Source: Rhodanobacter sp. B04 (lineage in GTDB: Bacteria; Pseudomonadota; Gammaproteobacteria; Xanthomonadales; Rhodanobacteraceae). From it: a DNA stretch of 64,000 bases. A program made the translations under genes and the position numbers. How positions within the stretch are numbered: the stretch's first letter is position 1; each line of letters starts with the position of its first letter. This document shows positions 1 to 64,000 of this stretch, in pieces. A model generated the notes under the pieces. The model was not told the DNA's origin. It searched no databases and saw only the letters and a list, made by a program, of their open reading frames with translations. The DNA lies in the NCBI RefSeq assembly GCF_002001125.1, contig NZ_MUNV01000006.1, forward strand, positions 186,001 to 250,000, given 5' to 3'.

Positions 1-1972
1 CCTCGCGGATCTCGGCGATCGCGTCGGGCAGGCTCTTGCCGGCCTCGCGCACGCACAGCGCGATGAACTCGCCGCGGTGCGCTTCGAGCTGCTCGGCGGC
101 ATGTTCGAGGATCGCGGCGCGGCTGGCCGCGGGCAGGCGATCCCAGCCGTGCTGCGCGGCGACGGCATTGCTCAGTGCCTTGTCGACGGTGGTGCCGTCG
201 GCGCTGACGTAGCTACCCACGGTCTGGCGGCGGTCGGCGGGGTTGGTCACCTGCACGGTCGGGCCGTTGGCCGTTGCACCCGGCACAAGCGGACCGGCGG
301 TCCATGGGCCAGCGTTCGCGTTGACCGCATCGGCCATCGCCTTCAGTTCGTTGTCGTTGGAGAAGTTGACGCCCATGGAATTCTTCCGAAGTTCACCATA
401 AAGATTCACCGGCAGCGGAATGCGCGGGTGCGGGATCGAAGCGAAGGCGCGCACCGTTTCGCACGGGTCGGCGACCAGCGTGCGCACCGGCACGCTCTCG
501 TCGACGACGCGGTTGACGAAGCTGGTGTTGGCGCCGTTCTCGAGCAGGCGACGCACCAGATACGGCAGCAGGTCTTCGTGCGTGCCGACCGGTGCGTAGA
601 CGCGGCAGGGCACGTTGAGGTTCTGCGGGCCGATCACTTCGGCATACAGGTCGGTGCCCATGCCGTGCAGGCGCTGGTATTCGTACGGACGGCCCTGCGC
701 GATGTGATGCACGGCGGCGATCGAGTGCGCGTTATGCGTGGCGAACTGCGGGTAGATCAGCTCGACGCCGGCGTTGAACAGGCGGCGTGCGCAGGCCAGG
801 TACGACACGTCGGTGTTCGGCTTGCGCGTATACACCGGATAGCCGGCCAGGCCGTTTTCCTGCGCGCGCTTGATTTCGGCGTCCCAGTAGGCGCCCTTGA
901 CCAGGCGTACATACCAACGACGATTGGCGGCACGGGCGGTCTCGATCAGCCAGTCGATCACGAACGGGGTGCGCTTGGCATACGCCTGCACCACGATGCC
1001 GAGGCCGTTCCAGCCTTCCAGCGAAGGATGCGCGAACACGTCGCCGATGATGTCCAGCGACAGTTCCAGCCGCTCGGCCTCTTCGGCATCCACCGACAGC
1101 GCGATGCCGTGCTTCATCGCCAGCTGCGACAGTTCCAGCAGCTTCTCGCTGAGCTGGCGGTGGGCGAGTTCGCGCTTGGCCACCTCGTAGCGCGGGTGCA
1201 GCGCGGACAACTTCACCGAGATCGACGGCGCATCGGTATGGTTCGCGAACGGGCCGCGCGCGCCGATCGCGGCGATCGCGTTGCGGTAATCCTGCTGGTA
1301 GCGCTCGGCGGTCTCGCTGGTCAGCGCCGACTCGCCCAGCATGTCGTAGGAATAGCGGTACACCGCGTATTCCTTCTTCGCGCAGCGGTCCAGCGCCTCG
1401 TCGATGGTCTGCCCCATCACGAACTGGTGACCCATGATGCGCATCGCCTGGCGCACGGCGAGGCGGATCGCCGGTTCGCCGGCACGGCCGACCAGCCGCT
1501 TCAGCGCGCCGGTGAAATCGTGGCGGGTGTCCTCGGCGAGATTCACCAGATGTCCGGTGAGCATCAGGCCCCAGGTGGAGGCGTTGACGAACAGCGACTC
1601 GCTCTGGCCCAGATGCTTCTTCCAGTCCGCATCGCCCAGCTTGTCGCGGATCAGCTTGTCGGCGGTGGCCTTGTCGGGGATGCGCAGCAGCGCTTCGGCC
1701 ACGCACATCAACAGCACGCCTTCCTCGGAGGAGAGGTCGTACTGGCGCATGAAGGATTCGACGGCGCTCTGGTCCTTCGCGCGTGCACGCACGCGCGTGA
1801 CGAGGTCGGCGGCGAGATCGATCACCTTCTCACGCTCGACCGGCGGCAAGGTGGCCTGGACGAGCAGGTCGTTGACCGCTTCGGTCTCGTCGCGCAGCCA
1901 TGCGGCGGTGATGCGCGCACGGGCCGGCTCGGCGCCGGCGGGGAGTTCGGGGCTGAGGATGGGTTGGGTCAC
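1..1972 (-). CDS. putA: Bifunctional proline dehydrogenase / P5C dehydrogenase PutA (3' end outside window)
   Basis: It oxidises proline to glutamate in two steps (FAD-dependent PRODH, then NAD-dependent aldehyde dehydrogenase). About 657 residues are visible: an N-terminal helical arm, the PRODH barrel with VRLVKGAYWDAEIKRAQ near the FAD/substrate site, a linker, and the start of the ALDH domain (VTNPADRRQTVG). The ALDH catalytic Cys lies beyond the window. The N-terminus shows no ribbon-helix-helix DNA-binding domain, so this looks like a PutA that does not repress itself. The start is taken as GTG at 1972 because no in-frame ATG lies nearby; the ribosome site is poor, so the start is uncertain. 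It is divergent from the oxidase locus. Confidence 0.95.
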   Translation of the reverse strand, partial: MTQPILSPELPAGAEPARARITAAWLRDETEAVNDLLVQATLPPVEREKVIDLAADLVTRVRARAKDQSAVESFMRQYDLSSEEGVLLMCVAEALLRIPDKATADKLIRDKLGDADWKKHLGQSESLFVNASTWGLMLTGHLVNLAEDTRHDFTGALKRLVGRAGEPAIRLAVRQAMRIMGHQFVMGQTIDEALDRCAKKEYAVYRYSYDMLGESALTSETAERYQQDYRNAIAAIGARGPFANHTDAPSISVKLSALHPRYEVAKRELAHRQLSEKLLELSQLAMKHGIALSVDAEEAERLELSLDIIGDVFAHPSLEGWNGLGIVVQAYAKRTPFVIDWLIETARAANRRWYVRLVKGAYWDAEIKRAQENGLAGYPVYTRKPNTDVSYLACARRLFNAGVELIYPQFATHNAHSIAAVHHIAQGRPYEYQRLHGMGTDLYAEVIGPQNLNVPCRVYAPVGTHEDLLPYLVRRLLENGANTSFVNRVVDESVPVRTLVADPCETVRAFASIPHPRIPLPVNLYGELRKNSMGVNFSNDNELKAMADAVNANAGPWTAGPLVPGATANGPTVQVTNPADRRQTVGSYVSADGTTVDKALSNAVAAQHGWDRLPAASRAAILEHAAEQLEAHRGEFIALCVREAGKSLPDAIAEIRE

Positions 1973-2152
1973 AGGGGAAGCCGGTGCGAGGGCAGGGACG
2001 GTGTAAACGTCGAATTGTACGCCGGACTCCGTGTGCCCGCTGCACGGGTCGGCGCTGTCCGTTACCGGCCCGGGTGGCCGGTCAATCGCGGTGTCGCCAT
2101 GCTCGCTGACGTAAATCCGCGGCTTGATGCGGATCGCATGGGTGCGACATTC

Positions 2153-2181
2153 TTGCCCGTTGACTCGCCGCAGCCTATCAT
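2153..2181 (+). promoter_or_regulatory. Candidate sigma-70 promoter for the DUF2244-cox operon
   Basis: TTGCCC at 2153-2158 and TATCAT at 2176-2181 are 17 bases apart, with the ATG of the first gene 29 bases further on. It lies in the divergent gap between putA and the oxidase genes. This is a match by eye only. The rest of the gap (1973-2152) shows no other clear element. Confidence 0.4.
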
Positions 2182-2209
2182 TCCGCTGTTCCAGGCACGC
2201 CGGATCCCC

Positions 2210-2719
2210 ATGATCGTGCTTCGACCAGCTGCCGCCGGCCTGCCGTGCGTGACGATGTGGCTCAAGCCCAATCGCGCGCTCAGCCGACGCGGCCTGCGTC
2301 GATTGATCGTGGTTCTGGTGGCGCTGGCGCTGATAACGGCAGGACTGGGTGCGTGGCAGGGGAATGTATTTGCTCCGCTGTTTGCCTTGGTTGAATCCGC
2401 CGCCGTGGCTTGCGCGTTGAGCGTGGCCTGGCGGGCCGGTGACCGCAGTGAGCGCATCACCCTCGACGCCATGTCGCTGGAGGTGCAGTCGCTGCCCGGT
2501 CGCCGCCGCATGCGTTTCCAGTCGTACTGGGTGCGCGTGCTGCTGGAGCCGGGTAATGGGCGCCAGCGCCTGCTGTTGTCATCGCACGGGCGCGAAATGG
2601 AAATTGGCGCTTTTCTGGCGGATCAGGAACGCGTCGAGCTGTCGAAGAAACTCATGGTGTTGCTGGCGGATTTCCATGGCCGGTCACGCGAACAGGTTCA
2701 ACAAAGGTGCAAGACATGA
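2210..2719 (+). CDS. DUF2244 domain membrane protein
   Basis: A protein of about 169 residues with two hydrophobic segments near the N-terminus (LRRLIVVLVALALITAGLGA and the following FAPLFALVESAAVACALSVA), then a soluble beta-rich part with the Trp/Arg pattern of DUF2244. Family members of this type often sit directly upstream of coxB in gamma-proteobacteria; their function is not established. The start may instead be ATG 2255 (MWLKPNRALS). Its stop overlaps the coxB start (ATGA at 2716-2719), which points to translational coupling with the oxidase subunits. Confidence 0.8.
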   Translation: MIVLRPAAAGLPCVTMWLKPNRALSRRGLRRLIVVLVALALITAGLGAWQGNVFAPLFALVESAAVACALSVAWRAGDRSERITLDAMSLEVQSLPGRRRMRFQSYWVRVLLEPGNGRQRLLLSSHGREMEIGAFLADQERVELSKKLMVLLADFHGRSREQVQQRCKT

Positions 2720-3651
2720 CATCTGGCGGCATCAGGCGATCATTCACGGCATGGGCGGCGCTGGCCCTTGCACTGTTCGGCGGCGTGGCTCAGGCCGATC
2801 CGCACCCGTATCAGCTGAACATGCAGCGCGGTGCGAGTACCTGGTCGCAGGTGCCCTACGATCTGAACAACATCTCGCTCGGCGTGTGCGTGGTGATCGG
2901 CATCCTGGTGTTCGGCGCGATGTTCATCGCCATGTTCCGCTTCCGCAAGTCGCGCGGCGCGGTGGCCGAGAAGTGGTCGCACAACACCATGCTGGAAATC
3001 GTGTGGACCACGATCCCGGTGATCATCCTGATCGTGCTGGCCTACCTGGCCACCGGCGGGATCACCTCCTGGTCCGATACCACCGGTTCGCAGATGACCG
3101 TCAAGGTCACCGGCTACCAGTGGAAGTGGCGCTACGACTATGTCGACTACCTCGGCAAGCCGATCAGCAAGGTCGGCTTCATGTCCAAGCTGGACACGCA
3201 GAGCGACCAGACCCGCCAGCTCGGCTCGGGCATGGATCCCTATGCGGTCAAGGTGGGCGACGAGAACACCTACCTGCTGAACGTGGACAAGCCGCTGGTG
3301 GTGCCGGTCGATACCAAGATCCGCTTCGTGATCACCGGCGCCGACGTGATCCATTCGTGGTGGGTGCCGGCGCTGGGCTGGAAGCTCGACGCGATTCCCG
3401 GGATCATCAATGCGGCCTGGACCAACATCAAGGAACCGGGCACTTATCGCGGCCAGTGCGCCGAACTGTGCGGCCAGGATCACGGCTTCATGCCGATCGT
3501 GGTGGTGGCGAAGTCCAAGCCGGATTTCGCCAAGTGGCTGGCCGAGCAGGAAGCGCAGTCGGCAGCACCTGCCGCGGCACCGGCAGCGGCATCGACGGCT
3601 GCTGCTCCGGCGGCCGAGCAGACCGCTACGGCACCTGCCACGGCCAAGTAG
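2716..3651 (+). CDS. coxB: Cytochrome c oxidase subunit II
   Basis: Carries the CuA centre that takes electrons from cytochrome c in the aa3-type oxidase. It has an N-terminal signal peptide ending near GGVAQA, two membrane segments (about residues 50-70 and 95-115), then the periplasmic cupredoxin domain. CuA ligands are visible: H213, C248, E250, C252, H256 and M259 (GQCAELCGQDHGFM). There is no fused cytochrome c domain; instead the C-terminus is a low-complexity Ala/Pro/Thr tail of about 30 residues. AAAGGTG at 2703-2709 places the start at ATG 2716 rather than GTG 2707. Confidence 0.97.
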   Translation: MTSGGIRRSFTAWAALALALFGGVAQADPHPYQLNMQRGASTWSQVPYDLNNISLGVCVVIGILVFGAMFIAMFRFRKSRGAVAEKWSHNTMLEIVWTTIPVIILIVLAYLATGGITSWSDTTGSQMTVKVTGYQWKWRYDYVDYLGKPISKVGFMSKLDTQSDQTRQLGSGMDPYAVKVGDENTYLLNVDKPLVVPVDTKIRFVITGADVIHSWWVPALGWKLDAIPGIINAAWTNIKEPGTYRGQCAELCGQDHGFMPIVVVAKSKPDFAKWLAEQEAQSAAPAAAPAAASTAAAPAAEQTATAPATAK

Positions 3652-3717
3652 GTCCATCCCCGCTACTCGCAGTCTCATTGCAGCCGCATTCAATTTTCAG
3701 GTTAGAGGTGCAAGGCC

Positions 3718-5334
3718 ATGTCCCACGCAGCCACCCATGATCACCACGATGATCACCACGGCGCGCCGAAGAGTTTCTTCCAGCGTTGGTTCATGTCGAC
3801 CAACCACAAGGACATCGGCACGCTGTACCTGGTCTTCGCATTGGTGATGTTCTTCATCGGCGGCAGTTTCGCGATGCTGATCCGCGCCGAGCTGTTCACG
3901 CCGGGCATGCAGCTGATGCAGCCGTACTTCTTCAACCAGCTGACCACGATGCACGCGCTGGTGATGATCTTCGGCGCGATCATGCCGGCCTTCGTCGGCC
4001 TCGGTAACTGGATGATCCCGCTGATGGTCGGCGCGCCGGACATGGCGCTGCCGCGCATGAACAACCTGTCGTTCTGGATCCTGCCGTTCGCCTTCACCCT
4101 GATGCTGTCGACCCTGTTCATGGCCGGCGGTGGCCCGGCCGGCGGCTGGACGATGTACCCGCCGCTGTCGCTGCAGAGCGATTCGCTGGCTTACGTGGTG
4201 TTCGCGGTCCACCTGATGGGCATCAGCTCGATCATGGGCGCGATCAACATCATCGCGACCATCCTCAACATGCGCGCGCCCGGCATGGAACTGCTGAAGA
4301 TGCCGGTGTTCGTGTGGAGCTGGCTGATCACCGCCTTCCTGCTGATCGCGGTGATGCCGGTGCTGGCCGGTGCGGTGACGATGCTGCTCACCGACAAGTA
4401 CTTCGGCACCAACTTCTTCAATCCGGGCGGCGGCGGCGACCCCGTCTTGTATCAACATATTTTCTGGTTCTTCGGGCATCCCGAGGTCTACATCATGATC
4501 CTGCCGGCGTTCGGGATCATCTCGGAGATCATCCCGACCTTCGCGCGCAAGCCGATCTTCGGCTACAAGGCGATGGTGTTCGCGATCGCCTCGATCGCCT
4601 TCCTGTCGTTCATCGTGTGGGCGCACCACATGTTCGCGGTCGGCCTGCCGATGGGCGCCGAGATCTTCTTCATGTACGCGACGATGCTGATTGCGGTGCC
4701 GACCGGCGTGAAGGTGTTCAACTGGGTCAGCACCATGTGGGGCGGCTCGATGACGTTCGAGACGCCGATGCTGTTCGCGATCGCGTTCGTCATCCTGTTC
4801 ACCATCGGCGGCTTCTCCGGCCTGATGCTGGCGCTGGTGCCGGCCGACTTCCAGTACCACGACACCTACTTCGTGGTGGCGCACTTCCATTACGTGCTGG
4901 TGACCGGCGCGCTGTTCGCGATCATCGCCGCCACGTACTACTGGCTGCCGAAGTGGAGCGGCCGGATGTACAGCGAGTTCTGGGCCAAGATGCATTTCTG
5001 GAACTCGGTGATCTGGGTCAACGTGCTGTTCTTCCCGCAGCACTTCCTGGGCCTGGCCGGCATGCCGCGCCGTATCCCGGACTACAACGTGGCCTTCGCC
5101 AACTTCAACATGATCAGCTCGATCGGCGGCTTCCTGTTCGGCGCCTCGCAGCTGATCTTCCTCGGCGTGCTGATCCACGGCGTGTGGTTCTCCAAGAAGA
5201 AGGCCACCGACCGCGTGTGGGAAGGTGCCAAGGGCCTGGAGTGGACCGTGCCTTCGCCGGCGCCGCACCACACCTTCGACGTGCCGCCGGTGATCCACGA
5301 CGACGAACTGGCGCACGGCCACGTCAACGATTGA
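3718..5334 (+). CDS. ctaD: Cytochrome c oxidase subunit I
   Basis: Catalytic subunit of the aa3-type oxidase, 538 residues, with about twelve membrane helices. The CuB/heme a3 site is intact: H254 and Y258 in the HPEVY motif (the His-Tyr cross-link pair), H303/H304 in WAHHMF, and H389/H391 in VAHFHYVL. The N-terminus is His-rich (THDHHDDHH), as seen in several relatives. It lies 66 bases after coxB and is cotranscribed with it. Confidence 0.98.
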   Translation: MSHAATHDHHDDHHGAPKSFFQRWFMSTNHKDIGTLYLVFALVMFFIGGSFAMLIRAELFTPGMQLMQPYFFNQLTTMHALVMIFGAIMPAFVGLGNWMIPLMVGAPDMALPRMNNLSFWILPFAFTLMLSTLFMAGGGPAGGWTMYPPLSLQSDSLAYVVFAVHLMGISSIMGAINIIATILNMRAPGMELLKMPVFVWSWLITAFLLIAVMPVLAGAVTMLLTDKYFGTNFFNPGGGGDPVLYQHIFWFFGHPEVYIMILPAFGIISEIIPTFARKPIFGYKAMVFAIASIAFLSFIVWAHHMFAVGLPMGAEIFFMYATMLIAVPTGVKVFNWVSTMWGGSMTFETPMLFAIAFVILFTIGGFSGLMLALVPADFQYHDTYFVVAHFHYVLVTGALFAIIAATYYWLPKWSGRMYSEFWAKMHFWNSVIWVNVLFFPQHFLGLAGMPRRIPDYNVAFANFNMISSIGGFLFGASQLIFLGVLIHGVWFSKKKATDRVWEGAKGLEWTVPSPAPHHTFDVPPVIHDDELAHGHVND

Positions 5335-5344
5335 ACAACCATCA

Positions 5345-5375
5345 GGGCGCGTATGCCGGAAGCGGCAGGGCGCCC
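5345..5375 (+). other. Intergenic hairpin after ctaD
   Basis: GGGCGC (5345-5350) pairs with GCGCCC (5370-5375), with an inner GCCG/CGGC stem. It has no T-run. It could act on mRNA stability or partial read-through between ctaD and the downstream genes. Confidence 0.4.
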
Positions 5376-5391
5376 AGAGAAGCCGATCCAC

Positions 5392-5538
5392 ATGACGCAA
5401 CCGAAGATGCAACATGCCGCGATTGATCAGTACGACGCAGAACGCCGCAAGGGCGTGCGGCGCACCGTGAAGATACTCGTGGTTATCGCCGCCGCTTTCT
5501 TCCTGGTGTCGTTCGTGCAGATCGTGCTGATGAAATAG
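5392..5538 (+). CDS. Small single-pass membrane protein of the cox operon
   Basis: 48 residues (MTQPKMQHAA...) with a charged N-terminus and one C-terminal helix (VKILVVIAAAFFLVSFVQIVLMK). The position between ctaD and ctaE matches that of small oxidase assembly or subunit proteins, but the sequence carries no diagnostic motif. The frame stays open back to ATG 5353, which has a better AGGG ribosome site; 5392 is preferred because 5345-5375 folds as a hairpin. In related genomes a ctaG/COX11 gene often follows this small gene; here none does. Confidence 0.6.
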   Translation: MTQPKMQHAAIDQYDAERRKGVRRTVKILVVIAAAFFLVSFVQIVLMK

Positions 5539-5569
5539 CGCTACCGCAGTCGTTACATGTGTTCTTCAA

Positions 5570-5590
5570 CCGGTCGGGTTCGACGACCGG
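5570..5590 (+). other. Small hairpin in the gap before ctaE
   Basis: CCGGTCG (5570-5576) pairs with CGACCGG (5584-5590) over a 7-base loop. It lies in the 115-base gap between the small membrane gene and ctaE, where a ctaG gene would be expected. Function unknown. Confidence 0.35.
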
Positions 5591-5653
5591 CATGCAGTTC
5601 CCCGGTCGGCATCACGGGGTTAAGTCATCAAGAGAAATCCACGGGGTCTCACC

Positions 5654-6541
5654 ATGGGTCAGCAGCACGACGCTTACTTTGTCCCGGCCAAGAGCTACTG
5701 GCCGTTCGTGGCCGCAGTGGTCATGTTCACCACCGTGTTCGGTGCTGCGCACTGGCTGAATGCGGAGCCAGGCGATGCCGGCTTCGGCAAGACCGTGCTG
5801 CTTGTCGGCGTGATCGGCGTGCTGGGCATGTTCTTCGGCTGGTTCCGCTCGGTGATCAACGAGTCGCTGGCTGGCAGCTACAACCACCAGGTGGACACCT
5901 CGTTCCGCATGGGCATGATGTGGTTCATCTTCTCCGAGGTGATGTTCTTCGGCGCGTTCTTCGGTGCGCTGTTCTACATCCGCATGTTCTCGGTGCCGTG
6001 GCTCGGTGGCACCGGCCATGGCACGCTGACCCACGAGTTCCTGTGGAGCGATTACGCCGCCTCGTGGGGCGCCAACGGCGGCAATGGTCCGGAGCATGTC
6101 GGCGGCGCGTTCTCGACCGTGCCGGCGTGGGGCCTGCCGTTGCTGAACACGTTGATCCTGCTCAGCTCCAGCGTCACCGTCACGATCGCCCATCATGCGC
6201 TGCGCGCGGGGCACCGTGGCAAGATCCTGGTGTTCCTGGGCCTCACCGTGCTGCTGGGTGCGCTGTTCCTGAACTTCCAGGCGCACGAGTACATCGAGGC
6301 CTACAAGGAATTGAACCTGACCCTGCACAGCGGCGTCTACGGTTCGACCTTCTTCATGCTGACCGGCTTCCACGGCCTGCACGTGACGCTGGGCACGATC
6401 ATGCTGGCGGTGATCTGGTTCCGCGTGCTGAAGGGGCACTTCAACAAGGATCACCACTTCGGCTTCGAGGCCGTGGCCTGGTACTGGCACTTCGTCGACG
6501 TGGTCTGGCTCGGCCTGTTCATGTTCGTCTACATCCTTTGA
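5654..6541 (+). CDS. ctaE: Cytochrome c oxidase subunit III
   Basis: 295 residues with seven predicted membrane helices. Family signatures are visible: WFRSVINES, FSEVMFFGAFFGALFY, the HEYIEAY segment and the terminal WYWHFVDVVWLGLF. It stabilises the subunit I/II core and is linked to proton delivery. Last subunit gene of the operon; a strong terminator follows. Confidence 0.97.
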   Translation: MGQQHDAYFVPAKSYWPFVAAVVMFTTVFGAAHWLNAEPGDAGFGKTVLLVGVIGVLGMFFGWFRSVINESLAGSYNHQVDTSFRMGMMWFIFSEVMFFGAFFGALFYIRMFSVPWLGGTGHGTLTHEFLWSDYAASWGANGGNGPEHVGGAFSTVPAWGLPLLNTLILLSSSVTVTIAHHALRAGHRGKILVFLGLTVLLGALFLNFQAHEYIEAYKELNLTLHSGVYGSTFFMLTGFHGLHVTLGTIMLAVIWFRVLKGHFNKDHHFGFEAVAWYWHFVDVVWLGLFMFVYIL

Positions 6542-6575
6542 TCTGCTGCCGTTGAGCCGGCCACGCCGGCTCAGG

Positions 6576-6610
6576 CAACAAAAAGCCCGCCATCGGCGGG
6601 CTTTTTGTTG
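6576..6610. terminator. Bidirectional rho-independent terminator
   Basis: GCCCGCC (6585-6591) and GGCGGGC (6595-6601) form the core stem, extended by AAAAA/TTTTT and CAAC/GTTG to 16 pairs over a 3-base loop. A second hairpin, GAGCCGGC/GCCGGCTC, lies at 6554-6572. It separates ctaE from the convergent DUF2909 gene and can serve both strands. Confidence 0.9.
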
Positions 6611-6701
6611 GGCAGAGGAAGGTTCGGCCGTTGCTGTTGGCGGGCGCCGTGTCGCGCGATTTGTCGCGGTTGGGCCGCGCCGCCGGCACAGCCGGTTACA
6701 A

Positions 6702-6935
6702 TTACTGGCCGACGTCGTGTGGGTGCAGCCAGCCCATCCAGATGCCCAGCGCGACCATGCCGATCAGCACCAGCGACAGGCCGATGCGGCGGGTCAGCGC
6801 CCACACGGTGCGCTTGTCGTCGTCCTTGTCGGTCATCATGAAGTACAGCGCCTGGCCGAGGCTGAAGATCACCACCAGCAGCACCACCACCAGCGCACAT
6901 TTGTAGACGGTTTCCACGTGATTGATCCGATCCAT
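6702..6935 (-). CDS. DUF2909 twin-transmembrane protein
   Basis: 77 residues (MDRINHVETVYKC...) with two membrane helices (ALVVVLLVVIFSLGQALYFM and RIGLSLVLIGMVALGIWMGW) separated by an acidic/basic loop (TDKDDDKRT). This small family recurs next to oxidase assembly genes in gamma- and beta-proteobacteria; its role is unproven. It is convergent with ctaE and divergent from SURF1 across only 41 bases. ATG 6935 is chosen because the upstream codons read into the SURF1 promoter. Confidence 0.75.
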   Translation of the reverse strand: MDRINHVETVYKCALVVVLLVVIFSLGQALYFMMTDKDDDKRTVWALTRRIGLSLVLIGMVALGIWMGWLHPHDVGQ

Positions 6936-6976
6936 TTCGACAGCGGCAGTATAGCGATCACCGGCGGATACGCCGC

Positions 6977-7738
6977 GTGATCGGATTTCGCCGTCCGCCA
7001 TGGTGGGCCTTGCTGCTGACCGCGGCTGGTGCGTTGCTGTTCATGCGTTTGGGCGTTTGGCAGCTGCATCGTGCGGACTTCAAGGAAGCGCTTCTGCGGC
7101 GGTATGCCGCATCGGCTTCCGCACCCCGGCAGGACTTCGCCAAGGTGGCCGAGACGCCACCCGCCGACGGTTTTCCACGGGTGCAGGTGGACGGTCGCTA
7201 CCTGGTCGACCGGCTGTACCTGCTGGACAACCCGCAGCATGACGAGCGCGGCGGGGTGGAAGTGTTCGCGCCGTTCGTGGTGCGCGATCAGGCCCAGCCC
7301 GTGCTGCTGGTGGACCTCGGTTTCCTGCCCGGCAACGGTACGGCGCAGGTGCCGCAGCTGCCACCGCTGCCCACCGGCGCGGTCAGCCTGGAAGGTCTGT
7401 ACGTGCCGCCGCCGCCGCTCGGTTTCGAGATGGGCGGCGATGCGCTGGCGCGACAGACGCAGTGGCCGAAGAGCAGCATCTTCCTGGACCCGCAGGCGGT
7501 CGCGCGCGATCTCGGTCGGCCGCTGTATCCGCGCGTGCTGGCGCTGGATGCCGACCCGGCCTCGATCTACGTGCGCGTGCACACCCTCGACTTTTCCTCG
7601 ATGCCGCCGGCGCGGCATCGTGCCTATGCGTTCCAGTGGTTCTCCTTCGCCATCGCCGCGGTGGTGATCCTGCTGGCGCTCAATCGCCGGCGCAAGCCGC
7701 GCGAATCCCGATCCCTGACTGACGATGAAGTCCAATGA
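6977..7738 (+). CDS. SURF1 family cytochrome oxidase biogenesis protein
   Basis: 253 residues, two membrane helices at the ends with a periplasmic domain between them. Typical SURF1 features are the N-terminal helix followed by LGVWQLHRADFKEALL, the G-R-Y segment (VDGRYLVDRLYLLDN) and the C-terminal HRAYAFQWFSFAIAAVVI helix. It helps deliver heme a to subunit I. The start is GTG. It overlaps the next gene by four bases (ATGA at 7735-7738). Confidence 0.93.
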   Translation: MIGFRRPPWWALLLTAAGALLFMRLGVWQLHRADFKEALLRRYAASASAPRQDFAKVAETPPADGFPRVQVDGRYLVDRLYLLDNPQHDERGGVEVFAPFVVRDQAQPVLLVDLGFLPGNGTAQVPQLPPLPTGAVSLEGLYVPPPPLGFEMGGDALARQTQWPKSSIFLDPQAVARDLGRPLYPRVLALDADPASIYVRVHTLDFSSMPPARHRAYAFQWFSFAIAAVVILLALNRRRKPRESRSLTDDEVQ

Positions 7739-8304
7739 ATACTGTTGATCCGAAATCGTTGCGCCGCAGCCGGATGCTGCTGATCCTGATCGCGCTGGTG
7801 TTTGCCGCGCCGATGATCGCAGCGGGCCTGCTCACCTGGAGCGGCTGGCAACCGGGCGCCAAGGGCAATGGCCAACCGATCCAGCCGCAGCGCAATTTCG
7901 TCGACGAGAAACTGCAGGTGCAGCTGAGCGATGGCCAGGCCTATGCCTGGCGCGACAGCGAGCCGCGCATGACCCTGGTGGCGCTGGCCGGCCCCGGCTG
8001 CGCGAAGCAATGCCTGGCGACGCTGACCGGCATGGCGGCCGCGCGGGTCACGCTCAACCGCAACCAGTCGCGCCTGCGCCTGCTTTATCTCGGCACGCCG
8101 CCGGCGGATGACGACCGCGACGGCATGAAGAACTACTGGCAGCTCGGTGAGGATGTCGCCGGCAAGCTGGCCAGCTACCGGCCGACCACGCCGGACAGCG
8201 TCAGCGCGTTGCTGGTGGAATCCAACGGTACCGCGCTGTCGTGGTATCCGGCCGGATTCGATCCTTCCGGCCTGCGCAAGGACCTGCAGAAGGTGATCAA
8301 GTGA
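7735..8304 (+). CDS. Membrane-anchored protein with CxxxC motif, possibly SCO/thioredoxin-like
   Basis: 189 residues: one N-terminal membrane anchor (MLLILIALVFAAPMIAAGLL) and a periplasmic domain. The segment MTLVALAGPGCAKQCLATL holds a Cys-X3-Cys pair after a beta strand, the same spacing as the copper-binding CPxxC of Sco1, but the rest is not recognisably SCO and a distal His is not obvious. It is translationally coupled to SURF1 and ctaA (stop shares the A of the ctaA ATG). A role in copper delivery or thiol chemistry for the oxidase is inference; homologues are usually annotated as hypothetical. Confidence 0.65.
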   Translation: MNTVDPKSLRRSRMLLILIALVFAAPMIAAGLLTWSGWQPGAKGNGQPIQPQRNFVDEKLQVQLSDGQAYAWRDSEPRMTLVALAGPGCAKQCLATLTGMAAARVTLNRNQSRLRLLYLGTPPADDDRDGMKNYWQLGEDVAGKLASYRPTTPDSVSALLVESNGTALSWYPAGFDPSGLRKDLQKVIK

Positions 8305-9473
8305 TGGCGCCGCGCTCGCTGAGGATCCTGCGCGGCCTGTCCCTGCTCGCCGCGGTGTTCGCGTTCGGGCTGGTGATGTTCGGCGCCTTCGTGCGGCTGT
8401 CCAACGCCGGCCTGTCTTGCCCGGACTGGCCGACCTGCTACGGCCAGGCGACCTGGCCGCAGCATGCGCAGGCGGTGGCCAAGGCCGATGCGGCCTTCCC
8501 CGATCGCCCGTACGAGGCGCACAAGGCCTGGCGCGAGCAGGTGCACCGCTTCCTCGCCGGCACGCTCGGCGTGCTGGTGCTGTTGCTGGCGCTGCTGGCC
8601 AGCTGGCGTCGGCGCGGCGCGCAGTTGGCAATCATCGTTGCCGCGGTGTTTGCGGCCGTCGGGGTGGGGCTGTACATCGGCGGCGAACATCGTTGGTCGC
8701 CGCTGCTGGCCACATGCGCGATCGCGTTGCCGCTGTTGGCGGCAATCGCGCTGCGCCGACCGGGTGCATGGCGGATCAGCGTGCTGGTGCTGGCGGTGAT
8801 CATCTTCCAGGCCATGCTCGGCATGTGGACGGTGACGCTGCTGTTGAAACCAGTGGTGGTGATGGGTCACCTGCTGGGCGGCATCACCACGTTCGCGCTG
8901 CTGGCATGGGTGGCCATGCGCTACGCGGGGGTTGGCGCGAATGACGACAGTCATGCGGCCCTGCGCAAGGCGGTCGTGTTCGGCATCGTGCTGCTGATCT
9001 GCCAGATCGCGCTGGGTGGCTGGACCTCGTCGAATTATGCGGCGCTGGCCTGCGGTACCGATTTCCCCAAATGCATGGGTCAGTGGATGCCGCCGACCGA
9101 CTTCAAACAGGGTTTTGTGTTGTGGCGTGGCATCGGCGTGAACTACGAAGGCGGCGTGCTGGACATGGCGGCGCGCAGCGCCATCCAGATCGCCCATCGG
9201 CTTGGTGCGCTGGTGGTGTTCTGCTACCTCGCCTGGCTGGCGCATCGTGCGGCGAAGCGTGGCCTGCGCCGGCATGGCATCGCGATCGGCGTGGTGCTGG
9301 TGGCCCAGGTGCTGCTGGGCATCAGCAACGTGCACTTCGGTTTGCCGCTTGCCGTGGCCACCCTGCACAACGGTGTCGCCGAGCTGTTGCTGTTTACCTT
9401 GCTGGCCACGCTGGCGCGGACGCAGCCAAGGCACCATGATGTGCCGTTCCACTCGCCCAGGGCGCTTCGATGA
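8304..9473 (+). CDS. ctaA: Heme A synthase (COX15/CtaA)
   Basis: Oxidises the C8 methyl of heme O to the formyl of heme A. About 389 residues with eight membrane helices in two similar halves; typical signatures are [23 protein letters not shown] and [20 protein letters not shown], plus helix histidines ([32 protein letters not shown]). The frame is open from 8241, but ATG 8304 overlaps the previous stop and fits the family N-terminus. It overlaps ctaB by four bases. Confidence 0.95.
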
Positions 9474-10375
9474 CCGCGCACGTCCACGAATACCTGCAGC
9501 TGACCAAGCCGCGCGTCGTCGCGTTGCTGGTGTTCTGCGCGGTGATCGGCATGTTCCTCGCCGTGCCGGGCATTCCGCCATGGCGCGCGCTGGTGTTCGG
9601 CACGCTGGGCATCTGGATGGCTTCCGGTTCGGCGGCTGCCTTCAATCACCTGGTGGACGAGCGCATCGACAAGCTGATGGCGCGCACCGCGCGGCGCCCA
9701 CTGGCCACCGGCTCGCTCACGCCGCGTCAGGTGCTGGTGTTCGCGGTGCTGCTCGGCATCGCCTCGATGCTGGTGCTGGTGCTGCTGGTCAACCCGCTCA
9801 CCGCGTTGCTCACCTTCGGCGGGCTGATCGGCTACGCGCTGGTGTATACCGCTTACCTGAAGCGAGCCACCCCGCAGAACATCGTGATCGGCGGCCTCGC
9901 CGGCGCGATCCCGCCGGTGCTGGGCTGGACCGCGGTGACCGACGCGCTGCATCCGTTCGCGTTGCAGCTGTGCCTGATCATCTTCGTGTGGACGCCGCCG
10001 CATTTCTGGGCGCTGGCGATCTTCCGCCGCGACGATTACGCGCGCGCGCAGGTGCCGATGCTGCCGGTCACCCATGGCGTGGTCTACACGCGCTGGCAGG
10101 TGCTGTTCTACACGGTGCTGCTGGTGCTGGTGACCCTGCTGCCGGCACTGACCGGGATGAGCGGCCTGATCTACCTGGGCGGTGCGGTCGTGCTGGGTGC
10201 GGGCTTCCTGTATTACGCGGTGCGGCTGCTGAACCCGCCGGACGAGCTGTTCCCGATGAAGGTGTTCAAGTACTCGATCGTGTACCTGATGGCGCTGTTC
10301 GCGTTCCTGCTGGCCGACCATTGGCTGGTCGAGCCGATGGTGCAGCAGGGACTGGTGTTGCAGCCCACGCTCTGA
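9470..10375 (+). CDS. ctaB: Protoheme IX farnesyltransferase (heme O synthase)
   Basis: Transfers a farnesyl group to heme B to give heme O, the substrate of CtaA. 301 residues, UbiA superfamily, about nine helices. Both Asp-rich motifs are present: [23 protein letters not shown] and [27 protein letters not shown] (listed here in parts: [39 protein letters not shown]). Last gene of the oxidase locus; ends 10 bases before the convergent sulfotransferase gene. Confidence 0.96.
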
Positions 10376-10385
10376 GTGTCGCGCT

Positions 10386-11963
10386 TTACGGTTTGAGCGC
10401 GATGCCCGCACTTTCCAGCAGTTCCCTCAGTCCGGTCAGCTGCGTCTCGTACTGCTTCCAGCGCTGGACTGCGCGCCGGTAGATCGGCTCGCGCACCTGC
10501 ACGGCGCTGGCCGTGGTGGCCGGTGCCTGGTTGTCCTCGAAATGCAGGCAGGCGTCGTTCCACGGCAAGTCGCAGAATGCCAGCAGCTGTCGGGAGCCGG
10601 CCTCCTGCGAGTCCACCAGGGTTTCGTAATCCACTTCCAGGATGCGTCCCGGAAACAGCTGTTTCCAGTGCGCCATCAGGCGGTCAAACAGGATGTAGTA
10701 GCGGCCGGTATCGAGCAGGTCGTACGAATAATCGTGATTCGGCGACGTGACGGCAAACAGCTGGCGGAAATTGCTGAGGCAGGTGTCCATCGGATCGCGA
10801 CGCAGGCAGATGATCCTGGCATTCGGTAACGCGTTCGCGATTGCTCCGAGGTACAGGAAATTGTGCGGCAACTTGTCGATGAAGCGCGGCTTGTGGCTGG
10901 TATCTGGGCGGGTGCTGGCCAGATAGGCCTCCCCCAGCTTTTGCCAGTCGATTTCGCGCGTACGTTCGATGGTGTCGATATCGAGCAGCTGAGGCGTACG
11001 GCTGCCGGAAGCGCGTTTTAGCGCGATCCCGAAATTCTGCAATTCGCCGGCTGCATGCACATCCGGGTGGCTGGAGATGATGCGTTCGACCAGGGTGGTG
11101 CCCGAACGCGGCATGCCGATCACGAAGATCGGCTCATCGCTTGAACAGCCGGCGCCAACGGGTTGTGGCCCCGGCGATGCCTGGATCAACTTCTCAAACA
11201 GCGCTTCATCCTGCCGTGGCGAATAATGGCGCATGCTGCCGGCAGCAGCCTTGCCGGCCACGAGATGTTCGAACGCCCTGGGATAGTCCGCCAAGTCTTC
11301 GTATTCCTTGGCAAGCGCAAGGTGCAGGTTCATCTGCGCTAGCGGGTTGCCTGCGCTTTTCGGCAATCGCGCATGCAAGGGTTCCAGATGGTTGCTGGCC
11401 AAACTCTGCTTGCGCAGTTGCGACAGGGTCAGATACACGCCCCAGTAGTCCGGTGCGAGTCGGAGACAAACCCCAAGTTCGCGCTCGGCATCGTCCATCC
11501 GGCCGAGGAACACCAGCGACTTGGCGAGGTTGTAACGGTAGTTGGCATGCTCGGGCGCCAGCGAGACAGCACGCTCGTACAACGCCGTTGCGCGCTCGTG
11601 GGCGTTGGCGCGCGTGAAGATGACGCCGAGCGTGTCGAGCGCATGTGCATCCAGCGGCGACAGGGCGAGTGCCCGCTCCGCGACAACCATCGCATCGGCG
11701 GAAAGATTGACCATGGACAGCGCCTTCGCGAATTGCGTCGCGTAGTCCGCGCGTAGTGGATAAAGATTGGCGGCGCGCTGCAGGTACTGCAGCGCTGGCG
11801 ACATCTGCTGCAGTTCCAGCGCCGCCAGCCCCGCCAGAAAATGCAGCTCGGCATGGTTTGGCGCTTGCGGCAGGAGCTGCATCGACAATCCCAGTGCTTC
11901 TCGCCAGTTCCTCTGGTTGTAGGCGGAGGTGGCCCTGGCGTAGAGCTTGGCTGGATCAGTCAT
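10386..11963 (-). CDS. TPR-repeat sulfotransferase family protein
   Basis: 525 residues. Residues about 1-230 are tetratricopeptide repeats (for example AELHFLAGLAALELQQMSPA and ALDTLGVIFTRANAHERATA). The C-terminal half is a PAPS-dependent sulfotransferase domain: the 5'-phosphosulfate loop is IGMPRSGTTLVERI and the 3'-phosphate site lies around CLRRDPMDTCLSNFRQLF. Such fusions are frequent in Xanthomonadaceae; the acceptor is not known. It has no signal peptide, so a cytoplasmic role is likely. It is monocistronic and divergent from the mgtA leader. Confidence 0.85.
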   Translation of the reverse strand: MTDPAKLYARATSAYNQRNWREALGLSMQLLPQAPNHAELHFLAGLAALELQQMSPALQYLQRAANLYPLRADYATQFAKALSMVNLSADAMVVAERALALSPLDAHALDTLGVIFTRANAHERATALYERAVSLAPEHANYRYNLAKSLVFLGRMDDAERELGVCLRLAPDYWGVYLTLSQLRKQSLASNHLEPLHARLPKSAGNPLAQMNLHLALAKEYEDLADYPRAFEHLVAGKAAAGSMRHYSPRQDEALFEKLIQASPGPQPVGAGCSSDEPIFVIGMPRSGTTLVERIISSHPDVHAAGELQNFGIALKRASGSRTPQLLDIDTIERTREIDWQKLGEAYLASTRPDTSHKPRFIDKLPHNFLYLGAIANALPNARIICLRRDPMDTCLSNFRQLFAVTSPNHDYSYDLLDTGRYYILFDRLMAHWKQLFPGRILEVDYETLVDSQEAGSRQLLAFCDLPWNDACLHFEDNQAPATTASAVQVREPIYRRAVQRWKQYETQLTGLRELLESAGIALKP

Positions 11964-12164
11964 GGGATTCCGGAGCGTGGCGTGGTCGTATACGGGCGTC
12001 CCTACACTGTATTACGTGCGCCTGGTGCGAACACTGGGGTCGTCGGCCAGATTCATGATCCATGGGTTGACACTTGCGCAGCGCAGCACGACAATGCGCG
12101 CGCCTCCCGGCGCACCGCGTCGGCTGGCTCCCAGTCCTGACAAACCAAGGCATATGGACGTTTA

Positions 12165-12320
12165 CCCTAGTCGCAACGTCGACATCCGCGAGCATCGGAT
12201 GCCGGCATTGCATAACAAGCTGATTGTCTGCGGCGACCGCCTGCGGTCGGCTGGCGCTTTCCTCGACTAGGGAAGACCGGCCCACCTCTGCGGCGCCGCA
12301 GGCGCCGTAACGAGGAGATG
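12165..12320 (+). promoter_or_regulatory. Structured 5' leader RNA upstream of mgtA (candidate riboswitch)
   Basis: CCCTAGTCG (12165-12173) and CGACTAGGG (12264-12272) are exact complements closing a 90-base region. Inside are two hairpins: CATCCG/CGGATG (12183-12201) and CGACCG/CGGTCG (12234-12249), the layout of a three-way junction. A third hairpin, CGGCGCC/GGCGCCG over GCA (12291-12307), ends four bases before GAGGAG (12312-12317). CCTCG (12261-12265) is also complementary to CGAGG (12311-12315) in the ribosome site, so closing the outer stem and masking the ribosome site compete for bases 12264-12265. No match to the M-box or yybP-ykoY consensus was seen by eye. The rest of the gap (11964-12164) shows nothing clear. 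Confidence 0.55.
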
Positions 12321-12324
12321 GGCT

Positions 12325-12564
12325 ATGAAGCTCCTTCGCGATTCCGTTTTGCTGCACACGGTGCGCCGGCTGCTGGCTGGCCGACGTGGATCCGTGCGCG
12401 CCGGTTACACCGTCACCGTACCTGCCCCGCTGGCAAAGCCGGCCGGCAGCAATGTGATCGAATTGCACCGCCGGGCTGCTTCGCCCGTCAGCGGGCCGTC
12501 GACACAGGCCCACGGCGATGCACTGCCATCGTCCGTACATCTCGCTCTGGTATCCAGTCGCTGA
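12325..12564 (+). CDS. Small ORF (79 aa) between leader RNA and mgtA
   Basis: ATG 12325 follows GAGGAG (12312-12317) at ideal spacing, so translation is credible. The product (MKLLRDSVLLHTVRRLLAGR...) is basic, without membrane helices or a known motif, and codon use is not strongly biased. Given its position 156 bases upstream of mgtA and directly behind the structured leader, it could be a regulatory leader ORF (compare mgtL in enterobacteria, which is much shorter and unrelated) or a small basic protein. Function unknown. The gap 12565-12720 shows nothing clear apart from the mgtA ribosome site. Confidence 0.45.
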   Translation: MKLLRDSVLLHTVRRLLAGRRGSVRAGYTVTVPAPLAKPAGSNVIELHRRAASPVSGPSTQAHGDALPSSVHLALVSSR

Positions 12565-12720
12565 TGGTCGCCATGACGTCATGCAAGGGATGGCCCCCGC
12601 CAGCGGCGGCGCCATTCCGGCCGCATGGGCGGCCATGCGCACCCATGGTGGCGCAGTTGGCGGATTGATTCCGCAGACTCGCACCGGCGGCAGGCATCAG
12701 CGAATTCACGGAAGCGGGTC

Positions 12721-15366
12721 ATGATCAAGCAATCCAATCAAGCTGCCGCGGGCAAGGTGGCGGGCAAGACGGCGGCCGTGCATGCGGTGGTGGCGCAGGA
12801 AGCCTTCCGCGCAAACGACGAACTGCTGGCGGCACTGGAAACCACGCCGGCCGGCCTCGATGAGGAACAGATCGAGGCGCGGCTGCATCGCGACGGCATC
12901 AACGAGGTATCGCACGAGAAGCCGCCGCACTGGTCGCTGCAGCTGCTGCGCGCGTTCAAGAATCCGTTCATCATCGTGCTGCTGGTGCTGGCGGTGGTGC
13001 AGATATTCGCCACGCCGGACGACATGTCCGGGCCGATCATCATTGCAGTGATGGTGGCGATCAGCGTGCTGCTGAACTTCACCCAGGAATTCCGTTCGTC
13101 GCGCGCAGCCGAGAATCTCAAGGCGATGGTGCGCAATACCGCCACGGTGACGCGCAAGGCGTCCGACGGCCACAGCGAGCAGATCGAGGTGCCGGTGGTC
13201 GAGTTGGTCGCCGGTGACATCGTGCACCTCGGTGCCGGCGACATGGTGCCCGGCGACCTGCGCCTGCTGAGCGCGAAGGATCTGTTCATCAGCCAGGCGA
13301 TCCTTACCGGCGAGTCGCTGCCGGTGGAGAAATCCGCGCCGGCGCGCATGAGTGGCCCGCAGCATTACGACAACGCACTCGACCTGCCCACCGTCTGCTA
13401 CATGGGCACCAACGTGATCAGCGGCACCGCCACGGCGGTGGTGGTGGCGACCGGTGCACGCAGCTATCTCGGTTCGCTGGCGCACAGCATGTCCGGCCAG
13501 CGCGTGCAGACCAGTTTCGACCGCGGCGTCAAAAGCGTCAGCTGGCTGCTGATCCGCTTCATGGCGGTGATGGTGCCGGTGGTGTTCCTGATCAACGGGC
13601 TGGACAAGCACAACTGGACCGAGGCCTTCCTGTTCGCGCTGTCCGTCGCGGTGGGCCTGACCCCGGAAATGCTGCCGCTGATCGTCACGGCGAACCTTTC
13701 CAAGGGTGCGCTGGCGATGTCCCGGCGCAAGGTGGTGGTGAAGCGGCTCAACGCGATCCAGAACTTCGGCGCGATGGATGTGCTGTGCACCGACAAGACC
13801 GGCACGCTGACGCTGGACAAGATCGTGCTGGAGCGCCATCTCGACCTGGATGGCGAGGAGTCCGACGAGGCGCTGGAGTTCGGCTACCTCAACAGCCGCT
13901 TCCAGACCGGGTTGAAGAACCTGATGGACAAGGCGGTGCTGGAGCATCGGGACCTGGAAGCGGCGGCGATGCGCTACCGGGTCATCGACGAGATTCCGTT
14001 CGATTTCCAGCGCCGGCGCATGTCGGTGGTGGTGGCCAGGGACGATGGCGAGCACCTGCTGATCTGCAAGGGCGCGGTCGAGGAGATGCTGTCGATCTGT
14101 GCCCATGCCAGGGTCGGCGATGTCACCGAGCCGATGACCGACGAGCGCCGGCGCGACATCAAGGAGATGACGCACAAGCTCAACGAGGACGGCCTGCGCG
14201 TGCTGGTGGTCGCGGTGCAGCGCGAACCGAGCCACGATCGGCCCTATAGCGTGGCCGACGAAAGCGACCTGATCGCGGTCGGCTGCCTGGCGTTCCTCGA
14301 TCCGCCGAAGGATTCGGCCGCGACGGCCATTCGCGCGCTGCACCAGCACGGCGTCGAGGTGAAGGTGATCACCGGCGACAACGAGGCGGTGACCCGCAAG
14401 ATCTGCCGCGAAGTAGGACTGGACGTGGCGCATTCGGCCCAGGGCAAGCAGATCGAGTCGCTCGACGATGCCGCGCTGGATGAGCTGGTGGCGCGCACCA
14501 CGGTGTTCGCCAAGATGTCGCCATTGCAAAAGGCGCGGGTAGTGCGTTCGCTGCAGCGGCAGGGCCACACCGTGGGTTTCCTCGGCGACGGCATCAACGA
14601 TGCGCCGGCCCTGCACGACGCCGATGTCGGCATCTCGGTGGACACCGCGACCGATATCGCGAAGGAGTCGGCCGACATCATCCTGCTCGAGAAGAACCTG
14701 ATGGTGCTGGAGGAGGGCGTGCTAGAAGGGCGCGTCACCTTCGGCAACATCATGAAGTACATCAAGATGACCGCCAGCTCGAACTTCGGCAACGTGCTCA
14801 GCATGCTGATCGCCAGCGCGTTCCTGCCGTTCCTGCCGATGCTGCCGCTGCAGATCCTGGTGTTGAACCTGTTGTACGACATCTCGCAGCTGTCGATCCC
14901 GTTCGACCGCATGGACGAGGACTATCTGCGCAAGCCGCGCAAGTGGGATGCCGGCGACATCGGTCGCTTCATGGTGTGGGTGGGGCCGGCCAGTTCGGTG
15001 TTCGACATGACCACCTTCCTGCTGCTGTGGTACGTGTTCGGCGCCAACTCGGTGGCGCACCAGTCGTTGTTCCAGTCCGGCTGGTTCATCGAGAGCCTGC
15101 TGACGCAGACCCTGGTGGTGCACATGATCCGCACGCGCAAGATCCCGTTCCTGCAGAGCAGTGCCGCCGCGCCCGTGCTCGGCCTGACCACGGCGATCAT
15201 CGTGATCGGCATGCTGCTGCCGTATACGGCGGTCGGCGCGAAGATCGGCATGATGGAAATGCCGCCGGTCTATTTCGCGTGGCTGGCATTGACCGTGGTG
15301 GCGTATTGCGCGCTGACCCAGCTGGTGAAGGTGGTCTATACGCGCCGCTACGGGCGCTGGCTCTGA
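12721..15366 (+). CDS. mgtA: Magnesium-translocating P-type ATPase (P3B, MgtA type)
   Basis: 881 residues, close to the usual size of about 900. All P-type landmarks are seen: actuator loop LTGES near residue 200, phosphorylation site DKTGTL with D358, nucleotide-domain KGAVEEML, hinge GDGINDAPALHDADVGISVD with the first Asp at 623, and about ten membrane helices. The helix sequence following QILVLNLLYDISQLSIPFDRMD is typical of MgtA/MgtB. It imports Mg2+ across the inner membrane. GGAAG about six bases upstream supports ATG 12721. Expression is probably controlled through the leader at 12165-12320. Confidence 0.93.
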   Translation: MIKQSNQAAAGKVAGKTAAVHAVVAQEAFRANDELLAALETTPAGLDEEQIEARLHRDGINEVSHEKPPHWSLQLLRAFKNPFIIVLLVLAVVQIFATPDDMSGPIIIAVMVAISVLLNFTQEFRSSRAAENLKAMVRNTATVTRKASDGHSEQIEVPVVELVAGDIVHLGAGDMVPGDLRLLSAKDLFISQAILTGESLPVEKSAPARMSGPQHYDNALDLPTVCYMGTNVISGTATAVVVATGARSYLGSLAHSMSGQRVQTSFDRGVKSVSWLLIRFMAVMVPVVFLINGLDKHNWTEAFLFALSVAVGLTPEMLPLIVTANLSKGALAMSRRKVVVKRLNAIQNFGAMDVLCTDKTGTLTLDKIVLERHLDLDGEESDEALEFGYLNSRFQTGLKNLMDKAVLEHRDLEAAAMRYRVIDEIPFDFQRRRMSVVVARDDGEHLLICKGAVEEMLSICAHARVGDVTEPMTDERRRDIKEMTHKLNEDGLRVLVVAVQREPSHDRPYSVADESDLIAVGCLAFLDPPKDSAATAIRALHQHGVEVKVITGDNEAVTRKICREVGLDVAHSAQGKQIESLDDAALDELVARTTVFAKMSPLQKARVVRSLQRQGHTVGFLGDGINDAPALHDADVGISVDTATDIAKESADIILLEKNLMVLEEGVLEGRVTFGNIMKYIKMTASSNFGNVLSMLIASAFLPFLPMLPLQILVLNLLYDISQLSIPFDRMDEDYLRKPRKWDAGDIGRFMVWVGPASSVFDMTTFLLLWYVFGANSVAHQSLFQSGWFIESLLTQTLVVHMIRTRKIPFLQSSAAAPVLGLTTAIIVIGMLLPYTAVGAKIGMMEMPPVYFAWLALTVVAYCALTQLVKVVYTRRYGRWL

Positions 15367-15374
15367 TCCATCCG

Positions 15375-15402
15375 CCTCATTCCCCTGCAACCGGGGATGA
15401 GG
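15375..15402 (+). terminator. Terminator-like hairpin after mgtA
   Basis: CCTCAT-T-CCCC (15375-15385) pairs with GGGGATGAGG (15393-15402), a 10-pair stem with one bulged T and a 7-base loop, nine bases after the mgtA stop. There is no T-run, so termination would be factor-assisted or the hairpin protects the mRNA end. Confidence 0.5.
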
Positions 15403-15543
15403 TGAACGCCCGCGCCATGCATCGGCCCGGCGTAACGCTTTTGTCATCGGCATCGAGCAAACAGGAGAACCCAGGCTTTGCACAGTAGCCCTCCAACCGA
15501 TCAACCACCTCCAAGCCAGTCGCACTGACGCCGTGCCCGCGCA

Positions 15544-15604
15544 CACTTCGCCCTGAAGTGAGCCCCGGACGCGGCGGCCGTTGACGGCCTTACCGCGGTC
15601 CGGG
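15544..15604 (+). other. Two tandem hairpins upstream of the RND efflux operon
   Basis: Hairpin 1: CACTTC (15544-15549) with GAAGTG (15555-15560). Hairpin 2: CCCGGAC (15564-15570) with GTCCGGG (15598-15604), continued by GCGG/CCGC and by GGCCG-TTGA-CGGCC (15576-15589). They lie about 110 bases before the adaptor gene. No T-run follows. They may be an RNA leader or a protein-binding palindrome. The remainder of the 15367-15717 gap shows no recognised promoter. Confidence 0.45.
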
Positions 15605-15717
15605 ATGCGCCTGCAGTTCACCCATGAGCTGCCTGCCTTCCCCCAGCCGTATGCATTGCCCGTTGGCCGCATGGCCGCCGCGGGCTTGTTCGTACCTTCA
15701 TGCCGAAGGGGAAACCC

Positions 15718-16857
15718 ATGTCGTTCCGTTTCTTTGAAAATCCGTCGCCGCTGAATTTGGCGGGCCTGGTTGTCAGCATCGTGCTGGCATGCTGTCTCGC
15801 CGCCTGCTCGCATCCGGCAGGCGAGGTGCAAGCAGCGCCGGTGGTGGTCGCCGATCACGGCCTGCTGCAGGTGCCTGAGAAATCGCCGCTGCGTTCCGAG
15901 CTGGTGGTCCAGCCGGTCGAGATGCGCGATGTGCCGCACGCGATGGTCTTCCCGGCGACGGTCGAGGCGGATCCGGCGCGTATGGCGAACGTGCTGCCCT
16001 CGCTGACTGGCAAGGTGGTCGAACTGAAGGTGGGCCTGGGCGATCGCGTCACTCGTGGCCAGTTGCTGGCGGTGATCGATTCGGGTGACCTGGCCCAGGC
16101 TTATGCCGATGCGGACAAGGCGCGCGACGCGCTCGATCTGGCCAAGAAAAGCCTGGATCGCGCACGTGGCGTGCAAACCGCCGGTGGTGCCGCGGTGAAG
16201 GACCTCGAAGCGGCGCAAAGCGGCTACAACCAGGCGCTGGCCGAATCCAACCGCGCGCAGACACGGCTTGCCGCCGTCGGCGGCGCCTCGGGCGCACATG
16301 CGGCGCGCGCGATGAATGTCACCGCGCCAGTCAGCGGTTACGTCACCGCGCTGTCGGTGTCGCCGGGCGTGTACGTCAACGATCCCACCGCCGCGATGTT
16401 GACCATCGCCAATCTGGACACGGTGTGGATCACCGCGAATGTGCCGGAAAGCGATGTCGCCCTGGTCGCCAAGGGACAGCCGGTGGATGCCGTGCTGCCC
16501 GCGTATCCGGACCAGGTCTTCCATGGCCGGGTCAGCTTCGTCAGTCCGCTGCTGCAGCCGGATACCCGCCGCGACATGGTGCGCGTCGCCGTGGCCAATC
16601 CGGATGGACGGCTGAAACCTAACATGTTCGCGAGTGCCAGCTTCGACATCCCGCAGCCGGCGCAGGTGTTCGTGCCGGAGTCGGCGCTGCTGATGAACAA
16701 CGACAGCACCACCGTGTTCGTCGAGGTGTCGCCGTGGACGTTCGCGCGCCGCACGGTGGAGCTGAGCTACGACGAGACGGCCGGCGCACGTGTGGTGAAA
16801 GGCCTCCAGGCCGGCGATCGCGTGATCGTGAAGGGCGGAGTGCTGCTCAATGATTAA
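15718..16857 (+). CDS. RND efflux periplasmic adaptor lipoprotein (HlyD/MFP family)
   Basis: 379 residues. An N-terminal lipobox (ACCLAAC, Cys30) indicates attachment to the inner membrane by lipid. It continues with the split lipoyl/barrel-sandwich domain (KVVELKVGLGDRVTRGQLLA), a short alpha-hairpin, the second lipoyl half (APVSGYVTALSVSPGVYV) and beta-barrel and membrane-proximal domains. No His-rich metal arm is seen. AAGGGG before ATG 15718 sets the start (an upstream ATG at 15700 lacks one). It overlaps the pump gene by eight bases. Confidence 0.93.
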   Translation: MSFRFFENPSPLNLAGLVVSIVLACCLAACSHPAGEVQAAPVVVADHGLLQVPEKSPLRSELVVQPVEMRDVPHAMVFPATVEADPARMANVLPSLTGKVVELKVGLGDRVTRGQLLAVIDSGDLAQAYADADKARDALDLAKKSLDRARGVQTAGGAAVKDLEAAQSGYNQALAESNRAQTRLAAVGGASGAHAARAMNVTAPVSGYVTALSVSPGVYVNDPTAAMLTIANLDTVWITANVPESDVALVAKGQPVDAVLPAYPDQVFHGRVSFVSPLLQPDTRRDMVRVAVANPDGRLKPNMFASASFDIPQPAQVFVPESALLMNNDSTTVFVEVSPWTFARRTVELSYDETAGARVVKGLQAGDRVIVKGGVLLND

Positions 16858-19800
16858 CGCGATCTTCCAGTTCTGTTTCCAGAAGCGCATGTTGTTCATC
16901 GTCGTGACGATCCTCGTCGCGTGCTTCGGCTACTACTCCTGGACCCAGCTGGCGATCGAGGCGTATCCGGAGCTGAGCGACGTCACCGCCCAGGTCACCA
17001 CCCAGGTGCCGGGTCTGGCCGCCGAGGAGATCGAGCAGCAGATCACCACCCCGCTGGAGCGCGGGCTGGCCGGTACGCCCGGGCTGGTGAGCATGCGTTC
17101 GAGCAGCACCTTCGGACTGTCGCTGATCACGCTGGTGTTCAAGGATGGTGCCGAGGATTACTGGGAACGCCAGCGCATCACGGAGCGGATCAGCCAGGTC
17201 ACGCTGCCGCCGGGGATCACCCCGGGGCTCGACCCGGTGTCCGGGCCGGCCGGCGAGATCTATCGCTATACGCTGGAGTCCGACAGCAAGAACCTGATGC
17301 AGCTGTCGGAACTGCAGAACTGGGTGATCATCCCGGCGCTGGAGCAGGTTCCCGGCGTCGCCAATGTCGACAACTTCGGCGGCTTCACCAAGGAGTTCCA
17401 GCTGGAACTCGACCCGGCCCAGCTGCTGCACTATGGCGTCAGCGTAGGGCAGGTCAGCAGCGCGATCTCGGCCAATACCGCGAACGCAGGCGGCGGCCGC
17501 ATCACCCGTGGCGAGCAGTCGTACATCGTGCGCGGCATCGGCATGGTGCATACGCTGAAGGATCTGGGCGACATCGTGGTCACCCAGACCAGTGGCGTGC
17601 CGGTGTACGTGCGCGACCTTGGCAAGTTGCAGTACGGCCATCAGGTTCGCGAAGGCATCCTCGGCAAGGACAACAACCCCGATACCATCGAGGGCATCGT
17701 CGACCTGCTCAAGTACGAGAATCCGTCGCGCGTGCTCGAAGGCATCCACGCCAAGGTCGCCGAGCTCAACCAGCAGTTTGCCGCGCAGGACGTGCGCATC
17801 GTGCCGTACATCGACCGCGACGACCTGGTCAGCGCGACCAAGGAAAAAGTCTTCCACACGGTGATGGAGGGCGTCGGCCTGGTCTGCATCGTGCTGATCC
17901 TGTTCCTCGGCAGCCCGCGTTCGGCGCTGGTGGCCGCGGTGGCGATCCCGATGTCGCTGGTCACCGTGTTCATCCTGATGCAGTTCACCAGGATGCCGGC
18001 GAACCTGTTCTCGCTCGGCGCGATCGACTTCGGCGTGATCGTCGACGGCACCATCGTGGTGATGGAGGCGATCCTGCGCCGGCGCGAGGAGAAGCCCAGC
18101 GAGATGCTCACCGAAGACGATGTGATGACGGTGACCAAGCAGGTCGGCCGTTCGATCTTCTTCGCCACGCTGATCATCGTTACCGCCTACCTGCCGCTGT
18201 TCGCATTCGAACATGCCGAGGGCAAGCTGTTCCGGCCGATGGCCTTCACCGTGGGCTATGCGCTGCTGGCGGCGTTGCTGTGCACGGTGACGCTGACACC
18301 GGGGCTGGCGTATATCGCGCTGCGCAAGCCGCGCAAGCTGTTCCACAACAGGCCGCTGGAAAAGTTGCAGGCGGCTTACCACAGCAGCCTGGGCCGGCTG
18401 CTGCACAAGCTGCCGGTGGTCTACACGACGGCGGCGGCGGCGTTTCTTGGCGTGGTGGTGCTGGGCGCGACGATCGGGCGCGAATTCCTGCCCGAGCTGG
18501 ACGAAGGTTCGCTGTGGCTGCAGGTGCAGATGCCGACCGGGCTGTCGCTGGACAAGGCCAGCGCGATGACCGCCGAACTGCGTCGTGCCGTGCGCGAATT
18601 TCCGGAAGTCTCCTACGTGGTGACCCAGCTCGGCCGCAACGACAGCGGCACCGATCCGTGGACGCCGTCGCACGTCGAATCCGCAGTTGGTCTCAAGCCT
18701 TACGGCAGCTGGGCGAATGGCGAGACCAAGGCGGAGTTCCTGCGCAAGTTCAACGCGCGGATGCAGCAGATTCCCGGCATCACGGTAGGCATCAGCCAGC
18801 CGATCGTGGATGGCGAGAACGACATGGTCGGCGGCGCGCACAGCCCGCTGGTGCTGCGCATCTATGGCGACGACTTCAAGGAACTGCGCCGCATCGGTGG
18901 GCAGATCGTCGACGTGCTGCGGGATGTGCATGGCACGGCGGATGCGTCGATCTTCCAGGAACCGCCGATCCCGCAGCTGGCGATCGAGGCGGACCGCGAT
19001 GCCGCGGCACGCTACGGCATCAACATCGCCGATATCAGCAGCCTGATCCAGACCGCGATCGGCGGCGCGCCGATCACCCAGGTCTATGTGGGCGATCGCG
19101 TCTACAACGTCACCGCGCGCGTGTCGAACGCGGTGGCCAACAATATCGAGGCGATCGGCCAGCTGCCGCTGACCGCGGCCAACGGCGCCCAGGTGCCGCT
19201 CAAGCTGCTGGCGCATATCAGCCTGAAGACCGGCGAGAGCACGATCTCGCATGAGCAGGACCATCGCGAACTGACCATCCGCATCGACAACCGCGGTCGT
19301 GCGCTGTCGGAGTACCTGGCCGACGCCCAGCAGCAGATCGATGCGAAGGTGCACTACGACAAGCAGGACTATCGGCTGGAATGGGCCGGCAATTTCCAGA
19401 ATGCGCAGCGCGCGCAGGCGCGCCTGATCGTGGTGCTCGGCATGGTGCTGGCGATCATGGCGGTGCTGCTGTTCGCCGAGTTCGGCAAGCTGCATCAGGC
19501 GTTGCTGGTGCTGGCCGTGGTGCCGCTGGCGGCCGTGGGCGGCCTGATCTCGCTGCATCTGCGCGGCGAGACGTTGAACATCGCCACCGCCGTGGGCTTC
19601 ATCGCCCTGTTCGGCGTGGCGGTGCAGAACGGCATCATCATGGTGTCGAACATCAACCGCGTGCGCCAGGAGGGCTTGACGCTGGCCGAAGCGGTGCTGG
19701 CCGGTGCCGCCGAGCGTTTCCGTCCGGTACTGATGACGGCGACCGTGGCCAGTGTGGGCATGCTGCCGGCCGCGCTGGCCACCGGCATCGGCACGGACGT

Positions 19801-19945
19801 GCAACGTGGCCTGGCCACGGTGGTGGTGGGCGGCCTGCCGATCGCCACCCTGCTTACGCTGTACATCCTGCCCGGCTGCTATTTCGCGATCGAGCGCTTC
19901 ATCGAACGGCACCGCGGCCATGCGCCGTCGGCGCGGGACCTCTGA
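16850..19945 (+). CDS. RND efflux pump, heavy-metal (CzcA/CusA-like) class
   Basis: 1031 residues, the normal length for the family: twelve helices and two large periplasmic loops. The fourth-helix signature DFGVIVDGTIVVME has D393, D399 and E406 at the same spacing as the proton-relay residues of CzcA/CusA, which separates it from multidrug AcrB-type pumps. The substrate cannot be read from sequence; divalent metal export is the family expectation, though the Met ladder of Cu/Ag pumps is not evident. It forms a three-gene tripartite system with the flanking adaptor and outer-membrane channel. Confidence 0.92.
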   Translation: MINAIFQFCFQKRMLFIVVTILVACFGYYSWTQLAIEAYPELSDVTAQVTTQVPGLAAEEIEQQITTPLERGLAGTPGLVSMRSSSTFGLSLITLVFKDGAEDYWERQRITERISQVTLPPGITPGLDPVSGPAGEIYRYTLESDSKNLMQLSELQNWVIIPALEQVPGVANVDNFGGFTKEFQLELDPAQLLHYGVSVGQVSSAISANTANAGGGRITRGEQSYIVRGIGMVHTLKDLGDIVVTQTSGVPVYVRDLGKLQYGHQVREGILGKDNNPDTIEGIVDLLKYENPSRVLEGIHAKVAELNQQFAAQDVRIVPYIDRDDLVSATKEKVFHTVMEGVGLVCIVLILFLGSPRSALVAAVAIPMSLVTVFILMQFTRMPANLFSLGAIDFGVIVDGTIVVMEAILRRREEKPSEMLTEDDVMTVTKQVGRSIFFATLIIVTAYLPLFAFEHAEGKLFRPMAFTVGYALLAALLCTVTLTPGLAYIALRKPRKLFHNRPLEKLQAAYHSSLGRLLHKLPVVYTTAAAAFLGVVVLGATIGREFLPELDEGSLWLQVQMPTGLSLDKASAMTAELRRAVREFPEVSYVVTQLGRNDSGTDPWTPSHVESAVGLKPYGSWANGETKAEFLRKFNARMQQIPGITVGISQPIVDGENDMVGGAHSPLVLRIYGDDFKELRRIGGQIVDVLRDVHGTADASIFQEPPIPQLAIEADRDAAARYGINIADISSLIQTAIGGAPITQVYVGDRVYNVTARVSNAVANNIEAIGQLPLTAANGAQVPLKLLAHISLKTGESTISHEQDHRELTIRIDNRGRALSEYLADAQQQIDAKVHYDKQDYRLEWAGNFQNAQRAQARLIVVLGMVLAIMAVLLFAEFGKLHQALLVLAVVPLAAVGGLISLHLRGETLNIATAVGFIALFGVAVQNGIIMVSNINRVRQEGLTLAEAVLAGAAERFRPVLMTATVASVGMLPAALATGIGTDVQRGLATVVVGGLPIATLLTLYILPGCYFAIERFIERHRGHAPSARDL

Positions 19946-19947
19946 CC

Positions 19948-21453
19948 ATGCACGCTTTGCAAAAAATCACCCCGTGGCGCGCCGGCGACACGTTGCTCGG
20001 TCTGGGCATCGGCCTGCTGCTCAGCGCATGCGCCGTCGGACCGGACTACCGGCGTCCGGCGGCACCGGCCGCGCATGACTACGCGCCGACAGCCCTGCCG
20101 CAAACCACCGCTGCGGCATCCGGACCGGGCGGCGATGCACAGCAAATCGTGCAGGGCATGGATATCCCTGGGCAGTGGTGGACGCTGTTCCATTCGGCGC
20201 CCCTGAATGCGCTGATCGACGATGCGTTGAAGCACAACGCGGATACGGAAGCGGCGCAGGCGGCCCTGCAGGCGGCGTGGGAAAACGTGCGCGCGCAACG
20301 TGGCGCGTACTTCCCCAGTGTCGATGCCAGCGTGAATCCGACCCGGCAGAAGACCGGCAGCGTGCTGTCCAGCAACGTCGCCTCGAACAGCACGCTGTAC
20401 AACCTCACCACGGCGCAGCTCAGCATTTCGTACTCGCCGGATCTGTGGGGCGGCAACCGCCGGCAGGTGGAATCGCTGGTGGCGCAGGCGAACGCGCAGC
20501 GCTTCCAGCTCGAGGCGACCTACCTCACGCTGACCACCAATCTGGTCAATGGGGCGATCCAGGAGGCCTCGCTGCGTGCGCAGATCGGCGCCACCCGCGG
20601 CATCATCGCCGATCAGGCGAAGATCATGGCGACGCTGCAGCGCCAGCAGGCGCTCGGCGATGCTCCCGAGGCCGCCGTCGCCGCGCAACAGGCGGCACTG
20701 GAGCAGAGCCGCGCCACCTTGCCGCCGCTGGAGAAACAGCTGGCGCAGCAGCGCGACCTGCTCGCCGCACTCAGCGGGCGGATGCCGAACGAGAGCATCG
20801 ATGCCCGGTTCACGCTGGATGCGCTGCAGCTGCCGGCCGAGTTGCCGTTGAGCCTGCCGGCACGTCTGGTCGAGCAGCGTCCCGACGTGCGCATGGCCGA
20901 CGAGCAGCTGCATGCAGCCAGTGCCCAAGTTGGCGTGGCGATCGCGAACCGCCTGCCGGACGTGCAGATCACCGCGAACATCGGCAGCGCGGCGGGCAGC
21001 GCGAGTTCCTTGCTGGGTGCCGGCACCGGCTTCTGGAATATCGGTGCTGCGATCACCGCGCCACTGTTCGACGGCGGCATGCTGAAGCACAAGCAGCGCG
21101 CCGCCGAGGCGACCTATCGGCAGAGCGCCGCGCAATACCGCAGCACGGTGATCGACGCGGTGCAGAACGTGGCCGACGTGCTGCACGCGGTGCAGTCCGA
21201 TGCCGCGGCGCTGGCGTCGGCCGAGCTGGCCGATCGCGCCGCCGCGCGCAGCCTCGCCATCGCGCGGCAGCAGCTGGCGCTGGGCGACATCAGCGAGGTG
21301 GCCATGCTGAATGCCGAACAGGCCTGGCGGCAGGCCGAGATCAGCCTTGCGCAGGCGCGCGCGAGTCGCTACGCAGATACCGTGGCGCTGTTCCAGGCGC
21401 TCGGCGGCGGCTGGTGGAACCGGCATGACGTGGCGCAGACTCCGTCACCGTGA
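19948..21453 (+). CDS. Outer-membrane efflux lipoprotein (NodT/OprM family)
   Basis: 501 residues. Lipobox LLLSAC with Cys28 followed by AVGPDYRRP, the hallmark N-terminus of NodT-type channels. Two repeated outer-membrane-factor domains follow with the long Ala/Gln/Glu-rich coiled-coil helices. ATG 19948 is two bases after the pump stop. It completes the trans-envelope path of the efflux system. Confidence 0.93.
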   Translation: MHALQKITPWRAGDTLLGLGIGLLLSACAVGPDYRRPAAPAAHDYAPTALPQTTAAASGPGGDAQQIVQGMDIPGQWWTLFHSAPLNALIDDALKHNADTEAAQAALQAAWENVRAQRGAYFPSVDASVNPTRQKTGSVLSSNVASNSTLYNLTTAQLSISYSPDLWGGNRRQVESLVAQANAQRFQLEATYLTLTTNLVNGAIQEASLRAQIGATRGIIADQAKIMATLQRQQALGDAPEAAVAAQQAALEQSRATLPPLEKQLAQQRDLLAALSGRMPNESIDARFTLDALQLPAELPLSLPARLVEQRPDVRMADEQLHAASAQVGVAIANRLPDVQITANIGSAAGSASSLLGAGTGFWNIGAAITAPLFDGGMLKHKQRAAEATYRQSAAQYRSTVIDAVQNVADVLHAVQSDAAALASAELADRAAARSLAIARQQLALGDISEVAMLNAEQAWRQAEISLAQARASRYADTVALFQALGGGWWNRHDVAQTPSP

Positions 21454-21474
21454 ACCGGGATGGCGCCGCGTCGT

Positions 21475-22095
21475 TCAGTCCTGGGCGCAACGCGCGCGGC
21501 GCCGATGCCGCCACCACAGCAGCAGCATGGTGAGCACGACCAGGCCGACGAGGATCCACAGGCTGTTCTGGCCGCGCCGCACCCACTTCATCAGCCATTC
21601 GTGGTTGTCGGCGCCGAAATAGCCCAGGTAGACCCAGAACGGCACGCTGATCAGCGCCGCCAGTCCATCGATCAGCAGGAAGCGCGTGAATGACACGCGA
21701 TGGCTGGTGCCGGCGGTGATGTAGACGGTGGTGCGCATGCCGGGCAGGAAGCGCGCGATGAACAGCATGCGGTTGCCGTAGCGCGCGAACTTTTCCTGCA
21801 CCATGGCATAGCGCCTGGGCGTGAGCACCCGCGCCACCAGCCGCCATTTCAGCATGCGCGCGCCGTAGTGGTGACCGAGCAGGAAGATGCCGGCATCGCC
21901 CAGCAGCACGCCGAACATCGCCAGCGCGAACATCGCATGCACGTTGGCGTAGCCGAGCCCGGCGATGACGCCGCCGGCGACCAGGGTGATGTCCTCCGGC
22001 AAGGGCAGCCCGGCGCCACAGATCATCAGCGCGATGAACACCGCGACATAGCCGTTCTCGGCGAAGATCGTGATCAGTCGTTCAAGCAGATCCAT
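21475..22095 (-). CDS. DedA family membrane protein (VTT domain)
   Basis: 206 residues. Features of the family: GAGLPLPEDITLVAGG near the N-terminus, the FxRF-P-G segment (IARFLPGMRTTVYITAGTS) and about five helices. DedA proteins are linked to lipid-carrier recycling and membrane homeostasis. ATG 22095 has AAGGA at 22101-22105; a TTG codon directly before it extends the frame by one residue. It is convergent with the efflux channel gene and lies 114 bases downstream of dnaG. Confidence 0.88.
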   Translation of the reverse strand: MDLLERLITIFAENGYVAVFIALMICGAGLPLPEDITLVAGGVIAGLGYANVHAMFALAMFGVLLGDAGIFLLGHHYGARMLKWRLVARVLTPRRYAMVQEKFARYGNRMLFIARFLPGMRTTVYITAGTSHRVSFTRFLLIDGLAALISVPFWVYLGYFGADNHEWLMKWVRRGQNSLWILVGLVVLTMLLLWWRHRRRARCAQD

Positions 22096-22209
22096 CAATA
22101 TCCTTGCGCTTCATGCACAGCCGCATCGTGCTGCGTGGCATGATCCCACAGTCGGCTCGCGATGACCGCCCGACAAGGCATGACGTCTGGCATGCGGCAC
22201 GGGATCCCA

Positions 22210-23946
22210 TCAGGTCGACGCGACCGGCGGCCGCACGCGCGCCGCCAGCAACTCGCGCAGCTCGGCCTTTTCGGCGCTGTCCAGTGTGCCTTCGCGGCTC
22301 TTGGCGGTCAGCGTGTCGCGGCGCTGGGTGGTGGCCTGGTCGTCCATGCGGGCCAGCGCATCGAAAAATTCGGCGCGCTGGGCCTCGGGTTCGCCCACGG
22401 CGACCGCGGCCATCAGCTTCTGCAGCGACGGATACTCCGGGCGCTCGGCAAAATGCTCGACCAGCATGGCCGAATTGATGCCGGGGCGCGAACGCGCCAG
22501 GTCCAGCAGTTCGGCGAGCAGGCCCACGCCAGGCTTGTCCAGGCGCAGGAAGCGATAAGGCTTCTCCACCTGGTCGGCCAGCCCCGGCTGTGCCAGCAGC
22601 AGCGAGATCGCGCTGCGCACCAGACTGCGCTGCACCACCACCGGGCGCTGCACGGCACGATGCGCGGCCGGGTCGGCCTGCAGCACCGTGCGGGCACCGC
22701 TGCGCTTCTCCAGCTCCTGCGCCATCAGGTCGCGGAACGCGCCGTCCGGCAGTTTCGCGATCAGCGGGCGGGCGCGTTCGGCCAGACGCGCGCGGCCGTC
22801 GAGGCTGCCCATCTCCACATCGTGCGACAGTTCGTTGAAGAAGTAGTCCGACAGCGGCAGCGCCTGCTTGATGCGCTGCTCGAAGCCGTCCTTGCCCTCC
22901 TTGCGCACCAGCGAGTCCGGATCCTCGCCATCGGGCAGGAACAGGAAGTACGCCTGGCGCCCGTCGCGCAGTCGCGGCAGCGCGGATTCCAGCGCCTTCC
23001 ACGCGGCAGCGCGTCCGGCACGGTCACCATCGAAACAGAACACCACGTCCGCGGCGGCGCGGAACAGCACCTCGGTGTGTTCCGGCGTGGTCGCCGTACC
23101 CAGGGTGGCCACCGCGATCGGCAGCCCGGCCTGGTGCAGCGCGATCACGTCCATGTAGCCCTCGACCACCATGATCCGCGTCAGGTTCGCGTTGGCCTGC
23201 TTCACCTGCCACAGCGCGAACAGCTCGCGGCCCTTGTGGAACAGCGGCGTCTCGGGCGAGTTGAGGTATTTGGGGCTCTGCTCCGCTTGCAATACGCGGC
23301 CGCCGAACGCGATGACCCGGCCGCGGCGGTCGAGGATCGGGAACATCAGCCGTTCGCGGAAGCGGTCGTACTTGCTGCCACGCTCGCTGCTGGCGACCAT
23401 GCCGGCCTCGTTGAGCAACTGCATGCGGCGCTCGCTGCTGCCCAGCGCCTTGATCACGCCGTCGTAGCCGGCCGGCGCCCAGCCGAGCCGGAACTGCTTG
23501 ATGGTCGCCGCGTCGAGCCCGCGTTTCCTGCAGTAGGCCTGCGCCTCGGCGCTGCGCGGCAGCTCGCCCTCGTACCAGCCGGCGGCGGCGTCCAGCAGCG
23601 CGTACAGGTCGGTCTTGTCCTCGCGCGGCGCGGCTTCGCGACCGCCTTCGCGCGGCACCTTCAGGCCGACCGTCTGCGCCAGCTCCTCGACCGCGTCGGG
23701 AAACTCCAGCCGCTCGTAGTCCATCAGGAACTTCACGGCACTGCCGTGCGCGCCGCAGCCGAAGCAGTGGAAGAACTGCTTGGCCGGGCTGACGTAGAAC
23801 GACGGCGAACGCTCGTTGTGGAACGGGCAGCACGCGGTCCACTCGCGGCCCGCCTTCTTCAACGGCACGCGCCGCTCGATCACGTCGACAATGTCGACGC
23901 GGGCAAGCAGTTCATCGATGAAACTGTCGGGAATCAGGCCGCGCAT
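22210..23946 (-). CDS. dnaG: DNA primase
   Basis: 578 residues. The N-terminal CHC2 zinc finger is intact (C40, H43, C61, C64), followed by the RNA-polymerase basic segment, the Toprim core (VVEGYMDVIALHQAG and CFDGDRAGRAAA) and a C-terminal helicase-binding helical domain. It makes the RNA primers for replication. ATG 23946 has an AGGG site five bases upstream. Usually it is adjacent to rpsU and rpoD; here rpsU/yqeY are 1.5 kb away and rpoD is not in the window. Confidence 0.97.
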   Translation of the reverse strand: MRGLIPDSFIDELLARVDIVDVIERRVPLKKAGREWTACCPFHNERSPSFYVSPAKQFFHCFGCGAHGSAVKFLMDYERLEFPDAVEELAQTVGLKVPREGGREAAPREDKTDLYALLDAAAGWYEGELPRSAEAQAYCRKRGLDAATIKQFRLGWAPAGYDGVIKALGSSERRMQLLNEAGMVASSERGSKYDRFRERLMFPILDRRGRVIAFGGRVLQAEQSPKYLNSPETPLFHKGRELFALWQVKQANANLTRIMVVEGYMDVIALHQAGLPIAVATLGTATTPEHTEVLFRAAADVVFCFDGDRAGRAAAWKALESALPRLRDGRQAYFLFLPDGEDPDSLVRKEGKDGFEQRIKQALPLSDYFFNELSHDVEMGSLDGRARLAERARPLIAKLPDGAFRDLMAQELEKRSGARTVLQADPAAHRAVQRPVVVQRSLVRSAISLLLAQPGLADQVEKPYRFLRLDKPGVGLLAELLDLARSRPGINSAMLVEHFAERPEYPSLQKLMAAVAVGEPEAQRAEFFDALARMDDQATTQRRDTLTAKSREGTLDSAEKAELRELLAARVRPPVAST

Positions 23947-24098
23947 AAGCGCCCTAGTTTAGGGCCTGAACCGCAGGGCGGGGGCGCGCCGGCCAAGGCG
24001 GTGGGCAAGCCGGCCAATCTGCCGGCGCGGGACTCCGCGCGCAGGGTCGTCGAGCTAGCATCCCGGATCATCCCCGGTTGCCCATGATGAGGCCCTTG

Positions 24099-24740
24099 AT
24101 GCATCAGGCTGGAGATACAGCGGTGCAGTTTCGGCAGGCTGCGGCGGAGGATGCACCGCAGGCGGTGCCGCTGATCCACAGCTCCGGCCCGGGAGCGTTC
24201 GACTACGTGTTTGCCGTGCCGGGGCATGGCGATGCGCAGGCGTTCCTGCGCCAGGCCTTTGTCGACGGCGCCGGCGAGTTCGGCTGGCGCAACCACGTGG
24301 TGGGCGAGCTGGATGGCGCGGTGGTGGCGGTCGGGGCCGGTTTTGGCGGCGACACGAAGTGGCCGTTCACGTTGGCGGCGGCGCGGCAGATCCTCGGTCA
24401 TTACGGCTGGCGTCATGCCGGTGGCGTGATCGTCCGCGGCTTGCGCGTGGAGACGGTGATTCCGCCACCCACGGGCGCCATGCATTACCTCGCCCACCTT
24501 GCCGTGACGCCTACCTTGCGCGGGCATGGCATTGGCCAGGCATTGATCCATCACCTGCTGGCGCAGGCGCGTGAACTGGGCCGGCAGCAGATCGTGCTGG
24601 ATGTCGCCAGCAGCAACCCGGCGGCCGAGCGGCTCTATGCGCGCCTGGGCTTCGAGGTGAGCGGTGAGCGGGCGTCACGGCTGGTCAACGCGCAGGGACG
24701 GGTGCCGGACCATCGGCGCATGCAGTGCCGGCTCGATTGA
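24099..24740 (+). CDS. GNAT family N-acetyltransferase
   Basis: 213 residues. The acetyl-CoA motif is clear: HLAVTPTLRGHGIGQALIHH followed by DVASSNPAAERLYARLGF. The N-terminal half has no known substrate signature. ATG 24099 follows GAGG (24089-24092) at six bases and is preferred over ATG 24084. It reads opposite to dnaG and yqeY and lies between them, interrupting the usual ribosomal-protein/primase order. Substrate unknown. Confidence 0.82.
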   Translation: MHQAGDTAVQFRQAAAEDAPQAVPLIHSSGPGAFDYVFAVPGHGDAQAFLRQAFVDGAGEFGWRNHVVGELDGAVVAVGAGFGGDTKWPFTLAAARQILGHYGWRHAGGVIVRGLRVETVIPPPTGAMHYLAHLAVTPTLRGHGIGQALIHHLLAQARELGRQQIVLDVASSNPAAERLYARLGFEVSGERASRLVNAQGRVPDHRRMQCRLD

Positions 24741-24741
24741 C

Positions 24742-24775
24742 GCGGCGCGACGACGGGGCGCTGCCGTCGCGCCGC
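24742..24775. terminator. Bidirectional terminator-like hairpin
   Basis: GCGGCGCGACG (24742-24752) pairs perfectly with CGTCGCGCCGC (24765-24775), 11 pairs over a 12-base loop, one base after the acetyltransferase stop and five before the end of the convergent DUF1328 gene. No T-run. Confidence 0.6.
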
Positions 24776-24780
24776 AATCG

Positions 24781-24951
24781 TCACAGGATGTGGAATACGC
24801 CGATGACGGCCAGCACCGCGATCAGGAACAGGATCAGGAAGATCGCGAACAGCACCTTGGCGATGGTGCCGGTGGCGCCGGAGATGCCACGGAAACCAAG
24901 CAAGCCGGTAACCAGCGAAATGATGGCGAAAATAATGGCCCACTTGAGCAT
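24781..24951 (-). CDS. DUF1328 small membrane protein (YtjA type)
   Basis: 56 residues, two helices ([16 protein letters not shown] and [18 protein letters not shown]) with [11 protein letters not shown] between them, the DUF1328 pattern. AGGAG lies six bases before ATG 24951. Family members are often general-stress genes; the function is unknown. Convergent with the acetyltransferase gene. Confidence 0.85.
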
Positions 24952-25109
24952 GTGTTTCTCCTGCAGCGATGTGCGCCCGCGCGGCGGGGAATGACTGGCG
25001 GGTCGAGAGCCGTTTTGTAACGAAGCCGATGTGAACGCGATGCATGGTGGCTTGTCAGCCACCGCCGCCGCCGGCAAGCTGCATGGCCGGATCGACAGGA
25101 GGCGCAGGC

Positions 25110-25409
25110 ATGGTGATCACCGCGGTGATGGCGTACCGACAGCGTGCGATCGTGCGGGCGTTCGAGCAGGCTGCCGCGACCACGGTGGCGACGGCGCATA
25201 CGGCGGAGCAGCTGGGGTTGAAGCCGGGCCTGGCCTGGCATCAGCTGGTGGGCCAGGCGGTGCTGCGCTGCCCGGGCCAGGCGCGTTACTTTCTGGATCT
25301 GGCGAACTGGCAACGGTTGCGCCAGCGGCGCCGGCGTCATGCGCTGGCGGTGGTTGCCGGCTCGCTGGTGGTGGTCGCGCTGATCCTGCTGGCGACGCGC
25401 GCCCGCTGA
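25110..25409 (+). CDS. Small protein with C-terminal membrane helix, unrecognised
   Basis: 99 residues starting [21 protein letters not shown] perfect AGGAGG (25097-25102) seven bases before ATG 25110 makes the start convincing. The C-terminus is a single helix ([19 protein letters not shown]) ending in Arg residues, preceded by a very basic RLRQRRRRH stretch, so it is probably tail-anchored with its soluble part in the cytoplasm. No family recognised. Divergent from DUF1328 and convergent with yqeY. Confidence 0.65.
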
Positions 25410-25413
25410 AACC

Positions 25414-25860
25414 TCAGCCGGCCAGCTTGGCCTTGATCTTGCCCGACACCACGGCCATGTCGGCGCGGCCGGCGGCCTTTTCCTTCACCGCGGCCACCAC
25501 CTTGCCCATGTCGCGGGCCGTGCTGGCGCCGGTGTCGCTGATCGCGGCCGCGATCAAGGCATCGATCTCCGCCTCGTTCAGCTTGCTCGGCAGGTAGGTC
25601 TCGATCACCACCATCTCGGCCCGTTCGATCGCCGACAGGTCCTCGCGGCCGGCGGCGTCGAACTGGTTGACCGAATCGCGCCGCTGCTTGAGCATCTTTT
25701 CCAGCGTGGCCAGCACCTGCACGTCGTCCAGCTCGATCCGCTCGTCCACCTCGCGTTGCTTGATCGCCGCCAGCATCAGCCGGATCACGCCCAGCCGGTG
25801 CTTGTCGCCGCCGCGCATGGCGTTCTTCATGTCTTCGGTGAGCTGCTGCTTGAGCGTCAT
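25414..25860 (-). CDS. GatB/YqeY domain protein
   Basis: 148 residues, all-helical, with the family start MTLKQQLTEDMKNAMRGGDKHRLGVIRLM and the C-terminal DMGKVVAAVKEKAAGRADMAVV-SGKIKAKL pattern related to the tail of GatB (quoted here as separate short motifs). It may act in tRNA-dependent amidation or bind tRNA; the role is unproven. It usually travels with rpsU and dnaG, and here lies 214 bases after rpsU on the same strand. Confidence 0.9.
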   Translation of the reverse strand: MTLKQQLTEDMKNAMRGGDKHRLGVIRLMLAAIKQREVDERIELDDVQVLATLEKMLKQRRDSVNQFDAAGREDLSAIERAEMVVIETYLPSKLNEAEIDALIAAAISDTGASTARDMGKVVAAVKEKAAGRADMAVVSGKIKAKLAG

Positions 25861-26074
25861 GGCGAAAGCCTCGGTGGATTTGGGGGCGAGTGGCAATGGG
25901 AAGCCGATTCTACGGAAACGACGAAGCCGGCGTTGCCCTTGGGGACAACACCGGCCAGGTCGTATCGGCTGTGCTTGCGGCGGCTGCGAGAACCCGCGCC
26001 GACCGCGTTTCCTGTGCGCGCAGCGCCGGTGGCGCTGCAGGATCCACCGACGGAGCGGCGGACCAGGGGGAAAC

Positions 26075-26290
26075 TCAGTACAGGCGGACTTTGCGCGAAA
26101 CGTCACGCGACAGGCGACGCAGGTGACGCTTCACCGCGGCAGCGCGCTTGCGCTTGCGCTCCTGGGTCGGCTTTTCGTAGAACTCGCGCTTGCGCGTTTC
26201 AGCGAGCACACCGGCCTTTTCGCAGGTACGCTTGAAACGACGCAGAGCAATCTCGAACGGCTCGTTCTCGCGAACTTTTACGTTGGGCAT
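26075..26290 (-). CDS. rpsU: 30S ribosomal protein S21
   Basis: 71 residues, strongly basic, with the typical N-terminus [20 protein letters not shown] and the Lys/Arg-rich helix toward the C-terminus. GGAG six bases before ATG 26290. S21 helps base-pair mRNA leaders to the small subunit. It is divergent from tsaD across 68 bases, a conserved arrangement in gamma-proteobacteria. Confidence 0.97.
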
Positions 26291-26358
26291 GGAAACTCCG
26301 AGTGGTAGTCTTCCCGCGGATACGGGACTGTTGAATAGGGCGAGCCGCGAAGTATACC

Positions 26359-27423
26359 GTGGATAACACAGAATTTTCAAAGCCGGGCCAGACCCGGCCA
26401 ATCTTGGGCATCGAAACCTCGTGCGACGAGACCGGCGTGGCGCTGTTGCGCTGGGAGCCGGATGCGCCGGGGCGCGGCCTGCTGGCGCACACCTTGTACA
26501 GCCAGATCAAGCTGCATGCCGACTACGGCGGGGTGGTGCCGGAACTGGCCAGCCGCGACCACGTCCGCAAGCTGCTGCCGTTGATCCGCGAGGCGCTGGC
26601 CAGGGCCGGCATGACCGTGCAGGACCTGGGCGGGGTGGCCTATACCGCCGGTCCCGGTCTGGTCGGCGCGCTGCTGGTGGGGGCTTCCGCCGGGCGCGCG
26701 CTGGCCTGGGCGCTGGGTGTCCCGGCGATCGGGGTACACCACATGGAGGGTCACCTGCTGGCGCCGCTGCTGGAGGAAAACCCGCCGGAGCCGCCGTTCG
26801 TGGCGCTGTTGGTGTCCGGCGGCCATTCCATGCTGGTCGAGGTCAAGGCGATCGGCCAGTACACCATCCTCGGCGACACGCTGGACGATGCCGCCGGCGA
26901 GGCGTTCGACAAGACTGCCAAGTTGATGGGCCTGCCGTATCCGGGTGGCCCGGCGCTGGCCAAACTGGCCGAACAGGGCCGCGCCGGCGCCCTCCGCTTC
27001 TCCCGCCCGATGACCGACCGACCGGGGCTGGATTTCAGCTTTTCCGGCCTGAAGACCCAGGTGCTGCTGGCCTGGCAGAAGTCGGATCAGAGCGATCAGA
27101 CCCGTGCCGACATCGCCCGCGCGTTCGAGGAGGCGATCGTCGACACCCTGATCATCAAGTGCCGACGTGCCCTGCAGGCCAGCGGCGCCCATCGGCTGGT
27201 GATCGCCGGCGGCGTCGGCGCGAACCGGAGATTGCGCAGCGAACTGGCCGCAGCCGGCATCAAGGACGGGTTCCAGGTGTATTTTCCGCGACTGGACTTC
27301 TGCACCGACAACGGCGCGATGATCGCCTTGGCTGGCGCGATCCGGCTGGCCGGTGGCCAGCATCAGGATGCATCGGTGCAGGTTTATCCCCGCTGGGATC
27401 TGCAGAGCCTGCCGGCGGCGTAA
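26359..27423 (+). CDS. tsaD: tRNA N6-adenosine threonylcarbamoyltransferase TsaD
   Basis: 354 residues, the normal size. [16 protein letters not shown] starts the ASKHA fold; the metal-binding HHMEGH motif, [11 protein letters not shown], and the C-terminal [13 protein letters not shown] and [10 protein letters not shown] complete it. With TsaB, TsaE and TsaC it makes the t6A37 modification of ANN-decoding tRNAs. GTG 26359 is the first usable start. It is essential in most bacteria. Confidence 0.97.
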
Positions 27424-27441
27424 GCGATACGCGCCGCGGTG

Positions 27442-27789
27442 CTATTCGAGAATCGAGCGCACCGCATCGAGCGCTTCATCGACCAATTGGATCGGCGCCT
27501 TTTCGATGCGTCTGAAAGTGCGGGCGCACGCGTCGACGGTATGCGTCTGGTCGCATAGAACCACGCCTTGCGTCGCGGTGCCGGTTCCCATCAGGGTCAC
27601 GCTGAAGCCGTTTTCGCGGGAAGCGCTGCCGCCTTGGGTGATCGGCGCCACCAGCAACAGGTCGGACGCCTTGTTGAAGGTATCCGCCGAAAGGACGAGA
27701 ACGGGGCGTGAGCCGCGGATTTCCCGAACATGGGTCGGATCAAGGCTCAGTTCGAGAATGTCGCCGCGCTGCGGTATGCCACGGCTCAC
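27442..27789 (-). CDS. MazF/PemK-type endoribonuclease toxin (ChpB-like)
   Basis: 115 residues. The family fold is evident from RGDILELSLDPTHVREIRGS, RPVLVLSADTFN, LVAPITQG and the C-terminal RTFRRIEKAPIQLVDEALDAV (given in parts). It cleaves single-stranded mRNA when not bound by the antitoxin. The start overlaps the antitoxin stop by four bases (27786-27789), the usual coupled layout. Likely still active, since conserved segments are intact. Confidence 0.88.
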   Translation of the reverse strand: MSRGIPQRGDILELSLDPTHVREIRGSRPVLVLSADTFNKASDLLLVAPITQGGSASRENGFSVTLMGTGTATQGVVLCDQTHTVDACARTFRRIEKAPIQLVDEALDAVRSILE

Positions 27790-28037
27790 AGCAGTTCGCG
27801 TCCGGCCGGTTCGTCCGTGAGCCAGCTTTCCTCACGCTGCCAGGCGGCAGGTGACTTCGGGCTGACGGCAAGGCGATCTGCCAGGCTGCGTTTCGCGGGG
27901 GCCACGGACAAGACGCGACCTTCCACCGACAGCTCAACGATCGAGCCGGCTTCAACGGCAAGTGTCTGCGCGATGGCCTTGGGGATCGACAGGATGATCG
28001 AGCCGCCGGATTGACGAAGCGTGGCTGTGCACGACAT
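27786..28037 (-). CDS. MazE/AbrB-type antitoxin
   Basis: 83 residues: an N-terminal swapped-hairpin AbrB domain (ATLRQSGGSIILSIPKAIAQ and GSIVELSVEGRVLSVAP) that binds DNA, then an acidic, probably disordered C-terminus (REESWLTDEPAGRELL) that would wrap the toxin. The frame is open to 28097, but ATG 28037 gives the family N-terminus and leaves the palindrome at 28054-28071 upstream as operator. Confidence 0.87.
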   Translation of the reverse strand: MSCTATLRQSGGSIILSIPKAIAQTLAVEAGSIVELSVEGRVLSVAPAKRSLADRLAVSPKSPAAWQREESWLTDEPAGRELL

Positions 28038-28053
28038 CAGGAGCGTCCGTGAA

Positions 28054-28071
28054 GTTTTACTTGAGTAAAAC
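28054..28071. promoter_or_regulatory. Operator palindrome of the MazEF-type pair
   Basis: GTTTTACT-TG-AGTAAAAC is a perfect 8+8 inverted repeat 16 bases upstream of the antitoxin start. Its position and symmetry fit autorepression by the AbrB-type antitoxin or the toxin-antitoxin complex. Confidence 0.7.
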
Positions 28072-28135
28072 ACAATGCCGTGATGGCGAAAGCGCAAGCG
28101 AACCTACGGGGTTCGTTCAGCGATGCCTCGCGAAC

Positions 28136-28855
28136 TCACCATTGCGTACGCCCCGGCAGCAGGCCCTTCAACTCTGCCTCGGTGAGATTGCGCCACTGCC
28201 CGACCTTTAGATGGGCGAGCTTCACGTTGACGATGCGCACGCGGCGCAGCTGGGTCACGCGGTAGCCGAACGCGGCGGCCATCAGGCGGATCTGCCGGTT
28301 CAGGCCCTGGGTCAGCACGATCGAGAAGCCGAACTTGGCGATCCGGCGCACGCGGCAGGGCTGGGTCATCTGGCCGTGGATGCGCACGCCCTTGGCCATG
28401 CCGGCCAGGAAGTCGTCGGTGACCGCCTTGTTCACCGCGACCAGGTATTCCTTCTCGTGGCCGTTCTCCGCACGCAGGATCTCGTTGACGATGTCGCCGT
28501 TGCTGGTGAGCAGGATCAGCCCTTCCGAATCCTTGTCCAGCCGCCCGATCGGGAAGATCCGCTGCGGATGGTCGACGAAGTCCACGATATTGCCGTCGAC
28601 GCCGTGATCGGTGGTGCAGGTGATGCCGACCGGCTTGTTCAGCGCGATATACACCGCCTTCTTCGCCGCGGGCGTGGCGGCGAGGATGCGCGCCCGCACG
28701 ATCTCGCCATCGACGCGCACTTCGTCGCCTTCGAGTGCCTTGGCACCGGTGCCGACGACTTCGCCGTTGATGGTGACGCGGCCGGCGAGCAACAGATCAT
28801 CCGCCTCGCGGCGCGAGCACAGGCCGGCTTCGCTGATGTATTTGTTTACGCGCAT
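28136..28855 (-). CDS. rluF: RluF/RsuA-family rRNA pseudouridine synthase
   Basis: 239 residues: N-terminal S4 RNA-binding domain (MRVNKYISEAGLCSRREADD), then the catalytic domain with the Asp motif GRLDKDSEGLILLT and the RluF-type GLNRQIRLMAAAFGY. The likely target is U2604 of 23S rRNA by analogy to E. coli RluF. ATG 28855 is chosen because the S4 domain begins there; the frame continues to 28903 into the REP element. Confidence 0.9.
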   Translation of the reverse strand: MRVNKYISEAGLCSRREADDLLLAGRVTINGEVVGTGAKALEGDEVRVDGEIVRARILAATPAAKKAVYIALNKPVGITCTTDHGVDGNIVDFVDHPQRIFPIGRLDKDSEGLILLTSNGDIVNEILRAENGHEKEYLVAVNKAVTDDFLAGMAKGVRIHGQMTQPCRVRRIAKFGFSIVLTQGLNRQIRLMAAAFGYRVTQLRRVRIVNVKLAHLKVGQWRNLTEAELKGLLPGRTQW

Positions 28856-28888
28856 AGGCGAACAACCTTGAACGAATACGAGGAGTCC

Positions 28889-28965
28889 GTCATTCCAGCG
28901 CAAGCTGGAATCCAGTGCCTTTAGGCGGCAAAGTCACTGGATCCCTGCCTTCGCAGGGATGACGA
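28889..28965. repeat. REPIN-like inverted pair of REP hairpins
   Basis: Two palindromes face each other: ATTCCAGC-GCAA-GCTGGAAT at the left and ATCCCTGC-CTTC-GCAGGGAT at the right, flanked by CGTCATTCC and its complement GGGATGACG, with CCAGTG/CACTGG further in. This is the layout of dispersed REP doublets in xanthomonad-type genomes. It lies between the rluF start and the end of the ABC permease gene. Confidence 0.8.
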
Positions 28966-28974
28966 GCAAAAAAA

Positions 28975-29754
28975 TCAGGAGCGCAGCCCGACACCGCGCT
29001 TGAGCAACTGCAGCGCCACGATCGACAGCCCGACCACGAAGCCGATCATCACCACGAACGCGACGCCTACATCCACGTCGCTGATGCCGAGTACGCCGAA
29101 GCGGAACGCGTTGACCATGTACAGGATCGGGTTCGCGTGCGAGATCGCCTGCCACGGCTCGCTCAGCATCTTCACCGAATAGAACACGCCGCCCAGATAG
29201 GTCAGCGGGGTCAGGATGAAGGTTGGCACCAGCGCGATGTCGTCGAACTTCTTCGCGTACACCGCATTGACGAAGCCGGCCAGCGAGAAAATCGTGGCGC
29301 CGAGCAGCACCGACAGGAAGGTGATGAAGGGATGCGCCACATGCAGCGAAGTGAAGAGCAAGGCGATGCCCAGCACCATCGCGCCGACCACCAGCCCGCG
29401 CGCCACCGCGCCGGTGACATAGCCGAGCAGGATCACCCAGTTCGGCATCGGCGACACCAGCATCTCCTCCACCGCGCGGCTGAACTTGGCGCCGAAGAAC
29501 GAGCTGGAGATGTTCGCGTAGCAGTTGTTGATCACGCTCATCATGACCAGGCCGGGCACGATGTACTGCATGTAGCTGAAGCCGCCCTGGATCGTGCCGA
29601 TGCGGCTGCCGATCAGCTTGCCGAAGATCACGAAGTACAGCGTCATGGTGATCGCCGGCGGGATCAGCGTCTGCGTCCAGATCCGCACGATGCGCACGAT
29701 CTCGCGGCGCACGATGGTGTTGAGGGCGACCAGGTTGGCGGCGGTATTGCTCAT
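28975..29754 (-). CDS. ABC-2 type exporter permease
   Basis: 259 residues with six predicted helices, N-terminal cytoplasmic stretch (ALNTIVRREIVRIVRIWTQT) and the family segment LTYLGGVFYSVKMLSEPW near the fifth helix. It matches the YadH/NodJ-type permease of two-gene exporters. Overlaps the ATPase gene by four bases. Substrate unknown. Confidence 0.9.
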   Translation of the reverse strand: MSNTAANLVALNTIVRREIVRIVRIWTQTLIPPAITMTLYFVIFGKLIGSRIGTIQGGFSYMQYIVPGLVMMSVINNCYANISSSFFGAKFSRAVEEMLVSPMPNWVILLGYVTGAVARGLVVGAMVLGIALLFTSLHVAHPFITFLSVLLGATIFSLAGFVNAVYAKKFDDIALVPTFILTPLTYLGGVFYSVKMLSEPWQAISHANPILYMVNAFRFGVLGISDVDVGVAFVVMIGFVVGLSIVALQLLKRGVGLRS

Positions 29755-30695
29755 GCTGCCTGCTCCTTGCCGTTGCGGCCGCCTTCAACGAGGCGCACGA
29801 ACAGCTCCTCCAGCCGGTTGGTCTTGTTGCGCATCGAGGTCACCATGATGCCGTGCGTGGACAATGCCGCGAACAGCGAGTTGAGGTCATGCGAGCGGGC
29901 CATCTCGGCTTCCAGCATGTGTTCGTCGCGACGGCGCAGGGTGACGCCGGGCAGGCTGGGCAGTTCATCCGGCATGGCAGTGACGTCCAGCACGAACGTC
30001 TCCACATCCAGCGTCGCCAGCAGGCGCTTCATCGTGGTGTTCTCGATGATCGTGCCGTGGTCGATGATCGCGATGTTGCGGCACAGCGACTCGGCTTCCT
30101 CGAGGTAGTGCGTGGTGAGGATCACCGTGGTGCCGGCGGCATTGATGGCGCTGACGAACTGCCACATCGAGCGGCGGATCTCGATGTCCACGCCGGCGGT
30201 CGGCTCGTCGAGGATCAGCAGCTTCGGCTCGTTCATCATCGCGCGGGCGATCATCAAACGGCGCTTCATGCCGCCGGACAAGGTGCGCGCCTGCATCTGC
30301 GCCTTGTCCCACAGGCGCAGTTCCTTCAGGTACTTCTCCGCGCGCTCGGCGGCGATCTTGCGCGGGATGCCGTAGAAACCCGCCTCGTTCACGCAGATGT
30401 CGAACGGCTTCTCGAACTGGTTGAAGTTGATCTCCTGCGGCACCAGGCCGATCAACTTCATCGCCTCGCTGCGCTGCTTGTTGACCGACACGCCGAACAC
30501 CTGCGCGTCGCCGCCACTGGAGTTCACCAGCGAGGACAGGATGCCGATCAAGGTGGATTTGCCGGCCCCATTGGGGCCGAGCAGGGCAAAGAAATCGCCG
30601 GGCTGCACCGTCAGCGAGATGCCCTTGAGGGCCTCCACGCCGTTGCTGTAGGTCTTGCGCAGGTTGTCGACGACAAGGGCGGGAGTGGGGGACAT
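29751..30695 (-). CDS. ABC transporter ATP-binding protein (YadG type)
   Basis: 314 residues. Walker A GPNGAGKST, signature LSGGMKRRL, Walker B LLILDEPTAGVDIEIRR and the H-loop TTHYLEEAE are all present; the C-terminal 80 residues form a regulatory extension. It powers the permease encoded downstream. ATG 30695 fits the family start (MSPTPALVVDNLRKTYSNG). Confidence 0.93.
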   Translation of the reverse strand: MSPTPALVVDNLRKTYSNGVEALKGISLTVQPGDFFALLGPNGAGKSTLIGILSSLVNSSGGDAQVFGVSVNKQRSEAMKLIGLVPQEINFNQFEKPFDICVNEAGFYGIPRKIAAERAEKYLKELRLWDKAQMQARTLSGGMKRRLMIARAMMNEPKLLILDEPTAGVDIEIRRSMWQFVSAINAAGTTVILTTHYLEEAESLCRNIAIIDHGTIIENTTMKRLLATLDVETFVLDVTAMPDELPSLPGVTLRRRDEHMLEAEMARSHDLNSLFAALSTHGIMVTSMRNKTNRLEELFVRLVEGGRNGKEQAA

Positions 30696-30723
30696 GGGCT
30701 GCACCGAAGGGGCCAAGCCACTT

Positions 30724-30729
30724 ATTATA
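30724..30729 (-). promoter_or_regulatory. Perfect -10 box for the ABC exporter operon
   Basis: Read on the minus strand, this is TATAAT, 28 bases before ATG 30695. No good -35 hexamer is seen at the normal spacing. Confidence 0.4.
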
Positions 30730-30790
30730 GCGGGCCAACCCCTGTCGACCGGATTTGCCGGGCGCACGCACTGTTTCCCGGATTCCGTTC

Positions 30791-31537
30791 ATGGCCGATC
30801 ATTTCCAGCTCCGTCTCGTCGACAGCCACATGCTGGCACCCAGCGTGCGCCATCTGGCGTTCGAGCGCGTCGACGGCCAGCCGCTGGCGTTCCAGCCGGG
30901 CCAGTTCCTGCAGGTGCACTTCCATTACGACGACGGCACCGCGACCAAGCGCAGCTACTCGGTGGCCACCGTGGGCGACGGCAGCTCGCCGGTGCAGCGC
31001 ATCGAGATCGCGGTGAGCTATGTCGATGGCGGCGCCGCGACCAAGTTGCTGGGAGGCCTCGAAAACGGCGGCATCATCGACGCCAGCGGTCCGTACGGCC
31101 GTTTCTGCCTGCAGGAGGCGGATACCCATCCGCGCTACCTGCTGCTCGCCACCGGCACCGGCGTCACCCCGTACCGCGCGATGCTGCCGCAGATCGAGAA
31201 GCTGCTGGCGAGAGGCGGCCGCGAGGTGGTGCTGCTGTACGGCGCGCGCAACGAAGGCGAACTGCTGTACGGCGAGGAGTTCGAGGCGTTCGCGCAGTCG
31301 CATCCGGGCTTCACCTTCCACGGCTGCCTCAGCCGCGCGCCGCGCGCGGTGCCGCGCGCCAGCGACCGCAGTGGCCATGTGCAGGCCGTGCTGGCCGAAC
31401 TGGCACCCAGCGCCGAGCGCGATATCGCCTACCTGTGCGGCAACCCGAACATGGTCGACGCTGCCTTTGCGGCGCTGAAGGAGTTCGGTCTGCCGGTGCC
31501 GCAGATCCGTCGCGAGAAGTACATTTCGTCGCGGTAG
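30791..31537 (+). CDS. fpr: Ferredoxin-NADP(+) reductase
   Basis: 248 residues. FAD-binding RSYSVAT (Arg54) and NADP-binding GTGVTPYRAM are present, and the C-terminus YLCGNPNMVDAAFAALKEFG and REKYISSR is of the Fpr subclass. It exchanges electrons between NADPH and ferredoxin or flavodoxin. The last 60 or so codons recur, diverged, at 32873-33057 downstream of the toxin pair. Divergent from the ABC exporter. Confidence 0.93.
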   Translation: MADHFQLRLVDSHMLAPSVRHLAFERVDGQPLAFQPGQFLQVHFHYDDGTATKRSYSVATVGDGSSPVQRIEIAVSYVDGGAATKLLGGLENGGIIDASGPYGRFCLQEADTHPRYLLLATGTGVTPYRAMLPQIEKLLARGGREVVLLYGARNEGELLYGEEFEAFAQSHPGFTFHGCLSRAPRAVPRASDRSGHVQAVLAELAPSAERDIAYLCGNPNMVDAAFAALKEFGLPVPQIRREKYISSR

Positions 31538-31635
31538 GCGCGCCCCGCAAATGAACGTTGCAAATGGTCTTCTCCACGTCTGTGCCAGCCGCTTTCAAGT
31601 ACAATGGAAACCGGCGTTTCGCGAGGACCATCGTC

Positions 31636-31938
31636 ATGGCGACAGGGCAACTTGATCCTTTGCTGTTGCACCGACTCGCCGCCAAATACGTCTGGTGGAA
31701 GGGCGCTGACGAGGCCGCGGTCATGCCGGAGCGTGTGATCGCGCAGACGATGAACATGGGCGACTACGATGATGTGCTGGCGCTTTCGGAACAGCTTGGC
31801 GATGACCGCCTGCGCCGGGTGCTGCAACACGCTGAAATCGGGCAGTTCAACGAACGCTCGTGGGCGTACTGGCACTACCGCCTCGGCATGGCGAAGCCGG
31901 GCGTGCTGCCTCCTCTGCCGAAACGCCGGCTGGGATGA
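31636..31938 (+). CDS. Partner (probable antitoxin) of AbiEii-type toxin
   Basis: 100 residues (MATGQLDPLLLHRLAAKYVW...), mostly helical, ending in a basic PPLPKRRLG tail. Such small genes, annotated as uncharacterised, commonly precede AbiEii/AbiGii nucleotidyltransferase genes; antitoxin function is inferred from coupling (ATGA overlap 31935-31938). ATG 31636 follows GAGGA at about nine bases. It lacks a recognisable HTH. Confidence 0.7.
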   Translation: MATGQLDPLLLHRLAAKYVWWKGADEAAVMPERVIAQTMNMGDYDDVLALSEQLGDDRLRRVLQHAEIGQFNERSWAYWHYRLGMAKPGVLPPLPKRRLG

Positions 31939-32612
31939 GCGGGACATTCAGCCCGCGCCTGTCGATCCTGCCGGAGAGTCAACGACGTCTCTGGCCGGAG
32001 CTTCGTCCGGCGACCGGACTCGGGTTCGTGTTGTACGGCGGCACCGCCATCGCGTTGCGGCTGGGTCATCGCCAGTCGGTCGATTTCGACTTCTTCACGG
32101 CAAAGCCGCTTGACCGGGAGGCACTGAACGAGGCATTTTCGTTCATTCGACGTGCGATTGCGCTGCAGAGCGGCCCCGAGACCCTCACCCTCAACGTGCC
32201 GGATGCGGAGATGTCCGACCGGTACGTCAAAGTGTCGTTTTTCGGTGCGATCGACTTCGGCCGCTACGCCGCACCGGACATGACGGAAGACGGCGTGCTT
32301 CAAGTGGCTTCGCTGGACGACCTGATGGCGACCAAGCTCAAGGTTCTGATGCAGCGGGTCGAGGCCAAGGATTACCAGGACATCGCCGCCATGCTGAACG
32401 CCGGGAGCGACCTCAGTCTCGGCCTGGCCGTTGCGAAGGAGATGTTCGGCAACACCTTCCAGCCGAGCGAAAGCCTCAAGGCCATGACCTGGTTCGAGGG
32501 CGGCGACCTTCAACGGCTGACCGACGACGAGAAGCGCGCTCTGATCGAGGCGGCAAGCGCCGTGCGTCGGCTTCCGCATGTCGAGATGGCTATGCACGGA
32601 CTTGGAGCGTAG
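31935..32612 (+). CDS. AbiEii/AbiGii-family nucleotidyltransferase toxin
   Basis: 225 residues. The polymerase-beta fold motif is intact: YGGTAIALRLGHRQSVDFDF with the Gly pair at 35-36 and metal-binding D50 and D52. A helical C-terminal half follows (SLDDLMATKLKVLMQRVEAKDYQDI). Related enzymes add nucleotides to tRNA or proteins and cause growth arrest or phage exclusion. The target here is unknown. With its partner it forms a two-gene unit flanked by two copies of the fpr 3' end. Confidence 0.85.
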   Translation: MSGTFSPRLSILPESQRRLWPELRPATGLGFVLYGGTAIALRLGHRQSVDFDFFTAKPLDREALNEAFSFIRRAIALQSGPETLTLNVPDAEMSDRYVKVSFFGAIDFGRYAAPDMTEDGVLQVASLDDLMATKLKVLMQRVEAKDYQDIAAMLNAGSDLSLGLAVAKEMFGNTFQPSESLKAMTWFEGGDLQRLTDDEKRALIEAASAVRRLPHVEMAMHGLGA

Positions 32613-32872
32613 CGCCGCGCATTGCGGTCTCGACGCATCTTTTCGGCGACACGGTCAGTGCAAACCGAACGTGACATGCTTGGCTGCGCCGGCTCTCGGC
32701 CATGGCCGCTGCTGTATGTGCACTGCAGGCGGAGTTGCAAAACTCAACCTGACTCCGTTCGTCGCGGAGTTCGACCCGCCCATCGACCGCGCAAGCCACC
32801 GGGGTCGGGGTAAGTGACCCCGTTCTGTAGGAGTTTTCAGGAAGTTGGCGCGGTTTCAGCCATGTGCCACTT

Positions 32873-33057
32873 CGCGCAGCACCGACCGCAGCGGCCACGT
32901 GCAGAACGTGCTCGCCGAAATCAGTCCCAGCGCCGAGCGTGACATCGCTTATCTGTGTGGCAACCCGAACATGGTCGATGCGGCATTTGCTGCACTGAAG
33001 GAATTTGGCCTGCCAGTGCCGCAAATCCGGCGCGAGAAGTACATTTCGTCGCGTTGA
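32873..33057 (+). pseudogene. Diverged second copy of the fpr 3' end
   Basis: Translates to DRSGHVQNVLAEISPSAERD, then YLCGNPNMVDAAFAALKEFG and REKYISSR, nearly the same as the last 57 residues of fpr (31355-31537), but many codons differ at third positions, so it is not a recent exact duplication. No upstream part of fpr precedes it. The 260 bases before it (32613-32872) show no gene. Confidence 0.9.
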
Positions 33058-33162
33058 GTGGACCGGTGCTCCCGGCCAAAGGATCGCATCTGCATGTGTG
33101 CACGCTTGAATGCGTGGAATACCAATGTTGGCCAGCACAAGTCGAGGCCCGGGTGCCCCGCA

Positions 33163-34278
33163 TTATTGATAGGTCATAGTGTAGGTGGCGGTGGCTTGCA
33201 CATTGCCCGGAGTTACCGGGGTGGCGGTCTGGTAATACTGCGCATAGAGATTGAACGTGAAATTGGAATTGGCGCCGCTGGTGGTGCCTACGGAGAAGGC
33301 TGTGCCGAACGTGACCGGGGTCGTGCCATTGGACTGGAGTATCCGGATGCCTACGTTGCTGGCGTAGCCGGTGCCTGCGGGCGCAATCACGCCGTTGACG
33401 CCGGTGTAAGGCGTATTGGTGTTCAGTGTCGCGCTCACTTTCAGATTGCTGGTGCAGCCGGTGAGGTTGATGCTGAACGGCGTAGTGCCGGCCGTGGTTC
33501 CCGCGCTGGTGAGGCTGACCTGCGGCACGGCTGGCAGGGTCACCGCCACGTTCTGGCTGCCCGTGCTCACGCTGCAGGTGGATGCCGTGAACGTCACGCC
33601 GCCGGAAAGGAAATTCATAAATGCGTAGCCATTGGCGGCAGTCCCACAACTTTTGAGAGCGTTGCCATTATTGTTTAGTTTGGCATTTTGGGTGCAGATA
33701 TTATCTATCTCCCACTGGCCAAGTAGCGTTCCGGCTGGGATCTGATTGCCGCTGGAAGGTAGGACGCCAGTGGAAAATAGTTGAAACGTACTGTTATCAG
33801 TGAACTGCGTTCCAGAGTAACCGGGAGCGGGATAGGAGCCCGTGTTGTATATAGGGATGGGAGTTCCGGCGCGCTGAATTTGAAAAGCCACGCCTGGCGT
33901 TGGGCTGTAAATGGTGTTGTTGGCCGTGTTGTAGGTGCCGTATACGGGCGACAGGCCACCCGTTGTGGAATTTGAGCAATAGATATAAATGGTGCCACTG
34001 CTTGCGGTGGCCGAAACAGGGTTGCCAATTGGGTTGCCAGCGACGGGGTTCGAAGGCAGTGCGATCGTGATGGGGGTCATGGTGACGTTTTGCACGGTTG
34101 GAGCGTTGATAGGCGTGTTACTGGTTGCCGAGTTTCCAAACCAGCATGTTGCACTTTGTGCGGCTGCCGCCTTGGGCATAATGGCCAGGACAAACAGCAG
34201 CGCCAGCAGCCATGTCTGGAGGGATGGCGCATAGGCCGAACGTGCTTGATGGAAACATTGCGCAAGGTTCGTTTTCAT
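33163..34278 (-). CDS. Fimbrial tip adhesin / minor pilin
   Basis: 371 residues with a signal peptide (LALLFVLAIMPKAAAAQS) and a two-domain layout: an N-terminal Ser/Thr/Asn-rich receptor-type domain and a C-terminal pilin domain with the cysteine pair (ASTCSVSTGSQ and NLTGCTSN) and the terminal YTMTYQ donor-strand motif. Its base composition is clearly lower in GC than the neighbouring usher gene, notably around 33650-34100. Last gene of the fimbrial operon, 43 bases after the usher. The ribosome site before ATG 34278 is weak. Confidence 0.8.
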   Translation of the reverse strand: MKTNLAQCFHQARSAYAPSLQTWLLALLFVLAIMPKAAAAQSATCWFGNSATSNTPINAPTVQNVTMTPITIALPSNPVAGNPIGNPVSATASSGTIYIYCSNSTTGGLSPVYGTYNTANNTIYSPTPGVAFQIQRAGTPIPIYNTGSYPAPGYSGTQFTDNSTFQLFSTGVLPSSGNQIPAGTLLGQWEIDNICTQNAKLNNNGNALKSCGTAANGYAFMNFLSGGVTFTASTCSVSTGSQNVAVTLPAVPQVSLTSAGTTAGTTPFSINLTGCTSNLKVSATLNTNTPYTGVNGVIAPAGTGYASNVGIRILQSNGTTPVTFGTAFSVGTTSGANSNFTFNLYAQYYQTATPVTPGNVQATATYTMTYQ

Positions 34279-34321
34279 GGCGCACCAGAAAAGCATTGAT
34301 GGGTGTTTGTTACGGCCGTCA

Positions 34322-37039
34322 TCAGGGTGTGGCGCAGGAGACAGGGATCGGCTGGAGCGATGTTGCCGCTTTCCTGTCATGCGCTGCGACCTGGTAATTG
34401 AAGCGACAGATGTTCGTGCCTTGATCCTGCTGCAGCGTGAGCGTGCCCGAGGTCGCGTGTACGCCGAGCAAGGCTTGGCCTGCTTGCCCCACGATACCCA
34501 CGGTGTTGCCCCGGGCGTCAAGAACCTCGGCGCCGAACGGCGCCGGCTTGCCGTCCGGCATGCGGATCTTGACGATCAGCGGTGACCCGGCCTGGCTCTT
34601 GAAGTTCGCCATCACCACGGCGCCCTGGTAGGGGGCCACTTGGGCGCTGGTCGCATCCAGTTGCACGCCCAGCGAGAAATCCTGCGGATCGAGCTGGATG
34701 GTGTTGAGCTGGTAGGGCGTCAAGTAGGGCACCAGGCCGTAGCCAGAGCTGTTCACTTGGGCGTTTGGTGCGTTGGCGATACGCGTGCCCCCGGCGTCGG
34801 GCGCATGCACGATTGCCACAGTGTCGCCGGTCGGCTGGCCGAAGAGGACGCCGCCACGGAATGCGACCACTGCGCCGCTGACGTTCACCGATTGCTGCGA
34901 GTAGCCGCTGCCGGTGCCGGCGCTCGCGTTGAACACGGCGTAGGGGCTGCTGTAACCGGCATTTGCGCTCACGGTGTCGCCGATGGCGCCGTCGCCGTGC
35001 GAAGCCGTGGCGCCATAGGTGAACTGGTTCCACTGGCCGGCGGTGCCGCTCAGCATGGCCTGTTCCTGGGTGCCGGTGGTATCGCCGTGGCTGACGTTGA
35101 CCGACAGGTTCGGCGCGTGGGCGCTGCGGCCCAGCGGCAGGCTGGCATTGAGAAAAACCTGGTTGTCGTAGCCGCCAAGCCCGGTGCGGCCGCGCGACAG
35201 CGTGACGTTGTAGGAAAGCCGCTTGATGTGGTTGCTGTAGCCGAACTGGAATTGCGTATCACGACCGTGCTGGTTCCAGTAGTCGTTGACGGATACGTTG
35301 GCGTACAGGTTGCCGTAGCGCTCGCCCAACTGCTGGTTGGTGGTCAGCGTGAAGCGATCGCGCTGTTGCAGAAGGCCCGTGGGCGTCAAAAGGTTGTCCG
35401 GGTTATAGGTGGTGCCGGCCAACGCCGCGCGCTGCGCGGGCGTCAAGAGGCTCAGTACGGGCACACCATCGACCATGGGAATGTTCGCCAGCTGGTATTG
35501 CAGGGTGTCGATGCCGCGCTGCGCGTAGTCGCGCGCGTACTCGGCGTTCCCGAGGCTCAGGAACCCGCTGGTCGAATAGCGGTAGGCCGCAACGGTGATC
35601 GAGGTTTTCGTTTCCGGGATGATCTTGCTGTAGGTGATGCGGAAGCTTTGGCCGTTGTGGGTGCCGTAGCCCGGAATGCTGGCGTGGGCCTGGGTGACGT
35701 CCAGCGCCAGCGCACCGAAACGCGTGTTGAAGGCGCCGCCCACCAGGGCCGCGGCGTAGCCCGTCGAACCCTGCACGCCCGCGTAGCCGGTCAGCAGATT
35801 GTTGAAACCGTGCTGGATGGTGCCTTCGATCACGCCCGGCTTGTTGGTCAGGGCGTAGGTGTTGCGCAGCTGGCCGGCCGCGATGTCGAACCGGGTGATG
35901 CCCGGCCGCAGCAGCTGCGCCACCGACGCGTAGGGCATGCTGAACGTGTGGGTGTGGCCGTCGGCTTCGGTTACGGTGACGATGAGATCGCCACCGTAAC
36001 CGGTCGGATACATGTCGTCGATGACGAACGGCCCGGGCGCGACCGTGGTCTGGTAGATCTGCACGCCGTTCTGGCTCACCGTGACCTTGGCATTGCTGTC
36101 GGCCACGCCGCGGATGACAGGGGCGTAACCCTGCAGCGATTGCGGCAGCATGCTGTCGTCCGTGCCGAGTTGCACGCCGCGCAGGCTGAGGCTGTCGAAC
36201 ACCGCGCCATCGGTGTAGCTGTCGCCGATGGTCAGGGTGGAATGCAACTTGGGCAGGTCGCGCTGCACATAGGTGTTGATGTTCTGCCAATGGTGCTGGC
36301 TGGGTGTGCCGGCGCCGCCGGATGTCCATGTGGCGGTGGATTGTTCGCGGAGATGCCACGGCCCCAGGTTGAAGCCGGCGTTGAGGCCAAGATAGGTACT
36401 GGTCTGGCTTTGGCCGCTGTTGCTGGTGTGATAGCTGTTGAGGTTGTAGTTGAGCAGGAACGCCGGCACGCCGGCATCCCACGATGCCGGGCTGACGTAG
36501 CCGCGCGGCATCTGCCCCGAATAGGCTTGGGGGATGCTGGCATCGAGCCGCAGGTCGGACTGGTCGTAGGTGAAGGTTGCTCCCGGGATCAGGTCAGCAA
36601 GTTGCACGCAACCGGTACCGGCTGCCAACTGCGCCGCAGCGGCTGTGGCCGACTTGGCCGGCGCAAGGCCCATCCGATTCATCAGGTCGGTGGTGACGCA
36701 GGGCTCTGCGTTGGCGTCGTCGGATGGTGCGGCAAAGCGGACGTCTGTGCGGGCCTTCCACGCGCCGTTGACGTACACGTCGAGGCTGTAGCTGCCAGGC
36801 AACACGGTGACGCCATGTTCGAAGCGAGCAAGGTCGGCGGCGTTGGCGCCACCGCCTGCCAGCATGCTGCGGTCGAATTCGACAGAGCTGTTGCTGGCTG
36901 TCGCCGGCCCCGCAGCTGCGGCGGCGGCATTGCTGGGCATGGCCCAGCCCATGGTGGCCAGCCCCGCCACACAGGCCAACGCCAACGCCGAGTACTTCGG
37001 CGCGTTGATAGCGTTGGCAGTGGCGTGCCGGAACGTCAT
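34322..37039 (-). CDS. Outer-membrane usher of a chaperone-usher fimbria
   Basis: 905 residues, full length. After the signal peptide come the N-terminal chaperone-docking domain (VEFDRSMLAGGGANAADLAR), the beta-barrel with inserted plug (RGVADSNAKVTVSQNGVQIY, TVAPGPFVIDDMYPTGYGGD) and the C-terminal domains ending with FNYQVAAHDRK. It assembles pilins at the outer membrane. The start overlaps the chaperone stop by four bases. Confidence 0.94.
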   Translation of the reverse strand: MTFRHATANAINAPKYSALALACVAGLATMGWAMPSNAAAAAAGPATASNSSVEFDRSMLAGGGANAADLARFEHGVTVLPGSYSLDVYVNGAWKARTDVRFAAPSDDANAEPCVTTDLMNRMGLAPAKSATAAAAQLAAGTGCVQLADLIPGATFTYDQSDLRLDASIPQAYSGQMPRGYVSPASWDAGVPAFLLNYNLNSYHTSNSGQSQTSTYLGLNAGFNLGPWHLREQSTATWTSGGAGTPSQHHWQNINTYVQRDLPKLHSTLTIGDSYTDGAVFDSLSLRGVQLGTDDSMLPQSLQGYAPVIRGVADSNAKVTVSQNGVQIYQTTVAPGPFVIDDMYPTGYGGDLIVTVTEADGHTHTFSMPYASVAQLLRPGITRFDIAAGQLRNTYALTNKPGVIEGTIQHGFNNLLTGYAGVQGSTGYAAALVGGAFNTRFGALALDVTQAHASIPGYGTHNGQSFRITYSKIIPETKTSITVAAYRYSTSGFLSLGNAEYARDYAQRGIDTLQYQLANIPMVDGVPVLSLLTPAQRAALAGTTYNPDNLLTPTGLLQQRDRFTLTTNQQLGERYGNLYANVSVNDYWNQHGRDTQFQFGYSNHIKRLSYNVTLSRGRTGLGGYDNQVFLNASLPLGRSAHAPNLSVNVSHGDTTGTQEQAMLSGTAGQWNQFTYGATASHGDGAIGDTVSANAGYSSPYAVFNASAGTGSGYSQQSVNVSGAVVAFRGGVLFGQPTGDTVAIVHAPDAGGTRIANAPNAQVNSSGYGLVPYLTPYQLNTIQLDPQDFSLGVQLDATSAQVAPYQGAVVMANFKSQAGSPLIVKIRMPDGKPAPFGAEVLDARGNTVGIVGQAGQALLGVHATSGTLTLQQDQGTNICRFNYQVAAHDRKAATSLQPIPVSCATP

Positions 37040-37779
37040 TGCGCGATCACGCCCTTGTGATCGTTGGTGGCCCCAAAGTCGTTGATGGTTGCAAAGACGA
37101 CGGGCGTGCCGGCAGCGGCCGTGTGGGCCACGCCTTTCAGCGTGAGTTTCAGATCACTGAAGGGCGCCACCATCCCGTTGTTGTCGCCGTTGGCCTTGGT
37201 GTCGCTACCCAGCGCGAGGCCGTTGATGGTGATGTAGTACGGCGTCGGGTTGTGGATTTCGACTGCGCCGCCGGGTGCCGCTTTGAAGGTCAGTTGGTCC
37301 GGTGCTTTCAGCACATCGCCCGGCAATTTCGCCGAGCGGTAGAAAAGCTTGATCCGCGAGCGGATCGCGAACTGCAAATAATTCTTGTCGGCGAATTGCA
37401 GGTCGGTCGGCTTCGGCGGAATTTCGAGCACGTTGAGGTAGAACACCGACTCGCGGTCGGTCGGCAACGGCTTGGCGCCCGGTACGAACAGGATGCGCAG
37501 GCTCTGGTCCTTGTGCGCGTCCATCCGGAACAGGGGCGGCGTAATCAGGAAGGGCGTCTTGTTGGTAGTGTCGGGCGTCGAGTTGACGTCGCCGTCGTCG
37601 ATCCAGGCTTCGACCAGCGCCGGCTGGGTGTTTTCGTTGGTCAGGCGCACCGTCGCCTCGTTCTGCGCGGCGTTGAAGATCACGCGGGTGCCAGTGATGA
37701 CGACGCTGGCGTGGGCGGCGGGCGCTGCAAGGCACAAAGCTGCCGCTGCCGTGCCCAGTGCACGGGTCAGGATATTCAT
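37036..37779 (-). CDS. Periplasmic pilus chaperone
   Basis: 247 residues with a signal peptide ending at AHASVVITGTR. It has the PapD-like signature FYLNVLEIPPKP and RSRIKLFYR, including the conserved Arg/Lys that anchor the pilin C-terminus. It folds pilins by donor-strand complementation. GGAG lies eight bases upstream of ATG 37779. Confidence 0.94.
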   Translation of the reverse strand: MNILTRALGTAAAALCLAAPAAHASVVITGTRVIFNAAQNEATVRLTNENTQPALVEAWIDDGDVNSTPDTTNKTPFLITPPLFRMDAHKDQSLRILFVPGAKPLPTDRESVFYLNVLEIPPKPTDLQFADKNYLQFAIRSRIKLFYRSAKLPGDVLKAPDQLTFKAAPGGAVEIHNPTPYYITINGLALGSDTKANGDNNGMVAPFSDLKLTLKGVAHTAAAGTPVVFATINDFGATNDHKGVIAQ

Positions 37780-37801
37780 GGACGATCTCCAGTGGTGGGG
37801 T

Positions 37802-37850
37802 CAAACCTCGAACCCGCTGCGCGATCCGCGCACAGCGGGTTCGAGGTTTG
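37802..37850 (-). other. Very strong hairpin between fimA and the chaperone gene
   Basis: CAAACCTCGAACCCGCTG (37802-37819) pairs without mismatch with CAGCGGGTTCGAGGTTTG (37833-37850), and CGCG-ATC... -CGCG forms an inner stem. It starts five bases after the fimA stop and ends 22 bases before the chaperone start. There is no T-run. Likely a partial terminator or 3' stabiliser that raises pilin mRNA above the assembly genes. Confidence 0.75.
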
Positions 37851-37854
37851 CGGC

Positions 37855-38445
37855 TTACTGGTAGCTGACGTTGAACTGAGCGCTGGTGCTCACGGCGCCG
37901 GTACCGGTCGTCGCCGACCACGCCGCAAGCGGGTAATACATCGCGTAGAAGTTGTAGTACGCGGAGGTCGCAGGCCCAGCGCCCATGTTTACCGCGCCGG
38001 TGACCGTCGCTCCATCCAGTACCACGGCGGTACCACCCGTAGTCGCGGGTGCCGTTGCTGTCCCGGTTGCGCTCGTCGTGTACATCAACTGCACATCCAT
38101 GTTCGTCACGCCGGTGTTTTTGAGGGTGCCGGTAGCGGTGTCTGCGTTGGTCGTTTGGAACCCAAGACCGATCGACAGGCCCGTTGGGCTTGCCGGGCAG
38201 CCGGTGAGTGCCACGCTGAAGCCCTTGGCGCCAGTCGTATAGGCGCTGCCGGCGGTCAGGGCTGATGCTTGCACGTTAGGCAATACCACATTTGCATTTG
38301 CGCCATTGACGGCAACGGTGCAGGTGCCGCTTATCACCTTGCCGGTGATGTTGATGGTTCCGTCGGCGGCGCGGGCCGCCTGCGGGGCGAGGGCTGCGAC
38401 GCCGAAACCGGCGATCAGTGCAGCGGAGAGGAGAGTCTTGTTCAT
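37855..38445 (-). CDS. fimA: Major fimbrial subunit (type 1 pilin family)
   Basis: 196 residues: signal peptide MNKTLLSAALIAGFGVAALA...ARA, then the pilin domain starting DGTINITGKVISGTCTVAV, with the disulfide pair (SGTC and LTGC), and the terminal QFNVSYQ donor-strand motif with penultimate Tyr. AAAGGA lies eight bases before ATG 38445. First gene of the operon fimA-chaperone-usher-adhesin. Confidence 0.92.
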   Translation of the reverse strand: MNKTLLSAALIAGFGVAALAPQAARAADGTINITGKVISGTCTVAVNGANANVVLPNVQASALTAGSAYTTGAKGFSVALTGCPASPTGLSIGLGFQTTNADTATGTLKNTGVTNMDVQLMYTTSATGTATAPATTGGTAVVLDGATVTGAVNMGAGPATSAYYNFYAMYYPLAAWSATTGTGAVSTSAQFNVSYQ

Positions 38446-38564
38446 GCGTATTTCCTTTCAGGATGTTGGGTAACTAACTGGTTCGACGCGCTGGTGGACA
38501 AATGTGGTCGCACTACTGCACCACCCCGACTGCAGCCTTGCGCGTGGCTGGTCACCGGGGAATG

Positions 38565-38581
38565 TGCAATCTGTATGCCAA
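38565..38581 (-). promoter_or_regulatory. Candidate sigma-54 promoter upstream of fimA
   Basis: On the minus strand the sequence is TTGGCATACAGATTGCA. The GG (-24) and GC (-12) elements are ten bases apart, as sigma-54 requires, and it points to fimA with a leader of about 110 bases. The consensus is TGGCAC-N5-TTGC; one base of the -24 element differs. No activator site was identified. The rest of 38446-38795 shows only a weak inverted repeat, GCAGTT/AACTGC (38691-38710). Confidence 0.5.
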
Positions 38582-38795
38582 GCCTTGGCTGTGAACGATT
38601 ACCGCGGCCCCTTGCCATCGGTGAGGGGATGAAATATGCAGCGCATATGGATGTTTGGCCTGCGTTGTGGGTCATCCCTAACAAATTATGGCAGTTAAAG
38701 TGCGAACTGCGTCACCTATTTTGAGCGATATCTTCACCAAACGAATACGCACGCAATTGCGTTTCTGCTAGAAATTGCCCGAATGTAAAGCACGC

Positions 38796-38847
38796 TTGAC
38801 ACCGGTTGGGGCGCTTCGTACTCTATGCCTGTCAAGTCAACTTGACA
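38796..38847 (+). promoter_or_regulatory. Sigma-70 promoter with overlapping operator for the XRE operon
   Basis: TTGACA (38796-38801), 17 bases, TACTCT (38819-38824). At the expected start site lies the inverted repeat TGTCAAG-TCAA-CTTGACA (38830-38847). The same half-site CTTGACA also overlaps the -35 box (38795-38801). This is the arrangement expected for repression by the small HTH protein of the operon. Confidence 0.65.
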
Positions 38848-38865
38848 TGGCCATGGGAGCTTTCC

Positions 38866-39474
38866 TTGAGCAAGCCGCGTTCGATTCATCAGCGCTACCA
38901 GCGCGAGTTCTGGCCGGCGATGGCGGCCTATATCGCCATCATGTTTCTGCTGTGGCCGTTGCTGCCGCGGGTGCACGACCACGCGCTGCTGGAAATCGCC
39001 CTGGCGTTGCTGCCGGTGCTGCCGGTGCTGTTCGTGGTGCGCGCGATGGTGCGGCTGGTGCTGGGCAGCGACGAACTGGAACAGCGCATCCACCTGATCG
39101 GCTTGGCGGTGGCGGCCACGGTGGTGAGCATGCTGAGTCTGGCCGGCGGGTTTCTCGCCGCCGCCGGGGTGATCAAGCTCGATGGCGCGATCCTGATCTG
39201 GGTCTGGCCCACGCTGGTGGTGGTGTATGCCATCGGGCGTGGTTGGGCCAGTCGCCGCTACGGCGGCGGCAGCGATGTGCTGTGCAACAACGGTGTGGCC
39301 CTGTACTGGCGCGTGTTGCTGGTGGCGCTGGTGATTGCCGCGATCGCCGGGCTCGGCTGGCATCAGTTGGGCGATTACCAACTGGGCATGCTGTGCGGCA
39401 TGAGCGCGGCGCTGGCGGCATGGGGGCTGGTGCTGGCCATCATGAAGTGGCGTCGTGGGAGGATTGCCGAATGA
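38866..39474 (+). CDS. Four-to-six-helix membrane protein of XRE operon, unrecognised
   Basis: About 202 residues starting at TTG 38866, which has GGGAG six bases upstream; the alternative ATG 38806 lies before the likely transcription start. Hydrophobic helices alternate with short charged loops (LGSDELEQRIHL is characteristic). The same E-L-x-R-I pattern recurs in the next gene, suggesting the two proteins are distant relatives that pair. Function unknown. Confidence 0.75.
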   Translation: MSKPRSIHQRYQREFWPAMAAYIAIMFLLWPLLPRVHDHALLEIALALLPVLPVLFVVRAMVRLVLGSDELEQRIHLIGLAVAATVVSMLSLAGGFLAAAGVIKLDGAILIWVWPTLVVVYAIGRGWASRRYGGGSDVLCNNGVALYWRVLLVALVIAAIAGLGWHQLGDYQLGMLCGMSAALAAWGLVLAIMKWRRGRIAE

Positions 39475-39938
39475 GCGGCCTGCGCGGATACGTGCAGGCC
39501 CTGCGTGATCTCCTCCTGCATGCTTACACACGCAGGGTGCTGGAAGTGGAGGAGCGCACGGCGGAGCGGCGGATGCGCCTGTCGCCGGCAGAAATGGTCT
39601 CGCTTGTCGCCTATCTGGCCGCGCTGCTCGTTTCGCACCTGGGGCTGCCGCACGTGCAGTCGGGCTTGACACGCGTCCTGGTGGCGTTGCTGCCGTTGCC
39701 GCCGATCGTGCTGATCGTGCTGCTTTCGGTGCGCCGTGTGCTGGCGCTGGATGAGCTGCAACGACGGATCGAGCTGGTTGCGCTGGCGGTCGTTGCCGTC
39801 AGCACCTGGCTGGGCTGCGTGACCTGCTGGCTGCTGCAGCATGCGGGCATGGCCATGCCGTCGCTGTCGCTGGGGTTTCTTGCCATGGGCGTTCTGTATG
39901 GCGTCGCCCGGCGTTGGGCACAGCGTCATTACGCATGA
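39471..39938 (+). CDS. Four-helix membrane protein of XRE operon, unrecognised
   Basis: 155 residues with a short amphipathic N-terminus and four helices. LALDELQRRIELVALAVVAV resembles the LGSDELEQRIHLIGLAVAAT segment of the preceding protein. GGGAGG precedes ATG 39471; it overlaps the upstream gene (ATGA) and the downstream regulator (ATGA), so all three are translated together. Confidence 0.75.
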   Translation: MSGLRGYVQALRDLLLHAYTRRVLEVEERTAERRMRLSPAEMVSLVAYLAALLVSHLGLPHVQSGLTRVLVALLPLPPIVLIVLLSVRRVLALDELQRRIELVALAVVAVSTWLGCVTCWLLQHAGMAMPSLSLGFLAMGVLYGVARRWAQRHYA

Positions 39939-40132
39939 ATAACCACGTACGCGAACTGCGCGGCGAGCAGGGCTGGTCGCAGGCGGATCTGGCCGAGCGG
40001 CTGGAGGTGTCGCGGCAGACCATCAATGCGATCGAGACCGGCAAATACGATCCCAGCCTGCCGCTGGCATTCAAGATCGCGAAACTGTTTGGCCGTCCAA
40101 TTGAATCCATTTTTGCACCGGGTGAGGAGTAG
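39935..40132 (+). CDS. Minimal XRE-family transcriptional regulator
   Basis: 65 residues, little more than one helix-turn-helix: VRELRGEQGWSQADLAERLE then VSRQTINAIETGKYDPSLPL, with FGRPIESIFAPGEE as the usual end. Small regulators of this kind often sit with membrane-protein genes and repress their own operon. No separate ribosome site; translated by coupling with the gene before it. The likely operator is TGTCAAG/CTTGACA at 38830-38847. Confidence 0.92.
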   Translation: MNNHVRELRGEQGWSQADLAERLEVSRQTINAIETGKYDPSLPLAFKIAKLFGRPIESIFAPGEE

Positions 40133-40135
40133 GGC

Positions 40136-41716
40136 ATGGCATTGAAGGGACGTACCGCGATGCGCATCGGCGCGGTGGTCGTGGGGCTGGGGGTGCTGGC
40201 GTGGAAGCAGTTCCACCATCCCCAACAGGCCGCGGCACCGGTTGCGCCGGATCTACAGAAAGCCACAGCCGTGGCCAGCACGCTGCCGCCGGCCAAGCCG
40301 GCGACATGGACCCTCGGCACGGTGACGCTGACCGCGTGCCAGCTGCACCAGCCCAACAGCGGGCTCAGCACGACGGCGTGGTGCGCCGATTTTCCGGTAC
40401 CGGAAAACCGCGACGATCCGCACGGCCGCACGATCAAGCTGAAGCTGGCGCTGCTGCGCTCCAGTGCGCAGGTGGCGAGCAAGGACATGCTGGTGTTTCT
40501 TGCCGGCGGCCCGGGCCAGGCGGCGACTGATTCGGCGGGCACGATCGCCTCGATGCTGGAGCCCTTGCGCGCCCATCGCGACGTGTTGCTGCTCGACCAG
40601 CGCGGTACCGGCGGCTCCAACGCGCTGACCTGCAAGCAGTCCGACGACGCGGCCACGCCGGCTGACGACGACAGTTTCGATGCCGACAAGATGCGCGCGG
40701 CGGCGGCCGACTGCCTGAAGCAGCTGGCCAGCCACGCCGATCCGCGCTTCTACACCACCACGGTCGCGACGCAGGATCTGGAAGACGTGCGCAAGGCGCT
40801 CGGTTCGCCGCAGTTCGACCTGGTCGGCGTGTCGTACGGCACGCGGATGGCGCAGCAATACCTGATGCGTTATCCGGATGCGGTGCGCAGCGTGGTGCTG
40901 GACAGCGTGGTACCCAATTCACTGGCGCTGGGCGAGGACTTTGCACGCAACCTGGACGACGCGCTGAAGGCGCAGTTCGCCCGCTGCACCGCCGAGCCGG
41001 CGTGCAAGAAGCAGTTTGGCGATCCGGACCAGACGCTGTATCAGCTGCGCGACGCGTTGCGCGCGAACCCGCACGAAGTGAGCTTCCGCGACCCGCAGAG
41101 CTACCAGACCGTCAAACGCGTGCTGAACGAGAATTCGCTGGCCGGCGTCGTGCGCATGTTCGCCTATACGCCAGCCACGGCGGCGCTGCTGCCGTTGTCG
41201 ATCGACGCGGCCGCGCATGGCGATGTCGGCCCGCTGCTGGGCCAGGCGAAGATCCTGTCCGGCGACCTGTCCGAACTGATGGGCAGCGGCATGCAGTATT
41301 CGGTGATCTGCGCCGAGGATGCCGACCTGCTCAGCGCCCGCCCGCAGGACGCCAGCACCATCCTCGGCACGCGCATGGTCGACGCGCTGAAGGCGGTCTG
41401 CTCGGTATGGCCGAAGGGCGCGCGCCCGGCGGATTTCCATCAGCCACTGAAGACCGACAAGCCGGTGCTGCTGCTGACCGGACAATACGATCCGGTGACG
41501 CCGCCGCGCTACGCGCAGGAAGTGGCGAAAGGACTGCCGAACGCGCGCGTGCTGGAACTCAAGGGCCAGGCCCACAGCGTGATGTCGGCCGGCTGTACGC
41601 CGACGCTGGTCCAGCATTTCGTCGAGAAGCTCGACCCGAAGGGGCTGGATGCGACCTGCCTGGATCGGCTGCGGCCCACGCCGATCTTCATCGACTTCAA
41701 CGGTGCAACCCCTTGA
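40136..41716 (+). CDS. Secreted alpha/beta hydrolase (TAP-like C-terminus)
   Basis: 526 residues with an N-terminal signal anchor (MRIGAVVVGLGVLAW). The oxyanion segment is FLAGGPGQAA, the nucleophile GVSYGTR (S233), the acid GQYDPVTPP (D452) and the base GQAHSVM (H480), so the triad is complete. The fold and TAP-like C-terminus resemble proline iminopeptidase and tripeptidyl aminopeptidase. The periplasm is the expected site. GAGGAG precedes ATG 40136; it starts three bases after the regulator stop. Confidence 0.88.
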   Translation: MALKGRTAMRIGAVVVGLGVLAWKQFHHPQQAAAPVAPDLQKATAVASTLPPAKPATWTLGTVTLTACQLHQPNSGLSTTAWCADFPVPENRDDPHGRTIKLKLALLRSSAQVASKDMLVFLAGGPGQAATDSAGTIASMLEPLRAHRDVLLLDQRGTGGSNALTCKQSDDAATPADDDSFDADKMRAAAADCLKQLASHADPRFYTTTVATQDLEDVRKALGSPQFDLVGVSYGTRMAQQYLMRYPDAVRSVVLDSVVPNSLALGEDFARNLDDALKAQFARCTAEPACKKQFGDPDQTLYQLRDALRANPHEVSFRDPQSYQTVKRVLNENSLAGVVRMFAYTPATAALLPLSIDAAAHGDVGPLLGQAKILSGDLSELMGSGMQYSVICAEDADLLSARPQDASTILGTRMVDALKAVCSVWPKGARPADFHQPLKTDKPVLLLTGQYDPVTPPRYAQEVAKGLPNARVLELKGQAHSVMSAGCTPTLVQHFVEKLDPKGLDATCLDRLRPTPIFIDFNGATP

Positions 41717-41727
41717 GGAGCCGCGCC

Positions 41728-41897
41728 ATGAGAAAGCGCTACGTATTGGCGAACGCCATGCTGTGGGCCGCGGCGATCCTCGCTGCCGCCGTGCTCAAGA
41801 CACCCATGTTCTTTTCCCTCATCCTGCTTCCGCTGCTGGCCACGCTGTCGCTGCTGACGGCCAGCCGGGATGCATGCCTAAACCGGAGTGACATCTC

Positions 41898-41901
<4 letters not shown>
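41728..41901 (+). CDS. Small two-helix membrane protein
   Basis: 57 residues (MRKRYVLANAMLWAAAILAA...) with two helices and a polar tail. GAGGAG lies eight bases before ATG 41728. Its end overlaps the GTG of the ATPase gene by four bases. No family recognised; position suggests a helper of the ABC transporter. Confidence 0.65.
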
Positions 41902-42628
<727 letters not shown>

Positions 42629-42632
<4 letters not shown>

Positions 42633-43834
42633 ATACCGTCCCCACGAAACTGCGAAGCGGCGGCGCCTTCCTCACCGTGTTCCTGAAGGAGGTGAAGGAA
42701 AACCTGCGCGACCGGCGCACCCTGATGAGCGCGTTCCTCACCGGCCCGTTGCTGGGGCCGCTGATCTTCGTGATGCTGATCAACGTCACCCTCAACCGCG
42801 AACTGGACAAGGCGGAGAAGTCGCTGCCGGTGCCGGTCATCGGCGCCGAGTACGCACCGAACCTGGTCGACGCACTGAAGGCCGGCGGCGTGGTGCCGGG
42901 TCCGGCGGTGGCCGATCCGGAGCGGGCCGTGCGCAAGCAGGATGCCGACGTGGTGCTGCGCATCGCTCCGGATTACGGCAAGGCCTGGCGCAAGGGCGAG
43001 CCGGTGCAGGTGGAGCTGTTCTACGACTCGTCGCAACGCGATGCGAATACCTCGGTAGAGCGGGTGAGCCGGCTGGTCGAAAGCTATGGCCGCCAGCAGG
43101 GCGCGCTGCGTCTGGTCGCACGCGGGATGTCGCCGACCACGGCGTGGCCGCTGCAGGTCGCACGTCGCGACCAGGCCACGCCGCAGTCGCGCGCGGTGCT
43201 GATGTTCGCGATGCTGCCGTACTTCTTCGTGATCACCGTGTTCATGGGTGGCATGTACCTGGCGATCGACCTCACCGCCGGCGAGCGCGAGCGGCAGTCA
43301 CTGGAGCCGCTGTTCGCCAACCCGGTGGCGCGCTGGAAGATCCTGTGCGGCAAGCTGGCGGCGATCTGCGCGTTCTCCAGCGCCAGCCTGCTGATCACCC
43401 TGCTGGCATTCGCGGTGGTGGGGCAGTTCATCCCCGCCGAGAAGATCGGCATGGAGCTGGACCTGGGCGTGCATTTCGCGGCCAACGTGCTGCTGCTGAT
43501 GCTGCCGCTGGTGCTGCTGCTGTCCGCGCTGCAGTCGATGGTGGCGGCGTTCGCCAAGAGTTACCGCGAGGCGCAGACGTATATTTCGCTGCTGATGCTG
43601 GTGCCGCTGATTCCCAGTGCGTTGCTGTCGTTCATGCCGATCAAGGCGCAGGCATGGATGTATGCGATCCCGCTGCTGGGCCAGAACCTCGGCATCATGC
43701 AGTTGCTGCGCGGCGACGGTGTCAGCACGGAGCAGATCGGGCTGTGCCTGCTGGGCAGCATGGCGGCGGCGCTGGTCGCGCTGCTGGCCACCGTCCAGAT
43801 GTATCGCTCCGAACGGTTGGCGATTTCGGCCTGA
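42629..43834 (+). CDS. ABC transporter permease (NatB-like)
   Basis: 401 residues: N-terminal helix (TLMSAFLTGPLLGPLIFVML), a periplasmic domain of about 150 residues, then five to six C-terminal helices. Motif ERERQSLEPLFANPVARWKI is typical of NatB/YhaP-type ABC-2 permeases. Export of Na+ or small organic molecules is possible; substrate is not shown by sequence. Last gene of the operon. Confidence 0.9.
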
Positions 43835-43858
43835 GCCAGGCCACATCGCAGTGAAATG

Positions 43859-43887
43859 AAAGGGAGGTGCCTGTGGCACCTCCCTTT
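43859..43887. terminator. Bidirectional rho-independent terminator
   Basis: AAAGGGAGGTGCC (43859-43871) pairs with GGCACCTCCCTTT (43875-43887), 13 pairs over TGT. It separates the convergent NatB-like and phosphoesterase genes. Confidence 0.85.
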
Positions 43888-43939
43888 GCCGTTCGGGCGC
43901 GGGGGTTGCCTGCGGGTTCTGGTGCCGCTGACAGTGGCG

Positions 43940-45640
43940 TCAGTCGAACCGCAGTGCCGCGGTGAGATCGCCGGGCGGTGGTCCGCCAGCGGCGATCATC
44001 GCATCGTCGCGCCGTTGCAGGCCGGGCAGTTTCTTCAGGCCGAAGCGGCGGGTGATGAAGCGCAGGATCGAGCCGGTGTCGTAGATGGTGTGGTCGACGA
44101 AACCCTTCTTCGCATGCGGCGACACGACCAGCGCGGGAATGCGCGAGCCCGGTCCCCAGCGGTCGCCTTTCGGTGGCGCCACGTGGTCCCACCAGCCGCC
44201 GTTCTCGTCCACCGTGATCACCACCAGCATGTGCGGCCACTGCGGGCTTTTCTGCAGCGCGTCGACGATGCGTGCGAGGTGGCGGTCGCCGGCGTCCACG
44301 CTGGAATAGCCGGCATGCATGTTGAGGTCGCCCTGCGGCTTGTAGAACGACACCGGCGGCAGCGCGCCGGCCTCGATCGCGGCGATGAAGTGGTTGCTGG
44401 CGGCGCTCTCGCCGACGCCGGCATCGCGCAGATGCCGCTGTCGTGCGGGTGTGCCGGGTGCGAATCTCCGGAAATAATTGAACGGCTGATGATGGATCTG
44501 GAAATTCGGGGTTTCCGGAAACACGCGATGGTCGCCGTCGCCATGCCCGTCCAGCGCGAGCTGCCAGCCGCCGGCGTACCAGGCCCAGTCGATGCCGGCG
44601 TCCGACAGTGCGTCGCCGATGGTCTGGTGTACCTGCGGCGGCAACGTGGTCGGGTTGTCGGCATCGGCCAGTTGCGGATCGTGCTTGTCGTGGCTGAACG
44701 CCGGCGCATATGCCGGGCCCATCGTATTCACCGCCCAGAAATCGGGAGTGAGCGCATCGGGCGAGGCGAACTTGGCGCGGCCCTGCATGGCGCTGGCCGG
44801 CGAGTTGTCGGCCAGCCGGGGGCGCGTGCCGGTGGGGTCGTCGCCTTCCACCTGGGCCAGCTGGAATTTCCCCGGCCGCTGGTCCGCATCCGGATAGAAC
44901 GGCGGCTGCGCGGCGATGAGGTACTGGTGGTTGAGGAACGAGCCGCCGAAGGCGCCCATGAAGAAGTTGTCGCACAAGGTGTACTGCTGCGCGAGCTGCC
45001 ACAGCCGCAGGTTGCTGGCGCTGTCGGCGTAGTGGCCCATCACCATCGCGCCGGTATTGCCCCAGGCGACGAAGCCATCGTTCCTGCCGCCGTTGATCTG
45101 CAGCTGGTTTTCGTAGAAGCGGTGCACCAGGTCGCGGGTGACCACGCCATGCGGCAACGCCGCGCCGTCCGGCGTATGCAAGGCAAATGGCTGGTTGGGC
45201 AGGCCGCTGATCGCGTGTTCGTCGATCTGGTAATGCCGGCCATCGACCGTCTGCGCATGCGGCGCCAGGCCGCCCCAGATCGGCGGCAGGGTGGTCAACA
45301 GGCTGCCATCGCGATCGCGCTGGCGGTATTCGGGCGAGTCGAGAGCCTTCAGCGGCTGGGCCAGCCCCGGGAAGTGGGCGAACAGGTTGTTGAAGCTGCG
45401 GTTCTCGGCATACAGCACCACCACCTGCTGGATGTGCTGGCGCAGCAGGGCGTCGAGCGCATCGGGGGACAACTCGCTGGCGCCGGACGCTACTGCCCGG
45501 CCGGCGCCGGCCGGGCGACAGCTGCCTAGGGTCAACGCCGCACCGGCCAGCGCGATGCCACCGAGCAGGCGCCGACGTTCGGGATTGGACGGTGCCTCGT
45601 CAGCCGCCTTCGGCGGCTGCTCGGTGGGCTTGTGGGTCAT
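43940..45640 (-). CDS. Tat-exported phosphoesterase (AcpA / phospholipase C family)
   Basis: 566 residues. The twin-arginine signal ERRRLLGGIALAGAALTLGSC ends in a lipobox-like Cys41, so it may be a Tat lipoprotein (motif given from Arg22). The catalytic N-terminus VVVLYAENRSFNNLF, the FMGAFGGSFLNHQYL segment and VITVDENGGWWDHV match the alkaline-phosphatase-fold PLC/AcpA group, which cleaves phosphomonoesters or phospholipids. The frame extends to ATG 45670, one base after the S10 stop; 45640 is preferred for signal length. Third gene of a unit with two S10 peptidases. Confidence 0.85.
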   Translation of the reverse strand: MTHKPTEQPPKAADEAPSNPERRRLLGGIALAGAALTLGSCRPAGAGRAVASGASELSPDALDALLRQHIQQVVVLYAENRSFNNLFAHFPGLAQPLKALDSPEYRQRDRDGSLLTTLPPIWGGLAPHAQTVDGRHYQIDEHAISGLPNQPFALHTPDGAALPHGVVTRDLVHRFYENQLQINGGRNDGFVAWGNTGAMVMGHYADSASNLRLWQLAQQYTLCDNFFMGAFGGSFLNHQYLIAAQPPFYPDADQRPGKFQLAQVEGDDPTGTRPRLADNSPASAMQGRAKFASPDALTPDFWAVNTMGPAYAPAFSHDKHDPQLADADNPTTLPPQVHQTIGDALSDAGIDWAWYAGGWQLALDGHGDGDHRVFPETPNFQIHHQPFNYFRRFAPGTPARQRHLRDAGVGESAASNHFIAAIEAGALPPVSFYKPQGDLNMHAGYSSVDAGDRHLARIVDALQKSPQWPHMLVVITVDENGGWWDHVAPPKGDRWGPGSRIPALVVSPHAKKGFVDHTIYDTGSILRFITRRFGLKKLPGLQRRDDAMIAAGGPPPGDLTAALRFD

Positions 45641-45671
45641 CGGCTCGGTCGGTGATGGCGGGCGGACCATT

Positions 45672-47234
45672 TTAGGATTGCGGTGCCGTCTCGTCATAGA
45701 AGCGTGCCAGATCCGCCTTGACCTGCTTCAGCGCATCCACGTCGAAATAGATCATGTGCCCGGACGGGTAGAAGCCGAACTCGATGTTCTTGCGGATGGC
45801 CGGGTCGAGGCCAAGATGGCCGAGGTCGAACTCGGTGGCATAGAACGGCGTGGCGAGGTCGTAATAGCCGTTGGCCGAAAACACCTTCAGGTGCGGATTG
45901 CGGCGCATCGCGTCGGCCAGGTCGGTGCCGACGTACGGCGCCTGGGTGAATCCGTGGCCACCCTTGCGCTTCCAGTCCCAGCCACGGTTGATCACGCCGT
46001 AGTTGTTGGGCAGGTAGGCATGGTCGCCGGTGTACTTCAGCTCGCTCTCGGCATACTGGTTGAACGCGGCGAGATAGGCGCCGGTGGCGGCGTCGCTGGC
46101 GGCATCGCCGTCGGGCGTCTCGCCGGCGGCGTCCGGGTCGATGCCTTCGAAACGGCCGTCCAGACGTCCGACTGTGCGGCGCTGGTCGCGCAGCAGTTCC
46201 TTGCGGAAGCGGCTGGGATTGATGCGCAGGTTGGCCTGCTTGATATAGGTCGGCGACAGGCCGATGTACTGGCTCAACTGGTTGGCGATGCGGTCGGCCT
46301 CGGCCGGCTCGATCGCGTCGCCTTTGCCCAGCGCCAGCGTGTAGTCGGTATCGGCGAAATGGCGCACGCCGGCGAGGAAGCTGGCGATGTCGGCCGGCTT
46401 GTTCGGCACCTTGTTGTGGTACCAGGCGATCGCCGCCTCGGTCGGCAGGTTGACGATGTAGGCATGGTCGACGCCGGTGCTGGCCCACACGTTGAAGTCG
46501 AGGATCGAGGACATCAGCACGACGCCGTTGAACTCCATGCCCTGCTCCTGCAGCAGCTTCACCAGCACCGCCGAGCGGGTGGTGCCGTAGCTTTCGCCGA
46601 ACAGGAATTTCGGCGAGTTCCAGCGATGGTTGTCGCCAACGTAGCGGGTGATGAATTTCGCGAACGCGTCGGCGTCCTGGTCCACGCCGTAGAAGTTCTT
46701 GCCTTCGGCGGCGCCGACCAGTTGCGAGTAGCCGGTGCCGGGCGCGTCGATGAAGACCAGGTCGGTCTTGTCGAGCAGGCTGTCGTCATTCGGCACCAGC
46801 TGGTACGGCGGCGGCGGGATCGGCTGGTCGCCGCGGTTGGCCACGCGCACCGGGCCGAACGAGCCCATGTGCAGCCACATGCTGGAGGAGCCGGGGCCGC
46901 CGTTGTACATGAAGGTCACCGGGCGCTTGCCCGGCTTGCCGTCGTCGACGGTGTAGGCGACATAGAACATGCTGACGGTCGGCTTGTCCTTGTCGTCCTT
47001 GATCAGCAGGGTGCCGGCGGTGGCCTTGTAGCTGATCGTGCGATTGCCGATGCGCACGCTGTGCTTGCTGGTAACGGCATGCTCGGGCGGAATCGGCAGC
47101 TCGTCCTTCTTGCTGTCCTTGTCGGCCTGCGCCGCCTTGGCCGCATCCTTCGGCGTCGTGTCGTCGGCATGGACGGGGCTGCCCAGGGTCAGCAGCAGGG
47201 CGAGGGCGAGCGGGGCGAATGGGGATTTGTGCAT
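45672..47234 (-). CDS. S10 family serine carboxypeptidase (copy 2)
   Basis: 520 residues with signal peptide (LALALLLTLGSPVHA). Catalytic S215 in FGESYGTTRSA, Asp in ANGYYDLATPF and H493 in YPSGHMIYFD; the oxyanion part is FMYNGGPGSSSMWLHMG. Periplasmic or secreted, removes C-terminal residues from peptides. It is a clear paralogue of the gene 15 bases upstream, with the same domain order and close sequence throughout. Confidence 0.92.
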   Translation of the reverse strand: MHKSPFAPLALALLLTLGSPVHADDTTPKDAAKAAQADKDSKKDELPIPPEHAVTSKHSVRIGNRTISYKATAGTLLIKDDKDKPTVSMFYVAYTVDDGKPGKRPVTFMYNGGPGSSSMWLHMGSFGPVRVANRGDQPIPPPPYQLVPNDDSLLDKTDLVFIDAPGTGYSQLVGAAEGKNFYGVDQDADAFAKFITRYVGDNHRWNSPKFLFGESYGTTRSAVLVKLLQEQGMEFNGVVLMSSILDFNVWASTGVDHAYIVNLPTEAAIAWYHNKVPNKPADIASFLAGVRHFADTDYTLALGKGDAIEPAEADRIANQLSQYIGLSPTYIKQANLRINPSRFRKELLRDQRRTVGRLDGRFEGIDPDAAGETPDGDAASDAATGAYLAAFNQYAESELKYTGDHAYLPNNYGVINRGWDWKRKGGHGFTQAPYVGTDLADAMRRNPHLKVFSANGYYDLATPFYATEFDLGHLGLDPAIRKNIEFGFYPSGHMIYFDVDALKQVKADLARFYDETAPQS

Positions 47235-47249
47235 GATGGCGATTCCGTA

Positions 47250-48800
47250 TCAGCGCTGCGGCGCGGCATGGTCGTAGAAGGGCGCGAGATCGGTCTTGAG
47301 CTGCTTCAGCGCGTCGGTGTTGAGATAGATCATGTGCCCCGAGGGGTAGTAGAGGAACTGCAGGTTGCCGCGCAGCGACGGGTCGAGGTTCATGTGCGCG
47401 AGGTCGTACTCGGTGATGAAGAACGGCGTGGCGAAGTCGTAATAGCCGTTGACCGAGAGCACCTTGAGGTTGGGGTTGGTGCGCATCGCGTGGGCGAGAT
47501 CGCCGGCCACGTAGGCCAGTGGCAGGGGACGCCGCTCGTCGGCAGCTTTGTGCTTCCAGTCCCAGTTCTTGATGATCTCGTCGAACGTGGGTCGGTAGTC
47601 CAGCTCGGTGTGATAGTTGAGCTGCTTGTCGACGTAATCGTGGAATGCGCTGACGAATGCGCCGCTGATGCCGCTGTCGGAAGCGTCGTAGTCGGGTGTC
47701 TCGCCTGCGGCATCCGGATCGGTGCCGGTGAAGCGACTGTCGTAGCGGCCCAGGGTGAGGCGCTGGTCGCGCAGCAGCTCCTTGCGGAAGCGGCTGGGAT
47801 CGACCCGCAGGTTGGCTTCCTTGACGTACTGCACCGACAGGCCGGTATAGGCGGCAAGCTGCTGCGCCACGGCATCGAGCTGGGCGTCCGGGAGATTCTG
47901 CCCCTGCGCCAGCGCGGCGGCATACGGACCCTGCGCCCAGGCGCGGACCTGCTCAAGGAAAGCCTTCAGATCGGCCGGCTTGTTCGGAATCTTGCCGTGA
48001 TACCAGGCCGCGGCGGCATAGGTCGGCAGGTAGCCGACGTAGCTTTCGTCGTAACCCGGGATGCGGATGCCGTAGTTGAGTATCGACGACATCAGGATCA
48101 CGCCGTTGAACGCCATGCCCTGGTCCTGCAATGCATCGACCAGCGCGGCGGAGCGGGTGGTGCCGTAGCTTTCGCCGTACAGGAATTTCGGCGAGTTCCA
48201 GCGCTGGTTGAGGCTCACATAGCGCTGGATCGCGCGCGAAAACGCGGAGATGTCCTGGTCCACGCCCCAGAAATCCTTGCCGGTGGCCTTGCCGAGCGGG
48301 CGCGAGTAACCGGCGCCGACCGCGTCGATGAAGACCAGGTCGGTCTTGTCGAGCAGGCTGTCGCTGTTCGGCACCAGATGGTATGGCGGCGGTGCGGTGG
48401 CCGCGGGACTGGCCGTCTCGATCCGTACCGGTGCGAACGAACCCATGTGCAGCCACATGCTGGAAGAACCCGGGCCGCCGTTGTACAGGAAGGTCACCGG
48501 TCGTTTCTCCGGTTTGCCGGTGTCGACCGTGTAGGCCACGTAGAACACGCTGGCCTGCGGCTGGTTCTTGTCGTCGCGGATGATCAGCGTGCCGGCGGTG
48601 GCGGTGTACTTGATCGTGCGGCCGCCGATGCTGACGCTGTGCTGCGTGCGCGTGGCGTTTTCGGTCGGCGGCGCCGGGTTCTCGTGATGGTCGGTTGCAG
48701 TCTTGGCATCCTTGCCGGCGGCGTGGTCTTCGGCATGAATGGCTGCCAGCGGCAGCAATGCCAGCGCGCTGCCCAGCAGCAGGGATTTCAGATGATGCAT
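47250..48800 (-). CDS. S10 family serine carboxypeptidase (copy 1)
   Basis: 516 residues with signal peptide (MHHLKSLLLGSALALLPLAA). Catalytic S211 in YGESYGTTRSA, Asp in VNGYYDFATPF and H489 in YPSGHMIYLN. AAGGGG before ATG 48800 decides the start over ATG 48818. First gene of the three-gene unit; the tandem pair arose by duplication and has since diverged, mostly in the N-terminal linker. Confidence 0.92.
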   Translation of the reverse strand: MHHLKSLLLGSALALLPLAAIHAEDHAAGKDAKTATDHHENPAPPTENATRTQHSVSIGGRTIKYTATAGTLIIRDDKNQPQASVFYVAYTVDTGKPEKRPVTFLYNGGPGSSSMWLHMGSFAPVRIETASPAATAPPPYHLVPNSDSLLDKTDLVFIDAVGAGYSRPLGKATGKDFWGVDQDISAFSRAIQRYVSLNQRWNSPKFLYGESYGTTRSAALVDALQDQGMAFNGVILMSSILNYGIRIPGYDESYVGYLPTYAAAAWYHGKIPNKPADLKAFLEQVRAWAQGPYAAALAQGQNLPDAQLDAVAQQLAAYTGLSVQYVKEANLRVDPSRFRKELLRDQRLTLGRYDSRFTGTDPDAAGETPDYDASDSGISGAFVSAFHDYVDKQLNYHTELDYRPTFDEIIKNWDWKHKAADERRPLPLAYVAGDLAHAMRTNPNLKVLSVNGYYDFATPFFITEYDLAHMNLDPSLRGNLQFLYYPSGHMIYLNTDALKQLKTDLAPFYDHAAPQR

Positions 48801-48890
48801 GCAACGCCCCTTGGTCATGTTTGGATCGAGCTAAATGCACCTTGGAGTATGCGTGCCGCGGTCGCGTCCCGACCGTGACAGAAGTAATAG

Positions 48891-48920
48891 GCGGAGGTCC
48901 GACCTTGGTCGGATCTCCGC
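48891..48920. repeat. Long palindrome, probably a dispersed REP-type element
   Basis: GCGGAG-G-TCCGACC (48891-48904) pairs with GGTCGGA-T-CTCCGC (48907-48920), 14 pairs including one G-T. Palindromes built on GGTCGGA are common between genes in xanthomonad relatives. It lies in the 321-base gap between the S10 gene and bestrophin, which otherwise shows no clear element. Confidence 0.55.
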
Positions 48921-49121
48921 ATGCGCGATGCCTGTTTCGCGCGACGGTGCGTGCGCTGTCCCGCGTGGCACGGATCAGCGGGAGGTCGGTGCGGGATGCC
49001 GCCTCCAGCATGATCGGCGCGAGGCGGCCGGCAGCGTTGCTGGTATGGAGCGGTCGGGCTGGCCCGGCCTTGCCGGTATATGGGGATAATGTGGCCTCTC
49101 TTTCCGGCAGCCCGCCCGCCC

Positions 49122-50045
49122 ATGATCGTTCGCCCGCATCTGCACTGGTTTCGCATGCTGCTCGCCTGGCGAGGCTCCGTCCTGCCGGAGCTGCTGCCGC
49201 GGCTGTTCCTGATCCTGTGCATTTCTTTGCTTGCGGTGGCGTGCCATGACCACATTTTTCCTGTCACGATCAGCCTGAGCACGGCGCCGTTTTCGCTCGT
49301 CGGCATCGCGCTGGCGGTGTTTCTCGGCTTTCGCAACAACGCCAGCTACGACCGTTACTGGGAGGCGCGCAAGCTGTGGGGGCAACTGCTGAACGAGACG
49401 CGTTCGCTGACGCGGCAGGCCCTCACCTTGCCCCACGGCGCGCTCGGCAGCGTCGACGCGCGTGAATTTGTCCGGGTGCTGGCCGCGCTGCCGCATGCGC
49501 TGCGGCATCAGTTGCGTGCGACGGATCCGCGCGACGATCTTGCGGCACGCCTGCCCGCGCCGCTGTTCGAGCGGGTGATGGCGTCGCGCCATCGTCCGGC
49601 GACGATCACGCTGTGGCTCGGCGAATGGGTGCAGCGGCACGCTCGCAAAGAGGCGCTCGATCCGTGGGCCGTGCTCGCTTTCGATCGCAATCTCAATGGG
49701 CTGTCGGACGTGATCGGCGGCTGCGAACGCATCGCCTCCACGCCGCTGCCGTTTGCGTATTCGGTGATGATCCACCGCACGGTGTATTTCTTCTGCGCGC
49801 TGCTGCCGTTCGGGCTGGTCGACAGCATCGGGGTCTTCACGCCGGTCTTCTCGATTTTCGTCGCCTATACGTTCATGGCGCACGAGGCGATTGCCGCCCA
49901 GATCGAGGATCCCTTCGGCACCGAGGACAACGACCTTGCACTGGGCGTGATGTCCTCGTTCATCGAGGACGCCGCGCACGATCTGCTGGGAGAGCCGGCG
50001 ATCCCGGTACGTGCGCCGACCCGGCAGGATTTCATCCTCGACTGA
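49122..50045 (+). CDS. Bestrophin family channel protein (UPF0187/YneE)
   Basis: 307 residues, four helices. MIVRPHLHWFRMLLAWRGSV at the start, FLGFRNNASYDRYWEARKLW and PFGLVDSIGVFTP with IEDPFGTEDNDLAL are the family signatures. Bacterial homologues form pentameric ion channels in the inner membrane. The frame is open from 49080 but ATG 49122 fits the family start. Confidence 0.9.
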   Translation: MIVRPHLHWFRMLLAWRGSVLPELLPRLFLILCISLLAVACHDHIFPVTISLSTAPFSLVGIALAVFLGFRNNASYDRYWEARKLWGQLLNETRSLTRQALTLPHGALGSVDAREFVRVLAALPHALRHQLRATDPRDDLAARLPAPLFERVMASRHRPATITLWLGEWVQRHARKEALDPWAVLAFDRNLNGLSDVIGGCERIASTPLPFAYSVMIHRTVYFFCALLPFGLVDSIGVFTPVFSIFVAYTFMAHEAIAAQIEDPFGTEDNDLALGVMSSFIEDAAHDLLGEPAIPVRAPTRQDFILD

Positions 50046-50057
50046 GGCCTGCTCGGC

Positions 50058-50558
50058 TCAGTCGCGTGACAGCGCACGGGCGGCATCCCACATCGCGCGG
50101 GTCAGCGGGCGGTTGGTGTGCGGCGCCTGCAGCACGATCAGCGTGGTGGTGCTGATGCTGGCGTGGATCTTCAGCAGGCGGTCGAGCACGGCTTCCAGAT
50201 GGCCGATCGACATCGCCACCACGCGCAGCAGGGCGGAATCCTCGCCGGCGAGGCGACGGCAATCGATCACCTCGGGGATGTCCGCCACGATCTTGCCGAT
50301 GCGTGCGCAGATGCCACCGTCGCAGCGCAGGCGCACCATCGCGTCGATGCTGAAGCCCAGCCGCTTCGGCTCGATCACCGCGCGATAGCCGGCGATCACG
50401 CCGGCTTCCTCCAGCCGCTTCACGCGCTCGGCCACCGCCGGTGCGGACAGTCGCACCTTGCGGCCCAGCTCGGCGTAGCCGAGACGCGCATCCTGCTGCA
50501 GCGCCTCGAGCAGCTGCCAATCCTTGTTGTCCCATTCGGGTTTCGATTCAAAGGTCAT
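50058..50558 (-). CDS. Lrp/AsnC family transcriptional regulator
   Basis: 166 residues: N-terminal HTH (DWQLLEALQQDARLGYAELG then KVRLSAPAVAERVKRLEEAG) and C-terminal RAM domain (IDCRRLAGEDSALLRVVAMS). Divergent from the EamA exporter gene, a frequent pairing in which the regulator controls the exporter in response to an amino acid or similar ligand; which ligand is unknown. Confidence 0.92.
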   Translation of the reverse strand: MTFESKPEWDNKDWQLLEALQQDARLGYAELGRKVRLSAPAVAERVKRLEEAGVIAGYRAVIEPKRLGFSIDAMVRLRCDGGICARIGKIVADIPEVIDCRRLAGEDSALLRVVAMSIGHLEAVLDRLLKIHASISTTTLIVLQAPHTNRPLTRAMWDAARALSRD

Positions 50559-50680
50559 ATCGGGATATTCTGGATTCGTTCGACGGCGAAACATCGCATG
50601 TGCACGATGTTCCATCATTCCGGTGGCTAGCCGCCACCACTAGCATGCGCACATTCCCCTTTTCACCGGAATCCTTCCCC

Positions 50681-51601
50681 ATGGATACCTCCGAGCGCCT
50701 GGACGGGCGCGCACTCGGCTACATCGGCATTGCCCTGCTGACCTGGTCGTCGGCGTATGCCGCGATCGCCTATGCACTGGCCTCGTTCACGCCGGGCGAG
50801 GTGGCGCTGGCCCGGCTGGCGATCGGTTCGTTGTGCTTTGCATTGTTGTTGCTGCTCAGGCGCGTCGCGCTGCCGGCGCGCCGGGATTGGCCGCAGCTGG
50901 CGCTGCTCGGCGTGATTGGGCTGACTGTGTACCACCTGTGCCTCAATTATGCGGAGACGCGCATCGCCAGCGGCACCGCGGCGATCCTGATCTCGCTGGT
51001 GCCGGCAGCCACGGCGGCGGTCTCGGCGGTATGGGTGCGCGAGCGCCTGTCCGCACGCACGCTGGCCGGGCTCGGCGTGGCCCTGGTCGGCGTGGTGATG
51101 GTGGTGCTGGCCAGCGGCAAGCAGGTGAAGTTCGAGCCGATGGCGGCACTGGTGCTGATCAGCGTGCTGGCCTCGGCGATCTACTTCGTGGGGCAGAAGC
51201 CGTTGTTCGCGCGCAACGGCATGGTCGGCGTCACCGCGTTCACCTTCTTCGCCGGCACGCTCGGTACGCTGCCGTTCGGCACCGGTTTGCCGCATGCGCT
51301 GGCCGGCGCGCCGTGGTCGCATATCGCCGCGTTGCTGTGGCTGGGCATTGCGCCCACCTTCATCGGCTACCTGGCATGGAACGCCGCCTTGCGCCGCGCA
51401 ACTGCCTCGCAGGTGTCCAGTTTCATCTACTTCTCGCCGCCGATCGCGGTGCTGATCGGCTGGCTCTGGCTGGGCGAGCGGCCAGGTGCCTTGACCCTGG
51501 TCGGCGGCGCGATCACCGTGGGTGGCGTGGTGCTGGCGAATGCACGTCGACGGGCAGCACCAGTTGTGCCCGTGGCTTCCGATACCTGCGAACAGAACTA
51601 G
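50681..51601 (+). CDS. EamA/DMT family transporter
   Basis: 306 residues with ten helices in two EamA repeats (ALGYIGIALLTWSSAYAAIA and LISVLASAIYFVGQKPLF; ends ASQVSSFIYFSPPIAVLIGW). Probable exporter of amino acids or metabolites. ATG 50681 is used; ATG 50645 is also in frame. Divergent from the Lrp-type regulator. Confidence 0.9.
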   Translation: MDTSERLDGRALGYIGIALLTWSSAYAAIAYALASFTPGEVALARLAIGSLCFALLLLLRRVALPARRDWPQLALLGVIGLTVYHLCLNYAETRIASGTAAILISLVPAATAAVSAVWVRERLSARTLAGLGVALVGVVMVVLASGKQVKFEPMAALVLISVLASAIYFVGQKPLFARNGMVGVTAFTFFAGTLGTLPFGTGLPHALAGAPWSHIAALLWLGIAPTFIGYLAWNAALRRATASQVSSFIYFSPPIAVLIGWLWLGERPGALTLVGGAITVGGVVLANARRRAAPVVPVASDTCEQN

Positions 51602-51623
51602 TCCACAGCGGGAGGACAGCGCC

Positions 51624-52322
51624 ATGTACGAATTGCATATCGCCAACAAGAATTACTCGTCGTGGTCGCTGCGGCCGTGGCTGCTGTTGAGCGAACTCGG
51701 TATTGCGTTCGAGGAGCGGCTGGAGTCATTCGCGCCCGGCACCGGGTCGAGCTGGCAGGCGTTCCGTGCGTTCTCGCCGACCGGCAAGGTGCCATGCCTG
51801 CACGACGGCGACACGGTGGTATGGGATTCACTGGCGATCGCCGAGTATCTGGCCGAGCGTCATCCGGGCGTGTGGCCGGCCGATCCGAAGGCGCGCGCGT
51901 GGGCCCGTTGCGCCGTCGCCGAGATGCATTCGGGTTTCGTCGCGTTACGCACGCACTGCGCGTTGAACTGCGGTTTGCGCATCCGTTTGCCGGACGATCT
52001 TCCTGCGGCGTTGCGCAGCGATATCGCGCGCATCGATGAGTTGTGGAGCGAGGGCCTGGCCCGCTTCGGCGGCCCGTTCCTGGCCGGCGACGCGTTCGGT
52101 GCGGTCGATGCGTTCTTCGCACCGGTGACGTTCCGCATGCAGACCTATGGCCTGACGCTGGGCGATGCGGCGACGGCCTATGCGCAACGCCTGCGCGAGC
52201 TGCCGGGCATGCGCCGCTGGTATGCCGAGGCATTGCAGGAGAGCTGGCGCGATCCGGACCACGAAGAAAGGGTGAAGCGCTTCGGCACCTTGCTGGCGGA
52301 CTTGCGCGCTCCGGTACGCTGA
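51624..52322 (+). CDS. Glutathione S-transferase family protein
   Basis: 232 residues. N-terminal thioredoxin fold starts MYELHIANKNYSSWSLRPWL with the catalytic Ser region NYSSWS; FSPTGKVPCLHDGD and VWDSLAIAEYLAERHP bind glutathione; a helical C-terminal domain follows. GGGAGG precedes ATG 51624. Resembles YfcF/maleylacetoacetate-isomerase-like GSTs. Confidence 0.9.
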   Translation: MYELHIANKNYSSWSLRPWLLLSELGIAFEERLESFAPGTGSSWQAFRAFSPTGKVPCLHDGDTVVWDSLAIAEYLAERHPGVWPADPKARAWARCAVAEMHSGFVALRTHCALNCGLRIRLPDDLPAALRSDIARIDELWSEGLARFGGPFLAGDAFGAVDAFFAPVTFRMQTYGLTLGDAATAYAQRLRELPGMRRWYAEALQESWRDPDHEERVKRFGTLLADLRAPVR

Positions 52323-52329
52323 TGTCGTT

Positions 52330-53016
52330 TCAGGGCAACACTGCCAGCGGCGTACCCTTGCCGGCGCGCCGCACCTGCCAGCGTCCCAGTGCGACCAGCA
52401 GCAACGCGACCGCGATGAACGCCAGCAGCACCGCGCAGGCATCGACCAGCACGCGCAGGTAACCCAACTTGGTGACGTCGAGGAATGGATACGGATACCA
52501 GTGATCCACCGCGCCACGCGCCAGCACGTAGACGAAATAGGCGGCCGGATACAACTGCCAGTAAATCACCTGCGGCCAGCGCAGCGTCGCTTTCGGCACC
52601 GCCAGCCACCAGTGCAGCAGGAACAGCACCGGCATCAGCACATGCAGGGTGTTGTCGGTGACGATCTGCCAGCCGTGTGGCTGCCACAGCTGGCGCAACA
52701 TCAGGTTGTAGATCGCCGCGACGATGACGATGCTCATCGCGATCGCGGTATGCACGTCGGCTCGAACGAAGAAGCGGCTGACCGCACCATGCGGGCCATA
52801 TGCGGCTGCCGTCAGCGCCATCGCCACCAGCACATTCGTCAAGATGGTGAAGTAGCCGACATAGATCCACACCCCGGCCGGCGCACCTTGCCCGTTCGCG
52901 ATCGTCAGCTGGACCGATAGCCACAATTGCAATGCAAGCGCGAGCCACCCCAGCAGGGCGACAGCAGCGACAAGCGGACTACGCGATGGCATCGGTGGCG
53001 GTGGCGACGGGTTCAT
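52330..53016 (-). CDS. Pr6Pr family membrane protein
   Basis: 228 residues, six helices. The family pattern is visible: GYFTILTNVLVAMALTAAAY, HVLMPVLFLLHWWLAVPKAT, WQLYPAAYFVYVLARGAVDH and WYPYPFLD. The function is unknown. ATG 53016 lies inside the TMEM175 gene (38-base overlap); ATG 52992 is an alternative start. Confidence 0.85.
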   Translation of the reverse strand: MNPSPPPPMPSRSPLVAAVALLGWLALALQLWLSVQLTIANGQGAPAGVWIYVGYFTILTNVLVAMALTAAAYGPHGAVSRFFVRADVHTAIAMSIVIVAAIYNLMLRQLWQPHGWQIVTDNTLHVLMPVLFLLHWWLAVPKATLRWPQVIYWQLYPAAYFVYVLARGAVDHWYPYPFLDVTKLGYLRVLVDACAVLLAFIAVALLLVALGRWQVRRAGKGTPLAVLP

Positions 53017-53689
53017 GAGATGGGCTGCCTTGCATGATGGGCGCTGCAGGATCGTCGCTGCTCGGTGCCATCCGTGATTTTTCCGCCCGGACGCGGGCGA
53101 GGTGTGCAAACAGCCGTGTCAACAGCGGAATGCCCAGCAGCACGATGTTGTTCAACGCGGGAATGAACCACGCAAGTACCAGCGAGAGCCCGGCTGCCAC
53201 GGGCAAGCCCCATGCTCGTCCCAGTGCGCTGGCGACATCCACGGACCCCAGTTCTGGCTGCAGGTACGCTGTCTGCAGTGCGCGACCGAACAGCCAGCGC
53301 TGGATCAATGCCACCAGCAGCAGCGTCGCTGCGTAGAACATTTCCGCCACGCGTGACAGCGGGTTCGCGCTCATCAATGCCGTGGCAAACGGCATGAATG
53401 CGATCACCATCAACTGCAGCATGTTTGGCACCATCACGCCGCGGCTGTAGCCGACCAGCATGCCGAATACCCGGTGATGCGCTGCCCATAGCGCGCCGAT
53501 CACCAGGAAACTCAGGATGAACCCGAAAATGCTCGGGCGCAGAGCGGCGAGCTCGGCGAGAAATGTGCGGTCGTCGACCACGCCTAGATGCGGCACATGA
53601 ATCTCGATCACCAGCAGCGTGATCGCGATGGCAAACACGGCGTCGGAAAAAAAGGTCAGACGTTCGAGTTGCGCGGCGTTGTTGCTCAT
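52979..53689 (-). CDS. TMEM175 family K+ channel-like protein
   Basis: 236 residues. RLTFFSDAVFAIAITLLVIE carries the FSDxxxAI signature of the first pore helix in bacterial TMEM175 channels. About six helices, then a soluble tail of about 30 residues. The end overlaps the Pr6Pr gene by 38 bases. Confidence 0.88.
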   Translation of the reverse strand: MSNNAAQLERLTFFSDAVFAIAITLLVIEIHVPHLGVVDDRTFLAELAALRPSIFGFILSFLVIGALWAAHHRVFGMLVGYSRGVMVPNMLQLMVIAFMPFATALMSANPLSRVAEMFYAATLLLVALIQRWLFGRALQTAYLQPELGSVDVASALGRAWGLPVAAGLSLVLAWFIPALNNIVLLGIPLLTRLFAHLARVRAEKSRMAPSSDDPAAPIMQGSPSHEPVATATDAIA

Positions 53690-53746
53690 CGGGTCACTTC
53701 CTGTTGCTCGACGTTGTTGCGTGAGTCGCTGGCGATGGATTGCGAT

Positions 53747-54499
53747 TCAGAGCTTGTAGGCGCGGTGGATCGCCACCACGCCATTGGTCAGGTTGCGCAC
53801 TTCCACGCGCCCGAAGCCGGCGCGTTCCATCATGCCTTTGAGGGTTTGCTGGTCTGGATGCTTGCGGATCGATTCGGCCAGGTACTGGTAGCTGTCGGCG
53901 TCGCCGGCGAACAGCTGGCCGAGCTTGGGCAGGATCTTGAACGAGTGGAAATCGTAGAGCTTGCTGAAAACGTCGCTCTGCACTTTCGAGAACTCCAGCA
54001 CCAGCAGGCGGCCACCGGGCTTGAGCACGCGGCAGATGTCGGCCAGCGCCTGGTCCTTGTCGGTGACGTTGCGCAGGCCGAACGCCATGGTCACCGCATC
54101 GAACGAGTTGCCCGGGAACGGCAGCGCTTCGGCGTTGAGCTGAGCCCAGCGCAGGCCGCCGACCAGGCCGCGATCGGTCATGCGGTCGCGGCCGACACCG
54201 AGCATCGCGGCGTTGATGTCGCCGACGATCACTTCGCCCGCGTCGCCGACGACGGGCTTGAGCAGCGCGGCGATGTCGCCGGTGCCGCCGGCCAGGTCTA
54301 GCACGCGATCGCCGCGGCGCACGCCGCTGACCGCCACGAAGTGGCGCTTCCACAGCCGGTGCACGCCGAACGACATCAGGTCGTTCATCAGGTCGTAGCT
54401 GCGCGCGACCGAGGTGAATACCTGGCCGACCAGCTTCTGCTTGTCGCCGACCGGCACGTCGCGGAAGCCGAAATGGGTGGTTTTGGGCTGCTCGTTCAT
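53747..54499 (-). CDS. ubiE: Demethylmenaquinone/ubiquinone C-methyltransferase
   Basis: 250 residues, class I SAM methyltransferase. [15 protein letters not shown] binds SAM; the N-terminal [20 protein letters not shown] and [20 protein letters not shown] match UbiE. It methylates the quinone ring in ubiquinone synthesis. Overlaps nothing; 57 bases upstream of TMEM175 start. Confidence 0.95.
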
Positions 54500-54554
54500 G
54501 GGTGCAATGCTACAGGATCGGGCCGGTTTGCTTGGAAATCCGGCATCCGGTGGG

Positions 54555-54585
54555 CTCGTCGCCCCGCCTGTGTCGGGGCGACGAG
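54555..54585 (-). terminator. Strong hairpin downstream of the amidohydrolase gene
   Basis: CTCGTCGCCCCG (54555-54566) pairs perfectly with CGGGGCGACGAG (54574-54585) over a 7-base loop, 12 bases after the amidohydrolase stop and upstream of ubiE. No T-run. Confidence 0.65.
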
Positions 54586-54597
54586 GGGCGCCATGGC

Positions 54598-55971
54598 TTA
54601 CTCGGCGATCGGCTTGCCGGCTTCCTTGTAGATCACGCCGTCCTTCATCACGAAACTGACGTGCTGCATCGTGGTGATGTCGTCCAGCGGGTTGCCGGGT
54701 ACCGCAATCACATCGGCCTGGCGACCGACCGCGATCTGCCCCAGCTGGTCCTGCTTGTGCAGCAGTTCGGCGGCATGGGTGGTGGCGGCCTGCAGGGCCG
54801 CCATCGGCGGGATGCCGGCCTGCACCATGTAGGCGAACTCCTTGGCGTTGTCGCCGTGCGGATAGACGCCGGCATCGGTACCGAAGGCGATCTTCACCCC
54901 GGCCCGATAGGCCTTGCCGGCGGTGGCCATGATGATCGGGCCGACCTGCTCCGCCTTGCGTGCGACCTGCGGCGGATACCAGCCTTCCTTTGCCTTCTCC
55001 ATCACGAACTGGCCGGCGATGATGGTGGGCACATACCAGGTGCCGTGTTCCTTCATCAACTTCATGTCTTCGTCATTCATGAAGGTGCCGTGCTCGATCG
55101 AGTCGACGCCGCCGAGCACCGCGCGACGGATCGCCTCGGCCCCGTGCGCGTGCGCGGCCACGGTGAAGCCATAGTCGTGCGCGGCGGCGACGACGGCCCT
55201 GATCTCGTCCAATGTCATCTGCGCGTTGTCGACGCTGTTGCTTTCGTCGAGCACGCCGCCGGACGGCATGATCTTGATCAGGTCGGCGCCGTCCTTGTAG
55301 TGCTGGCGCACGGCCTTCCAGGCGTCTTCGGGCGAGTTGATGATGCCGTCCTTCGGATCCGGGTCGCCCTGCAGGTCCCAGCGGTAACCGTCGGTCGGGT
55401 CGGCATGGCCTCCGGTGGTGCCGACGAACTGGCCGGCACTGAAGATGCGCGGCCCGGGGATCAGGCCTGCATTGATCGCGTTGCGCAGCGCGATGGATTC
55501 GTTGTGCTCGTCGCCGACGTTGCGCACCGTGGTGAAGCCGGCCAGCAGGGTGCGCTTGGCGTAGACGGTGCCCTCGATCGCGTAGTCGGCGGGATTGAGG
55601 CGGAACTGGTCGCTGTAGGTGCTCTTGCTGAACTGCATGGTGAGATGGGTATGCGAATCGATCAGGCCGGGCATGCAGGTGGCGTCGGCGAGTTCGACCT
55701 GCTGGAAGCCGGCGCCGGCCTGACGCGCGGCATCCTCGTAGGGCTTGCCGTCCGCGTTGCCGCTGCGCAGCTCCTTGATGTGCCCGTCTTCCACGATCAC
55801 GGTCGTGGCGCCCAGCAGCTTGCCGGCCACCGGATCGATCAGGCGGGCGCAATGCAGCACGCTGATGTCGTGATGGGCCGGCGCATCGGCAGCCATGGCG
55901 GCAACGGGTAGCGACAGCAGGATGGCCGTGCAGATCAATGCACGGCGTGCAGTCATGGGACGGGCAGTCAT
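54598..55971 (-). CDS. Secreted amidohydrolase family protein
   Basis: 457 residues with signal peptide ([20 protein letters not shown]). Metal ligands: HTH in DSHTHLTM, a Lys in the [10 protein letters not shown] segment, then [20 protein letters not shown] and FGTDAGVYP. It matches periplasmic imidazolonepropionase-like or Xaa-Pro dipeptidase amidohydrolases. ATG 55971 has GGAG eight bases upstream; 55956 is a second choice. Confidence 0.9.
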
Positions 55972-56071
55972 GGGCGTGGCTCCGGCGGGGTGAGCCGCCA
56001 TCTTAGGCGCGCACCCCGACCAGCGTCATGTGACGTTTGGTACGGCGATACGCAAGCATCGCCGTGCCTGG

Positions 56072-58741
56072 TTACTCGCGAGGAGGTGTGATGGAGCCAT
56101 CGTCTGCTGTCGCCGCATCGGCATGCGCATGCCGGTGGTGCTCGGCGTCGACATGTCGTTGATGCAGTTCCGCAGCGGAGGCGTCTTCGGCCGGCTGGAC
56201 GATATCGTGCGAACCGGTGCCAGTGACGCCAGCCTCGTTCGCCGCCGCCTCCTTTTCGCCGCCGGGAGTGATCTTGAGGATCGAATGACGCACTTCGCGC
56301 GACAGGATCACCCTGGCGTCGCGCACCATGACTTCCAGTGCGCCGTCGTAGTCGAGCTTGCCGCCCTCGTCGGTCCACACCACGCGGCGTTCGCGCAACT
56401 TCTGGATGAAGCCGCGGAACAGCGCCTTGTCGAAGAACTCCGGCGCCGACAGTTCGTTGAGCAGGCTCAGTCGCTGCGCCGTCAGCGTGCAGGCGTTTTC
56501 CAGCTCGGCGCCGGTCATCGTGTGCGGGCCGTTCTTGGCCAACGCGGCGATGGTGATGTAATAGCGCTCGAACGCCTGGATCAGGCTGCGTGCGATCACC
56601 TTGAGCTGGAACGCGCTGTCGTCCTGGCCCGGTGCACGTTCCAGCACACGGCCGTCGCCGGTGGATTCGAGCAGGCCACGGCGCACGAAGAGGTCGATCG
56701 TCGCCTGCAGCTGCACGCCGAAGCCATCCTCGTCCCAGGGCAGGAACAGCTCGCCCTGGATGAACGGGTAGATGATCCGGCCCAGCCGCAGCACCGAGGC
56801 ACGCGACATGCGCCGGTTGTTGAGGAAACAGCAGGCCACCCATGCGGCGGTCGCGGTGAGGTGCAGCACGTTGTTGCGGAAGTAGCTGAGCAGCACCGCC
56901 TGTTCGTCGTCGGTGACCAGCACGTCGCCGAGCGGATGCTGCACGCGGCGGATCCAGCCCATCTGTTCGCCGTAGGCGATGATCCCGGACGGGTTCATCG
57001 GGGTCAGCGTGACGCGATCGGAATACGGCAGTTCTTCCAGCAGGGTCTTGCTCAGTTCGAGCTGGGCGAGCAGGTCGCTTTCGGCCATCGCGTGCTTGGG
57101 CGTGGCGAGCAGGGCGAGCGCCAGCAGGTTGATCGGATTGACGTCGGCGGCGCGGTTGATGTTGACCTGGATCCGCTCGGCGAGCTGATCGACCACACCG
57201 TTGAGCCACTCCGGCTTCGCATCCGGGTCGGCACTGGTCGCGCGCCAGTCGGCGCTGGCGGCTTCCAGCAGCGGGGTCAGCTCGATCGGCTCGCCGAAGT
57301 TCAGTGCCACATGGCCATAACGCTGGCGCAGCACCTTCAACCCGCGCAGCAGGCCGAGCAGGGATTCCTTTTCCTTCGGCTTGCCGCTGAGTTCGCCGAT
57401 GTAGCTCTTGCCCTCCATCAGCTTCTCGTAGCCGATGTATACCGGCTGGAACAGCACCGGCCGGCGCGGCGCGCGCAGGAAGGCGCGCACGGTCATCGAC
57501 AGCAGGCCGCCGCGCGGCGCCAGCAGGCGACCGGTGCGCGAGCGGGTGCCCTCGGTGAAGTATTCGATCGGCACGCCGCGGTCGATCAGCTGCGCCATGT
57601 ATTCCTTGAACACCACCGAGTACAGCGGATTGCCGGTGAAGCTGCGGCGCATGAAGAACGCGCCGCCGCGGCGCAGGATCGGCCCGATTCCCGGCAGGTT
57701 GAGGTTCACCCCGGCGGCGATATGCGGCACCACCACGCCGGAGACGTGCAGCTGGTAGCTCATCAGCAGGTAGTCGGCGTGGCTGCGATGGCTGGGCACG
57801 TAGACCACCTCGTAGCCGGGCGCCGCGGCGCGGGCCTTGTCGAAGTGGTGCATGGCGATGCCGTCGTACAGCTTGTTCCAGAAATTCGACAGCAGGAACG
57901 ACACCGAACGCACCACCGGATGCGAGTAGTCGGCGGCGATTTCCATCATCAATTTGTGCGCCTTGCGCCAGGCCTTGGCGTGGCTGATCTTTTCCTTGGC
58001 GGCGCTGGCGGCGATCGCGGCGCGCACCGGTTCGGCATTCAGCACGGCATCGACCACGGTGCGCCGGTGCGACAGGTCCGGACCGATCACCGCGGCGCGG
58101 ATGCGGTGGAAGTGGGTGCGCAGCACCCGTGCGAGCTTGCGCGTGAAGCGTTCCGGCGCGAGCTCGCCGGATTCGGCCAGCACGCTGCGCAGGGATACCG
58201 GTGCGGAGAAGTGCACCACGGTGTCGCGACCGTTCAGCAGCAAGGCCAGCAGCCGGCGGAAGCGGCCGACCATGACCCAGTTTTCCGAGAACAGCACGCG
58301 GAACCAGCCGCTGTCACGGCTGGGCGCACGGCCGACGTAGATCGATACCGGCACGATCTGGATGTCGCGATCCGGCATCCCTTCCAGCGAGCGCACCAGC
58401 TGGCGCAGCGGCTCGTTCGGCGCGCGCTTGCGGTTGCGGCCGAAGATCCAGCCATCGCGCCGGGCCAGCGCAAACACCGAGCGCCGGCGGCGGGTGCCGG
58501 CCAGCGCCTGCATCGGGCTGGGCAGGCCGGCTTCGCGGCAGGCGCGCTGCAGGATCAGCGCGTCGGAGAACCCGTCGCGCTCGATCACATAGCAGACCGG
58601 CACCCCGGCTTGCAGCAAGGCGGCCGGCTCGGCGGGGTCGCGGCGGATGCGCACCCACGGCTGCAACAGCTGCCCGGCCAGGTTGAACCACCAGGGCGCG
58701 CGCTGGCGGGGAGTGGAATCGGCGGTGTGGATATTCTGCAT
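56072..58741 (-). CDS. plsB: Glycerol-3-phosphate 1-O-acyltransferase
   Basis: 889 residues, longer than the 807 of E. coli. The acyltransferase block is complete: VPSHRSHADYLLMSY (HX4D), GAFFMRRSFTGNPLYS, EYFTEGTRSRTGRLL and VLFQPVYIGYEKLMEG. It makes lysophosphatidate from acyl-ACP/CoA at the inner membrane. The extra length is mostly a C-terminal tail of about 60 residues, including the His-rich LHQRHVDAEHHRHAHADA, not seen in the standard enzyme. Confidence 0.95.
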   Translation of the reverse strand: MQNIHTADSTPRQRAPWWFNLAGQLLQPWVRIRRDPAEPAALLQAGVPVCYVIERDGFSDALILQRACREAGLPSPMQALAGTRRRRSVFALARRDGWIFGRNRKRAPNEPLRQLVRSLEGMPDRDIQIVPVSIYVGRAPSRDSGWFRVLFSENWVMVGRFRRLLALLLNGRDTVVHFSAPVSLRSVLAESGELAPERFTRKLARVLRTHFHRIRAAVIGPDLSHRRTVVDAVLNAEPVRAAIAASAAKEKISHAKAWRKAHKLMMEIAADYSHPVVRSVSFLLSNFWNKLYDGIAMHHFDKARAAAPGYEVVYVPSHRSHADYLLMSYQLHVSGVVVPHIAAGVNLNLPGIGPILRRGGAFFMRRSFTGNPLYSVVFKEYMAQLIDRGVPIEYFTEGTRSRTGRLLAPRGGLLSMTVRAFLRAPRRPVLFQPVYIGYEKLMEGKSYIGELSGKPKEKESLLGLLRGLKVLRQRYGHVALNFGEPIELTPLLEAASADWRATSADPDAKPEWLNGVVDQLAERIQVNINRAADVNPINLLALALLATPKHAMAESDLLAQLELSKTLLEELPYSDRVTLTPMNPSGIIAYGEQMGWIRRVQHPLGDVLVTDDEQAVLLSYFRNNVLHLTATAAWVACCFLNNRRMSRASVLRLGRIIYPFIQGELFLPWDEDGFGVQLQATIDLFVRRGLLESTGDGRVLERAPGQDDSAFQLKVIARSLIQAFERYYITIAALAKNGPHTMTGAELENACTLTAQRLSLLNELSAPEFFDKALFRGFIQKLRERRVVWTDEGGKLDYDGALEVMVRDARVILSREVRHSILKITPGGEKEAAANEAGVTGTGSHDIVQPAEDASAAELHQRHVDAEHHRHAHADAATADDGSITPPRE

Positions 58742-58766
58742 CCGTCTATTCTAACGGCTGCACTGT

Positions 58767-59705
58767 TTAGTCTTTCGTTGCCACGCTGCCGGCAGCGGCT
58801 GGCACGCCGGTGCTGCGGGCCGACGGTGGCTGCTCGCTCAATTGCTGGTGCGACTTGCGCACATTGTTGAGCATGTCCTCGCTGTACCAGCGGCCATCCT
58901 GCTGCACCAGGGTCGATTCGGTCGACAGCGGCTTGCCGAGCAGGGTGTAATCGATCTTCACCACGGCATGGCCGTTGCTGTTGGAGACCGGGGTGAACTT
59001 GACCGAATTCAGCGTGTCGTCCAGCGACAACCCATAGATCGCCAGCAGCTGCTTGGCGCCGTTGAAACCGGTCGAGTATTTCGCCATGGCGGTATCGAAA
59101 TCCATCGTGCGCAGCTGATCCGGGTTTTTCAGATCCAGCTGGCGTGCCGTGGTCACCGCCACGCCGACCGCCTGCTTTGCCTTGGCCTGGTCGAACCACG
59201 GCGTCTGTTGCGCCCACGGTCCGAGCACGTCGAGCACGCTGGCGGTCTGCGCTTTCTGCGCTTCGGTGAGGCTCTTGTTCTGCGCGATGCCGTTTTTCAC
59301 AAAGGCTTCGCCGACGCTGATCAGTACCGGCAACTGGTCCTTGTACTGCTGTTGCATCATGCTCAGTTTCGGCTGCAATTCGGCATACAGCTTGTTCTCG
59401 GCGTCGGGTCCGGTGAGCTCCTGCATGGTCTCGCTGAACTTGGCACGATCCTCGGCGGTGATCGGCTGCGGATCCTGTTCGTGGCGGCTCCAGTCGGCGC
59501 GCAGGTTGGCGTAGTCGGCCGGCGGCAAGGCGTGTTTCCACAGGCCGTTGAGGTCGCCGGCCTTGAGCAGGTCGATCGAACCTTGCAGGGCCGACTCCGG
59601 CGTGCTGCCACCCGGCTGCGAGGCGTCGTCCTTGCCGTGACAGGCACTCAGCAGCAGTGCGGCGAACAGCGGCAACAGAGCGTAGCGAAGGGTAGGCAGA
59701 CGCAT
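58767..59705 (-). CDS. Unrecognised lipoprotein
   Basis: 312 residues. The signal ends in lipobox LLLSAC (about residue 21), so it is a lipoprotein. The mature part is Ala/Gln/Leu-rich, largely helical, and ends in a DUF-like beta segment (HAVVKIDYTLLGKPLSTEST, VQQDGRWYSEDML) of the kind seen in DUF4878/NTF2-like lipoproteins. No enzyme motif is visible. ATG 59705 is chosen by the signal peptide. It lies 25 bases upstream of plsB and could be cotranscribed with it. Confidence 0.75.
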   Translation of the reverse strand: MRLPTLRYALLPLFAALLLSACHGKDDASQPGGSTPESALQGSIDLLKAGDLNGLWKHALPPADYANLRADWSRHEQDPQPITAEDRAKFSETMQELTGPDAENKLYAELQPKLSMMQQQYKDQLPVLISVGEAFVKNGIAQNKSLTEAQKAQTASVLDVLGPWAQQTPWFDQAKAKQAVGVAVTTARQLDLKNPDQLRTMDFDTAMAKYSTGFNGAKQLLAIYGLSLDDTLNSVKFTPVSNSNGHAVVKIDYTLLGKPLSTESTLVQQDGRWYSEDMLNNVRKSHQQLSEQPPSARSTGVPAAAGSVATKD

Positions 59706-59835
59706 GGAAGATTCTCGCGGAAAGGGCAGGGGGCGGGAGCATGCCTGGGCGGCACGGAGAACGGGCAGGGTAAGTGGCTCGGCAGCATGGAACAAGGGTC
59801 GCGCCGCAGGATTTCACGACGAGCAGCCATGCCGC

Positions 59836-59872
59836 AAAAAAGAAAACCCCGCGGGCGCAGGGCCTCACGGGG
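59836..59872 (-). terminator. Rho-independent terminator (minus strand)
   Basis: On the minus strand CCCCG and CGGGG close a hairpin with an inner GGC/GCC stem, followed by TTTTCTTTTTT (59846-59836). It ends transcripts that come from the right, either the e(P4) gene or a short RNA started at the FNR box. Confidence 0.7.
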
Positions 59873-59962
59873 AAATCCGGCAGAGCCGGAAGGGAAATGG
59901 CCTTGCCCGCAAAATGAGCTGGTCAGCAGGGTCGGCGGGTGAATATTACTTGTCCGTTAAAG
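59836..59962 (-). ncRNA. Candidate small RNA under FNR/Anr control
   Basis: A transcript starting near 59962 (41 bases from the centre of the FNR box) and ending at the terminator would be about 125 bases. It holds the hairpin TCCGGC-TCT-GCCGGA (59877-59891), then the terminator hairpin and U-run, and several unpaired C-rich stretches, as in Hfq-type sRNAs. It has no convincing ORF. The -10 would be around TATTGC (59968-59973), which is a poor match. The rest of 59706-59835 shows nothing clear. Confidence 0.45.
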
Positions 59963-59996
59963 CTAAGGCAATACTTTTGTTAGTTTCTTTAAATTA

Positions 59997-60010
59997 TTGA
60001 TTTATATCAA
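59997..60010. promoter_or_regulatory. Perfect FNR/Anr binding site
   Basis: TTGAT-TTAT-ATCAA matches the FNR/Anr consensus (TTGAT-N4-ATCAA) at all ten defined positions. It sits in an AT-rich patch (about 59940-60018) in otherwise GC-rich DNA, nine bases after the e(P4) stop. Confidence 0.7.
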
Positions 60011-60018
60011 TATTTACT

Positions 60019-60924
60019 TCACTGATAATGCAGCGCATCGATCTTCTGCTGGCGCCGCTGCTGCAGTGGGGCACTCCAGTCGTTGTTGAACAGCGCCGGC
60101 TCCCAGGCGCCATAAGTGGGATTCGGCAACACGAACCAGCGCGTGCCAACCCACGCCAGATAATCGGCGACAGCCTTGCGGCGGCCGGCGTCGTTATTGC
60201 CGAGCACGTCGACAAAGTCGCCAACCTGATCGCCGAACTGCATCAGCACCCGGTAATGCCGGGCGACCAGCTGGCGCCGGCAACCCTTTTCGGTGCCGGC
60301 CTGCTCGCAACCGTCGACCACGGTGCCGAGGCCGAGAAAGGCGTCCGGTCCGTTCACCGGAAACCCTGCTTTGCGCAGGTTGGCCACGGTGGCCTCATCC
60401 AGATCCTTAGCACGGTTGGAGATATAGATCACGGCGACGCCATGCCTGGCGGCGAACTGGGTGAACTCGACCGCACCGGGCAGGGCGCGCGCACGTTCCT
60501 CCTTGCACCAGGCCGCCCAGTCGGCCTCGTTGAACTCGCCGCCGCTTTTCACCAGGCGTGCCTGGTACGGCGAGTTGTCCAGCACGGTTTCGTCGATGTC
60601 GAGAATGACGGCGGGCTTGAGGCCCTTCAGCGGCGTCGTCCGATCCGCCTTGCCCAAGGCATCCCATTGCTTGTCATGCAGGGCGGTGAGCAGGCGCGAC
60701 TGGGCGTCGCGGTAAGTCTGCAGATAGATCAGGTCATGCTCGATGGCCGTCTGGCTCCAGGCCACCGCATTCAGATTGTCGTTGGCAGCGACATGCGTGA
60801 CGACGCTCGACGTGGCTGACGGGGCCGACGGTGCGGATGCCGTGGCGACGGGATGCGATGGCGCCGTGGCGCAACCGGCAAGCAGGCCGAACATGGCCAG
60901 GGTCAGCGGTAAACGAACAGACAT
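60019..60924 (-). CDS. e(P4)-type acid phosphatase / 5'-nucleotidase lipoprotein
   Basis: 301 residues. Lipobox LLAGC with Cys18; HAD motif I DIDETVLDNS (D109, D111), motif II YISNRAKD, and the late acidic GNNDAGRRKA. Enzymes of this class remove phosphate from nucleotides at the outer membrane surface, allowing nucleoside uptake. AGGA before ATG 60924. Divergent from the AI-2E transporter gene. Confidence 0.92.
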   Translation of the reverse strand: MSVRLPLTLAMFGLLAGCATAPSHPVATASAPSAPSATSSVVTHVAANDNLNAVAWSQTAIEHDLIYLQTYRDAQSRLLTALHDKQWDALGKADRTTPLKGLKPAVILDIDETVLDNSPYQARLVKSGGEFNEADWAAWCKEERARALPGAVEFTQFAARHGVAVIYISNRAKDLDEATVANLRKAGFPVNGPDAFLGLGTVVDGCEQAGTEKGCRRQLVARHYRVLMQFGDQVGDFVDVLGNNDAGRRKAVADYLAWVGTRWFVLPNPTYGAWEPALFNNDWSAPLQQRRQQKIDALHYQ

Positions 60925-61063
60925 GGGGAGTCCTTGATGGTGAAGATCTTACGATGGGCGGAGTTTACGACAGGCACATGTCAGGACTGTCCGTGCGGGG
61001 TTGGCAGGCATTGCGGGCTGCTGACAGACTGGCCATCCCGACATCCTCACGGTTGCGACCCGC

Positions 61064-62095
61064 ATGAACTTTCCTTCGCCTGCATCGCGCGAGCCTTCGG
61101 CGGCCATCCGTTACGCCAGCTGCCTGCTGGCGGCCGGGGCGTTGCTGTCGGTGCTCGGGCTGCACCTGCTGTCGGCCCTGCTGGCCGGCCTGCTGGTGTA
61201 CGAACTGGTGCAGGCGGTGACGCCGCTGCTGGGCAAGCGCATCTCCGGCGACCGCGCACGGATGCTCGTGGTGGCGGCGCTGGGCGCGATCGTGGTGGGT
61301 CTGCTGATCCTGTTGATCCTCGGCGCGATCAGCTTCTTCCGCAATGAAATCGGCAACCCCGAGCTGCTCTGGCAGCAGCAATTGATGCCGCTGGTGGAAA
61401 AGGCCCGCCAGCAATTGCCCGCGATGCTGGTCGATAACCTGCCCGATAGTGTCGAAGATCTGCGCGTGGGCGCCGTGGAGCTGGCCCGCAAGCATGCGAC
61501 GACCCTGCAGCTGGCAGGCAAGGGGGCGGTGCGGGTGTTCGCGCATATCCTCATCGGGCTGGTACTGGGCGCGATCATTGCGCTCAGCCGCGCCCGTCCT
61601 GCGCACCAGGTCGGTCCGCTGGCCGCCGCGCTGGGACTGCGCTGCCAGCGCCTGGCCGAGGCGTTCCACAATATCGTGTTCGCGCAGATCAAGATCTCGC
61701 TGATCAACACCCTTTGCACAGCGATCTTCCTGTTGGGCGTGCTGCCGTTGCTGGGCATCCATGTGCCACTCGCCAAGACCCTGGTGGTGTTGACCTTTGT
61801 CGTCGGCCTGCTGCCGGTCGTCGGCAACCTGCTGTCCAACACGGCGATCACGATCGCGGCGCTGTCGGTGTCGCTCGGTGTCGGCGTCGCCGCGCTCGGC
61901 TTCCTGGTGGTGATCCATAAGCTGGAGTATTTCCTGAATGCCCGCATCGTCGGCACCCAGATCCGCGCCCGCGCGTGGGAACTGCTGGTCGCGATGCTGC
62001 TGCTGGAGGCCGCCTTCGGCCTGCCGGGCGTGATCGCCGCGCCGATCTACTACGCCTATCTCAAGAGCGAACTGGAAGCGGAAAAGCTGATCTGA
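61064..62095 (+). CDS. AI-2E family transporter (PerM-like)
   Basis: 343 residues with seven to eight helices. The family traits are the LLSALLAGLLVYELVQAVTP start, a central soluble helical domain and the C-terminal VIHKLEYFLNARIVGTQIRA motif with PGVIAAPIYYAYLK. Substrates in this family vary (autoinducer-2, Na+/H+, others); nothing here decides it. Confidence 0.88.
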   Translation: MNFPSPASREPSAAIRYASCLLAAGALLSVLGLHLLSALLAGLLVYELVQAVTPLLGKRISGDRARMLVVAALGAIVVGLLILLILGAISFFRNEIGNPELLWQQQLMPLVEKARQQLPAMLVDNLPDSVEDLRVGAVELARKHATTLQLAGKGAVRVFAHILIGLVLGAIIALSRARPAHQVGPLAAALGLRCQRLAEAFHNIVFAQIKISLINTLCTAIFLLGVLPLLGIHVPLAKTLVVLTFVVGLLPVVGNLLSNTAITIAALSVSLGVGVAALGFLVVIHKLEYFLNARIVGTQIRARAWELLVAMLLLEAAFGLPGVIAAPIYYAYLKSELEAEKLI

Positions 62096-62586
62096 GCGCC
62101 GCTTGACCTGGGAATTTCCTCACGTCGCGCGGGGCAGCGCGTGGCGATATCTTGCGCATGTGTGAAGAAATTGTTGCAAGTTCTTTCGCGTACATGTTAG
62201 AAATTGGCTGGTCATGAGTCGACCAAGCCGGCACGGAGTTGCTGGTTTTCGCATCCCGGATGCCGACTTGTGCCACTGTAGGTTCGCTAATTGGCGGGCA
62301 TTGCCCTGCTTTTGAAGATTTTGCAGGAAGTTCGAGAAAAGCGGCCGGCACGAAAGATCGCAAAGGACGTTGAGGCTTCCCCGGGTTCATCAGGGGTTTG
62401 CTGCCAGGCAAGTTGAAGTTACTAACTTTTTGCGTCGCAAAAAAACGAGGCGCATGGCTGGCTGAAATCATAATTCGCAATATCTTGCGCATCATGCGAG
62501 TTGGTCTCACTAAAAGTTCTCCGTTCGTCACGCCCTGCGGGGAAGGGTTCGGGGGTTGTTGTTAAACACAGTTTGGGGAGTTTTTG
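62096..62586 (+). other. Intergenic region before the TonB receptor gene
   Basis: 491 bases without a gene, AT-richer than its surroundings. A weak hairpin (CGCGC/GCGCG, 62126-62141) follows the AI-2E gene, and TTTTTGC-GTC-GCAAAAA forms an inverted repeat at 62427-62443. GGGGAG six bases before ATG 62587 is the ribosome site. No promoter stands out; the long leader suggests regulation. Confidence 0.5.
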
Positions 62587-64000
62587 ATGAATTTGCTCGA
62601 TAACAAACTTACGTCTGCCGTGCGTATTGCACTTGCAGTCGGAACCCTGATGACGGCCGGCTCGGTGTTCGCCCAGGACACCAGTAATGACAAGGCCGCC
62701 CCGGAGAAGGCGAAGAAGCTGGAAACCATCACGGTTACCGGTTCGCGCATTCGCAGTGTCGACGTGGAAACCGCACAGCCGGTGTTCACCATGACCCAGG
62801 CCGACATCCAGAAGACCGGCTTGGTCAATGTCGGCGACATCCTGCAGAACCTCACGAGCGCGGGTACCCCAACGTTCAGCAAGGCCGCCGTACTGGTCTC
62901 CAACTCCGAAGAGGGCGGCCAGTACATCAACCTGCGCAACCTCGGTGAAAACCGTACGCTGGTGCTGGTGAACGGCAAGCGCTGGGCGAGCAGCCTGGCT
63001 GGCTATACCGACTTGTCGACGGTGCCGTCTGCATTGATCGAGCGGATCGACATCCTGAAGGATGGCGCTTCGGCGGTATACGGTTCCGACGCCATTGCCG
63101 GCGTGGTCAACATCATCCTGAAGGATCACTACGAAGGCGCCGAGGCTTCGGGTTACTACGGTGAGAACGAAAAGGGTGACGGCGCCCAGCAGGCTTACTC
63201 GCTGACCATGGGCACGTCGAGCGACAAGTCGTCCATGATGTTCGGTGCCAACTACACCAAGAGCGACGTGATCTGGTCGAAGAGCCGTGCGATAACCGGT
63301 TACACCTATGGCCCCAACCATGCCGAAGACGGTCTCAGCGGCACCGGTCCGTGGGGCCGTTTCCGTTACGTCTCGCCGACCGGTGGTCCGACCGGTAACA
63401 CCTACACCCGCAATCACACCGGTACCTGGGATGGCGTCGGCGTGGCGCAAGGTCCCTCGAACCAGCTGTCGAGCTATCACCCTGGCGTGACTGAAGATGA
63501 TTACTTCAATCCGACCCAGCAGATGATGTACCAGCCGCCGAACGAGCTGAAGTCGATCTTCACGGCGGGTCGTTACGACATCAGCGAGTACGTCACCTTC
63601 AAGACGAATGCGATGTATGCCGAGCGCGACAACAGTCGCCAGGTCGCCGGTTACCCGCTGAACAGCCTCAGCCAGCCGACCCACCCGGTCTATGTCAGCG
63701 GCCAGAGCTACTACAACCCCCAGCCGGGCCAGGATCTGTTCTTCTATCGCCGCATCATCGAGCTGCCGCGCGTCAGCGACAGCAACGTGAAGTCGTACCA
63801 CTTCGACGGCATGTTCGAAGGTGCATTCAATGTCGGCGAGCATGCCTGGAACTGGGACGTCGGCTTCGACTACAACAAGTACAACGTGGTGGAAACCAAT
63901 ACCGGCAACATCAACCTGCTCAACCTCACGAAGGCGCTTGGTCCGTCCTTCCTGAACTCCGATGGTGTGGTGCAGTGCGGTACGGCGGCCAATCCGATCT
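62587..64000 (+). CDS. TonB-dependent receptor (3' end outside window)
   Basis: 471 residues visible. Signal peptide ends near MTAGSVFAQ; the TonB box region is LETITVTGSRIRSVD, followed by the plug domain (QYINLRNLGENRTLVLVNGK and DILKDGASAVYGSDAIAGVV) and the first barrel strands. It resembles the large Oar/OM-carbohydrate receptors abundant in xanthomonads, which import siderophores, vitamins or oligosaccharides. The substrate is unknown. Confidence 0.94.
   Translation, partial: MNLLDNKLTSAVRIALAVGTLMTAGSVFAQDTSNDKAAPEKAKKLETITVTGSRIRSVDVETAQPVFTMTQADIQKTGLVNVGDILQNLTSAGTPTFSKAAVLVSNSEEGGQYINLRNLGENRTLVLVNGKRWASSLAGYTDLSTVPSALIERIDILKDGASAVYGSDAIAGVVNIILKDHYEGAEASGYYGENEKGDGAQQAYSLTMGTSSDKSSMMFGANYTKSDVIWSKSRAITGYTYGPNHAEDGLSGTGPWGRFRYVSPTGGPTGNTYTRNHTGTWDGVGVAQGPSNQLSSYHPGVTEDDYFNPTQQMMYQPPNELKSIFTAGRYDISEYVTFKTNAMYAERDNSRQVAGYPLNSLSQPTHPVYVSGQSYYNPQPGQDLFFYRRIIELPRVSDSNVKSYHFDGMFEGAFNVGEHAWNWDVGFDYNKYNVVETNTGNINLLNLTKALGPSFLNSDGVVQCGTAANPI

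Follow-up and report, generated by a model that had tools for sequence, protein, structure and literature searches.

Identification of a Candidate Small RNA Gene Upstream of plsB

The minus strand of the 64-kb stretch of DNA analysed here (the window) probably carries a stand-alone small RNA (sRNA) gene of about 101 nt, which is located upstream of plsB, is conserved in Rhodanobacteraceae, and would be expressed with the assistance of IHF and act by pairing through AUUUCCCUU. Comparison among related loci showed a putative sigma70-type promoter of its own and an IHF-type site, together with three predicted hairpins, a C/U-rich and mostly unpaired stretch, and a U-tailed terminator. The source genome groups with Rhodanobacter, a genus of the family Rhodanobacteraceae in the order Lysobacterales. 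Read 5' to 3' on the minus strand, the segment 59836-60010 consists of an AT-rich patch past the e(P4) stop codon containing an FNR dyad, a promoter pair, a C-rich two-hairpin stretch and a terminator. The putative transcript, as judged from family-wide conservation and a covariance model match, spans 59836..59936 (minus strand, about 101 nt), with its start placed 7 nt past the -10 hexamer and its end within the T-run. The median RNA length in 83 unique loci was 103 nt, counted from one base earlier than this start.

The preliminary description had proposed a small RNA gene at this place, and conservation, promoter, terminator and a structure with two-sided pair changes all support that proposal. 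A 261-bp query was matched by blastn in 23 of the 24 same-genus relatives, bearing out the conservation of 59836-60010, and in none of the 16 genomes of other families. Within the family, 113 of 197 genomes (our own included) and 19 of 26 genera gave matches at E ≤ 0.001, a count that takes in a few weak non-syntenic matches, e.g., L084 and L085. The 83 unique loci were obtained after leaving out repeats (L025-L030, L032, L035 and L049) and the two loci that are not syntenic (L084 and L085), and after merging L089 with the identical L059, which reduced 84 loci to 83; alignment A1 comprises 50 of them and alignment A2 comprises 32. Genome G220 contains two copies, L058 and L059, on different contigs, and the contig of L059 may be contamination, since L089, from genome G090, has an identical slice.

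A covariance model (R1) built from 32 sequences gave one match in the window, with 117.1 bits at 59836-59943, as compared with 11.5 bits for the next best. In named genomes, 86 stretches came out of a pattern scan; apart from two outliers, they belong to Rhodanobacter, Dyella, Frateuria, Luteibacter, Fulvimonas, Pinirhizobacter and unnamed bins. Eighty of these 86 named loci, which had been picked by the exact seed pattern, were scored with the model, and 78 reached at least 58 bits. The promoter match was absent in three of the 86, namely L127, L136 and L168, the last of which is an incomplete slice. Of the outliers of the scan, L127 (Rossellomorea) scored 21.7 bits and L136 (Mycobacterium) had no model match; both look like chance and were set aside. 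The plasmid collection yielded one partial match, which covered 11% of the query and lay inside e(P4).

An open reading frame of at least 20 aa occurred in 6 of the 83 transcripts, and no frame was conserved. As would be expected of a trans-acting sRNA, the locus thus combines a putative promoter and a terminator with a U-run with the lack of a conserved ORF and with a predicted structure that appears conserved in a model-fitted alignment and weakly so in A2. No Rfam family was matched at the gathering score in the window or in the loci of 20 relatives; sub-threshold matches (rnk leader, anti-hemB, SorX and RsmY) scored far below gathering and were rejected. The titles and abstract beginnings of open-licence papers on Rhodanobacter small RNAs describe no RNA of this kind, those on Dyella and Luteibacter together with sRNA concern other subjects alone, and none was found that combines an sRNA with plsB, intergenic regions and Xanthomonas. 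The family described here adds a structured candidate sRNA to genera for which the literature searches showed no such RNA, and its conserved features offer targets for mutation.

The upstream neighbor, already taken for an e(P4) gene in the preliminary description, encodes an acid phosphatase of the e(P4)/class B type (60019..60924, minus strand; PF03767) and is matched in 81 of the 83 loci. Downstream on the same strand lie a lipoprotein-like gene (58767..59705; no Pfam family, lipobox recognized by eye), matched in 77 of the 83 loci, and the usual downstream neighbor plsB, encoding glycerol-3-phosphate acyltransferase (56072..58741; PF19277 and PF01553), matched in 79 of the 83. The lipoprotein-like gene is less conserved than plsB (median identity 62% versus 85%), and had no match in L015, L016, L017, L060, L071 and L077 among the 83 loci, some slices of which are incomplete.

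Predicted Structure and Candidate Pairing Region of the RNA

The minimum free energy and centroid structures concur, and consist of hairpin 1 closed by GCC/GGC, CAUUUCCCUU, hairpin 2, AUUUC and the terminator. Hairpin 1 (CCUGC/GCGGG; 59906..59930, minus strand, as are all features of the RNA) is closed by the pairing of GCC (59936-59934) with GGC (59902-59900). The near-invariant stretch GGCCAUUUCCCUU at 59890..59902, the AUUUCC part of which is mostly unpaired, is proposed as the target-pairing seed. In the predicted fold it is followed by hairpin 2, CCGGC-UCU-GCCGG (59877..59889), which corresponds to CCGGCUCUGCCGG. The Rho-independent terminator (59836..59872), found by both scan and alignment, has a 10-bp stem with one bulge (59872-59847), followed by TTTTCTTTTTT (59846-59836). 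The minus-strand hairpin with a T-run that had been reported is thus present at 59836-59872 and conserved in the alignment, and the reported hairpin and C-rich open stretches between dyad and terminator were likewise seen in the predicted fold. The mean unpaired probability of the 9-nt part of the seed was 0.85, as compared with 0.47 for the whole RNA; the seed was more unpaired than the whole RNA in 80 of the 83 loci, and its unpaired probability was low in L019, L020 and L082.

The fold of a 127-nt stretch was not unusually stable in comparison with shuffles (z -0.87); the evidence is comparative. Covariation, named in the preliminary description as a check on the RNA, was found in A4, an alignment of 54 sequences fitted to the covariance model: 16 of 23 pairs showed two-sided changes and 96.3% of cells were paired, whereas none of 500 shuffles scored as high and slid versions gave 23-50%. 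In the terminator, 8 of 10 pairs were changed on both sides in the 54 sequences, and the stem was paired in 97.0% of cells. The same check was weak on the unfitted and more uniform A2, in which 2 of 23 pairs covaried and 26 of 500 shuffles scored as high. RNAalifold supported 4 of 19 pairs on A1. Hairpin 2 gives no covariation evidence, because it hardly varies.

These features suggest that the RNA is most likely an IHF-assisted, trans-acting sRNA that pairs with purine-rich ribosome-binding sites. The sRNA, probably together with Hfq, would pair with such sites through AUUUCCCUU, and pairing would block the translation of several mRNAs; an Hfq gene is encoded in the genome. An exact 11-nt complement of the seed was matched in 23 of 26 genus genomes (35 places listed), and the 30 loci inspected in these 26 genomes revealed no convincing target: 17 were the RNA gene itself and 12 were located elsewhere, while L230 was flagged as the RNA gene by a loose rule but looks different. 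L217 and L218, from the close relatives G007 and G001, share the same complement site, whose coding status is ambiguous; in L229 and L245, each found in G004 only, the complement lies just before or at ATG.

Promoter and IHF-Type Site

The promoter is best placed at a conserved pair, TTGCCT-17-TAATAT, which lies nearer to the RNA and is absent from the list of a simple scan. In the putative -35 element TTGCCT (59966..59971, minus strand), TTG is present in all 83 unique loci and reaches 2.00 bits at each position in the 60 rows left by an 80% identity filter; in the putative -10 element TAATAT (59943..59948, minus strand), separated from it by 17 bp, the first T, the A and the last T are present in 83 of 83. 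The T and A in TTGCNTNA, after the TTGC of the -35 element, are likewise invariant in the 60 filtered rows. In genus g25 the -35 region is often palindromic, e.g., ATTGCTTTAGCAAT in L075, L077, L086 and L095, and this palindrome is perhaps an operator.

Upstream of this pair, centered at about -60, the motif scan and the locus alignment located an IHF-type core, AATCAATAATTTA (59990..60002, minus strand), a perfect match to the IHF consensus WATCAANNNNTTR (PMC5963220). It is the sole perfect match to this consensus in the 64 kb (shuffle mean 0.33). The conserved upstream block reads AAATCAATNACTTA in the 60 rows left after removing sequences more than 80% alike, and its information is highest in the columns CA (1.79 and 2.00 bits) and TTR (1.53, 2.00 and 1.05 bits). 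In the core, the second T is found in all 83 loci and CA in 81 of them. When 60 nt were scanned, a perfect core was found in 23 of 83 loci, in contrast to a shuffle mean of 0.7, and a core with at most one mismatch in 69, in contrast to 11.7; counted at fixed columns, 22 loci had all nine core letters and 41 had eight. Among the named loci the core was perfect in 26 of 83 and within one mismatch in 69 of 83, as raw counts from sets whose species overlap. The genome gave four HU/IHF-family matches, at family level with paralogues pooled. From the consensus match we infer that IHF may bind at the core. Bound there, IHF would bend the upstream DNA, which is AT-rich, toward the RNA polymerase, and would set the expression of the sRNA by growth phase rather than by oxygen.

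Related Loci in Other Families of the Order

In family f8 the covariance model gave matches with E values from 7.5e-4 to 2.0e-9, and single weak ones occurred in f2, f4, f9 and f10. Twenty weak-match loci were fetched, seven of which belong to f8 (L197-L202 and L216). A plsB gene, 44-48% identical, came after the RNA within about 200 bases in six of the seven f8 loci and was about 2 kb off in L202; no e(P4) match turned up in any of the seven stretches. The f8 core reads ACCGATCCTCTCCGGCTCYGCCGG; the f8 copies have in common a C/U-rich core that differs from the present one, and their promoter is mostly of the TTGACA type. In L205 (f10) plsB comes directly after the RNA, and L214 (f4) has downstream, on the strand of the RNA, a match to the lipoprotein (30%) and then plsB (62%). 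Common descent of the plsB-linked RNA beyond Rhodanobacteraceae is therefore likely, as judged from these matches and their neighbors. L203 (f9), L204 and L215 (f2) had none of e(P4), AI-2E and plsB nearby; they are probably chance terminators and were set aside.

The FNR-Like Dyad and Alternative Explanations

The segment had been read in the preliminary description as possibly anaerobically induced and FNR-driven. The perfect dyad TTGAT-TTAT-ATCAA on which this reading was based is indeed present at 59997..60010, with no second perfect copy in the window; dyads with at most one mismatch number three in the 64 kb, where the shuffle mean is 0.72 and 5 of 100 shuffles reach three. Its right half, ATCAA, sits inside the IHF-type core, and its left half is not conserved, being random at the key G (0.00 bits over 46 letters). 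On the aligned letters, the FNR dyad amounts to the IHF-type core joined to a left half that is missing from most relatives. At the aligned offset, the left-half letters matched TTGAT in five, four, three, two, one and zero places in 7, 12, 18, 29, 16 and 1 loci, respectively (raw counts). An exact left half, TTGAT, occurs at the aligned position in 7 of the 83 loci. In four of these (L042, L051, L057 and L060) the e(P4) stop codon falls inside it, in L068 it lies within the last e(P4) codons before the stop, and in L001 and L016 there is no overlap with the gene. The case is a caution for the reading of motifs: the conserved half of a perfect FNR box is accounted for by an IHF-type core, and in several relatives the other half coincides with the end of the preceding gene.

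Perfect dyads were found in 6 of the 83 loci in a 60-nt scan, as compared with 0.0 in shuffles: at the aligned place in L001, L016, L042 and L068, and about 10 nt further upstream in L037 and L043. Same-genus genomes account for 29 of the loci, and just two of these have one, L001 (from the source genome) and L016. Dyads within one mismatch occurred in 12 of 83 loci versus 0.6 in shuffles, and within two in 30 versus 6.0, an excess partly due to the sharing of ATCAA. The center of the dyad, 60003.5, lies at about -67.5 from the start at 59936, which was placed from the conserved promoter hexamers. Of 23 E. coli FNR-activated promoters, 19 have the site at -41.5 ± 4 and one has it at -60.5 (PMC3688515).

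The source genome encodes an ANR/FNR-like protein (L182, 955-1749), recognized by eye from its Cys-rich N-terminus and an adjoining hemN-like frame. Two further CRP-family genes of this genome were noted (L183 and L184), and a CRP/Clp site was rejected, with 0 of 83 loci within one mismatch. When the ANR-like protein was compared with 68 genomes, ten (G015, G042, G051, G057, G059, G060, G077, G130, G213 and G220) had no match or one weaker than E 1e-6. These ANR-less genomes contribute nine loci to the alignment: L005, L044, L058, L062, L071, L076, L087 and L088 keep 8-9 of the nine core letters, and L059 keeps 8 of 9, although it is identical to another genome's locus and may be contamination. 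The ANR-like match at G070:C1:2697572-2698339 contains two TAG codons in the aligned stretch, yet the promoter of that genome (L068) has a perfect dyad.

FNR as a family-wide control was rejected on the basis of the column counts, the way the left half runs into the e(P4) gene end, and the ANR-less genomes. It is quite improbable that in the source strain ANR at 59997-60010 switches the RNA on at low oxygen, perhaps on top of IHF: the window's only perfect dyad, the ANR-like protein and the excess of perfect and near-perfect dyads speak for such a switch, whereas the left half lacks conservation, perfect dyads are confined to two of the same-genus loci, exact left halves mostly overlap the e(P4) end, the center lies far from -41.5, and ANR-less genomes keep the rest of the promoter. 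The claim of anaerobic, FNR-driven induction was therefore not upheld, on the grounds of the mostly unconserved dyad, its center, and the retention of the element without ANR. ANR may nevertheless be used in a few strains, because the six perfect dyads exceed shuffles, and its binding in the source strain is possible, considering the excess of near-perfect dyads and the ANR-like gene.

The main alternative to a trans-acting sRNA is a role in cis on plsB. In all 77 loci (of 83) that have both genes, e(P4) and plsB flank the RNA and share its strand, and the f8, f10 and f4 loci keep the same order with plsB while e(P4) was not found in those stretches; such an arrangement would suit a cis-acting leader or attenuator of the lipoprotein and plsB genes, with a conditional terminator whose read-through feeds plsB. 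We consider this unlikely, since a separate promoter-like pair, TTGTTC-17-TACCCT (59767..59795, minus strand), precedes the lipoprotein and plsB genes in 20 of 24 genus loci (a raw count), the terminator stem is almost always paired across the 54 sequences, no alternative pairing was noticed by eye, and plsB is about 2 kb away in L202. That the element is only the e(P4) 3' UTR and its terminator, the promoter-like pair being coincidental, is highly improbable. The e(P4) mRNA should indeed share the terminator of the RNA, since the scan listed no terminator-like site ahead of the RNA past the e(P4) stop codon. Against this reading stand the invariance of the -35 TTG, of TA...T in the -10 and of the second T of the core in all 83 loci, with the core CA in 81, and the presence of the RNA without an adjoining e(P4) match in L024, L071 and the f8, f10 and f4 loci.

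We prefer the hypothesis of an IHF-assisted, trans-acting sRNA. A broader version of it, which we regard as speculative and rather unlikely, is that of an ancient plsB-linked sRNA of Lysobacterales, with the AUUUCCCUU seed in Rhodanobacteraceae and a related core beside plsB in f8, f10 and f4; its IHF-gated promoter would tie phospholipid synthesis to growth phase, and the RNA would act on distant mRNAs as well as on the plsB locus.

Comparison with Known Systems

The promoters of sRNAs of the csrB/rsmZ type are IHF-dependent, and in this they resemble the combination of an IHF-type core with an sRNA promoter proposed here. These sRNAs are activated by GacA/UvrY and titrate CsrA/RsmA via GGA motifs. 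They have GGA repeats, whereas none were noticed in the present sRNA.

FnrS of E. coli belongs to the same size class as the sRNA of about 101 nt described here, and shares with it an own promoter and an FNR-like dyad upstream. Its neighbor genes are different, and no Rfam family matches the present RNA, although Rfam presumably holds an FnrS family. The FNR site of FnrS is at -42.5 (PMC3688515), in contrast to the mostly unconserved dyad at about -67.5 here. The layout of an FNR-driven RNA such as FnrS, to which the segment had been likened, thus differs in both site position and dyad conservation.

Xanthomonas, the host of the sRNA sX13, belongs to the same order as Rhodanobacter. sX13 is a C-rich sRNA of 115 nt that is always located downstream of polA (PMC3771888). 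The two RNAs are of similar size, and sX13 likewise has three stems and C-rich motifs, whose targets are G-rich motifs close to translation starts (PMC3771888). They differ in position, the present sRNA being located beside e(P4) and plsB. The C-rich motifs of sX13 are in apical loops (PMC3771888), whereas those of the present sRNA are, in the predicted fold, single-stranded links between hairpins.
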